Shown: piece after piece, positions 1 through 34,500 of the stretch
Layout: each line of letters begins with the position of its first letter
Position numbering within the stretch: the first letter of the stretch is position 1
Assembly: GCA_029882975.1 (NCBI GenBank)
Contig: JAOUJW010000046.1
Coordinates: 1 to 34,500 of the forward strand
Reading direction: 5' to 3'
DNA from: Gammaproteobacteria bacterium
Lineage (GTDB): Bacteria; Pseudomonadota; Gammaproteobacteria; SZUA-152
Length of the DNA: 34,500 nt
Position numbers and translations under genes: made by a program
The notes under the pieces: generated by a model
Databases searched by the model: none
What the model saw: the letters and a program-made list of their open reading frames with translations, nothing else
Told to the model about the DNA's origin: nothing

Positions 1-90
1 CGCAAAAAGCGGTGGAGGTTCTGGCTGAATACAGGATTCGTTGCTGTGATAATACGGGTTTTCTTGGGTGTTGCCATTGTTTGCTGCTTG
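1..90. other. Left edge, no assignable gene
   Basis: Nothing can be assigned here. On the plus strand one frame stops at position 28 after a Gly/Ser-rich stretch, which could be the last codons of a gene entering from the left. Another plus frame stays open into the neighbouring gene but runs antisense to it. Too little sequence is present to decide. Confidence 0.3.
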
Positions 91-121
91 ATAAAAAACC
101 GGGAACCTCGTATGAGGTTCC
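91..121 (-). terminator. Rho-independent terminator of the OB-fold gene
   Basis: On the minus strand an 8-bp perfect stem (GGAACCTC / GAGGTTCC, loop ATAC, 102-121) is followed by CGG and then a run of six T. It starts six bases after the stop of the OB-fold gene at 128. The plus strand has no T-run beyond the stem, so it should act on minus-strand transcripts only. Confidence 0.85.
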
Positions 122-127
122 GTCGGA

Positions 128-499
128 TTATTGGATTTGAATATTGGAATCTTCTACTAATACCGGGTAGGAGTATCCAAAACCAAAGTCTTTGTTTACC
201 ACGACAGTGCCCACGACTGTTACAGAATCACCAACCTTAGCCGTTTGTTTGCTGGTGATGGTGATATTGTTTGTGCCTTGGTTACCGCTACCGTCCTGAA
301 TGTGGAGGAAGTTGCGTTTCATAATCCCATTGTTGACTTTGACTACTTTGCCTTTGATACGTACTTGCTTTCCGCTCAGCGTCTTACTTTCCAAATTCAC
401 CGCTTCTACGGTTTTGTTCGTCGGGTCTGCTGCGTAAGCAGCTCCGACCATACCAACAGCCAAGCCGGCGGTAAGGAATACTAATTTAATTGTTTTCAT
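128..499 (-). CDS. Secreted OB-fold protein (nucleic-acid-binding-fold type)
   Basis: The protein has 123 residues. It opens with a clear Sec signal peptide (KTIKLVFL then a Gly/Ala/Val core), with likely cleavage after AAYAA near residue 24. The remainder is a single small beta-barrel pattern: VRIKGKVVKVN, FLHIQDGSG, NNITITSK, KVGDSVTVVGTVVVNKDFG. This is the signature of tRNA_anti/OB-like domains that often sit beside periplasmic cytochromes, where they are mislabelled as DNA-binding proteins. With an export signal, a periplasmic role is more likely than DNA binding; the exact role is unknown. The start is supported by AAGGAGAG about 6 nt upstream of the ATG. It lies 81 bp downstream of the six-haem cytochrome on the same strand and may be co-transcribed with it. 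A terminator follows immediately. Confidence 0.8.
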   Translation of the reverse strand: MKTIKLVFLTAGLAVGMVGAAYAADPTNKTVEAVNLESKTLSGKQVRIKGKVVKVNNGIMKRNFLHIQDGSGNQGTNNITITSKQTAKVGDSVTVVGTVVVNKDFGFGYSYPVLVEDSNIQIQ

Positions 500-540
500 C
501 GTAATCTCTCCTTATACATTGTGCCTTGTAACATATTTAT

Positions 541-553
541 TGGCGCCGCGCCA
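541..553. repeat. Short GC-rich palindrome between cytochrome and OB-fold gene
   Basis: TGGCGC and GCGCCA flank a single central base, giving a perfect 6-bp arm pair in the 81-bp gap. It could weaken read-through or be a protein site. No T-run follows on either strand, so I do not call it a terminator. Confidence 0.4.
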
Positions 554-580
554 GCTCTGGACAGGGTCTCAAGCGATGGC

Positions 581-2362
581 TCACTTGACTTTAGTGGCAT
601 AAAACGAAGCAATCGCGTCCATCTCAGTTAGACTCAAAACATCCGACATGGCATGCATCATGGAGTTTTCGCGGGATTTGCTTTTGTAAGCCTGTAAAGA
701 TTTTAATAAATAGGTTTTTATTTGGCCTGCAATGCGTGGTTTATCCGGTTGCTCGATGTGCCCGTGACAGCGGTTGCATTTTTGTGCCAGCGATTTGGGA
801 TCTTCAAAGGCAAGGTTTTCCACCTGAACACGAGTGAGCGTGGAATAGTATTCAGCCAAGGCAGCGATTTGCGATTTGTTCAAAGACTTTGTGGCATTCT
901 GCATATCATCATGGGGACGTTTTCCATCCTTGTATTCCGACAGTGCCTTGCTTAGATAATGGCGGTCTTGTCCGGCCAGACTGGGGACATCGCTGGAAGT
1001 ACTATTACCATTATCACCGTGGCAACCATTGCACCCGGATACTTGTTCAGGGGACTCCATTTTTCTACTCGATCTTCGCTGCGGTTTTTGTTTGGAATAA
1101 TACAGGCTGATTTTTTCCACATCTAAATCTGAAAGATAGGTGGTGGCCGCTTGCATGATCGGTACGTTACGTTTTCCGGATCGGTAAGCATTAATGCCGT
1201 TGACTAAGTAGGTTAAGGGTTGTCCGGATAAACTGGGGGTTCCGCTCAACTCGCTGTTGCCGTTTTTGCCGTGGCAGCCATCGCATGCACTGGCCAGGAT
1301 TTTTCCTTCAAGCAAAGGGTTAAAGCCGGAAACACCGGCTGTTGCTACTTGGATTGGCGTTTGCGCCGCATAGTATTGTGCCAATTGTTTAATCATTGCC
1401 ATTTTCAGGTCGGTTACTGCGGCCTTCATGGCGTTATCGTTACGTTTGCCGTCGCGGTAGGCCAACATTGCTTTTTCCAGGTAGGAGGGATTCTGACCGC
1501 TTAAGCTGGGAATGTTGGGATTGCCACTGTTACCGTTGAGGCCATGACAGCCGTTGCAGAGTCCGAGGTACGATTTGGGTGGGGATTTCACTTTAGCTGG
1601 AGCTACGGATTTTCTGGGTAAGCTTGCATAATAGGCTGCCAATTGTTTTATTTGAGCCGTGCTGGTGCTCAAACTGAATGCCTGCATCATGGAGTCGGTT
1701 CGAGTTCCGGAAAAATAGTCCGAAAATGCTTTTTCCAGATATTCAGCGGAGAGGCCCGCTAAGCTGGGTAATCCTTTGATATGGCTGTTTCCGTCTGCAC
1801 CGTGACACGCTTTACACGGAGTGGCCAAAGCGTTGCCTTGTTGTATCAAGGCGGCCGGGTCAGCTTCCTTGTGGTCGGATATTTTTGGTAAAGTCCAAGG
1901 CGTTTTCAGCTCGGCGTAGTACAGCACAAGACTGCGCAATTGTGCTTCTTCGAGTTTGGCATACACTTGATGTACGCCGCTACTGGGCTTGATGTGTTGG
2001 TCATCGATGCTTTTTGCGTTGGTACTTTTTGTGCTGACACTGTCGACCAGTCCGGCTTTGTGATTCAAAGTAACCGCTAACATGTAATCGAAATTTTGGC
2101 CGGCGATATGTGGCGTATTGGTTTTTAAATTACCGCTGCCGTCGGTTCCATGACAGTCCTTGCAGTGACGTAATAATTTGCTTGATGCCGGGATAGGTTT
2201 TGTTTCCGCCGTGTCTGTTTTGGCCGTTGCATCGTCTTGGTTTGAGGCGATGACGGTTGTTGTCAAAAAAAATGTCAGCAACATTACGGCTGCGAAACTT
2301 GAAAACGCTGCGCCTGCGGGCTTGGCTATTTGTCTGTTGGATAGTTCTGATAAAACTGGCAT
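581..2362 (-). CDS. Six-haem tandem c4/c553-type cytochrome c
   Basis: The protein has 593 residues: an N-terminal export signal (hydrophobic 23-39) followed by six class I cytochrome modules of about 85-115 residues. CxxCH haem sites lie at 67-71, 183-187, 269-273, 360-364, 444-448 and 529-533. Each module repeats the pattern CxxCHGxxGNS, (I/L)AGQ or LSGQ, YL, YRxGKRN, then a distal Met and a closing YY or FY helix (Met227, 312, 403, 487 and 568/569 in modules 2-6). Module 1 lacks the distal Met. The protein should be a periplasmic electron carrier or wire; most relatives have one or two modules, so six is unusual. It lies 84 bp downstream of the radical SAM gene and upstream of the OB-fold gene. 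The start is the first ATG; the site before it is weak and the basic leader is long, so a later start is possible. The partner oxidoreductase is not in the window. Confidence 0.9.
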   Translation of the reverse strand: MPVLSELSNRQIAKPAGAAFSSFAAVMLLTFFLTTTVIASNQDDATAKTDTAETKPIPASSKLLRHCKDCHGTDGSGNLKTNTPHIAGQNFDYMLAVTLNHKAGLVDSVSTKSTNAKSIDDQHIKPSSGVHQVYAKLEEAQLRSLVLYYAELKTPWTLPKISDHKEADPAALIQQGNALATPCKACHGADGNSHIKGLPSLAGLSAEYLEKAFSDYFSGTRTDSMMQAFSLSTSTAQIKQLAAYYASLPRKSVAPAKVKSPPKSYLGLCNGCHGLNGNSGNPNIPSLSGQNPSYLEKAMLAYRDGKRNDNAMKAAVTDLKMAMIKQLAQYYAAQTPIQVATAGVSGFNPLLEGKILASACDGCHGKNGNSELSGTPSLSGQPLTYLVNGINAYRSGKRNVPIMQAATTYLSDLDVEKISLYYSKQKPQRRSSRKMESPEQVSGCNGCHGDNGNSTSSDVPSLAGQDRHYLSKALSEYKDGKRPHDDMQNATKSLNKSQIAALAEYYSTLTRVQVENLAFEDPKSLAQKCNRCHGHIEQPDKPRIAGQIKTYLLKSLQAYKSKSRENSMMHAMSDVLSLTEMDAIASFYATKVK

Positions 2363-2446
2363 GACGATCTCGGGTAGTTTGCTTGGTTTTTTGCTGGTAA
2401 CTCAGTAATTCTTAGGTGGCATTTTATCTTTTTTTTGCTTTGTTTG

Positions 2447-3985
2447 TCATGGATTGATGTGTCGTTGCTGACGTTTTCCCGTGGATATTTCCTCGTGTTG
2501 TTTTGAATTGAGCCTTTTCAGTTCAAGGTACTGTTTTTTATCAATAAATGTTGGTGTGGATTTAAGGCCACTGTCGAGATAGTCCTGCAGTAGTGCCGTG
2601 TCTATGATTTGTGCGTCAAGTTCCTTGTACCGGGTCAGGTTTTTATGTAAAAAGCTATGTACATATTCGTATAACCGTTTTAAGGAAAAGCGGTGGGTCT
2701 GACCGGTTTGGCTAAACAGGGAATCACTGAAGTACAGAAACCGCTGGAACGGTTCCGTATCCAAAAGCAGTGGCAGGCTGTATTTGAATCGGGCGGAGTT
2801 TCCCACTAAATCCCAGTAGCGGGCAAAGCGTGTCAGTCTTTGCATGGTGGCAAAATCTAGGGTGTCAGAGCATATGAGGTTATAGGGAGGATTGGGGTTA
2901 TACACCATTTGGTGATTTTGTGTGTGGCGAATAATGGGGGTACCACGCAGGCGTTTGAGTATGCCCACCTGAATTTCCTGCGGTTCCAGTTGTTGCAGTT
3001 GGTTAAATCCTTTGGCGATACTTGACAGGGTTTCTCCCGGCAAGCCTAGAATCAGGTCCGTATGTAGATGCACACTTGTATGCTGTCGCAGCCATAAGAG
3101 GTTTTCGCAGGTCTTTTCGTTGTTTTGTTTGCGACTGATTCTTTCTTGTGTTTGCGGATCAAAGCTTTGTATCCCCAGTTCAAATTGAAGACTTCCCGGT
3201 GGAAACTGAGTAATTAATAATTTCAATTTTTCCGGTAAGTGATCCGGGATGACCTCAAAGTGAATAAACAGGTTTAAATCCATTCGATCAAGGAAGAATT
3301 GCAGTATTCGGCTACTGTGTTGTGTGTTCAAATTAAAGGTTCGATCCACGAATTTAAACTGCCTGGCGCCACGTTGAATTAGCAAATCCAGTTCCCGCAG
3401 CAGTGGTTCCAGCTCAAAACCCGTGGATGTTTTATCCAATGCGGATAAGCAAAATTCGCATTTAAAGGGGCAGCCCCTCGAGGCTTCAATGTACAAAACC
3501 CTGTTCTCAATATCCTCCTGAGTGTAAAGGTAGTAGGGGAGTTGTAATTGTTTTGGGGATGGTGTTTGGGCATGTATGATTTTTTCAGCTGGGGCCAGGT
3601 TTTCCACAATGGTTTCACACAGCCGGACGAACGCTAAGTCAGCGGCTCCCGTAATCAAATAGTCACAAAGCTGAGTGATACCTTGTTGCTCGAATTCGTA
3701 ACTCACCTCAGGGCCGCCAATGACTATCGTCAGCTTGGGTTGAATTTTTTTCAGGATCGCGATCAGCCGAGTGGTTTCCTCAACGTTCCAGATATAGACG
3801 CCAAATCCGACAATAGTTGGGTTGAGTTGAAGCAAGGCTTCAGCAATTTCTAATAGAGGTCGCTGCAGATCAAATTCCACGATCCGGGTTTGTGCTTCCA
3901 GGCTTCCCATATGTGCTTTGAGGTAACGCAGTCCCAGGGCGCTATGAATGTAACGTGCATTGAGTGTGGATAGGACAATGGTCAT
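2447..3985 (-). CDS. B12-binding-type radical SAM protein (DUF4080 family)
   Basis: The protein has 512 residues. Residues 1-130 form a Rossmann-like B12-binding-type domain (IVLSTLNARYIHSALGLRYL, then NPTIVGFGVYIWN and TIVIGGPEVSYE). The radical SAM core follows, with the cluster motif CPFKCEFC (Cys172, Cys176, Cys179) preceded by IEASRG, and with later barrel strands such as FKFVDRTFN and TDLILGLPGE. The C-terminal ~180 residues match the layout I know for DUF4080. Such proteins bind a 4Fe-4S cluster and S-adenosylmethionine; the substrate is unknown. It lies 63 bp downstream of uspA on the same strand. No good ribosome site precedes the ATG; the leader is A-rich. No maturation target or peptide gene is visible nearby. 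Confidence 0.85.
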   Translation of the reverse strand: MTIVLSTLNARYIHSALGLRYLKAHMGSLEAQTRIVEFDLQRPLLEIAEALLQLNPTIVGFGVYIWNVEETTRLIAILKKIQPKLTIVIGGPEVSYEFEQQGITQLCDYLITGAADLAFVRLCETIVENLAPAEKIIHAQTPSPKQLQLPYYLYTQEDIENRVLYIEASRGCPFKCEFCLSALDKTSTGFELEPLLRELDLLIQRGARQFKFVDRTFNLNTQHSSRILQFFLDRMDLNLFIHFEVIPDHLPEKLKLLITQFPPGSLQFELGIQSFDPQTQERISRKQNNEKTCENLLWLRQHTSVHLHTDLILGLPGETLSSIAKGFNQLQQLEPQEIQVGILKRLRGTPIIRHTQNHQMVYNPNPPYNLICSDTLDFATMQRLTRFARYWDLVGNSARFKYSLPLLLDTEPFQRFLYFSDSLFSQTGQTHRFSLKRLYEYVHSFLHKNLTRYKELDAQIIDTALLQDYLDSGLKSTPTFIDKKQYLELKRLNSKQHEEISTGKRQQRHINP

Positions 3986-4048
3986 TGTTATTATTGTTTT
4001 TTGTTGTAGTGAGTTTGATTTGTTGTGCTTACTTGAATCCGATTTGCC

Positions 4049-4492
4049 TTATTCATTGGGTATACGGACGGCGAGTACATCACACAGGGCATGATGTAAC
4101 ACGCCATTGGCCGTAGAGCCCAGTAGCAGGCGAACCCCATGGCGGCCGTGTGACCCCACGACTATCAGATCACAGTTTTTTTCCGCAGCAATACGGGCGA
4201 TTTCATGGTGCGGCGTACCCACCGCAACCACTTGTTCAGCAGCAATGACGGCGTGGGTAAGGGCAAAATTGTTTAAAGATTTTTCGGCTTCTTGTAACAA
4301 CGTGTTTTCCGGGATCATCCAGTCCGGTGCAATTAGGGGTTCCTCACCGAAGCCCATGGGGGGAAGGTGATCCACAATGTGGGTTAAACAAAGCAGGGCG
4401 GCATTGTTATGTGCCATGTCCAGAGCACGTTGGATGACCACATCCGCCGTAGGCGAAAAATCAATGGCGACTGCTATTTTTGAATAAGCCAT
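4049..4492 (-). CDS. Universal stress protein, UspA family
   Basis: The single-domain protein has 147 residues. It opens YSKIAVAIDFSPTAD, the usual Usp N-terminal strand with the Asp that contacts nucleotide. It carries a C-terminal ATP-loop pattern (VVGSHGRHG, then LLLGSTANGVLHHA), so it is of the ATP-binding type. I chose the ATG at 4492 because AAGG lies 8 nt upstream and the product then starts MAYSK; an in-frame TTG at 4513 would add seven residues without a good site. It is a cytoplasmic stress or adaptation protein whose specific role cannot be read from sequence. It is followed by the radical SAM gene. Confidence 0.9.
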   Translation of the reverse strand: MAYSKIAVAIDFSPTADVVIQRALDMAHNNAALLCLTHIVDHLPPMGFGEEPLIAPDWMIPENTLLQEAEKSLNNFALTHAVIAAEQVVAVGTPHHEIARIAAEKNCDLIVVGSHGRHGVRLLLGSTANGVLHHALCDVLAVRIPNE

Positions 4493-4792
4493 GGTATGTA
4501 CCTTAATTTGCAAGCTTCTTTATTCATTATAAAGAAGGTTAGATTGTTTCCAATGATGTCGGTCAAACTGGAAGTGCTTCATCTCAGGGTTGGTCCGATT
4601 CTGGCTTGTATTTCTATACTTCAGAAAAACGATAGAAAACTTCAAAAAAAAGGGATTTGTTGTCTTTTATTTAACAATTCCGAAAGTTTGCACTTAGTTT
4701 ACCAAATAACTGTGACGCAGTGCTCAAAAAACTCGGAACGGACCGATAACAGACATAACAAGGAATAGGTAACAGTAAACGGGTAGGTTGTG
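4493..4792. other. Divergent intergenic region between uspA and membrane-protein gene
   Basis: These 300 bp lie between divergent genes and must carry both promoters. The stretch is rich in A/T runs, including eight A near 4645. I see no convincing paired promoter hexamers, no strong inverted repeat and no small open frame with a ribosome site. Confidence 0.5.
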
Positions 4793-5206
4793 ATGAATAG
4801 AATATCTGTCTTGATCGTGAGATTCTCCCTGGCGTATTTGTTAATCGTAACCGCTTACAGTAATCTGTTTAACTACCCTGACGGCATTTTGTATAATCAT
4901 CACACCGCCTTCCAGGGTTGGGATTTCCTCTTGATTTTTCTTATGCTTGCTTACATGTTCGGTGGTTTGACCATGCTATGGGGGCGCTATTTGTGTTGCG
5001 CTTCAGCGCTTATGGCCGGTGTTTCATTGTTGTTTGCCTGTTGTTACTACGCCGAGTTCTCCTGGTTATTGTCCTTCGGCTTAATTATGTTATCAACAAA
5101 GTTGTTGCTCATAAATCAAGACGGTTGCCGGGATGTGCTGGTGACGCGCCTGCATCGTTTCAATGCGGTCGCCCGAAGCGTATTGGGTACCGCTCGCACG
5201 GTTTAA
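4793..5206 (+). CDS. Small integral membrane protein (DoxX-like?)
   Basis: The product has about 137 residues and four hydrophobic segments (roughly 7-25, 45-62, 68-87 and 92-108), with short loops and a basic C-terminal tail. The four-helix layout and length recall DoxX-type membrane proteins, but I see no diagnostic motif, so the family is a guess. The ATG at 4793 is preferred to the overlapping GTG at 4790, because the AGG of GGTAGG sits 5 nt before the ATG and only 2 nt before the GTG. It ends 6 bp from the convergent PRPP synthetase homologue, with no terminator between them. Confidence 0.65.
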   Translation: MNRISVLIVRFSLAYLLIVTAYSNLFNYPDGILYNHHTAFQGWDFLLIFLMLAYMFGGLTMLWGRYLCCASALMAGVSLLFACCYYAEFSWLLSFGLIMLSTKLLLINQDGCRDVLVTRLHRFNAVARSVLGTARTV

Positions 5207-5212
5207 TCCGCT

Positions 5213-6130
5213 TTAAAGCTCCGATTCCTTTTGCACTGAAAACCAGGCTTGGGCCAGTAAGGGGGTGATATCCACCCGATTGGTAGGGTGGCTGACCGTA
5301 TTACAGCTCCAGATCGCCTGGATTCCGCTCTGTCGCATTTTAGAATAGATGTTGTCGTCGAACAGGGCATGGGTGAGGGCACAGCTGACACTGGCGGCTC
5401 CTCGTTGCTGTAGTAAAAGTGCCGCTTGCATAATGGTTTCGCCGGTGCTGGCCATATCGTCAACAATGACGATATTACGCTGTTTTACCGGCATGTCGGG
5501 AAGTTGTATCTGCACTCGACGGTCCCCCAGGCGTTGCTTGTCGGCTACAAACCAAGGTAGTTGACCCGGCTCCGCGGCGCTGTGTACCCACTGTTGCGAT
5601 TCACTATCCGGTCCCAGTAACACCGGCTTGTCTATCTGTTGTGCAATAAAACGACCGATTTGCTGCGCCGCGGTAATATTGAGGGCACGATGGGCCGGGA
5701 CGGCCTGATGCAGTTCGCTGATGCGATGCAAATGGGCATCTACGGTGATCAGTTGATCTACGTGGTCGCTGAGAAACTTACCGATAATTTCCTGACTGAT
5801 GGCTTCACCCGGTTTAAACGCCGCGTCCTGGCGCATATAGCAGAGATAAGGGGCAATCAGGGTGAGATCTTTGCAGCCCAGCCGACGGGCGGTGCCGGCG
5901 GCAAGCATCAGCTCCACCAGTTTGCTGTTGGGATGATCCAAACAACGTAACAAAATCAGTTGCCGGGCCGACATTTCCGGCAGTGTGATTCTGCATTCTC
6001 CATCCGGAAAATAATGTACTTGAATTTGCGCCCGTTCTATTCCCAAATGTTGCGATAAGAGACGAGCCTGCTCCTGATCCTCATCGGCAAAGGTGACCAA
6101 AAATGTATCATGGGGTTTAGAGTTCGGCAT
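5213..6130 (-). CDS. Ribose-phosphate pyrophosphokinase (PRPP synthetase) homologue
   Basis: The protein has 305 residues. PRPP synthetase features in order are [13 protein letters not shown] (39-51), the ATP/ribose-phosphate segment [19 protein letters not shown], the metal-site strand TVDAHLHR (around 131-136) and the PRPP-binding loop [12 protein letters not shown] (to residue 232). The family makes 5-phosphoribosyl-1-diphosphate from ribose 5-phosphate and ATP. The sequence is divergent from housekeeping Prs (for example DAHLHR in place of the usual DLHxxQ), so it is likely a second, specialised paralogue. The start at 6130 sits inside the last codons of the phosphorylase gene (14-nt overlap), implying translational coupling. 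A longer in-frame extension is merely a shadow of that gene. Confidence 0.88.
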
Positions 6131-7646
6131 AGGGCGTGGGAATACGTGACTGATCACCAATACGATAGCCGCTGTCTTGCTGTGCCAGTGCGCAGGCGAA
6201 ATGGAAGTCGGCGGGAAACTGGGCATGTATGCGATACACCACGGTGTCAGCTTCCACCGGATCCCCCAGTTTTTTGAACAAATCCACCCCGGCGCCTTTG
6301 TCCATAGGGGCTCCGGCCAAACGAGCGATTTTTGACATCTGGAAATTGTTAATGGCCACCACATAGCCGGTTTTACCGGCGACCACATCCATGGTGCGTT
6401 GGCCCAGCTCAAAGTTCGTGGTTTGTTTACCCTGGGCGGCAATGATGGCTTGCATTTTTTTCAAGGCTCGACCGGAGTCCAGGATGTCGCGAGCCAGCGC
6501 AAAGCCATTGCCGCCACGAACATCGGGGTCAAATTCCAGCAGACGCCCGGCCAGGCGTAGGGATTTTTGGCGTAAATCATTGGGTGCACTATCCAGATTG
6601 TTCAACACCTGCATGACATCCCGGGCTTCCAACACCGGTCCAATGCCGCGGCCCACCGGTTGGTTGCCGTCACTGAGTACCACGTCCAATTGGAGATTCA
6701 GCCGGTCTGCGGTGTATTCGAACAGCTTACGCAGCTGCAAAGCTTCTCGCATATGACGTACTTTGGCGCTGGTGCCCACCGGAATATCGATCAGCAAATG
6801 GGTGGAGCCCGCAGCGAGTTTTTTCGACAATATGGAAGCTACCATTTGCCCCATGGAATCAATGCCCAGCGGACGTTCTACCGAGATCAGGATGTCATCC
6901 ACCGGTGCCAGTCCGGCGGTGCCGCCCCATGCCAGGCAGGTTCGCTCCTTGGCCACAACCTGATGTAACTGTTGCGGTGTCAGTTCAACATTTGCCAGCA
7001 CTTCCATGGTGTCTGCCGTGCCGGCAGGTGAGGTTATGGCCCGGCTGGAGGTTTTGGGCATCAGCGTACCATGGGCGGCGACGATGGGTGCAACTATCAT
7101 GGAAGTGCGATTGCCCGGAATTCCACCAATACAGTGCTTATCCACCACCACTGAGTCGTGCCAGTCGAGACGGTCGCCGGATTCGGTCATGGCCTGGGTA
7201 AGGTGGAGAATTTCCTCACGGTCCAACCCCGTTTGTCCTGATGCAACCAGGAATGCCGCCAGTTCCATTTTGGAATAACGATTCTTGCCAATATCATTGG
7301 TGATGGCTCGAAAGTCCTCCAGGTTCAAGCGTTCCCCATTGATTTTGCGGCGTACGGCATCCATCGAACGGGGTGGAGCGGCTTGGGATACACTGACCGC
7401 CGTGCCTTCATCGGCATTCAATTGTTCAAAGGCTTGTTGTGACAGTCCCAGTTCACCGGGAGAGACAATGCCGGCATCATCAACTACATTGAGAACGGCG
7501 TAGATACTGATGTGGTTGAGTTTGATTATAATTTTGGAAAGAGCCTGGAATCCTTCAGCACGATAAACCTCGCATTCTCGATGTAAATAGGCGACGTTTT
7601 CGAGGTAGGTATCTATGCCCACCTTGCGTAGTTGCAATGTGTCCAT
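6117..7646 (-). CDS. Archaeal-type AMP/thymidine phosphorylase (DeoA superfamily)
   Basis: The protein has 509 residues, the length of archaeal AMP phosphorylases and clearly longer than bacterial DeoA (about 440). The extra N-terminal ~90 residues form a beta-rich domain like that of archaeal AMP phosphorylase. The core then has the phosphate site [13 protein letters not shown] (170-182) and [16 protein letters not shown] (201-216), the pattern of TIGR02645 proteins. Known archaeal members release the base from NMPs with phosphate to give ribose 1,5-bisphosphate; bacterial members are little characterised. It overlaps the PRPP synthetase homologue by 14 nt, so the two probably work on the same ribose-phosphate pool. 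No Shine-Dalgarno site is obvious before the ATG. Thymidine phosphorylase activity remains possible. Confidence 0.85.
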
Positions 7647-7711
7647 AGTCTAATTGTATGTCACGACTGTACGAATACCAGGGTATCTATACCGACCCGG
7701 GGAGTTGGGCC

Positions 7712-8107
7712 TTAGTTGTTTTTGGCGCCTTGGTTGATCCAGGTTTCCACTTGTTGTATCTCCACTTCGGATAGGGGTTGTCTGCCACCGTGCGGCATAT
7801 TAATAGAAGGATCCGCTTTGCCCTTGATTAAACGTACCAGGGTGCTGGATATGGCGTCCCCCGGTTTGATAACCGGACCGAACTTGGTTCCTTTCATCAA
7901 AGTGTCGTAACTTTGCATATTCAGGCCGCTGGCTTCAAATCCCGGTCCGCCCGACTGGTGGCATTCCATGCAGTGCTTATTGAGAATGGGATGGATGTTG
8001 CCGCTGAAACTGATCTGAGGCGGTTTACTGTCTGAACAGGCATTTAAAACCATAGCGGTAAAAACCATAGTCGTTGTAATAAATATGCCGGATAGGAAGT
8101 GTTTCAT
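7712..8107 (-). CDS. Monohaem cytochrome c lipoprotein
   Basis: The protein has 131 residues. A lipoprotein signal ends LNAC (Cys24), so the mature protein should be lipid-anchored in the periplasm. One haem site, CMECH (around 46-50), follows SGNIHPILNKH. The Met ligand is likely in INMPHGG near the end, before a closing helix VETWINQGA. The arrangement resembles the PSCyt1-type cytochrome domain, which often accompanies oxidases or dehydrogenases. AGGA lies about 8 nt before the ATG. It is on the same strand as the phosphorylase gene, 65 bp upstream of it, and may share its transcript. Its electron partner is unknown. Confidence 0.85.
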   Translation of the reverse strand: MKHFLSGIFITTTMVFTAMVLNACSDSKPPQISFSGNIHPILNKHCMECHQSGGPGFEASGLNMQSYDTLMKGTKFGPVIKPGDAISSTLVRLIKGKADPSINMPHGGRQPLSEVEIQQVETWINQGAKNN

Positions 8108-8284
8108 GGGCGCTTTTCCTGTGCTGTTAACTGTCTTATTATCGGAGACTGAGACACGAAAGCAACTTGGATTTGCCCGGATTGGGGTTTTAGGGAGTGT
8201 GGTTATTGACCCAGCTCAATTGGGGTGATGTATTTGCATCAAATGGGTAAAAAAGTGTTGCTGCCCAAACCCAAAATAACCTTT

Positions 8285-8310
8285 AATTAGCATTAAATGA
8301 AATGCTAATT
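8285..8310. promoter_or_regulatory. Perfect 10-bp inverted repeat, candidate operator
   Basis: AATTAGCATT (8285-8294) and AATGCTAATT (8301-8310) are exact reverse complements with a 6-base AT-rich spacer. The pair lies 82 bp before the ATG of the small cytochrome gene and 177 bp before the divergent lipoprotein cytochrome gene, where a dimeric regulator could control one or both. No T-run follows, so it is not a terminator. The regulator is unknown. Confidence 0.55.
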
Positions 8311-8392
8311 CATTAGTCGTTTCATGGTTTTATAGGCAAAATTTTGATTGAGGCGGTACCAAAACCGTGTTTTATAACTGAGGAGCTACAAA

Positions 8393-8698
8393 ATGATAAA
8401 ACCAATGATGATGTTAGTTATGTGCGGTCTTTTGATCAGTGTTAATGCACAAGCGGGGGGGGATGCGGCAGCCGGTAAGGCCAAGAGTGAAGACTGTGTC
8501 GGTTGCCACGGCCTAAATGGACGCAGCAACAATCCTAATTATCCCAATTTGGCTGGGCAAAAAGAAAACTACCTCATCAAAGCCACTAAGGATTATCGTG
8601 ACGGCAAACGCAACGACGCCATCATGGGAACTATCGTGAAGGGGCTAAGCGACGCTGATATCGCCAATCTGGCGGCGTTTTACGCCAGCGTAAAATAG
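8393..8698 (+). CDS. Small secreted monohaem cytochrome c (c4/c553-like)
   Basis: The protein has 101 residues. A signal peptide (hydrophobic 6-16, cleavage after NAQA) precedes one class I cytochrome domain: GDAAAGKAKSEDCVGCHG, then YPNLAGQKENYL, then YRDGKRND and IMGTIV, which supplies the distal Met. The closing helix is ADIANLAAFYASVK. It should be a soluble periplasmic electron carrier. The domain is closely similar to the modules of the six-haem protein at 581-2362 (shared AGQ, YL and YRDGKRND blocks), so the two probably share ancestry or a partner. AGGAG lies 8 nt before the ATG. It has its own upstream region containing a perfect inverted repeat and a hairpin downstream. Confidence 0.92.
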   Translation: MIKPMMMLVMCGLLISVNAQAGGDAAAGKAKSEDCVGCHGLNGRSNNPNYPNLAGQKENYLIKATKDYRDGKRNDAIMGTIVKGLSDADIANLAAFYASVK

Positions 8699-8723
8699 AA
8701 ACAGCAGAATTTTTTTCACTCAC

Positions 8724-8748
8724 AGTACCCGCCACAGTGGCGGGTACT
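8724..8748. terminator. Strong hairpin between convergent genes
   Basis: AGTACCCGCCAC and GTGGCGGGTACT are exact 12-base complements around a single base, so the RNA of either strand can form a very stable stem. It lies between the stops of the small cytochrome and the convergent EF-hand gene. No T-run follows on either strand (a T-run sits upstream), so termination is inferred from position only. Confidence 0.55.
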
Positions 8749-8756
8749 TGCCGGGG

Positions 8757-9071
8757 CTACCACATTTGCCGATGACTGAGAGTCGTCAGCTCAGATTGGG
8801 AAATAAGCCCATCACCGTTTTCGTCAATGTCTTCAAATATAAGTTGTTGGTTCTCTGGTACTTTTGCCAGTACTTCCGGGTCTTTACTAAAGCGGTTAAA
8901 TTCGTGTGAATCAATGTATCCGTCCGCGTTGGAGTCGTGTGTGGCCAAGGCGTTCCAAATGGTGTCGAAGGAAGATCGGGTAGGTGCAAATTTGTCTTGC
9001 TCTTTCGGTGCATTGCTTTGGCAGGAAATACAGAGGAGACTTAAAAAACAAATAACGCTTGCATATCGCAT
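8757..9071 (-). CDS. Small exported EF-hand calcium-binding protein
   Basis: The protein has 104 residues. An N-terminal export signal ends in LCISC, which may be a lipobox although the -3 position is not typical. Two canonical 12-residue EF-hand loops follow: DSNADGYIDSHE and DENGDGLISQSE, each with Asp at 1, Gly at 6, Ile at 8 and Glu at 12. The protein should bind two calcium ions in the periplasm. It begins 6 bp after the Frag1/DRAM-like gene and is probably translated from the same mRNA as the two-component pair. Its function beyond calcium binding cannot be read. Confidence 0.82.
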   Translation of the reverse strand: MRYASVICFLSLLCISCQSNAPKEQDKFAPTRSSFDTIWNALATHDSNADGYIDSHEFNRFSKDPEVLAKVPENQQLIFEDIDENGDGLISQSELTTLSHRQMW

Positions 9072-9077
9072 GGTTTG

Positions 9078-9779
9078 CTATCCGGATGTCTGCGTAGCGA
9101 CATGAAGGTAAAAACCGCTATGACGCCACAACCAATATGTAGGTAAAAAATACAAGTACATTATAATCGCGAAATTCCATTCCACAATATTATTGGTTTG
9201 CGGTAAAAACCAGGACAAGGGCGTACTGGCAAGGCCGATACTCAATAGCACTACAGCCCCCGCAATGTAGAGTTTGGGAAGATAAGCGGGCAGGGTAACA
9301 CGGCCACTACGGTACAGGCGATGCAAGGCTGCGGTCATGGTTAACTGGGCCAGAAACGTCAAACCAAAAAACAGGGTAACGCCCACGCGGCGTATATTGC
9401 GGTATTCCTCACCGATGGCACCCAAGGCTACTGCGTAGACGATGAGAAAAACAGCCGCAATGATTCCCAATACCGGAATGCTGCGAATACCAAAACCGGG
9501 TTTATTTTCAAAGCAGGTAAACCAACGGTAGACCAGAGCCCAGTAGGCCATCATTAACACCGCACTTGGGATGATGGCACCTTTAAATATCAAGGCTTCC
9601 GGCAGGGCCCGCCCCGTTGAACTGATGGAGGTGCAACCGCTGAGGTAAGGAATGCACAATGGTACGTGACCGGCCTGTGAGGCGATCACATAGCAAATAT
9701 TGGCGGCAGCTACGGGCAGTACCCCAATTAAGATGGGCAGCCAATAGATAGGAATACGGTTAAAAGTTGCGGTGCTCAT
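9078..9779 (-). CDS. Frag1/DRAM/Sfk1-like six-helix membrane protein
   Basis: The protein has 233 residues and about six membrane segments (roughly 14-34, 70-86, 98-121, 133-152, 166-185 and 200-217). The blocks ICYVIASQAGHVP, IPYLSGCTSISSTGR and NNIVEWNFAI match the positions of the conserved YV-GHV, PYIS-TG and EW motifs that I know from eukaryotic Frag1/DRAM/Sfk1 proteins. Those act in membrane or lipid homeostasis; bacterial members are uncharacterised. It lies 61 bp downstream of the histidine kinase and 6 bp upstream of the EF-hand gene, so it is probably part of the same operon and may be a target or accessory of the sensor. Confidence 0.72.
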   Translation of the reverse strand: MSTATFNRIPIYWLPILIGVLPVAAANICYVIASQAGHVPLCIPYLSGCTSISSTGRALPEALIFKGAIIPSAVLMMAYWALVYRWFTCFENKPGFGIRSIPVLGIIAAVFLIVYAVALGAIGEEYRNIRRVGVTLFFGLTFLAQLTMTAALHRLYRSGRVTLPAYLPKLYIAGAVVLLSIGLASTPLSWFLPQTNNIVEWNFAIIMYLYFLPTYWLWRHSGFYLHVATQTSG

Positions 9780-9840
9780 TTGCGCAGGTATTCTAATACA
9801 TAAACCTGCTTTAACGAAGTCCGGGGCAAACGTAGAGTGG

Positions 9841-11223
9841 TTAGTTACCCGATTCGCAGCAAGTCTCGGGGAAGTTGCGCAGGAATTTCAGGTTGACTTG
9901 CAGGCCTCCGTAGTTTGATTCTGTCAATTCAATTTGCGCCTGATGAATTTCTGCAATGCGCTTCACCATGGCCAACCCCAGTCCGGTACCTTCGCTGGTA
10001 CTGTTTAGCCGGTAAAAGCGTTTAAAAACACGACTGCGTTCTTCCAAAGGAATACCGGGCCCACTGTCGGAGACTTGTAATGACACCGAGTTGGCATTGT
10101 TGCTTAAATAGACATCGACTGTGCCGTTTTCCGGGGTATACCGCACGGCATTTTCAAACACGTTACGAACCAAAATAGACAATAAGTCCGATTTTCCACA
10201 CACCTTCATGTCGTCATTGGTTTTATTCCAGTTGACATCAATGCTCTTTTTCAGTGCCGTGACCATCATGCTTTCCAGGTTTTCCTCCACAACCGCAAGC
10301 AAGTCGGTGGATTCGGACTCTTCCAGTGCACTTTCCGGGTCCAATCGGGACAGGGTGAGCAGTTGTTCCACTAAATTGGTTGCTCGCTTTACACCTTGTA
10401 CCACTTCACTTAACGCAACTTCGCGAGTTTCCTCATCGGTGGTTTTTTGAGCCAGTTGAGCATGCACCAACTGTTGAGCTAAAGGTGTGCGTAATTCGTG
10501 AGCGGCGTTGGAGGTAAACAGGACGATATTTTCGAATGCTGCTTTGAGCCGGATAAATAAGTCGTTCATTGACTGTATCATGGGCTGAGCTTCCGGTGGC
10601 ACAGAGCGGGTGTCAATGGCTTGTAGATTGCGAGCTTTGCGCGATTTGAGTTGTGCGGCGATACGTTTAAAGGGATTGAGAGAATGCGCCACAATAATGA
10701 CAATACAAATAGCCAACAGAGGCAGCAGCAAGGCGAATGAGGTCATGAGCCTTACAGTAATACTGTTACTCAGGGCGTTTCGTTGATCATAAGGCTGTCC
10801 TACCTGTACTCGTATGCTGCCATCTTGGTTGGAAATGGCATAAACGCGCCAGTGTTGCTGCCCTTTTTTGTAGTATCCGAATACCTTATCTTGTTCTATG
10901 AAACGTTCCGAAGGCGCCCCGGCGGATTTTACTGCCAAATGATCGCCATTGACCCAGATTTGAAAGTCAATTTCCTGCTGATACTTGTGGATCTGAGTTT
11001 GGTAATGGTTAATATCATCCTGTGCGTGAAAAGCCAGTTGCTCCTGCAATTCATGATCGCTGAGCTCCAATAAAACCCGCGCCGCTTGTGCAATCTGGGC
11101 GTCGAATAACTCCAGTAATTCGGCTTCTGTATCAAAATAGTTAATAACCAGTATGATGCCAAAGGACAAAGCCAGTATGGTAAGCAAACCGGTTAGCAGG
11201 CGGGCCTTGATGGAGAGAATCAT
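9841..11223 (-). CDS. Sensor histidine kinase (QseC/PmrB-like)
   Basis: The protein has 460 residues. A membrane helix at 9-28, a periplasmic sensing region at about 30-155 and a second helix at 158-180 are followed by a HAMP-like linker. The dimerisation box is NAAHELRTPLAQQ with phospho-acceptor His242. The ATPase domain has the N box RNVFENAVRYTP, then DSGPGIP and GTGLGLAMV. The N-terminal region fits the 2CSK_N type found in QseC and relatives. It overlaps the response-regulator gene by four bases (ATGA), showing coupling. The signal cannot be inferred; the C-terminus ends with two adjacent Cys. Confidence 0.92.
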   Translation of the reverse strand: MILSIKARLLTGLLTILALSFGIILVINYFDTEAELLELFDAQIAQAARVLLELSDHELQEQLAFHAQDDINHYQTQIHKYQQEIDFQIWVNGDHLAVKSAGAPSERFIEQDKVFGYYKKGQQHWRVYAISNQDGSIRVQVGQPYDQRNALSNSITVRLMTSFALLLPLLAICIVIIVAHSLNPFKRIAAQLKSRKARNLQAIDTRSVPPEAQPMIQSMNDLFIRLKAAFENIVLFTSNAAHELRTPLAQQLVHAQLAQKTTDEETREVALSEVVQGVKRATNLVEQLLTLSRLDPESALEESESTDLLAVVEENLESMMVTALKKSIDVNWNKTNDDMKVCGKSDLLSILVRNVFENAVRYTPENGTVDVYLSNNANSVSLQVSDSGPGIPLEERSRVFKRFYRLNSTSEGTGLGLAMVKRIAEIHQAQIELTESNYGGLQVNLKFLRNFPETCCESGN

Positions 11224-11894
11224 GTTTCCTGATAGTCGATGGTATCCATAATATAACCACTACCGCGCACGGTACGGATTATGTCCGGACCCAGCTTTTT
11301 ACGGATTTGATGAATGTGTACTTCTATGGCATTGCTGTCGATTTCGTTTTTCCAGGAATACAGGCTTTCCTCTAATCGAGAGCGGCTGACCACTTGGCCT
11401 TGGTTTTCCATAAATACATGGAGAATATCGAAAGCTTTTGGCGTGAGTTCCAGCGCCGCACCGTTTTTGCGTACGCTGTGGGCGGCCGGATCGAGTTCCA
11501 GATCTCCATGCAGTAAAACGGGGGTGGCGCGACCACGGTTGCGCCGCATGACGGCTCGCAAACGGGCACCCAACTCATCCAAGTCAAACGGTTTTACCAT
11601 ATAGTCATCGGCGCCGGTATCCAGGCCTGTGATGCGTTCGTCGATGGTATCTTTTGCCGTTAACACCACAATAGGGACACGGTTACCGTTGGCACGAACA
11701 GCTGCCAACACGCTCATGCCGGATTTTCGCGGTAATCCCAGATCTAACACAGCAACATCGTAATCATTGGTGTTAAAAGCAGATTCGGCGGTTTCGCCGT
11801 CTCGTACCCAGTCCACAGCATAACCACTTTGGTTCAAACCCAGATACAGTCCTTTACCAATACTTTCATTATCTTCTACCAGTAACAATCTCAT
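11220..11894 (-). CDS. OmpR-family response regulator (QseB/PmrA-like)
   Basis: The protein has 224 residues. The receiver domain opens MRLLLVEDNE, with phospho-acceptor Asp51 in VLDLGLP, the Thr in VLTAKD and the Lys in MVKPFD. A winged-helix DNA-binding domain follows (LTPKAFDILHVF, then NAIEVHIHQIRKKLG and IRTVRGSGYIM). It would be phosphorylated by the kinase encoded immediately downstream, with which it overlaps by four bases. It is divergent from the small lipoprotein gene at 12082 across a 187-bp region that may include its own binding site. Confidence 0.93.
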   Translation of the reverse strand: MRLLLVEDNESIGKGLYLGLNQSGYAVDWVRDGETAESAFNTNDYDVAVLDLGLPRKSGMSVLAAVRANGNRVPIVVLTAKDTIDERITGLDTGADDYMVKPFDLDELGARLRAVMRRNRGRATPVLLHGDLELDPAAHSVRKNGAALELTPKAFDILHVFMENQGQVVSRSRLEESLYSWKNEIDSNAIEVHIHQIRKKLGPDIIRTVRGSGYIMDTIDYQET

Positions 11895-12081
11895 AGTCCA
11901 CTCAGCAAACAGGGAAAATACTGTTCTTTACTTCGTTCCGGCAGGGAATTTCTTTAACGGTAGACGCTACATATTTTGTGGGAATTAAATAATGTACATA
12001 GAAAACAATAAGTTTTATGATGTGAGGGATATCAGGAAAGATGAAGCATAAGAAAACATTAAGAAAGGAGGCTGGCTGAAG

Positions 12082-12384
12082 ATGTTACGTATAGTTGTTT
12101 TTGGGCTTGGAACCATATTGTTAACCGCTTGTATTGCTTTGAGTTCCGAACCCGATCCCGCATTGATTGGCTCCTGTCAGCATACAGTGGATGATGCAAC
12201 AGCCATGTTAAAAAAAGCTGAACAGGAAGCTTACACCCAGACCACAGCCTATATTCAGTCTTACAAGTGGATTACCCAGGCAAAAGGTCATTTGCGGACA
12301 AAACAATACTCCTACTGTTTGCAAAAGGCATCCATTGCTCAGCGTTATTTACAACAACTGCTATCCACAGGTCGCGACATTTAG
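12082..12384 (+). CDS. Small helical lipoprotein of unknown function
   Basis: The protein has 100 residues. The lipoprotein signal ends LLTAC (lipobox, Cys17). The mature part is predicted to be helical, with one pair of further Cys (in GSCQH and SYCLQK) that could form a disulphide in the periplasm. GGAGG lies about 10 nt before the ATG, supporting the start. I do not recognise the family. It is divergent from the response regulator, so it is a plausible regulon member, and convergent with the monohaem TPR-like gene. Confidence 0.72.
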   Translation: MLRIVVFGLGTILLTACIALSSEPDPALIGSCQHTVDDATAMLKKAEQEAYTQTTAYIQSYKWITQAKGHLRTKQYSYCLQKASIAQRYLQQLLSTGRDI

Positions 12385-12424
12385 CTGTGTAATTGCATTA
12401 GGTTTTGCTGATTGATGGGTGAGG

Positions 12425-13624
12425 TTATTTGGAGTGTACAATGGCCTTTAAACGGTTGAGTTCCTGTTGTACCTCTTGCGGGATATGGGTGCCAATGGAA
12501 CCGGAATAGCTGAATTCAACTGATTCCTTGTATTCCTCGAAGCATTTGCGAGCGTAGTCGTGACGGCTGTATTCCAGCATGCATTGTTTCAGGTACAGAT
12601 CAGCCAGGGAAAAGTAATAACTGTGCTTGGTCGCTCGGGCGTTGAGTGCCAGCCAGTACAATAGCTTGGGTACTTCAGTGGCTGTTGCCGTGGAGAGATA
12701 ACGGTACAACCTGCCTTGCAGCCACAGATGGAAAACCTTCTGTGTTTTGGTGGGTGCCAGGGTGGCTCCGGCTTCCTGCAACGATCCCAGGTATTCATGA
12801 ACTTCTTGTTCCAACTGCGTAAAATTCGGGTTTGCACCGGTTTTGTTTTTGTCTAATTGCCTAAGCGCCGGAATCCATTGTTGCATGGACCGTTTTGTTA
12901 GAGCATCAACATTGTCAGTGTCTTTGTATTTTTCAAAAAAACGCGCTGCGGTACCGGGTTGATTTTGAACCTGTACATAAATGGTGAGTACGCGGTCCAG
13001 TGCCATCATGTTTTTACGCTGGTCTTTTGATTGGTTCTGCAAGGTCTTTTCATAGTAGCGAACTGCCACCGGGTAATTTCTGGTGAGAAAGTTAAATTCG
13101 GCAAATTGAAAATCGGAGTTAAAGCGGGCGCGTTTACCGTCTTTGAACAATGTGCGTTGGCGCTGGTCCTGGGTATGGCAGGAGCTGCATATAGAGCTAA
13201 CTTCATTGAGCAAACTATAAGCGTAGCGCATATTATCACGGGCAATGGCTTTTTGAGTTTCTGACAAGTGGCCAATTAGTACATCATAAGACACCTGGAA
13301 AGTTTTGGAGCGGTGTAGAAAGTGGGGTTGTGCTGATTTCAATAGAAAGATCAGACGATTCACTTGGGTGGCGATAAGGCCACGATTTTCCAGCATGTGG
13401 TCGCTGTCCTGGTCAAGGATATAAGGATACAAGTCCATCAGGGTGGTTCCGATTTGTGCCATGGTTTGATTAATGGACGCACCTTTACTCTGTTTGCCAA
13501 TCTGAGGGGGGTCCGCTTGGACCGGCCTGACCTGCATGAAAAAACACAGCAGACACGATAGAACGATTTTGACGGAGTTGCTATGAGAAAACGAGCGGGG
13601 TATTGCTGGCTTTAACCGTTCCAT
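12425..13624 (-). CDS. Periplasmic monohaem protein with helical TPR-like C-terminal part
   Basis: The protein has 399 residues. A signal peptide (about 1-37, ending PVQA) is followed by a helical region up to about 155 whose last helix carries CSSCH (146-150). The position of the haem site at the end of a four-helix stretch is like cytochrome c', though similarity is only in layout. From about 170 on there are short helical pairs of TPR type (FAEFNFLTRNYPVAVRYYEK, LYLKQCMLEYSRHDYARKCF). It could bind haem or a gas ligand and assemble with other proteins in the periplasm. AAGGA lies 5 nt before the ATG. It stands downstream of the Gld-type ABC operon but is separated from it by a terminator. 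I know no characterised homologue. Confidence 0.78.
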   Translation of the reverse strand: MERLKPAIPRSFSHSNSVKIVLSCLLCFFMQVRPVQADPPQIGKQSKGASINQTMAQIGTTLMDLYPYILDQDSDHMLENRGLIATQVNRLIFLLKSAQPHFLHRSKTFQVSYDVLIGHLSETQKAIARDNMRYAYSLLNEVSSICSSCHTQDQRQRTLFKDGKRARFNSDFQFAEFNFLTRNYPVAVRYYEKTLQNQSKDQRKNMMALDRVLTIYVQVQNQPGTAARFFEKYKDTDNVDALTKRSMQQWIPALRQLDKNKTGANPNFTQLEQEVHEYLGSLQEAGATLAPTKTQKVFHLWLQGRLYRYLSTATATEVPKLLYWLALNARATKHSYYFSLADLYLKQCMLEYSRHDYARKCFEEYKESVEFSYSGSIGTHIPQEVQQELNRLKAIVHSK

Positions 13625-13726
13625 TGGGGTCCTTGTTGAAGAGGTGTTCTCTACAAGTATAGAGAATATTACCTAAAAGTCCCAAGGGGTGATGAATACT
13701 GAGACGGTTTGATGACTGATGGATGG

Positions 13727-13765
13727 AAAAAATAGAACGACAACGGCGCCTGTCGCACCGTCGTC
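13727..13765 (-). terminator. Rho-independent terminator of the ABC/DUF4340 operon
   Basis: On the minus strand GACGACGGTGC pairs with GCGCCGTTGTC over 11 positions (two G-U pairs) around a 5-base loop, followed a few bases later by six T. It lies 13 bp beyond the DUF4340 stop. It separates that operon from the haem/TPR-like gene. Confidence 0.8.
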
Positions 13766-13778
13766 GGCTGAATGCTGT

Positions 13779-14942
13779 CTATTCTTTTGCTTTGAGTAAA
13801 TCATCCATGGTTTTAATAAAAGCCACCCCTTTGGATTTGGATAGGGTGTAGGTCCAGGGTTTGAGTTTTTCGCTCAATGCACTTGCTTCGGTTTGAACCT
13901 CAGCGGCGGGTTTTAACATCGTGCCGGGTGAGCTTGCTGTGCTTGGCGAAGTTGCGGTTGAATCGGGTTGCGCCTTCCCATCCGGCGCAGGGATTTGTTT
14001 TGGTGCCGGATCTTGGGGCGGTGTAAAGCGTGTCGTCGCATCAAAGCGAGCATCCAATGTAATGAAGTGATCACTGTCTTTTTGCATGCTGACGGCGCTT
14101 ATTACCAAGCCATCGAAGGTATAAATATCGGTTTTGGTGTTGGGGTTGGTACTCATATCCACCTTTTCGGCCTTGCTGACATCCTTCATACGCAGCCCTT
14201 GTAACAGGCGTGCGGTTTGCGTGAGTTCGCCGGTGGACTTGAGTTCTTTGTTTTTAGGCAAATCCATTAACATGAACTCTTTGTCCTCGGGTTTGTTTTT
14301 TACAATCGTTACGGGCTTGCCCTTAGGCGGTGTGATCACGATCTTACTGATACGGGAATCGGGGATGTCCATGATTTGTTCATCCATCCAGTCGATTGCC
14401 AAATCATCGATCAGCAAACCACCTGCTACCAACCAGACTTGATCTTCCCCCATTTTGCGTACATAGGTTTTTTCACCGCCCACCGCGGTTACACTACCGG
14501 AGAGTTGTTTGCCCACGACCAATGCTGCCATGGTGGTATTGTTTTCGCCCTTCAGTGTCACCAAAATGGATTTGGCGCTATCCACCGTAGGATCTTCGAC
14601 ATTGAGTTTGCCGAAGTTATCCTGTTTTTTGGTTTTAGCTTCCAGGGTTTTAAATTCCGCCAGTTTCAGGATGGTTTCCTTTATTTTCGACAAATTGGCT
14701 GTGTAACCGTCTTTTTGAACCACTTGCCAAGTGTTGTCCTTGCGCTGGATATTGATAATGTTTTTGCCTTTAGTGATTTCCACTTCCTGGACTTTGTTGA
14801 CATTAGCGGACAGGGCGGGGAACAAGGCTTTGCCGGCCGCTTTGTTGCTGACGGCATTGCTTTTCATATTGTTGGCCACCAGGGCCGCAATTGCGGCCAC
14901 CAGGGTAATTACCGATAAAATAATAAGTTGGTTTTTCTTCAT
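13779..14942 (-). CDS. DUF4340 protein of a Gld-type ABC system
   Basis: The protein has 387 residues. One N-terminal membrane helix (about 5-25) is followed by a large periplasmic part with repeated beta-alpha units. An opening VQEVEITKGKNIINIQRKD segment and WLVAGGLLIDDLAIDWMD fit the DUF4340 pattern. A Pro/Ala/Ser-rich linker near 310-345 precedes a final KPWTYTLSKSKG block. In this family the protein regularly follows a GldG-like gene; its role is unknown. AGGGAG precedes the ATG and the gene starts 23 bp after the GldG-like stop. It is the last gene of the operon, followed by a terminator. Confidence 0.85.
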   Translation of the reverse strand: MKKNQLIILSVITLVAAIAALVANNMKSNAVSNKAAGKALFPALSANVNKVQEVEITKGKNIINIQRKDNTWQVVQKDGYTANLSKIKETILKLAEFKTLEAKTKKQDNFGKLNVEDPTVDSAKSILVTLKGENNTTMAALVVGKQLSGSVTAVGGEKTYVRKMGEDQVWLVAGGLLIDDLAIDWMDEQIMDIPDSRISKIVITPPKGKPVTIVKNKPEDKEFMLMDLPKNKELKSTGELTQTARLLQGLRMKDVSKAEKVDMSTNPNTKTDIYTFDGLVISAVSMQKDSDHFITLDARFDATTRFTPPQDPAPKQIPAPDGKAQPDSTATSPSTASSPGTMLKPAAEVQTEASALSEKLKPWTYTLSKSKGVAFIKTMDDLLKAKE

Positions 14943-14965
14943 TCCAAAGTGTCTCCCTAATGTTC

Positions 14966-16849
14966 TTAACCTGCCATGCGATCCATACGTTTGTGGCGAT
15001 ACACGCCAAGGCCGATGGCAAAGAGAATAATCAGTATGGGAATAAATGCGGTATTGGCAAATTTCAGGAAGGAGCCTAGAGACTCTATATTTTTCCTTAA
15101 TTCATGTTGCACATTACGCAGATCTTTCCGCGTCTTTACCTGCTCATTGCGGAACTTGTCAATTTCACGACGTTGTTCCGGGCTGAGAATCGTTTCATTG
15201 TCTCCGCCTTTTTGGCGCTGCAACTCGGATATTTTACGTTCCGTATCGCGCAATTTAGCCTGTAACTGTTTTTCCCGAGCACGGAAATTCTTTTCCGCTT
15301 CGCGTTGAATTTCCTTTACCTTCTCAAAGGGTCTGGAGAAGTTGCCACGGCTGCGCAGGCCGATTAAATCGTTGCTTCCGCTGAGATTTTCAACTGCATT
15401 GATAACCAAAGCACCGTTATTGGCTCTGGGAATAGCCACGCGTTGACCGAAAAAGTTTTGTACATTCACCCAAAAACGATCCTGCAACATATCCGTATCG
15501 GCCACAATAATGATATTAATGGCTTCTCTGGATTCTTTGAGCCACTCACCCTGAGCGCCGTCCGGAGCTCCATTCGGAAAAGCACTTTTTACTTCTCCGG
15601 TGACACGTGCGGCCAGGGTCAGCTTTTTGCCTCCGGGTTGATAGCTGTTGAGCAGACCCATGGGGTCCGGCCGGAATTGAACGCGGCTGGTGTCCACCGA
15701 CATGGCTTTGTCGGAGGTTTCCATTAGTGGCGTAAACTGAGTTGTTGCACCGCTTTTGGCTTGTAATTGGCCACCCGACGCAAGGGTAATCTGGTCCAAT
15801 TCCGCAGTAACAAAATCGTCGTTGGAAATATTGTCTTTCTGTAGTTGCATCCACACAACGTATTCCACATTTTGTGGGCGCATGCCCTGGTTAATAGTGA
15901 CTCGGGCAGCCGTTACCACGTCAGTGGCCAGTTTGCCCGGTACCAGTTCTACGCCCCAGGCATCGAACAGTTTTTTCAGGTCGGAGGCTTTACTGGCCAT
16001 GGCGGCGGCCATGGGATTATTGGGGTCCGGTGCTATCTCTTCGGCTTCCGCATGGGGGTCAGCAAATACCAGGGCTCGGCCACCGCGGAGTACAAACTGA
16101 TCAATGGCAAACTGGGTTTTGTCACTCAGCTCTTTCGGATGTACCAGCATGAGCACGCTGACATCATCCGGAATCTTGTCCACGTCCTTAGCCAGAGTGC
16201 GTACGTCAAATAATTGTTTTAACTGGGATACCACCATCCATTCATCGGACGGTTGTCCCATCATCATGGGATTGGGGGCATCCCCCTCCACCGGCAGGGT
16301 GCTCAGCAATCCTACCACCGTCTTTTTGCTGTTACCCAGCTTGTAAACCAGACGGGTAATGTCATATTCCAATGCCGCTTCCTTGTCTTGCTGGAAGAAT
16401 GGAATCACTTCCTTATCATCGGTGGAATTGGTGCCCACCAGACCAAAATAGGCCGTACTACCGGCATTGTCGATGGGTACGCCCTGCAAACCGTTTTGTA
16501 CGGCCTGGTCTTCGGCATCGGAAAAAGGTTCGGGATCCGAAACAATCAACCGCACATTGCCACCGGAATGGGAGGCATACTCTTCCAGTAGTTCGCGAAC
16601 CCGGTTGCCGTAGTTCATCAAGGCCGGAATTTTACTGGCCAGTTTTTCAGAAAAGTAAAAGTGCAGCGTTACCGGTTCTTCAAAATTGCCGATAATGTTT
16701 TTGGTGCCCTTCGACAGGGTGTAAAGATTGTCCTCAGTCAGGTCTATACGTGCCGACTTAAAAATAACATTCGTCAGAATATTGACCGCCAGAAGCAACA
16801 CCAGGGCAATCAATATACCTGTGCTTGATATGAGTTTGGTATTCTTCAT
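14966..16849 (-). CDS. GldG-like ABC-transporter auxiliary protein
   Basis: The protein has 627 residues. An N-terminal helix (about 8-29) precedes the block ARIDLTEDNLYTLSKGT that opens ABC_transp_aux (PF09822) proteins. An extracytoplasmic domain follows, with VRLIVSDPEPF and ALVFADPHAEAE. Residues ~515-590 are a long charged coiled coil (REAEKNFRAREKQLQAKL and onward), followed by a last membrane helix and a short basic cytoplasmic tail. Relatives sit beside GldA/GldF; in Bacteroidetes these affect gliding, but here no gliding genes are seen, so a general envelope role is likelier. AAGGAAG precedes the ATG and the gap to the permease stop is 12 bp. Confidence 0.88.
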   Translation of the reverse strand: MKNTKLISSTGILIALVLLLAVNILTNVIFKSARIDLTEDNLYTLSKGTKNIIGNFEEPVTLHFYFSEKLASKIPALMNYGNRVRELLEEYASHSGGNVRLIVSDPEPFSDAEDQAVQNGLQGVPIDNAGSTAYFGLVGTNSTDDKEVIPFFQQDKEAALEYDITRLVYKLGNSKKTVVGLLSTLPVEGDAPNPMMMGQPSDEWMVVSQLKQLFDVRTLAKDVDKIPDDVSVLMLVHPKELSDKTQFAIDQFVLRGGRALVFADPHAEAEEIAPDPNNPMAAAMASKASDLKKLFDAWGVELVPGKLATDVVTAARVTINQGMRPQNVEYVVWMQLQKDNISNDDFVTAELDQITLASGGQLQAKSGATTQFTPLMETSDKAMSVDTSRVQFRPDPMGLLNSYQPGGKKLTLAARVTGEVKSAFPNGAPDGAQGEWLKESREAINIIIVADTDMLQDRFWVNVQNFFGQRVAIPRANNGALVINAVENLSGSNDLIGLRSRGNFSRPFEKVKEIQREAEKNFRAREKQLQAKLRDTERKISELQRQKGGDNETILSPEQRREIDKFRNEQVKTRKDLRNVQHELRKNIESLGSFLKFANTAFIPILIILFAIGLGVYRHKRMDRMAG

Positions 16850-16861
16850 TGGTGCTTCCTT

Positions 16862-17623
16862 CTAATCCGCTTTTTTCATTTCAATAATTACAACATTGAC
16901 GTAGAGCCAGAACGCAATAAAGCTGGCGAAGTAGAAAATGTCCCTAAGGTCAAAGATCCCTTTGTTAATGTTGTTGAAATGGGTCAGAAAACTAAATGAG
17001 GCAATGGCGTTAACGATCAGTTGTGGGGTCCAGTCCCGGAAGAAGTTCAGCACCACGGGGAAACCCGCCACAATGAATAGAAAACAAACCACCACCGCAA
17101 TAACAAAGGCGATGACTTGATTTTTGGTAATGGCTGAAATGCAGGAACCCACCGCCAGATAAGCCCCGGCCATTAATAGACTGCCCACATAGCTGGCGAA
17201 AATGACACCGTTGTCCGGATTGCCCAGGTAATTTACGGTGATCCACATGGGAAAGGTGAGCGCCAGAGCAATGGCAGTAAAACCCCAGGCGGCCAGGAAT
17301 TTACCCAATACGGTAATACCAATAGGAATGGGTAGTGTCATGATGAGTTCAATGGTGCCCGATTTTCGCTCTTCGGCCCACAAGCGCATGGACAGAGCGG
17401 GAATCAAAAACAAATATAACCAGGGATGGAAATGAAAGAAAGGTCGTAAATCAGCCTGCGCGCGCTCATAAAAGCTGCCAATGTCAAAGGTAAAGACACC
17501 GGTCATCGCCAAGAAGATCACTATAAAGACATAGGCAACGGGTGTTCCGAAGTAGTTGCCCAATTCCCGCTTGCACACGGACAGTAGCAGGTTGGAATTT
17601 GTATTTGCAATCGCAGTACTCAT
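16862..17623 (-). CDS. GldF-like ABC-2 permease
   Basis: The protein has 253 residues with about six membrane segments. It has typical ABC-2 permease blocks: the leading CKRELGNYFGTPVAYVFIV, SMRLWAEERKSGTIELIMTLP and LTFPMWITVNYLG. The start ATG overlaps the stop of the ATPase gene by four bases (ATGA), so the two subunits are translationally coupled. It should form the membrane part of the transporter with the ATPase encoded upstream and the GldG-like protein encoded downstream. The substrate is unknown. Confidence 0.92.
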   Translation of the reverse strand: MSTAIANTNSNLLLSVCKRELGNYFGTPVAYVFIVIFLAMTGVFTFDIGSFYERAQADLRPFFHFHPWLYLFLIPALSMRLWAEERKSGTIELIMTLPIPIGITVLGKFLAAWGFTAIALALTFPMWITVNYLGNPDNGVIFASYVGSLLMAGAYLAVGSCISAITKNQVIAFVIAVVVCFLFIVAGFPVVLNFFRDWTPQLIVNAIASFSFLTHFNNINKGIFDLRDIFYFASFIAFWLYVNVVIIEMKKAD

Positions 17624-18579
17624 GTGCGTACCTCCTGAGATTCTGATGTGGTGATGCTGCGAAAAACCTCATCGAGTTTCACGGGTTCCACATGCATCTC
17701 ATCCACGGTCCAGTTTTCCGAGCGGCACAGGTGGGCCAGGTCCTTGACGATGGATTTGCCGTCTTTGGGTATGATGGTGTATTTCACCGTATCATCCCGT
17801 TTTTGTGTTTGTACCGAAGCCACTTGGTTCAGTTGTTCCAGTTTGCGGCTGACTTCTTTGGTATCACCGGACTCCAATACCAACGACACAGCGTTACGAA
17901 CTTTGGATTGTGCCTCCAGTTCCTGCGGAGTCCCGTCAAACAAGAGTTCTCCCCGAGAAATGATCATGGCCCGGGTACAAACCGCTTCCACTTCTTCCAG
18001 GATATGGGTGGAAATAATGATGGCTTTGTCTTTAGCCATGGATTGCAATAACGCCCGCACTTCGTGTTTTTGGTTGGGGTCCAGACCGTCGGTGGGTTCA
18101 TCCAATATAAGTACGTCCGGGTCGTGCAATATGGCTTGAGCCAGACCGACACGGCGTTTAAATCCTTTGGACAGGGTTTCAATGGGTTTGTGCAGTACCG
18201 ATTCCAAGTTGGTGGTAGCTACGGCTTGCTGCACCCGCTTTTGTTTTTCTTCGCCTTTGTAGCCGCGAATTTCGGCAATGAATTCCAGAAAGCTATTGGG
18301 TGTCATGTCACCGTAGGTGGGGGCACCTTCGGGCAAATACCCTAATGCTGCTTTCACCTTGATGGGTTCGTCAGTGACGTCGTGACCACAGATGCTGACC
18401 TGACCATCAGTGGGGGTCAGAAATCCCGTAATCATTTTCATCGCGGTGGATTTTCCCGCGCCATTGGGACCGAGAAAACCCAGCACTTCGCCTCGCTTTA
18501 GCTGGAATGAGATATTCGAAACTGCGACAAAAGACCCAAAGGTTTTGCGCAAATTTTGAACGTCAATCATTGTCTCCAT
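17620..18579 (-). CDS. GldA-like ABC transporter ATPase
   Basis: The protein has about 319 residues. Walker A is GPNGAGKST, the signature motif is LSKGFKRRVGLAQAI, Walker B is DVLILDEPTDGLDP and the switch His is in IISTHILEE. A C-terminal ~80-residue domain after the nucleotide domain resembles the extension of bacterial drug/lantibiotic-type ABC-2 ATPases. The first in-frame codon upstream (18657) would add an unlikely leader. I chose the ATG at 18579; a second ATG at 18570 (product starting MIDVQNL) has GGAG only 3 nt before it and is equally possible. It heads a four-gene operon and is divergent from the hybrid kinase. Confidence 0.92.
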   Translation of the reverse strand: METMIDVQNLRKTFGSFVAVSNISFQLKRGEVLGFLGPNGAGKSTAMKMITGFLTPTDGQVSICGHDVTDEPIKVKAALGYLPEGAPTYGDMTPNSFLEFIAEIRGYKGEEKQKRVQQAVATTNLESVLHKPIETLSKGFKRRVGLAQAILHDPDVLILDEPTDGLDPNQKHEVRALLQSMAKDKAIIISTHILEEVEAVCTRAMIISRGELLFDGTPQELEAQSKVRNAVSLVLESGDTKEVSRKLEQLNQVASVQTQKRDDTVKYTIIPKDGKSIVKDLAHLCRSENWTVDEMHVEPVKLDEVFRSITTSESQEVRT

Positions 18580-19025
18580 AAACAATCTATGACCTCTCTT
18601 ATTGGTTGTTGCCTTGTGTTGCGCAAGCGGATCAAAGCCGCCTCCACAACGGATCAAGGATGTTTGTGGTATGGCAATACTGGATTGAATCCAAGGCCAG
18701 TAATTCAGGACATGTTGGTACTACAGCTTGTCGGTATGACGTCGCCATGAATCATCCTGTAAAAACTGTGCAGGACTTAATCAGATCACCAAAAGTTTTC
18801 AATTATTTGTCAGCCTGCCTTATGCAGCAAGCGTGTGGAACCTTTTTATAACTGCCACTGGCAGTTACTCCCTTACGTTCCAGCAGGCTGGAATTCTAGA
18901 CTTCCTCCGGCCTGTCAGCAAGGTATGACAGATAAGAATTACAAGAAGTTCCTTGGGGCGGCGGAAATGACTATTTAGAGAATAGACGGCTGGAACGATA
19001 TAGTCTGGAGGTGGTTCAATATAAG
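18580..19025. other. 446-bp divergent intergenic region
   Basis: This region lies between the ABC operon and the hybrid kinase and must hold both promoters. I found no open frame with a ribosome site. It does hold a cluster of inverted repeats (entered separately) 95-175 bp before the kinase start. The part from 18580 to 18840 shows nothing I can name. Confidence 0.5.
18849..18931. promoter_or_regulatory. Cluster of three inverted repeats
   Basis: Three inverted repeats follow one another. TAACTGCCA and TGGCAGTTA (18849-18867) have 9-bp arms around one base. TTCCAGC and GCTGGAA (18878-18893) have 7-bp arms around two bases. CTGTCA and TGACAG (18912-18931) have 6-bp arms around 8 bases. They are candidate binding sites for regulators of the divergent genes. 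The first two could also fold as RNA hairpins, but neither is followed by a T-run. Confidence 0.5.
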
Positions 19026-20546
19026 ATGTCTCTAAAATACCGGACAATACAAACCTACATCGGCTCTCTGTTGTTAGTCACGATCTTGTTGTTCCTGTGC
19101 GTGGCAACCATCAGCGGTGGTTTTCCTATCGGGCTGATACAAGGGCTATTGGTTTTGGCATGTGCTCTGGCGCTAGGCGCTGCTTATATGTCCTATGCGG
19201 ATTCCAAACGCCACAAGGAGAATTCCAATAACTATATTAAAAACAATAATATACAGTATTATCGTCAGCGCTGTGAGGCCTTAGAAAAAGAATTGCTTGA
19301 TGTACAATCCAGCTTGGAGCAGCGTATCCGCGAACGCACCACCGAACTGGCCGAAGCCAGAGACCACGCCCTGAAGTCCAGTCAAATTAAGTCTGCTTTT
19401 CTGGCGAATATGAGTCATGAGTTGCGTACGCCCTTGAACGCCATTATTGGGTACAGTGAGATTCTGGAGGAAGAAGCGGATGCTGCCGGAGTTGAACAAT
19501 TTGGTCCCGATCTAAAGAAAATTAAATCAGCCGGGGCGCATCTGTTGAGTCTGGTGAGTGATATTCTGGATTTGTCCAAGATTGAAGCGGGTAAAATGGA
19601 AATGACCCTCAAATCCTTAGATTTGCATAAATTGCTGGATGAGGTGTCCATAGCGGTTTTACCGTTGATTAATTACAACACTAATCACTTTATATTAGAA
19701 GTAGACCCGGAACTGGATGAGATCGTTTCTGACTCAGCCAAACTGAGCCAGTCTCTGATTAACTTATTGAGTAATGCAGCCAAGTTTACCAATGCAGGCG
19801 TTATTACATTGAGCGTGACGCGCAGTGCCGAACACAATGAAATCTGGTTTTCAGTGAAGGATACGGGCATAGGTATATCCAGTCAGGAGATTAAGCATCT
19901 GTTTGAAGAGTTTTCTCAGGTAGACAGTACCTCAACCCGAAAGTATGGCGGCACCGGGCTGGGATTAACCATCAGTAAGCGTTTTACGGAAATGTTAGGA
20001 GGCCGCATCGATGTGCAAAGTGAGTCGGGTAAGGGGACCGAGTTCATTATTAGACTGCCGCTGTCGCTTAATCGACCTGAAACCATTGCAATCCCGAACA
20101 CCCCCTTGTCCAGAGAAAAAGGTAATGACCGGCGCAGTTATGTGTCGACAGTATTGGTCATTGATGCAGATCCCAACGCGCTGTTATTCTTGCCGGAGTA
20201 TTTGCAAAAGGCAGGTTTTAATATTTCTGTAGCCGAAACGGCTAAGCGAGGCTTGCATCTCGCCAGGCGGGTCGATCCGGATGTGATTCTACTCGATATT
20301 TTGTTACCTCAAGATGAAGGATGGGGTTGCCTGCTGGAGCTTAAGGCGGATGTCGATTTGAATCATATTCCCGTGATTGTTTTGAGTAAAGTAGACGAAA
20401 AAACAAAAGCTTACGACATGGGAGCGGCTCACTATCTGAAAAAACCCGTAAAAGAGGCGGATCTGACCCGTGCTATACGGAATTGTGTGCGCAAACAGTC
20501 TGAAAGCCAACAATCCGCGATTACTACGGTTCAATCCGGTGCCTGA
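19026..20546 (+). CDS. Hybrid sensor histidine kinase with C-terminal receiver
   Basis: The protein has about 506 residues. Two adjacent N-terminal membrane helices are followed by a coiled coil (CEALEKELLDVQSSLEQRIR) and then the kinase core: FLANMSHELRTPLNAI (His131), N box NLLSNAAKFTN, DTGIGIS and GGTGLGLTIS. A receiver domain follows, with VLVIDADPN, VILLDILLP (the acceptor Asp) and a YLKKPVKEADL end. There is almost no periplasmic loop, so it probably senses a membrane or cytoplasmic signal. The ATG at 19026 is preferred; a GTG at 19011 immediately abuts its GGAG and cannot use it. No partner regulator gene is adjacent. Confidence 0.9.
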   Translation: MSLKYRTIQTYIGSLLLVTILLFLCVATISGGFPIGLIQGLLVLACALALGAAYMSYADSKRHKENSNNYIKNNNIQYYRQRCEALEKELLDVQSSLEQRIRERTTELAEARDHALKSSQIKSAFLANMSHELRTPLNAIIGYSEILEEEADAAGVEQFGPDLKKIKSAGAHLLSLVSDILDLSKIEAGKMEMTLKSLDLHKLLDEVSIAVLPLINYNTNHFILEVDPELDEIVSDSAKLSQSLINLLSNAAKFTNAGVITLSVTRSAEHNEIWFSVKDTGIGISSQEIKHLFEEFSQVDSTSTRKYGGTGLGLTISKRFTEMLGGRIDVQSESGKGTEFIIRLPLSLNRPETIAIPNTPLSREKGNDRRSYVSTVLVIDADPNALLFLPEYLQKAGFNISVAETAKRGLHLARRVDPDVILLDILLPQDEGWGCLLELKADVDLNHIPVIVLSKVDEKTKAYDMGAAHYLKKPVKEADLTRAIRNCVRKQSESQQSAITTVQSGA

Positions 20547-20623
20547 CATTGGTGTTGGGAAAACCACCAGGGATTCTGTAGAATAGAACGCTTGTTTGCC
20601 TAACAAGAATAACCCGGTGATTT

Positions 20624-20872
20624 ATGGATCCTGTGCAGAAAAAATTCCAGCAGCATGCACTGAAGTTGCAACAAGTCATCGAAAGACCGGGGGGTAACCA
20701 CGGTGAAGATACCGCCTATGTGGGATTTACCCACAACGGTGTGGATTACACTGTTTCGGTGACTTCCAACCGGAAAATACTGTCGGCTTCGTTATGGAAG
20801 CAGAAAGTATGTCAGGTGACCGTTATGGGGAAGGATGGGATTTTGTTGTTTGGTGATGCTCCGGAGTCTTAG
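20624..20872 (+). CDS. Small protein of unknown function
   Basis: The protein has 82 residues, is soluble and has no signal or membrane segment. Residues 1-20 are probably helical (MDPVQKKFQQHALKLQQVIE). The remainder has a short beta-rich pattern: VGFTHNGVDYTVSVTS, then KVCQVTVMGKDGILLFGD. I do not recognise the family. It starts 77 bp after the hybrid kinase on the same strand, so it could be in the same transcript. Ribosome-site support is modest (CCGGTGA a few bases upstream of the ATG). Confidence 0.6.
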   Translation: MDPVQKKFQQHALKLQQVIERPGGNHGEDTAYVGFTHNGVDYTVSVTSNRKILSASLWKQKVCQVTVMGKDGILLFGDAPES

Positions 20873-21250
20873 TCTTTTTCTCTGCTCCATTTTTGGTTTT
20901 TCCTTACCGCGTTTCGAGCTGTAATACTTTTTTCTGTGTCGCTTGGCTGGGTTCCTTGAACGAATTCAGTTCATTTATTTATTAGATTTGTTCTTGTTAC
21001 CGATAGGCTACACCTCAAAAAGGCTTAAATAGATTGACCACTGACCAAGTAGGGTGAGCAAAAACCAGCTTCGTATCCGATTGCTTGCGTCAGTTTGCAG
21101 CAAAGATATTGACGAAAATTAAATCCAAAAAACATTCACGGAAACCCGCAGTACGCACTACGACTCGCCTGTCGAGCGAGTTCCCAGGCTGAGCCAAGAA
21201 ACGCAGAGGCTTTCCGTATTTGTTCGAAGTGCCAAACCCCAAACCAAACC
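20873..21250. other. 378-bp region without a gene
   Basis: This region lies between the stop of the small plus-strand gene and the stop of the aldehyde dehydrogenase gene (convergent). It starts T-rich, then becomes A-rich with a structured segment at 21138-21217 that is entered separately. No open frame with a start and ribosome site stands out. Confidence 0.5.
21138..21217. repeat. 80-base foldable element with nested inverted repeats
   Basis: ACGGAAA (21138-21144) and TTTCCGT (21211-21217) are complementary ends. The stem can be extended by CC/GG past a one-base bulge. Inside it lies ACTCGC / GCGAGT (21163-21181). The size and outer 7-bp stem recall a tRNA, but no anticodon or T-loop pattern is present. 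It may be the 3' end structure of the aldehyde dehydrogenase mRNA, a decayed element or a small RNA. Confidence 0.35.
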
Positions 21251-22768
21251 TCACTCCAAATCAAACCGAATCCCCTGCGCCAGCGGTAACTCATCACTCC
21301 AGTTTATCGTGTTGGTCTGCCGCCGCATATAGGCTTTCCAGGAATCCGATCCGGCTTCGCGACCGCCGCCGGTTTGTTTTTCTCCGCCAAAGGCACCTCC
21401 AATTTCGGCGCCCGAGGTGCCAATGTTGACATTGGCAATGCCACAATCACTACCCACCACAGATAAGAAGGTTTCAGCGGTTTTCAGGTCCTGAGTGAAA
21501 ATGGCGGATGACAAACCTTGAGGCACATCGTTTTGCAGGGCGATGGCGTGTTCCAGGGTGTCGTAGGGCATGAGGTAGAGTATGGGGGCAAAGGTTTCCT
21601 GCTTGACCATGTCTTTTTGTTCTTCCATTCGAACTAACGTGGGCTCCACGAAATAACCGGGGCCTGGCAGGGATTTGCCGCCTGCCAGGATTTGGGCGCC
21701 GTCATTTTTTAGTGTCTCTATGACCTGAACAAACCGGTCCACCGCGGTGGCATCAATTAAGGGGCCCATGAGCACATCAGTTTGCAGCGGATTACCGGGT
21801 TTGATTTGGGCGTATGCATGACGCAGTTTTTCACAGACTTCATCCATGATGCTGTGATGGACCAGGACTCGGCGGGTAGTGGTGCAGCGTTGCCCGGCGG
21901 TACCGGCGGCGCCAAAGACGATGGCGGGGATAACCAATTTCAAATCCGCGCTTTGGTCGACGATAATGGCGTTGTTGCCGCTGCATTCCAATAGGTATTT
22001 ACCCATGCGCGCAGAGACGGCGGCAGCCACTTTGTGTCCGGTGGCGCTGGAGCCGGTGAATGACATTAAGCCCACTCTTGGGTCGTGGATAAATCGCTCA
22101 GAGGTGCTTCTATCCTCAGGCAGAAACAGTGAAAAAACACCGGGGTAGCCGGCAACTTCCATGACTTGATTGCAAATGTGCTGCACGGCCACGGCGCACA
22201 AGGGCGTTTTGGATGAGGGTTTCCACACCACGGTATTACCGGCAATGGCGGCAAGAAAGGCGTTCCAGGACCACACCGCCATGGGAAAATTAAAAGCGCT
22301 GATGACACCGACGATGCCCAGGGGATGCCACTGTTCGTACATACGGTGTTGTGGGCGTTCCGAGTGCATGGTTTTGCCGTAGAGCATGCGGGATTGGCCC
22401 ACGGCCAAGTCGGCAATATCAATCATCTCCTGGACTTCGCCATCACCTTCCTGTTTGATTTTCCCCATTTCCGTGGCGATAAGACTACCCAAGGGGTCTT
22501 TGTATTGTCGCAGTTTGTCGCCAATGGCGCGTATCAATTCACCGCGTTTGGGCGCAGGAAGGTGGCGCCAGCGTTGAAATTCCGCTGCGCTGTTTTGCAT
22601 CACTAATTCATATTGCTCGGCGGAGCAGGTTTGCACTTGAGTGATTTGTGCTTCTGTAGCGGGGTTGATGCACGGTATGGTTTTACCGTTGCTGCTGATC
22701 CAGCCGTGGCCACCGCAATAGGTAGCGCTGGGATTGGGTTCAATGTGCAGTTGTTTTAATAAGTCCAC
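21251..22768 (-). CDS. Aminoadipate-semialdehyde dehydrogenase (ALDH7/AmaB type)
   Basis: The protein has 505 residues of the aldehyde dehydrogenase fold. Catalytic residues are visible: Asn160 in SAFNFPMAVWSWN, Glu261 in LLECSGNNAIIV and Cys295 in AGQRCTTTRR. The GQRCTTTRR and GNNAIIV blocks are characteristic of the ALDH7A1/AmaB group, which oxidises 2-aminoadipate 6-semialdehyde to 2-aminoadipate with NAD(P). The usual Leu-Gly-Gly after the Glu is Cys-Ser-Gly here. The start is a GTG with AAGGGAG about 6 nt upstream. It follows the saccharopine dehydrogenase gene by 12 bp, so the pair forms a lysine-degradation operon. Confidence 0.9.
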   Translation of the reverse strand: MDLLKQLHIEPNPSATYCGGHGWISSNGKTIPCINPATEAQITQVQTCSAEQYELVMQNSAAEFQRWRHLPAPKRGELIRAIGDKLRQYKDPLGSLIATEMGKIKQEGDGEVQEMIDIADLAVGQSRMLYGKTMHSERPQHRMYEQWHPLGIVGVISAFNFPMAVWSWNAFLAAIAGNTVVWKPSSKTPLCAVAVQHICNQVMEVAGYPGVFSLFLPEDRSTSERFIHDPRVGLMSFTGSSATGHKVAAAVSARMGKYLLECSGNNAIIVDQSADLKLVIPAIVFGAAGTAGQRCTTTRRVLVHHSIMDEVCEKLRHAYAQIKPGNPLQTDVLMGPLIDATAVDRFVQVIETLKNDGAQILAGGKSLPGPGYFVEPTLVRMEEQKDMVKQETFAPILYLMPYDTLEHAIALQNDVPQGLSSAIFTQDLKTAETFLSVVGSDCGIANVNIGTSGAEIGGAFGGEKQTGGGREAGSDSWKAYMRRQTNTINWSDELPLAQGIRFDLE

Positions 22769-22780
22769 TGCGTACTCCCT

Positions 22781-23875
22781 TTAAGCGTAATATTTTCCAA
22801 AACGATTGTTAATGAACGTGTCCAGACCAATTTGTTCCTGGGTCACAAATCCCCGGTAGTTTTTTATATTTTGCAGCACGATATCCACTACGGCACAAAC
22901 ACCGGCTGCCGTGGTGACTTGAATGGAGGACCAGAGCTTGTTTTGTATGGTTTCAGGATAGACTTTTTTCACATAATTTTTTTCAAACAAGTCACCGCCG
23001 ATACGGCCACTCACCGCCACGTAAACCAGTACTACATCCTGTAGAGTTTTAGGAATGGCGTTTTCCAGAATACGCTTGAGTGTGGTCCGGTCCTGGTTCA
23101 GTTTGAGGTCGTTCATCAAGAGTTTGATGTTTTTGCAGTGACCGGGGTAGCGCAGGGTTTTGTAGTTCATCGTCTCCACTTTGCCGTGATAGGTATCGGC
23201 CAGAGTACCCAAGCCGCCGGAGGTGTTGAAGGCTTCATACAATACACCGTCCAGAGTAATGGTTTCATAGCCCTCCAAAGGGAGCAGGGGAGAAATATCC
23301 CCGTTCTCAATGCCAAAGCAGGTATTGCCGTACTCATTGATAAGCCCGTCGGTGGACCAGGTAAGGGAATATTTTAAGGTGTTATTGGGATTAACCGGTA
23401 AAGCCCCCACTCGCATTTTGACCGTGTCGAGACTATCAAATTGTTGCATAAGCGCATTGGCGGCGATGCTGATAAAGCCGGGTGCCAGGCCGCATTGAGG
23501 CATAAAAACATTTTGGTGGCCGGCGCTGACTTGCCGTACATGTCGGGTTACTTCCACATCTTCAGTGAGATCAAAATAGTTGACTTGTAACTGGGCAGCG
23601 ACATCCGCCACTATGGGATTGCAATAATAGGGTAAAGCCGAGACTACGGTTTGGATATTATGGTTGCGAATAGCCTTCTCCAAATCCGATTGGTTTTGGG
23701 CATCCAGTTTTAAGACGACCACGTGGTCCAGTGATAATTGTTTGCGTAGTTCATTGGCTGCATCCAAATTCATATTTCCCAAGCAAATTTTATAGTCAGG
23801 GCTTTGCGACAACATGCAAGTGATCAGGGAGCCAATTTTCCCTGCGCCCAACACCAAAATGGCATGTGCTGACAA
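22781..23875 (-). CDS. Saccharopine dehydrogenase / lysine 6-dehydrogenase family protein
   Basis: The protein has 364 residues. The Rossmann start ILVLGAGKIG has the GxGxxG dinucleotide site, followed by VVSALPYYCNPIVADVAAQ and NYFDLTEDVEV. The substrate domain has MPQCGLAPGFISIAANAL, characteristic of saccharopine reductase (LYS9-like) proteins, and GALPVNPNNTLKYSLTWS. It should yield 2-aminoadipate semialdehyde, either from saccharopine or directly from lysine (lysine 6-dehydrogenase), which sequence alone cannot separate. The start is a TTG at 23875 with GAGGAG 7 nt upstream; the longer frame to 23944 has no homologous N-terminus. The next gene oxidises the product, which supports the assignment. 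Confidence 0.88.
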   Translation of the reverse strand: MSAHAILVLGAGKIGSLITCMLSQSPDYKICLGNMNLDAANELRKQLSLDHVVVLKLDAQNQSDLEKAIRNHNIQTVVSALPYYCNPIVADVAAQLQVNYFDLTEDVEVTRHVRQVSAGHQNVFMPQCGLAPGFISIAANALMQQFDSLDTVKMRVGALPVNPNNTLKYSLTWSTDGLINEYGNTCFGIENGDISPLLPLEGYETITLDGVLYEAFNTSGGLGTLADTYHGKVETMNYKTLRYPGHCKNIKLLMNDLKLNQDRTTLKRILENAIPKTLQDVVLVYVAVSGRIGGDLFEKNYVKKVYPETIQNKLWSSIQVTTAAGVCAVVDIVLQNIKNYRGFVTQEQIGLDTFINNRFGKYYA

Positions 23876-24112
23876 TGAGTTTCTCCTCAAGACTGATGGT
23901 AAAAGGACGACAATGTTTACAGGCCGTTTGCTGTTTTCACCCATCGGCGACCACGTTTTACGCAGCTATACTTGGATCAATACGGCAAGCAATTTTAAGT
24001 ATAGCCGCAGTTGCTTTACGTCGCTTTCGCTGCTGGAGTACTGTCCGGGGTTGGGTCGGCCACCCGGGTCTTTTGCAGCATAGCCTGTTCTAAAATGCAG
24101 GAGGATCGTTTA

Positions 24113-25303
24113 ATGGCTACCACAAATACACCGACGCCGTTTACACAATTTGCCCAATCTTTGGTCAATGACGCCTGCTATGTCGACCCCAAAGTGGATA
24201 CTTTGGAAAAAAACTGCAGCGATACCCGTATCACCATTCCCAGAAGCGAAGGTGAGTGGTCCATATTGGATTTGACTCCCTTTGAAGCCCGGGCCCAGGC
24301 GTGTACCGCGAGACCCTATTTTGAAAAGGTGCGCAATTATACGGAATTGGTTCAGGCCTACGAAAAAGTGCGAGCGGATTTTGTGTTTGAAACTCAAGTT
24401 CCGGGAGCTTCGGACCATGTGTCCGAGTATGCCGGACAGTTCATGCAGGGTATTTTTTCCCAGGCTCAAAGCTTCATGGATGAGGCCCGAGTCCAGCTCA
24501 TTTGCCGTTGGATTGTCGACCTGGATGCCTACACCGCCGTTAAGGCCATTGAGTCCCTGCTAAACAGCAAAGCCGATCTCACACTGTTACAAATTGCCGC
24601 TCAGCATCAATGGCAGGTTCTGTTTGATCATTTGGCCATACGTTGCGGTTCTCAGGCTAATGGGGATGCAGAAAGAGTGGTCGAAATGCTCAAGACCCAC
24701 CACGGTTATGTTTCACCACAACTGGATCACGAAGCCTTTTACCAATTCCCGGACGGTTGGAACGCTTATCCTTTATACAAAATCCTTGAAAACGGACAAG
24801 TATTGCGTCTGTTTATTGATCAATCCGGTGCGGATCATCCGCAACAGATCATACAGCACTGGAACCGGGTTTATGGTTATACCGCCCATCATTTGGCTAT
24901 TCGTGCCACTGTTACCAAAGACGGTACACGTCATGCGGTTTCTCTGGGGGATATCGTAGACGCTTTGCAGGCGCAGGGAGTGGCTTCTATGACACCCACC
25001 GGCCGCTATACGGCCGGTTTATTGGTACAGGTGTTTACCCAGCCGGAGAAAAATGCAGGCATTCCCACTGCCTTGAAGCAGCAAATTGACACGGTGGCAC
25101 CGGGCCTGGGAACCACGGTGGAAAACGCCAAATTGTTGGAAATTGTTTCACGGCGGGAAATGGTTCCGGAAAAGGCGCAGCGTTTTTTTGCCTTATACGG
25201 TATCACCTATGATGCCCATAATCCCTTGCATTCGGCTCCGGTGTACCAGTACTTTTTGCCGGCTCAGGCGGCTCATGTTATCAAAACCTCGATTCAGGCT
25301 TGA
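24113..25303 (+). CDS. DUF1338-like protein, probable 2-oxoadipate dioxygenase/decarboxylase
   Basis: The protein has 396 residues. Blocks that I align to HglS/DUF1338 are FDHLAIRCGS (His173), YGYTAHHLAIRA (His259/260), LGDIVDALQAQGVASMTPTG (Asp280) and VYQYFLPAQAAHVI at the end. The family uses Fe(II) bound by two His and one acidic residue to turn 2-oxoadipate into D-2-hydroxyglutarate. The protein is divergent: an N-terminal extension of about 100 residues and shorter spacing between the metal-site blocks. AGGAGG lies 8 nt before the ATG at 24113. It is divergent from the aminoadipate-semialdehyde operon and convergent with a D-2-hydroxyglutarate dehydrogenase-type gene, which supports this role. 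Confidence is good in the fold, moderate in the reaction. Confidence 0.68.
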   Translation: MATTNTPTPFTQFAQSLVNDACYVDPKVDTLEKNCSDTRITIPRSEGEWSILDLTPFEARAQACTARPYFEKVRNYTELVQAYEKVRADFVFETQVPGASDHVSEYAGQFMQGIFSQAQSFMDEARVQLICRWIVDLDAYTAVKAIESLLNSKADLTLLQIAAQHQWQVLFDHLAIRCGSQANGDAERVVEMLKTHHGYVSPQLDHEAFYQFPDGWNAYPLYKILENGQVLRLFIDQSGADHPQQIIQHWNRVYGYTAHHLAIRATVTKDGTRHAVSLGDIVDALQAQGVASMTPTGRYTAGLLVQVFTQPEKNAGIPTALKQQIDTVAPGLGTTVENAKLLEIVSRREMVPEKAQRFFALYGITYDAHNPLHSAPVYQYFLPAQAAHVIKTSIQA

Positions 25304-25342
25304 GACCACAGTTCAGGTCGTATCAACAAATCTAAGACTGGA

Positions 25343-28339
25343 TCAAGCTTGAGACCGTAACCGCTGCCGTAAAATAACCGCTGGGTGAACGGTGTCTATG
25401 TCGGTAAGATCCTTTATCTGGTGGTGGCAGCTGAACCCGGTGGTGACCACCACGGTGTTTTTTGGGGTCTGGCCTAGTGCCGGTAGCAGACTGAGGTTGG
25501 CGATGGCTTTAGACACGGAAAAGTGCTTGGTTTCATAACCAAATAGGCCGGCCATGCCGCAACAACCGGAAGGAATCACCTCAACCGAGGTGTTGGGTAA
25601 TAGGGACAGCGTGTTGACACTGTCTTGGGTCTTGCCAAGGGATTTTTGGTGGCAGTGCAGGTGCAAGGCAATATGCATGGGTTCATCGCTGAAGTCCAGC
25701 TGTGCAAAGGCCGGGTGTTGGTATTGCACAAATTCCTCAAACAAAACAAAGCGCTGTAACAGCTGCGGTGGCAGATTGAAATCCAATACCCGATTGGCTT
25801 CATCCCTCAAAGTTAGCCATTCCGACGGTTCCAGGCCGATAATGTAGGTATCCGGCAGTGCTTGCTGCTCTATCCAAGCGATAATCGCGCTTAGGCGTTG
25901 TTTGGCAAGTTGAAACATTCCCTGACTGAGTACCGACCGCACTGAGTCAAAGCAGGGGGACAGTAACACGTGAAAACCGGCAGCTTCCAATAACTCCACC
26001 ACGGCTTCACCGGTGGCGCTGTGGAAATACTCCGTAGTGAAATCATTCAGCAAGATTACGCTCTGTTCCCGCAGTACAGCTTTCGACTGCCGGGTTCGGT
26101 GTGAAAACCATAAACTAAAGCGGGTAGCCTGCATGCGGGGTAATTGTCGTTGTGGATGCAGATTCAGTAAGGGCCGCAGAAGTGTTTGCGCCAGCCAGTT
26201 TACTACAGGACTGGGTAAGAGGCTGGCCCAACTACAAAGACGATCCAGTTGAGCAATCAGGCGAGTTTTGAAGGGGGTGCCGTATTGCCGTTGAAATAGG
26301 TTAAGAATCCGTATCTTGGCTTGTGCCATGTCCACACCGGCAGGACATTCTACTTTACAGGCTTTACAGGCAATGCACAGTTCCAGCGTTTGCTGCAACG
26401 CTGCGGTGTCGGATGCGGATAGACGGGTGTCAGGCAGGCTGAGTATTTGCCGAATCACATTGGCCCGCCCCCGCGTCACATGCAGTTCATCCCGTGTGGC
26501 TTGGTACGAAGGACACATGCTTCCTTCTAACTGGCGACAGACAGCAGCGCCGTTACACGATTGTACCGCCGTCAGTATGGATTGTCGTTGCTCCTGTGAT
26601 TTGTCTTGTGGTATTTCCTTTACGAGTTGCTGTGTGTGTAGCGATGTGTGTAGCGATGTTTGTAGCGATGTGCGCTGTGACAATGCTGTCGGAATGCGCA
26701 GACCGTGTTCCATGGGCAAGGGTCGAATGATGTTATTTGGATTAAATAAATTTTTAGGATCGAAATGCGCTTTGACTTCGCCGGCGGCCTGCATGAGTTC
26801 ATCGCCCAGCATGCGTTGTAAAAACGGCGAACGGGCACGGCCGTCACCGTGCTTGGCACTTAGCGTGCCGCCGTAGCGTAGCAATGCCTCTAAGATGGCT
26901 GTAGTGATCGGTCTCAGTTTGGCGCGATCTACCGGGTCACCCAAGTCCAATAAGGGGCGTATGTGTACCAGGCCCATGGACACCGAGCCATAGTATACAG
27001 CGTCACAACCCTGTTGGCGCATGATGTTTTGGGCTTCGGTTACAAAGGCGGCCAAATGTTGTACTGGTACTGCACTGTCTTCCACAAAAGTAAGCGCCTT
27101 TTTTCTTGATGCCATTCCCATTAACATTCCCAGGGCAGAGCGTCGCAGTTGCCAAACCGAGGCGTTGAGTTCATGGGGAATGGTCGTGATGTGTTGGCAT
27201 AGCCGTGCGCGGTGCAGTTCGTGTTCCATGTGCGTGGCAGCCTGGCAACAAGAATCGGCGTTATCGGCGGAGTATTCCACAATGAGCATGGCTGCGGGTG
27301 CTCCTTGGAGACCGTCTCTTATCCCGTTCTTACACCAAGGAAGCTTTCCGCCGAATTTGGTTTGCGCCAACTGTAAAAGTGTGTGGTCCAGCAGCTCAAT
27401 AGCAGCTGCATCGGAGTGTCTTATCAGCGGTACAGCCTGCATGGCTTTGTGCAGGGACTCAAACTCCAGGCACAGCATGTACGTGTGGGGGATGCTGCTG
27501 CTTAGCCGTACGGTGGCCTGGTATACCAGCGCCAGGGTGCCCTCACTACCACAGATCAGTCGACTCAGGTTGAAGTTGTCTCTTGACCTGTTTGTTGTAT
27601 GGTTTGTCAAAGTCGCGGCCAAATCGGGTAAGGCGTAGCCACCATTATTTATGATACCTCCATCCATTGTATCTGCATTGGCTCCGCTTGTTAGGGCTTC
27701 ACGGTAGCGAGTAAGGGTATCGACAACCTGGTGGGTCAGTTGCCGGCCACGAAATTTTGCTGTGTTGTTGGCGTCTAAGGCGGCTGGGCTCATAGGGCCA
27801 AAGTAAACCTGCTCTCCCGGGCTAACGATGCACTGCAATTGTTCGATATGATTGGCCGTCGAGCCGTCACGCGGTGCATGAGCTCCCCAGGCGTTGTTGC
27901 CAATGACTCCGGCAATGTTGCAACGGCTTTTGGTGGATGGGTCAGGGGCAAAGCGCAAACCGTATGGCGCCACCGCAAGATTGAGTTGATCCAACACCAC
28001 CCCGGCTTGAACCACGGCCCTACGTTGTTGCGGGTTGATATGGATGATCCGGGTTAGATGGCGGGAACAATCAACAATAAGTGCATCTCCCACGGCTTGG
28101 CCTGCCAAACTGGTGCCTGCTGAACGTGGGATTAAGGGTATGTCGAACTCATAGGCAAAACGGACTAAGGTGAGGCAGTCCTGCAAAGACTTGGGGCGGA
28201 CCACACCCAGCGGCAGAATTTCATACATGGAAGCGTCAGTGGCGTATAACATTCTGCTGACATCATCGGTCAATAACTCACCTTGCAGTTGTTGTTGCAA
28301 TCCACGAAAGATCTGTTTCTTTTTCGCTGTTGGTTCCAT
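25343..28339 (-). CDS. YdiJ-like FAD/Fe-S dehydrogenase (D-2-hydroxyglutarate type)
   Basis: The protein has 998 residues and three parts. The FAD domain (about 35-540) has PRSAGTSLAGQ (71-81), NIAGVIGNNAWG and, near its end, HGDGRARSPF. The ferredoxin-type part has CNGAAVCR-MCPSY (595-612) and CIACKACKVECP (655-665). The C-terminal CCG part has HLHCHQKSLG and SGCCGMAGLFGYE. The length and order equal E. coli YdiJ, recently assigned as D-2-hydroxyglutarate dehydrogenase, giving 2-oxoglutarate and passing electrons to a respiratory acceptor. A linker of about 30 residues between parts one and two contains a 12-bp tandem repeat. It converges on the DUF1338-like gene with a 39-bp gap. D-lactate or other 2-hydroxyacids remain possible substrates. 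Confidence 0.85.
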   Translation of the reverse strand: MEPTAKKKQIFRGLQQQLQGELLTDDVSRMLYATDASMYEILPLGVVRPKSLQDCLTLVRFAYEFDIPLIPRSAGTSLAGQAVGDALIVDCSRHLTRIIHINPQQRRAVVQAGVVLDQLNLAVAPYGLRFAPDPSTKSRCNIAGVIGNNAWGAHAPRDGSTANHIEQLQCIVSPGEQVYFGPMSPAALDANNTAKFRGRQLTHQVVDTLTRYREALTSGANADTMDGGIINNGGYALPDLAATLTNHTTNRSRDNFNLSRLICGSEGTLALVYQATVRLSSSIPHTYMLCLEFESLHKAMQAVPLIRHSDAAAIELLDHTLLQLAQTKFGGKLPWCKNGIRDGLQGAPAAMLIVEYSADNADSCCQAATHMEHELHRARLCQHITTIPHELNASVWQLRRSALGMLMGMASRKKALTFVEDSAVPVQHLAAFVTEAQNIMRQQGCDAVYYGSVSMGLVHIRPLLDLGDPVDRAKLRPITTAILEALLRYGGTLSAKHGDGRARSPFLQRMLGDELMQAAGEVKAHFDPKNLFNPNNIIRPLPMEHGLRIPTALSQRTSLQTSLHTSLHTQQLVKEIPQDKSQEQRQSILTAVQSCNGAAVCRQLEGSMCPSYQATRDELHVTRGRANVIRQILSLPDTRLSASDTAALQQTLELCIACKACKVECPAGVDMAQAKIRILNLFQRQYGTPFKTRLIAQLDRLCSWASLLPSPVVNWLAQTLLRPLLNLHPQRQLPRMQATRFSLWFSHRTRQSKAVLREQSVILLNDFTTEYFHSATGEAVVELLEAAGFHVLLSPCFDSVRSVLSQGMFQLAKQRLSAIIAWIEQQALPDTYIIGLEPSEWLTLRDEANRVLDFNLPPQLLQRFVLFEEFVQYQHPAFAQLDFSDEPMHIALHLHCHQKSLGKTQDSVNTLSLLPNTSVEVIPSGCCGMAGLFGYETKHFSVSKAIANLSLLPALGQTPKNTVVVTTGFSCHHQIKDLTDIDTVHPAVILRQRLRSQA
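26637..26672. repeat. Three 12-bp tandem repeats inside the YdiJ-like gene
   Basis: TGTAGCGATGTG is present three times in a row (26637-26648, 26649-26660 with final T, 26661-26672). The 12-bp unit keeps the reading frame and encodes the repeating tetrapeptide TSLH/TSLQ in the linker between the FAD and Fe-S domains. Copy number could vary by slippage. Confidence 0.85.
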
Positions 28340-28425
28340 GCGATCCGCGGCTTATTGGGGAATGAGAAGCTCCAGCTTCATTATAGGACAAGCCGGATGG
28401 CAGCACGAGATTAGGAGTATGCAGG

Positions 28426-30096
28426 TCAGGAATGAGGCGGCTGCGTTTTCGGTAGTGGCGTTTGCTCTTTAAACCAGGCCACCTGATTGCGACCATTGGT
28501 TTTGGCCTGATATAAGGCTTGGTCAGCCGCGTTGATTAACTGATCTTTTTCTGTGAGATGTCCTTGGTGGCTGGTCGCAATGCCCACACTTAGGGTTAAT
28601 TGTTTGGAAATGCTTGATGAAGGGTGAGGGATATTTAACTGTTCCAATGCTATAAGAAGCCCCTTAGCCATACCTTGGGCATCTGGTGTTGCGACCGAGG
28701 GGAGGATTACCGCGAATTCTTCACCGCCATAGCGTACAGCGACTTCACCGGCACGTTTAAACTGGCTTTGGATCAACGCAGCTACCGTTTTCAAACATTC
28801 ATCGCCTGCCAAATGGCCAAGAGAATCATTGTAGTTTTTAAAATAATCAATATCACACATCAACAGAGTCAGCGGTATATTGAGACGTTGGGAACGGCGC
28901 ATTTCTTGTTCAATAGTTTCATCAAAAACCCGTCGATTAGCCAGACCCGTGAGGCTGTCCAAACGGGCCAAACGGGACAGTTGTGCATTGGCCTCGGCTA
29001 AGTCGGCAGTTCGTTGCGCAATTTTCTCTTCCAGATTTAAGCGGTGCTTGTTGAGTTCCGCTTCAATGTGTTTACGTTGGGTAATGTCACGCACGATGGC
29101 GGTAAACACGGTTGCACCGTTAATGATGTTTTCACTGATGGCAATATCGACGGGAAAAACTGTACCGTTTCGATGTTGTCCCATAACTTCACGGCTAAAC
29201 CCGGTGATGCCGTGTAGCAGCACAGCATCACCCTGAGAATGCTGTTGCATGTAGGCATTGTGGAGCTCAGCAGTATCAGTAGGTACCAATATGGCAATAT
29301 TCTGGTTTAAAACCTCTGCTTCTGTGTAACCGAAAATAGATTCGGCGGCTCCATTAAAGCTGGTGATTCGGCCATTGGGATCACAAGTCAGTACCCCGTC
29401 CACAATGGTGTTCAACACCGTTTGTAATTGGGATCGGTTAATTTCTTCGGAGACAATTAATGGATTACCGATTCTGACAAAAAACAGACTGGCGATCACG
29501 ATAAAAATTAATCCGGTACCGGCAGCGACAACTCCGGCTTTAATGAACGGTTGCCGAAATGATTGCAGGTTTCGTTTGATGACCACAACCACATTAAGGT
29601 AGGGAACCGGTGCATAAGCAAAAATAGCGTCTGAGCCGTCGCTGTCTACACCAACCAAGATACCGGAATCTCCCTGCAGTCCTCGCCGAAAAGGAGTGGC
29701 ATAAATGGATTTGATGGCTGTCGCAATGGGGCGTAAAGTAGAGGACGGTGCGTCATGATGCAATATGAAGGTCAGCTGGCCGTTTTTCTCCCCGGCAACC
29801 ACATAGCTGGTATCTACAGATATAGAAGCCAGATGACGGTGGGCTGCGCGGGTCTGGTTTATGGTTCTTTCAAAAGCATGACCAAAATCCTGATTGTGGG
29901 TTTCCAGTTCGTGTTCGGCAATGGCATCCATGTAGCTGGCATTACTTTGGGCGGTTTCGTTGAGCCATTGTAACTGGCGATCGTAGGCCTTTTCGTAGAG
30001 TAAAAATAATGTCGCTCCCGCCACCGCAACGGTGAGTGTCGCCATGATACTAATCAAAGCGATGAGTTTTATGCGGTTTTGCGACGGTTTTATCAT
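28426..30096 (-). CDS. Membrane-bound PAS-GGDEF diguanylate cyclase
   Basis: The protein has 556 residues. A membrane helix (12-33), a periplasmic region of about 140 residues and a second helix (187-207) are followed by a PAS domain (222-345; FNGAAESIFGYTEAEV, then VFTAIVRDITQRKH), a coiled coil and a GGDEF domain. The active site GGEEF is at 457-461, after LTGLANRR and DIDYFKNYND, so c-di-GMP synthesis is expected. No EAL domain follows. The inhibitory I-site position reads RAGE (448-451) in place of RxxD. It is divergent from the Fnr-type regulator. Confidence 0.92.
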   Translation of the reverse strand: MIKPSQNRIKLIALISIMATLTVAVAGATLFLLYEKAYDRQLQWLNETAQSNASYMDAIAEHELETHNQDFGHAFERTINQTRAAHRHLASISVDTSYVVAGEKNGQLTFILHHDAPSSTLRPIATAIKSIYATPFRRGLQGDSGILVGVDSDGSDAIFAYAPVPYLNVVVVIKRNLQSFRQPFIKAGVVAAGTGLIFIVIASLFFVRIGNPLIVSEEINRSQLQTVLNTIVDGVLTCDPNGRITSFNGAAESIFGYTEAEVLNQNIAILVPTDTAELHNAYMQQHSQGDAVLLHGITGFSREVMGQHRNGTVFPVDIAISENIINGATVFTAIVRDITQRKHIEAELNKHRLNLEEKIAQRTADLAEANAQLSRLARLDSLTGLANRRVFDETIEQEMRRSQRLNIPLTLLMCDIDYFKNYNDSLGHLAGDECLKTVAALIQSQFKRAGEVAVRYGGEEFAVILPSVATPDAQGMAKGLLIALEQLNIPHPSSSISKQLTLSVGIATSHQGHLTEKDQLINAADQALYQAKTNGRNQVAWFKEQTPLPKTQPPHS

Positions 30097-30359
30097 CTGC
30101 GGCTGTCATTGGGGTTCACCAATGTAACGGCCGGTTTAGTGGTTTCTTGATGAATAAAGTTCTATAAAAACAAATAAATGGCGGGATTGAACAGCAGGTG
30201 TTAAAGCGCGCTTAGGTATGAGAATTTAACATGACATCCGGCGCCCAGCGCATTAAAATATAACTATGGGTGAGCATTGGTATTTTCTCAAGATTGGTCG
30301 ACCAGGCGCGATGCTGCAGGAAAAGAGGCGGTGGTGTGCTAGAGGTATAATTAGAATAA

Positions 30360-31121
30360 ATGGATACATCAAATAAAGTTATCAGCATGTCCACCATTAA
30401 AGTTGCCTGCGGAGAGTGCAGTCTGCGCAGCTTATGTTTGCCCTTGGGTCTGAATCGTGACGAAATGAACCGTTTGGACCAGATCGTTAAACGTCCCCGG
30501 CCCCTGCAAAGAGACCAGTTTTTGTACCGGACTGGTGACGAATTCCGCTCCATCTATGTGGTGCGTTCCGGCACCATTAAAACCTACACAACCACAAAAA
30601 TTGGCGAGCAACAGGTAACGGGATTTCATCTGCCCGGTGAAATAGTAGGATTGGACGGTGTGAGTTCGGATTATTATGGATGTAACGCTCAAGCCTTGGA
30701 GATGACCAGCTTGTGCCAAGTACCCTTCGGCCGTTTGGAAGAGTTATCCGGTGAACTGCCCGGTTTGCAACACCAGTTACATCGACTCATGAGTAAAGAG
30801 CTGCTGGCGGATCAGGAAATATTATTGCAATTGGGAAAAATGTCGGCAGAAGAACGTTTGGCAGCGTTTTTGGTGAATTTGTCAACTCGCAGTAGCCGCC
30901 GCGGTTACTCGCCTTACGAATTCAATATTAGTATGACCCGAACCGATATTGGAAACTATCTGGGCTTGGCCGTAGAAACTATCAGTCGCCAGTTCACCCA
31001 TTTTCAGGATTTGGGTTACCTGGAAGCGGCCCGAAAACACATTAAGATTTTGGATTTGGATGCTCTGCGTAAGATCACAGGGGATTTGCCCTGCGACAAC
31101 AATCCTAAAGTCCCCGCTTGA
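30360..31121 (+). CDS. fnr: Fnr/Anr-type oxygen-sensing regulator
   Basis: The protein has 253 residues. The N-terminal cluster is Cys17, Cys20 and Cys26 (CGECSLRSLC), with a fourth Cys108 in YYGCNA, the layout needed for an oxygen-labile 4Fe-4S cluster. A cNMP-type beta roll, a dimerisation helix and a helix-turn-helix follow (TRTDIGNYLGLAVETISRQF); the E--SR recognition pattern in ETISR implies the TTGAT half-site. A matching FNR box lies downstream before hemN. TATAAT at 30346-30351 would place transcription start almost at the first ATG, so a second ATG at 30387 (MSTIK) could be the real start; both keep all four Cys. Confidence 0.92.
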   Translation: MDTSNKVISMSTIKVACGECSLRSLCLPLGLNRDEMNRLDQIVKRPRPLQRDQFLYRTGDEFRSIYVVRSGTIKTYTTTKIGEQQVTGFHLPGEIVGLDGVSSDYYGCNAQALEMTSLCQVPFGRLEELSGELPGLQHQLHRLMSKELLADQEILLQLGKMSAEERLAAFLVNLSTRSSRRGYSPYEFNISMTRTDIGNYLGLAVETISRQFTHFQDLGYLEAARKHIKILDLDALRKITGDLPCDNNPKVPA

Positions 31122-31161
31122 GCCACTAATTACGGATTTCTTTAGTTAATTCCTAAGAATT

Positions 31162-31209
31162 TTGATTAATATCAAAATCGCACGGTATTAAATTGATATA
31201 ATTTTATTG
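31162..31209 (+). promoter_or_regulatory. Class II FNR-activated promoter of hemN
   Basis: TTGATTAATATCAA (31162-31175) is a perfect match to the FNR consensus TTGAT-N4-ATCAA. TATAAT lies at 31197-31202. With a start about 7 bases after the -10, near 31209, the centre of the FNR box is at -40.5, the classical position for class II activation. The hemN start codon is at 31231. Confidence 0.88.
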
Positions 31210-31230
31210 AATAGCTAAAACAGGTGAACT

Positions 31231-32628
31231 GTGACTCTGTATCAATTCGACGAAAAACTGATCCAAGCGTACGATAAATCCGGGCCACGGTATACCTCAT
31301 ATCCCACCGCAGTACAGTTTAATCAGGAGTTTCAAGCTCAAAATTACATCGAGTGGGCAGAATGGAGCAATGTGCAGAGCCGCAAGGAAACCACTGTTCA
31401 GCCTCTATCGTTGTATTTTCATATCCCATTTTGCAATACCGTTTGTTTCTATTGTGGCTGCAATAAGGTGGTTACAAAAGATCGCAGCAAAGCGGCGCCA
31501 TACTTACAACGATTACATAAAGAGATAGAGCTGCAGTCACATTGGTTTGATACCGGGCGTCCGGTGGAACAATTGCATTGGGGTGGGGGTACACCGACCT
31601 TCATCAGTCACGATGAAATGATAGAGTTGATGCAGGTCACGCGGAAGTATTTTACATTAAAAGAGGATGACTCCGGTGAGTATTCCATTGAGATTGATCC
31701 ACGAGAGGTCAGTCGCGAGACCCTATCCATTTTACGGCGGGAGGGGTTTAACCGTTTGAGTCTGGGGGTACAGGATTTTGATCCTCAAGTCCAAAAAGCT
31801 GTGAATCGTATACAGCCGGAGGCGATGACGTTCGATGCCATAGCGACCGGACGCGATTTAGGCTATAAATCCGTCAGCGTGGATCTTATTTATGGTCTGC
31901 CGTTTCAAAACGTAGACAGTTTTGCTCATACGATAGAAAAGGTGCTGCAAGCCTCACCGGATCGTATTTCCGTATTTAACTATGCTCATTTACCTACCAT
32001 GTTTAAACCGCAACGGCGCATCAATGAAGCGGACTTACCTTTGCCGGCGGAAAAGTTAAAGATACTGCGCAATACCATGGAGCAATTGAGCCAGGGGGGC
32101 TATGTGTTCATCGGTATGGATCATTTTGCCAAACCGGATGACGAAATGGCCATTGCTCAGGAAAACGGTTCTTTGTATCGTAATTTTCAGGGATATGCCA
32201 CCCATGCCGAATGCGATTTGATCGCTATGGGTATTACTTCTATCAGTAAAGTGGGCAATTCCTACAGTCAAAACGTAAAAACGTTGGAAGAATACTACCC
32301 ATTAATAGATTCCGGGAAATTGCCGGTGTATCGGGGTATCAGCCTGAGTGAAGACGATATACTGCGTCGGGAAGTGATTACGCAGTTGATCTGCCACTTT
32401 AAGCTGGAGTTTTCCAAAATTGATGCGGCCTTCGGGATTGAATTCTCGGATTATTTCAAGACCGAGTTACAGGAGTTGTCTAAAATGCAGGACGATGGTT
32501 TGTTGGAGTTAAGTGCCGGCGCGATTAACGTTTTACCCGTGGGTCGGCTTTTGATCCGGAACGTGTGTATGGTGTTTGATGTGTATTTACGTAATGCCAG
32601 GCAACAGAATTTTTCTAAAGTTATATAG
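31231..32628 (+). CDS. hemN: Oxygen-independent coproporphyrinogen III dehydrogenase
   Basis: The protein has 465 residues, the normal HemN length (E. coli 457). The start GTG is preceded by AGGTG. The N-terminus has KSGPRYTSYPTA and the radical SAM motif HIPFCNTVCFYCGC with Cys68, Cys72, Cys75 and the extra Cys77 typical of HemN. Later blocks are HWGGGTPTF, EIDPREV, LSLGVQDFDPQVQKAVNR and DLIYGLPFQ. The enzyme decarboxylates coproporphyrinogen III to protoporphyrinogen IX without oxygen in the cytoplasm. An FNR promoter precedes it and fnr is immediately upstream, consistent with anaerobic haem synthesis for the cytochromes. Its last codons lie in a tandem duplication. Confidence 0.96.
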   Translation: MTLYQFDEKLIQAYDKSGPRYTSYPTAVQFNQEFQAQNYIEWAEWSNVQSRKETTVQPLSLYFHIPFCNTVCFYCGCNKVVTKDRSKAAPYLQRLHKEIELQSHWFDTGRPVEQLHWGGGTPTFISHDEMIELMQVTRKYFTLKEDDSGEYSIEIDPREVSRETLSILRREGFNRLSLGVQDFDPQVQKAVNRIQPEAMTFDAIATGRDLGYKSVSVDLIYGLPFQNVDSFAHTIEKVLQASPDRISVFNYAHLPTMFKPQRRINEADLPLPAEKLKILRNTMEQLSQGGYVFIGMDHFAKPDDEMAIAQENGSLYRNFQGYATHAECDLIAMGITSISKVGNSYSQNVKTLEEYYPLIDSGKLPVYRGISLSEDDILRREVITQLICHFKLEFSKIDAAFGIEFSDYFKTELQELSKMQDDGLLELSAGAINVLPVGRLLIRNVCMVFDVYLRNARQQNFSKVI

Positions 32629-32646
32629 CTCTAAAGTTATATAGCT
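32615..32646 (+). repeat. Perfect 16-bp tandem duplication across the hemN stop
   Basis: CTAAAGTTATATAGCT occurs at 32615-32630 and again at 32631-32646 without a spacer or mismatch. The first copy encodes the last residues and stop codon of hemN (TAG at 32626-32628); the second is untranslated. Confidence 0.9.
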
Positions 32647-32664
32647 CGAAAGCCATATAACTTT
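32633..32664 (+). terminator. Possible hairpin after hemN
   Basis: AAAGTTATAT (32633-32642) pairs with ATATAACTTT (32655-32664), extended by GC/GC past one mismatch. The first duplication copy (32617-32626) can compete for the same 3' arm. Only three T follow, so termination is uncertain. Confidence 0.45.
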
Positions 32665-32809
32665 CGAAAGTTTGTGATGAAACAGTGATGCATTAAAAAC
32701 GAACCAAACTAATAAAGTGTATGTATTTTGCATCTCTGTGTGGGGTAAATTGAGATAGGTGAAACCGACTCAATGAGTTGTAACATTTAAACAAGATCGG
32801 GGTGAAATT

Positions 32810-33064
32810 ATGAACGAACGTTTTCCTAAACCCACCGAATTGCAATTGGAAAATCTGGGTTCCGGGTGTTTTGTGCAAATCAATGATGCGCAAACCTGTT
32901 ATTGGGTGGAAATTGACGGCGAAGATGAAGGGAAGCTAACCGGAATGACGCATCCGGAACTCGGGGATGAACAATGTCGGGCCTGTGAAAGTAAACCCAG
33001 CCGAGTCCAGTTCTCTCGCGATCAAGTAAAGTACGTGGGTTGTGACCGGTTTTGTTTTTGTTAG
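32810..33064 (+). CDS. Cys-rich small protein of unknown function
   Basis: The protein has 84 residues with no signal or membrane segment. It has seven Cys: Cys20, Cys30, a CxxC pair at 56/59 (QCRACES) and three at the very end (78, 82, 84; GCDRFCFC). The number and spacing suggest binding of zinc or an Fe-S cluster, but the family is not one I can name. The ATG follows GGGGTGA about 6 nt upstream, supporting the start. It lies about 180 bp after hemN on the same strand and is closed by a strong terminator, so it may be a single-gene unit or share the hemN transcript. Confidence 0.7.
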   Translation: MNERFPKPTELQLENLGSGCFVQINDAQTCYWVEIDGEDEGKLTGMTHPELGDEQCRACESKPSRVQFSRDQVKYVGCDRFCFC

Positions 33065-33134
33065 TCAACGAACTTAGGTGAACTGACCTTTATTTGTAGT
33101 CCAGCTTCACTGGTGTTCTGCAGGTATTAATTTT

Positions 33135-33165
33135 GCGCGGGAGATTTTCTCCCGCGCTTTGTTTT
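33135..33165 (+). terminator. Rho-independent terminator after the Cys-rich gene
   Basis: GCGCGGGAGA (33135-33144) and TCTCCCGCGC (33148-33157) form a perfect 10-bp stem with a TTT loop, followed by TTTGTTTT. It lies 71 bp after the stop of the Cys-rich gene. It overlaps the far upstream end of the open frame of pdxB, showing that this frame is not translated there. Confidence 0.92.
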
Positions 33166-33233
33166 GGCAGGGCGTTTTTTTTGAGCTTACGCAAATAGGA
33201 TATGCTCAAACGTTGAGCAAAAAGAATGTGGAA

Positions 33234-34406
33234 GTGAATTCGGGTTTGAATATTGTTGCTGATGAAAATATTCCCTATGTGGCCGAGGTATTTGGTGCTT
33301 TAGGTAAGGTAAGGACTGTGACAGGTCGGGCATTGAGTGCGGACCAAGTGAGTGATGCCGATATGCTCCTGGTACGTTCCGTATCCCGGGTGGATCAGTC
33401 CTTGTTACAAAACAGCCGGGTCAAGTTTGTGGCCACCGCAACAATAGGTACCGATCACGTCGATCTGAGTTATCTAAAATCACACAATATGGGTTTTGCC
33501 AGTGCTCCCGGTAGTAATGCAATATCCGCTGCAGAATACGTATTAAGTAGCTTATGTGCGATATATACTTTGGACACTTTACGCAACAAAACCGTTGCCG
33601 TAGTGGGCTGTGGTAATGTGGGTTCTCGGGTTTTACATCGCTTAGAATTGTTGGGCATTAAAACGTTACCCTACGATCCACCTCGGCAGGAGCAATTTAA
33701 TGATAGAGACTATGTGACTTGGGATGCAGTGAAAGGGGCGGACATCGTCACGGCGCACGTGCCCTTAAATCGCACGGGGTCCCATCCCACCTTACATATG
33801 TTTGATCACGCATTTTTTACCGAGCGTCCTTCCCACTCAGTATTTATTAATACAGCACGTGGTTCAGCTGTGGACGAGGCTGCACTGAAGCGGGTGCTGC
33901 AATCCGGGAAACAATTGATCTTGGTTTTGGATGTGTGGCATGGCGAACCGGCAATTGATCGGGATATAGTAGACTATGCCCGTGTCGCCACCCCCCATAT
34001 TGCCGGATACAGTTTGGATGGGAAAGTCCGCGGTACCCGGATGATTTTTGAAGCGGCCTGTGACTATTTTCAAATCCCATACCACTGGTCTGATCCGCAT
34101 CTGGCAGTTCCTGAAGCAACACAGGAAATCAGTTTTCCGCCTGAAATATCTGCGCAGGACTTGATCTCTCAAGCTGTTTTGCACGCTTACCCTGTAATGC
34201 AGGATGATGCCGCACTGAGGGCGGGAATGTACATGGATGCGGATGCCTGGGTGGCTCACTTTGATCGATTGAGAAAGCAATATCCGGTACGACGCGAGTT
34301 TTCCTATTTCACGGTACTGCTGCAGAAAAATCAAATGCCGGAGGCAAATTTACTCAGTGTTCGTGAGCGATTGCAGGGGTTGGGTTTTACCGTAAAGCTT
34401 ACCTAA
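33234..34406 (+). CDS. pdxB: Erythronate-4-phosphate dehydrogenase
   Basis: From the GTG at 33234 the product is 390 residues (E. coli PdxB 378). Family features are NIVADENIPYV at the N-terminus, the Rossmann motif VAVVGCGNVGSRVLHRL, the catalytic strand INTARGSAVDEAAL and HIAGYSLDGKVRGT. It is the second step of the DXP-dependent pyridoxal 5'-phosphate pathway in the cytoplasm: 4-phosphoerythronate oxidised with NAD. The start is uncertain: GTG 33234, GTG 33228 and TTG 33246 are all near the expected N-terminus and none has an ideal ribosome site. The longer frame to 33159 is excluded because it begins in the terminator. PLP would serve the aminotransferases needed by the lysine pathway, but that link is general. 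Confidence 0.93.
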   Translation: MNSGLNIVADENIPYVAEVFGALGKVRTVTGRALSADQVSDADMLLVRSVSRVDQSLLQNSRVKFVATATIGTDHVDLSYLKSHNMGFASAPGSNAISAAEYVLSSLCAIYTLDTLRNKTVAVVGCGNVGSRVLHRLELLGIKTLPYDPPRQEQFNDRDYVTWDAVKGADIVTAHVPLNRTGSHPTLHMFDHAFFTERPSHSVFINTARGSAVDEAALKRVLQSGKQLILVLDVWHGEPAIDRDIVDYARVATPHIAGYSLDGKVRGTRMIFEAACDYFQIPYHWSDPHLAVPEATQEISFPPEISAQDLISQAVLHAYPVMQDDAALRAGMYMDADAWVAHFDRLRKQYPVRREFSYFTVLLQKNQMPEANLLSVRERLQGLGFTVKLT

Positions 34407-34500
34407 GGAACCTCTGATTAACTCCGTGAATGGCATATATGAGGCCTAAATTGTCAATTGCTTCGTTGAAAAACTTGAAAATATTCCCGATATTCCCTGC
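34407..34500. other. Right edge, no gene assigned, possible element border
   Basis: The sequence after the pdxB stop opens GGAACCTCTGATTAA and is A/T-rich. On the minus strand one frame stays open from the window edge to a stop overlapping the end of pdxB (34404), reading LIYAIHGVNQRFLR at its end. Either a gene entering from the right or the end of an insertion sequence is possible; the window is too short to decide. Confidence 0.25.

Follow-up and report, generated by a model that had tools for sequence, protein, structure and literature searches.

A probable hydroxyglutarate synthase outside the DUF1338 family models in a predicted gammaproteobacterial L-lysine breakdown locus

Introduction

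Which enzyme acts on 2-oxoadipate where predicted genes for the oxidation of L-lysine stand beside an oxygenase gene that no current family model recognizes? The question is raised by a locus in a gammaproteobacterial genome of 5.18 Mb (99.4% complete), contig 46 of which supplied the 34,500-nucleotide stretch analyzed here (the window). The initial annotation had placed four open frames at 21251–28339 and read them as a route from lysine to 2-oxoglutarate that runs through a DUF1338 enzyme. An open-frame check of the window confirmed the frames, all four of which are present, and the features of the locus are as follows:

21251..22768, minus strand: P2, L-piperidine-6-carboxylate / aminoadipate-semialdehyde dehydrogenase (GTG start; NF050084, 747.4 bits; antiquitin/AASADH PDB chains)
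22781..23944, minus strand: P3, L-lysine 6-dehydrogenase-like (PF16653/PF03435; 3abi, E 3.2e-22; probable TTG start at 23875)
23876..24112, no strand: divergent intergenic region between P3 (TTG 23875) and P1 (ATG 24113), read from the sequence; the divergence is conserved
24113..25303, plus strand: P1, HGLS-like VOC oxygenase of 396 aa, predicted 2-oxoadipate dioxygenase/decarboxylase (AlphaFold model, invariant residues)
25343..28339, minus strand: P4, YdiJ-like FAD + 4Fe-4S oxidoreductase, candidate D-2-hydroxyglutarate dehydrogenase (PF01565, PF02913, Fer4)

The P1 gene starts with an ATG at 24113, and a GGAGG sequence ends 8 bases 5' of it. Elsewhere in the window (5213–7646, minus strand), a gene for an archaeal-type thymidine/AMP phosphorylase overlaps a ribose-phosphate diphosphokinase frame, a possible nucleotide-salvage pair; the phosphorylase scored 610 bits against TIGR02645, over the cut-off, and 507 of 535 bits against the AMP phosphorylase model. 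A 593-aa protein encoded at 581–2362 (minus strand) has many CxxCH motifs, seen by eye, and a similarity of its end to the diheme shuttle PdsA that stays below cut-off.

Results

P1 belongs to an unnamed protein family

The initial annotation took P1 for a DUF1338 protein, and a profile search with PF07063 had been set beforehand as the check. The search was empty at E ≤ 10, a range limited by the HMMER filters, which discard most matches above ~0.1, and PF07063 had 0 matches at E ≤ 0.001 across the window's genome. The sole Pfam match of P1 at E ≤ 10 was a weak one to an ankyrin model (0.022); no NCBIfam family was assigned, the sole weak match being to a sulfite reductase model (0.043). Searches of PDB sequences returned no match with P1 itself and none at E ≤ 10 with a profile of 16 P1 relatives. 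The HPPD model TIGR01263 had no match to P1 at E ≤ 1 and, at E ≤ 0.001, matched nothing in the window's genome. With the PF07063, NCBIfam and PDB sequence searches all without a match, membership of P1 in DUF1338 by sequence was dropped. Judged by these searches, P1 is a member of an unnamed gammaproteobacterial family, which existing models leave apart from DUF1338/HGLS.

Relatives of P1 (45–57% identity in alignment A1) were found in 10 loci of GTDB species genomes, all 10 records being titled MAG, and in 8 of the 57 genomes around the window's genome, its own among the 8. P1 was present in 13 of 369 sampled genomes of the class, again with the window's own included, and a phylum sample (n = 349 genomes, the entries listed being all of the same class) yielded the window's own genome only. 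For L038/L010 and L037/L006 (G291), a further, incomplete copy of P1 was seen on a different contig of the genome, which may be a paralogue or an assembly effect.

Profile–profile alignment of the P1 family with a set of short DUF1338 proteins (hhalign, E 0.0079) paired H173 and R177 of P1 with H43 and R47, and H260 with H167; E343 fell outside the alignment. Against short DUF1338, the P1 profile scored 27.9 and the reversed control 27.3, and 2 of 200 column shuffles scored higher. In view of these controls, homology of P1 to DUF1338 is not claimed at the sequence level, where the similarity is not significant and a common origin not established. The P1 profile gave nothing significant against the long DUF1338 proteins (E 0.17). 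The short and long DUF1338 sets themselves scored 23.5 against each other (E 0.032), or 26.5 (E 0.012) with two sequences added, which is no better than P1 against the short set.

The predicted fold of P1 is closest to solved HGLS structures

An AlphaFold2 model of P1, built from 16 sequences, had a pLDDT of 90.1 and a pTM of 0.90. Its top match in VIA-align, by which 995 of the 1000 best chains were aligned, was 6w1k (Z 17.9 over 231 residues, rmsd 3.1), the rice hydroxyglutarate synthase (HGLS) bound to 2-oxoadipate. Ranks 2 and 3 among the 995 chains were held by 3iuz (Z 15.0) and 3lho (Z 14.5), which, like 2rjb, are DUF1338 structures (PMC7286885). The VOC fold of the model is therefore most like solved HGLS structures, with 6w1k, 3iuz and 3lho in the lead. 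HMS and HPPD entries scored Z 12.4–13.4 (13.4 for the HMS 2r5v, 12.9 for the HPPD 1cjx), and P. putida HglS (6w1h, Z 12.0) and YdcJ (2rjb, Z 11.7) came below HMS and several HPPDs. Foldseek also returned VOC proteins for the model, with HPPD first (E 4.8e-5), methylmalonyl-CoA epimerase and HMS among the others, and 3iuz in 28th place (E 3.9e-3).

L063, which is a genuine short DUF1338 protein, was modeled (pLDDT 85.1) as a yardstick for VIA-align and gave Z scores of 37.2 with 3lho, 32.3 with 6w1k, 24.5 with 3iuz, 19.5 with 6w1h, 19.1 with 2rjb and 14.5 with HMS. P1 is thus further from the HGLS structures than L063 is from any of them. Even so, the model of P1 resembles the plant/short HGLS type more closely than HMS/HPPD, by a modest lead (17.9 vs 13.4). 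By our reading, the predicted secondary structures of the two types differ in that short DUF1338 proteins have helices between the VOC halves, whereas the helices of P1 precede the first half.

Active-site residues of HglS have putative counterparts in P1

In HglS, the metal ligands are H70, H226 and E294, and the specificity residue R74 holds the distal carboxylate of 2-oxoadipate; the HHE triad is kept in 86% of 2417 PF07063 proteins (PMC7286885). Residues 172–177 of P1 read D-H-L-A-I-R, with the H-x3-R spacing of H70/R74, and this motif, the HH at 259–260 and E343 all lie in predicted strands. The eight positions inspected (H173, R177, H259, H260, Q306, E343, R347 and H388) were invariant in 24/24 aligned members of the P1 family, an alignment that holds two near-identical pairs. 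An arginine four residues after the first putative ligand histidine, R177, is accordingly present in every aligned member, as it is at H+4 in 16/16 aligned DUF1338 proteins, where the ten long proteins have HGAIR in invariant columns and the six short ones have DH-[IV]-A-x-R plus a conserved ANH. The five HPPDs over the cut-off have DH[LI]THN, the histidine of which we take to be HPPD's ligand histidine, and the residue at H+4 is N in 5/5. By these correspondences, H173, either H259 or H260, and E343 would be the metal ligands of P1, in a geometry that we infer along with the choice between the two histidines, and R177 would hold the distal carboxylate.

P3 as a probable L-lysine 6-dehydrogenase, and P2

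P3 contains PF16653 and PF03435, domains of the saccharopine-dehydrogenase type. Its homologues begin near P3 residue 24–30 and a TTG at 23875 has GGAG upstream, so the gene probably spans 22781–23875 and encodes 364 aa; homologues at neighboring loci have unbroken frames of 363 to 387 aa, with one extending to 422. The best solved relative of P3 in a PDB sequence search was 3abi (E 3.2e-22), an L-lysine 6-dehydrogenase (LysDH) according to PMC10413350. Matches to eukaryotic saccharopine dehydrogenases were weak (E 5.5e-7). P3 thus combines the domain type with a LysDH as its nearest solved structure. A lysine-ketoglutarate reductase would presumably carry PF05222, its expected N-terminal domain, and the single PF05222 gene found in the genome encodes an alanine dehydrogenase, with 417 bits against TIGR00518 (cut-off 391.85), which argues indirectly for a LysDH entry. 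Of the two entries allowed by the initial annotation, L-lysine 6-dehydrogenase is therefore favored over saccharopine. Another gene of the saccharopine-dehydrogenase-like kind, with 27% identity to P3, is present at G000:C34:695-1741.

The reading of P2 as an aminoadipate-semialdehyde dehydrogenase (AASADH) was upheld by a score over the curated equivalog cut-off of NF050084 (747.4 vs 730 bits). Its nearest PDB chain is the aldehyde dehydrogenase 10fm, and antiquitin/AASADH chains are among the best 16.

The order of P2, P3 and P1 is conserved

P1 is carried by 22 distinct contigs, no two with the same gene, and by one 3' fragment (L010). At L007, the contig has just 258 bases before P1, and this locus was left out of the neighborhood count, leaving 21 informative loci. 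A P3 homologue is divergent from and adjoins P1 in 19 of these; P2 lies directly after P3 in 18 of the 19, and in the remaining one (L043) the contig ends within P3. The P3 frame of L005 is broken into two parts. At L040 and L044, the two loci that depart from the pattern, urease accessory genes and GcpE/Uma2 genes take the place of lysine genes, and no match to P3 was found in their genomes. Conservation of the P2–P3–P1 order across these loci goes beyond chance. Behind P1 in L007 (1430–3610) are an arginase-like gene, below cut-off, and an ornithine aminotransferase gene, which belong to the breakdown of other basic amino acids.

P3 was found in 49 of the 369 class genomes: 11 of the 13 with P1 vs 38 of the 356 without it (Fisher p 5e-9, without correction for relatedness among the genomes). 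At the level of families in this sample, 6 of the 7 with P1 also have P3. PF07063 was present in 28 of the 369 genomes and showed no genome-wide association with P3 there (5/28, p 0.40). Mutual exclusion of P1 (13 of 369 genomes) and PF07063 (28 of 369) was considered and rejected: they share 0 genomes, but chance alone would give this result (p 0.61). Neither oxygenase occurs in 33 of the 49 genomes with P3, so the P3–P2 pair can also end elsewhere.

Three genomes of one genus (G314, G210 and G072; loci L124, L125 and L126) have genes for LysDH, AASADH and a short DUF1338 protein on one strand, the last over the PF07063 cut-off. As in the window, genes for the three predicted functions adjoin one another in these clusters, which differ in having a genuine short DUF1338 oxygenase and three co-directional genes. 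From this order it follows that P1 occupies the slot of a genuine HGLS. The union of DUF1338 with a lysine-dehydrogenase entry, proposed by the initial annotation, therefore exists in these three genomes, but the gene in the window has no match to the DUF1338 profile. An OxyR gene near the LysDH–AASADH–DUF1338 cluster (scanned in L124 and L126) fits the Francisella-type model. Ten proteins encoded near a P3 or DUF1338 gene in genomes without P1 were scanned and included no evident enzyme for 2-oxoadipate; four of them lacked a model match at E ≤ 1e-30.

P4 and the aminotransferase step

P4 is a fused FAD/4Fe-4S protein with PF01565, PF02913 and Fer4 domains. No gene of the genome is over the cut-off of NF049975 (YdiJ D-2-hydroxyglutarate dehydrogenase), which is 1350 bits; P4 scores highest, at 485.6 bits. 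The solved chains nearest to it are lactate and glycolate oxidizing enzymes. P4 is adjacent to P1 in at least 4 of the 22 loci (the window, L003, L043 and L047, in families f1 and f37), a lower bound given that five of these contigs break off within 1.3 kb of P1 on its downstream side. Of the co-occurrence expected of the four gene families, the linkage of P1, P3 and P2 was borne out (18–19 of 21 loci) and that of P4 was seen in few loci. The proposal of a YdiJ-like D-2-hydroxyglutarate dehydrogenase accordingly survives in part: P4 is YdiJ-like and the step is plausible, but the bit score and the sparse adjacency stand against it. This is the likeliest role of P4, as a candidate with perhaps an even chance of being correct.

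No gene specific for an aminoadipate aminotransferase was found among the 10 scanned of the 16 PF00155 matches in the genome. L086 was considered for this role and not assigned to it; besides 2egy (aminoadipate aminotransferase, E 1.3e-46), it resembles the MocR-like regulator PdxR, with a score under that model's cut-off.

Discussion

In the proposed pathway, P3 would oxidize the epsilon-amino group of L-lysine to give aminoadipate semialdehyde / piperidine-6-carboxylate, which P2 would oxidize to 2-aminoadipate, and an aminotransferase encoded elsewhere would convert this to 2-oxoadipate. P1, as an Fe(II)- and O2-using enzyme with a VOC fold, would decarboxylate and hydroxylate 2-oxoadipate to 2-hydroxyglutarate, and P4 may oxidize D-2-hydroxyglutarate to 2-oxoglutarate. 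The conversion initially assigned to P1 is thus retained as a prediction, now from structure, invariant residues and gene context and not from DUF1338 membership. We consider it likely that 21251–25303 is an L-lysine breakdown unit, with P1 acting as a hydroxyglutarate synthase hidden at the sequence level, in a pathway that starts with L-lysine 6-dehydrogenase.

With the known HGLS/DUF1338 proteins (P. putida HglS, E. coli YdcJ, rice FLO7 and Arabidopsis AT1G07040), P1 shares the VOC fold, rice HGLS being its top structural match, as well as the H-x3-R motif, the HH, the E and the lysine context; it differs in having no PF07063 match and in its distance from P. putida HglS (Z 12.0). HMS and HPPD share the fold at Z 12–13, and their chemistry is of the class proposed for HglS (PMC7286885). 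P1 could be a VOC oxygenase of the HMS/HPPD type whose substrate is a 2-oxo acid other than 2-oxoadipate and whose tie to the lysine genes is regulatory. The HMS/HPPD Z scores of 12.4–13.4, which exceed that of P. putida HglS, the first place of HPPD in Foldseek and the lack of significance of the P1–DUF1338 sequence link would all fit such an enzyme. We nevertheless regard it as unlikely: the three best VIA-align matches are HGLS/DUF1338 structures, P1 has R at H+4 where HPPDs have N, TIGR01263 is without a match in the window's genome, lysine genes adjoin P1 at 19 of the 21 informative loci, and a genuine DUF1338 gene fills the same slot in three genomes.

Two further readings, each slightly less probable still, concern the ends of the pathway. 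The P3–P2 pair might make 2-aminoadipate as an osmolyte, with P1 acting on a side product and no complete route to 2-oxoglutarate. In PMC4334477, the lysdh and aasadh genes of R. pomeroyi have neighboring locus tags (SPO0234 and SPO0235) and its LysDH pathway leads to aminoadipate, an osmolyte, under high salt. The 33 of 49 P3 genomes without either oxygenase, which indicate that LysDH–AASADH pairs serve other ends too, such as osmolyte aminoadipate, and the scan of 10 PF00155 proteins that found no aminoadipate aminotransferase are in keeping with this. The window differs from the R. pomeroyi pair, whose product is described in PMC4334477 as the osmolyte, by the addition of an oxygenase gene; P1 is tied to P3 far above background, and its residues match those of a 2-oxoadipate enzyme. 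The same low probability applies to entry through saccharopine, in which P3 would act as the saccharopine dehydrogenase of a pathway whose lysine-ketoglutarate reductase is encoded elsewhere, a reading compatible with the proposed role of P1. The saccharopine-dehydrogenase domains of P3 and its weak match to the eukaryotic enzymes would suit this entry, but 3abi, its best solved relative, is given as an L-lysine 6-dehydrogenase in PMC10413350, and the only PF05222 gene of a 99.4% complete genome is an alanine dehydrogenase, in a search that covered PF05222-type reductases.

Returning to the reading of P1 as a hydroxyglutarate synthase, a broader proposal is more tentative, with a somewhat less than even chance of holding: the P1 family may be a separate branch of the 2-oxo-acid-decarboxylating and -hydroxylating VOC oxygenases, beside HPPD/HMS and DUF1338, that is specialized for 2-oxoadipate and closes a CoA-free, O2-dependent gammaproteobacterial route from L-lysine, by way of L-lysine 6-dehydrogenase, to 2-oxoglutarate. 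Among the literature matches listed, there was no report of a bacterial lysine dehydrogenase joined to the conversion of 2-oxoadipate to 2-hydroxyglutarate, which is no proof of absence. If P1 has the predicted function, a step of lysine breakdown that has been tied to DUF1338 would also be performed by a family unnamed in Pfam and NCBIfam, and genomes judged by PF07063 searches to be without the 2-oxoadipate step may still have it.
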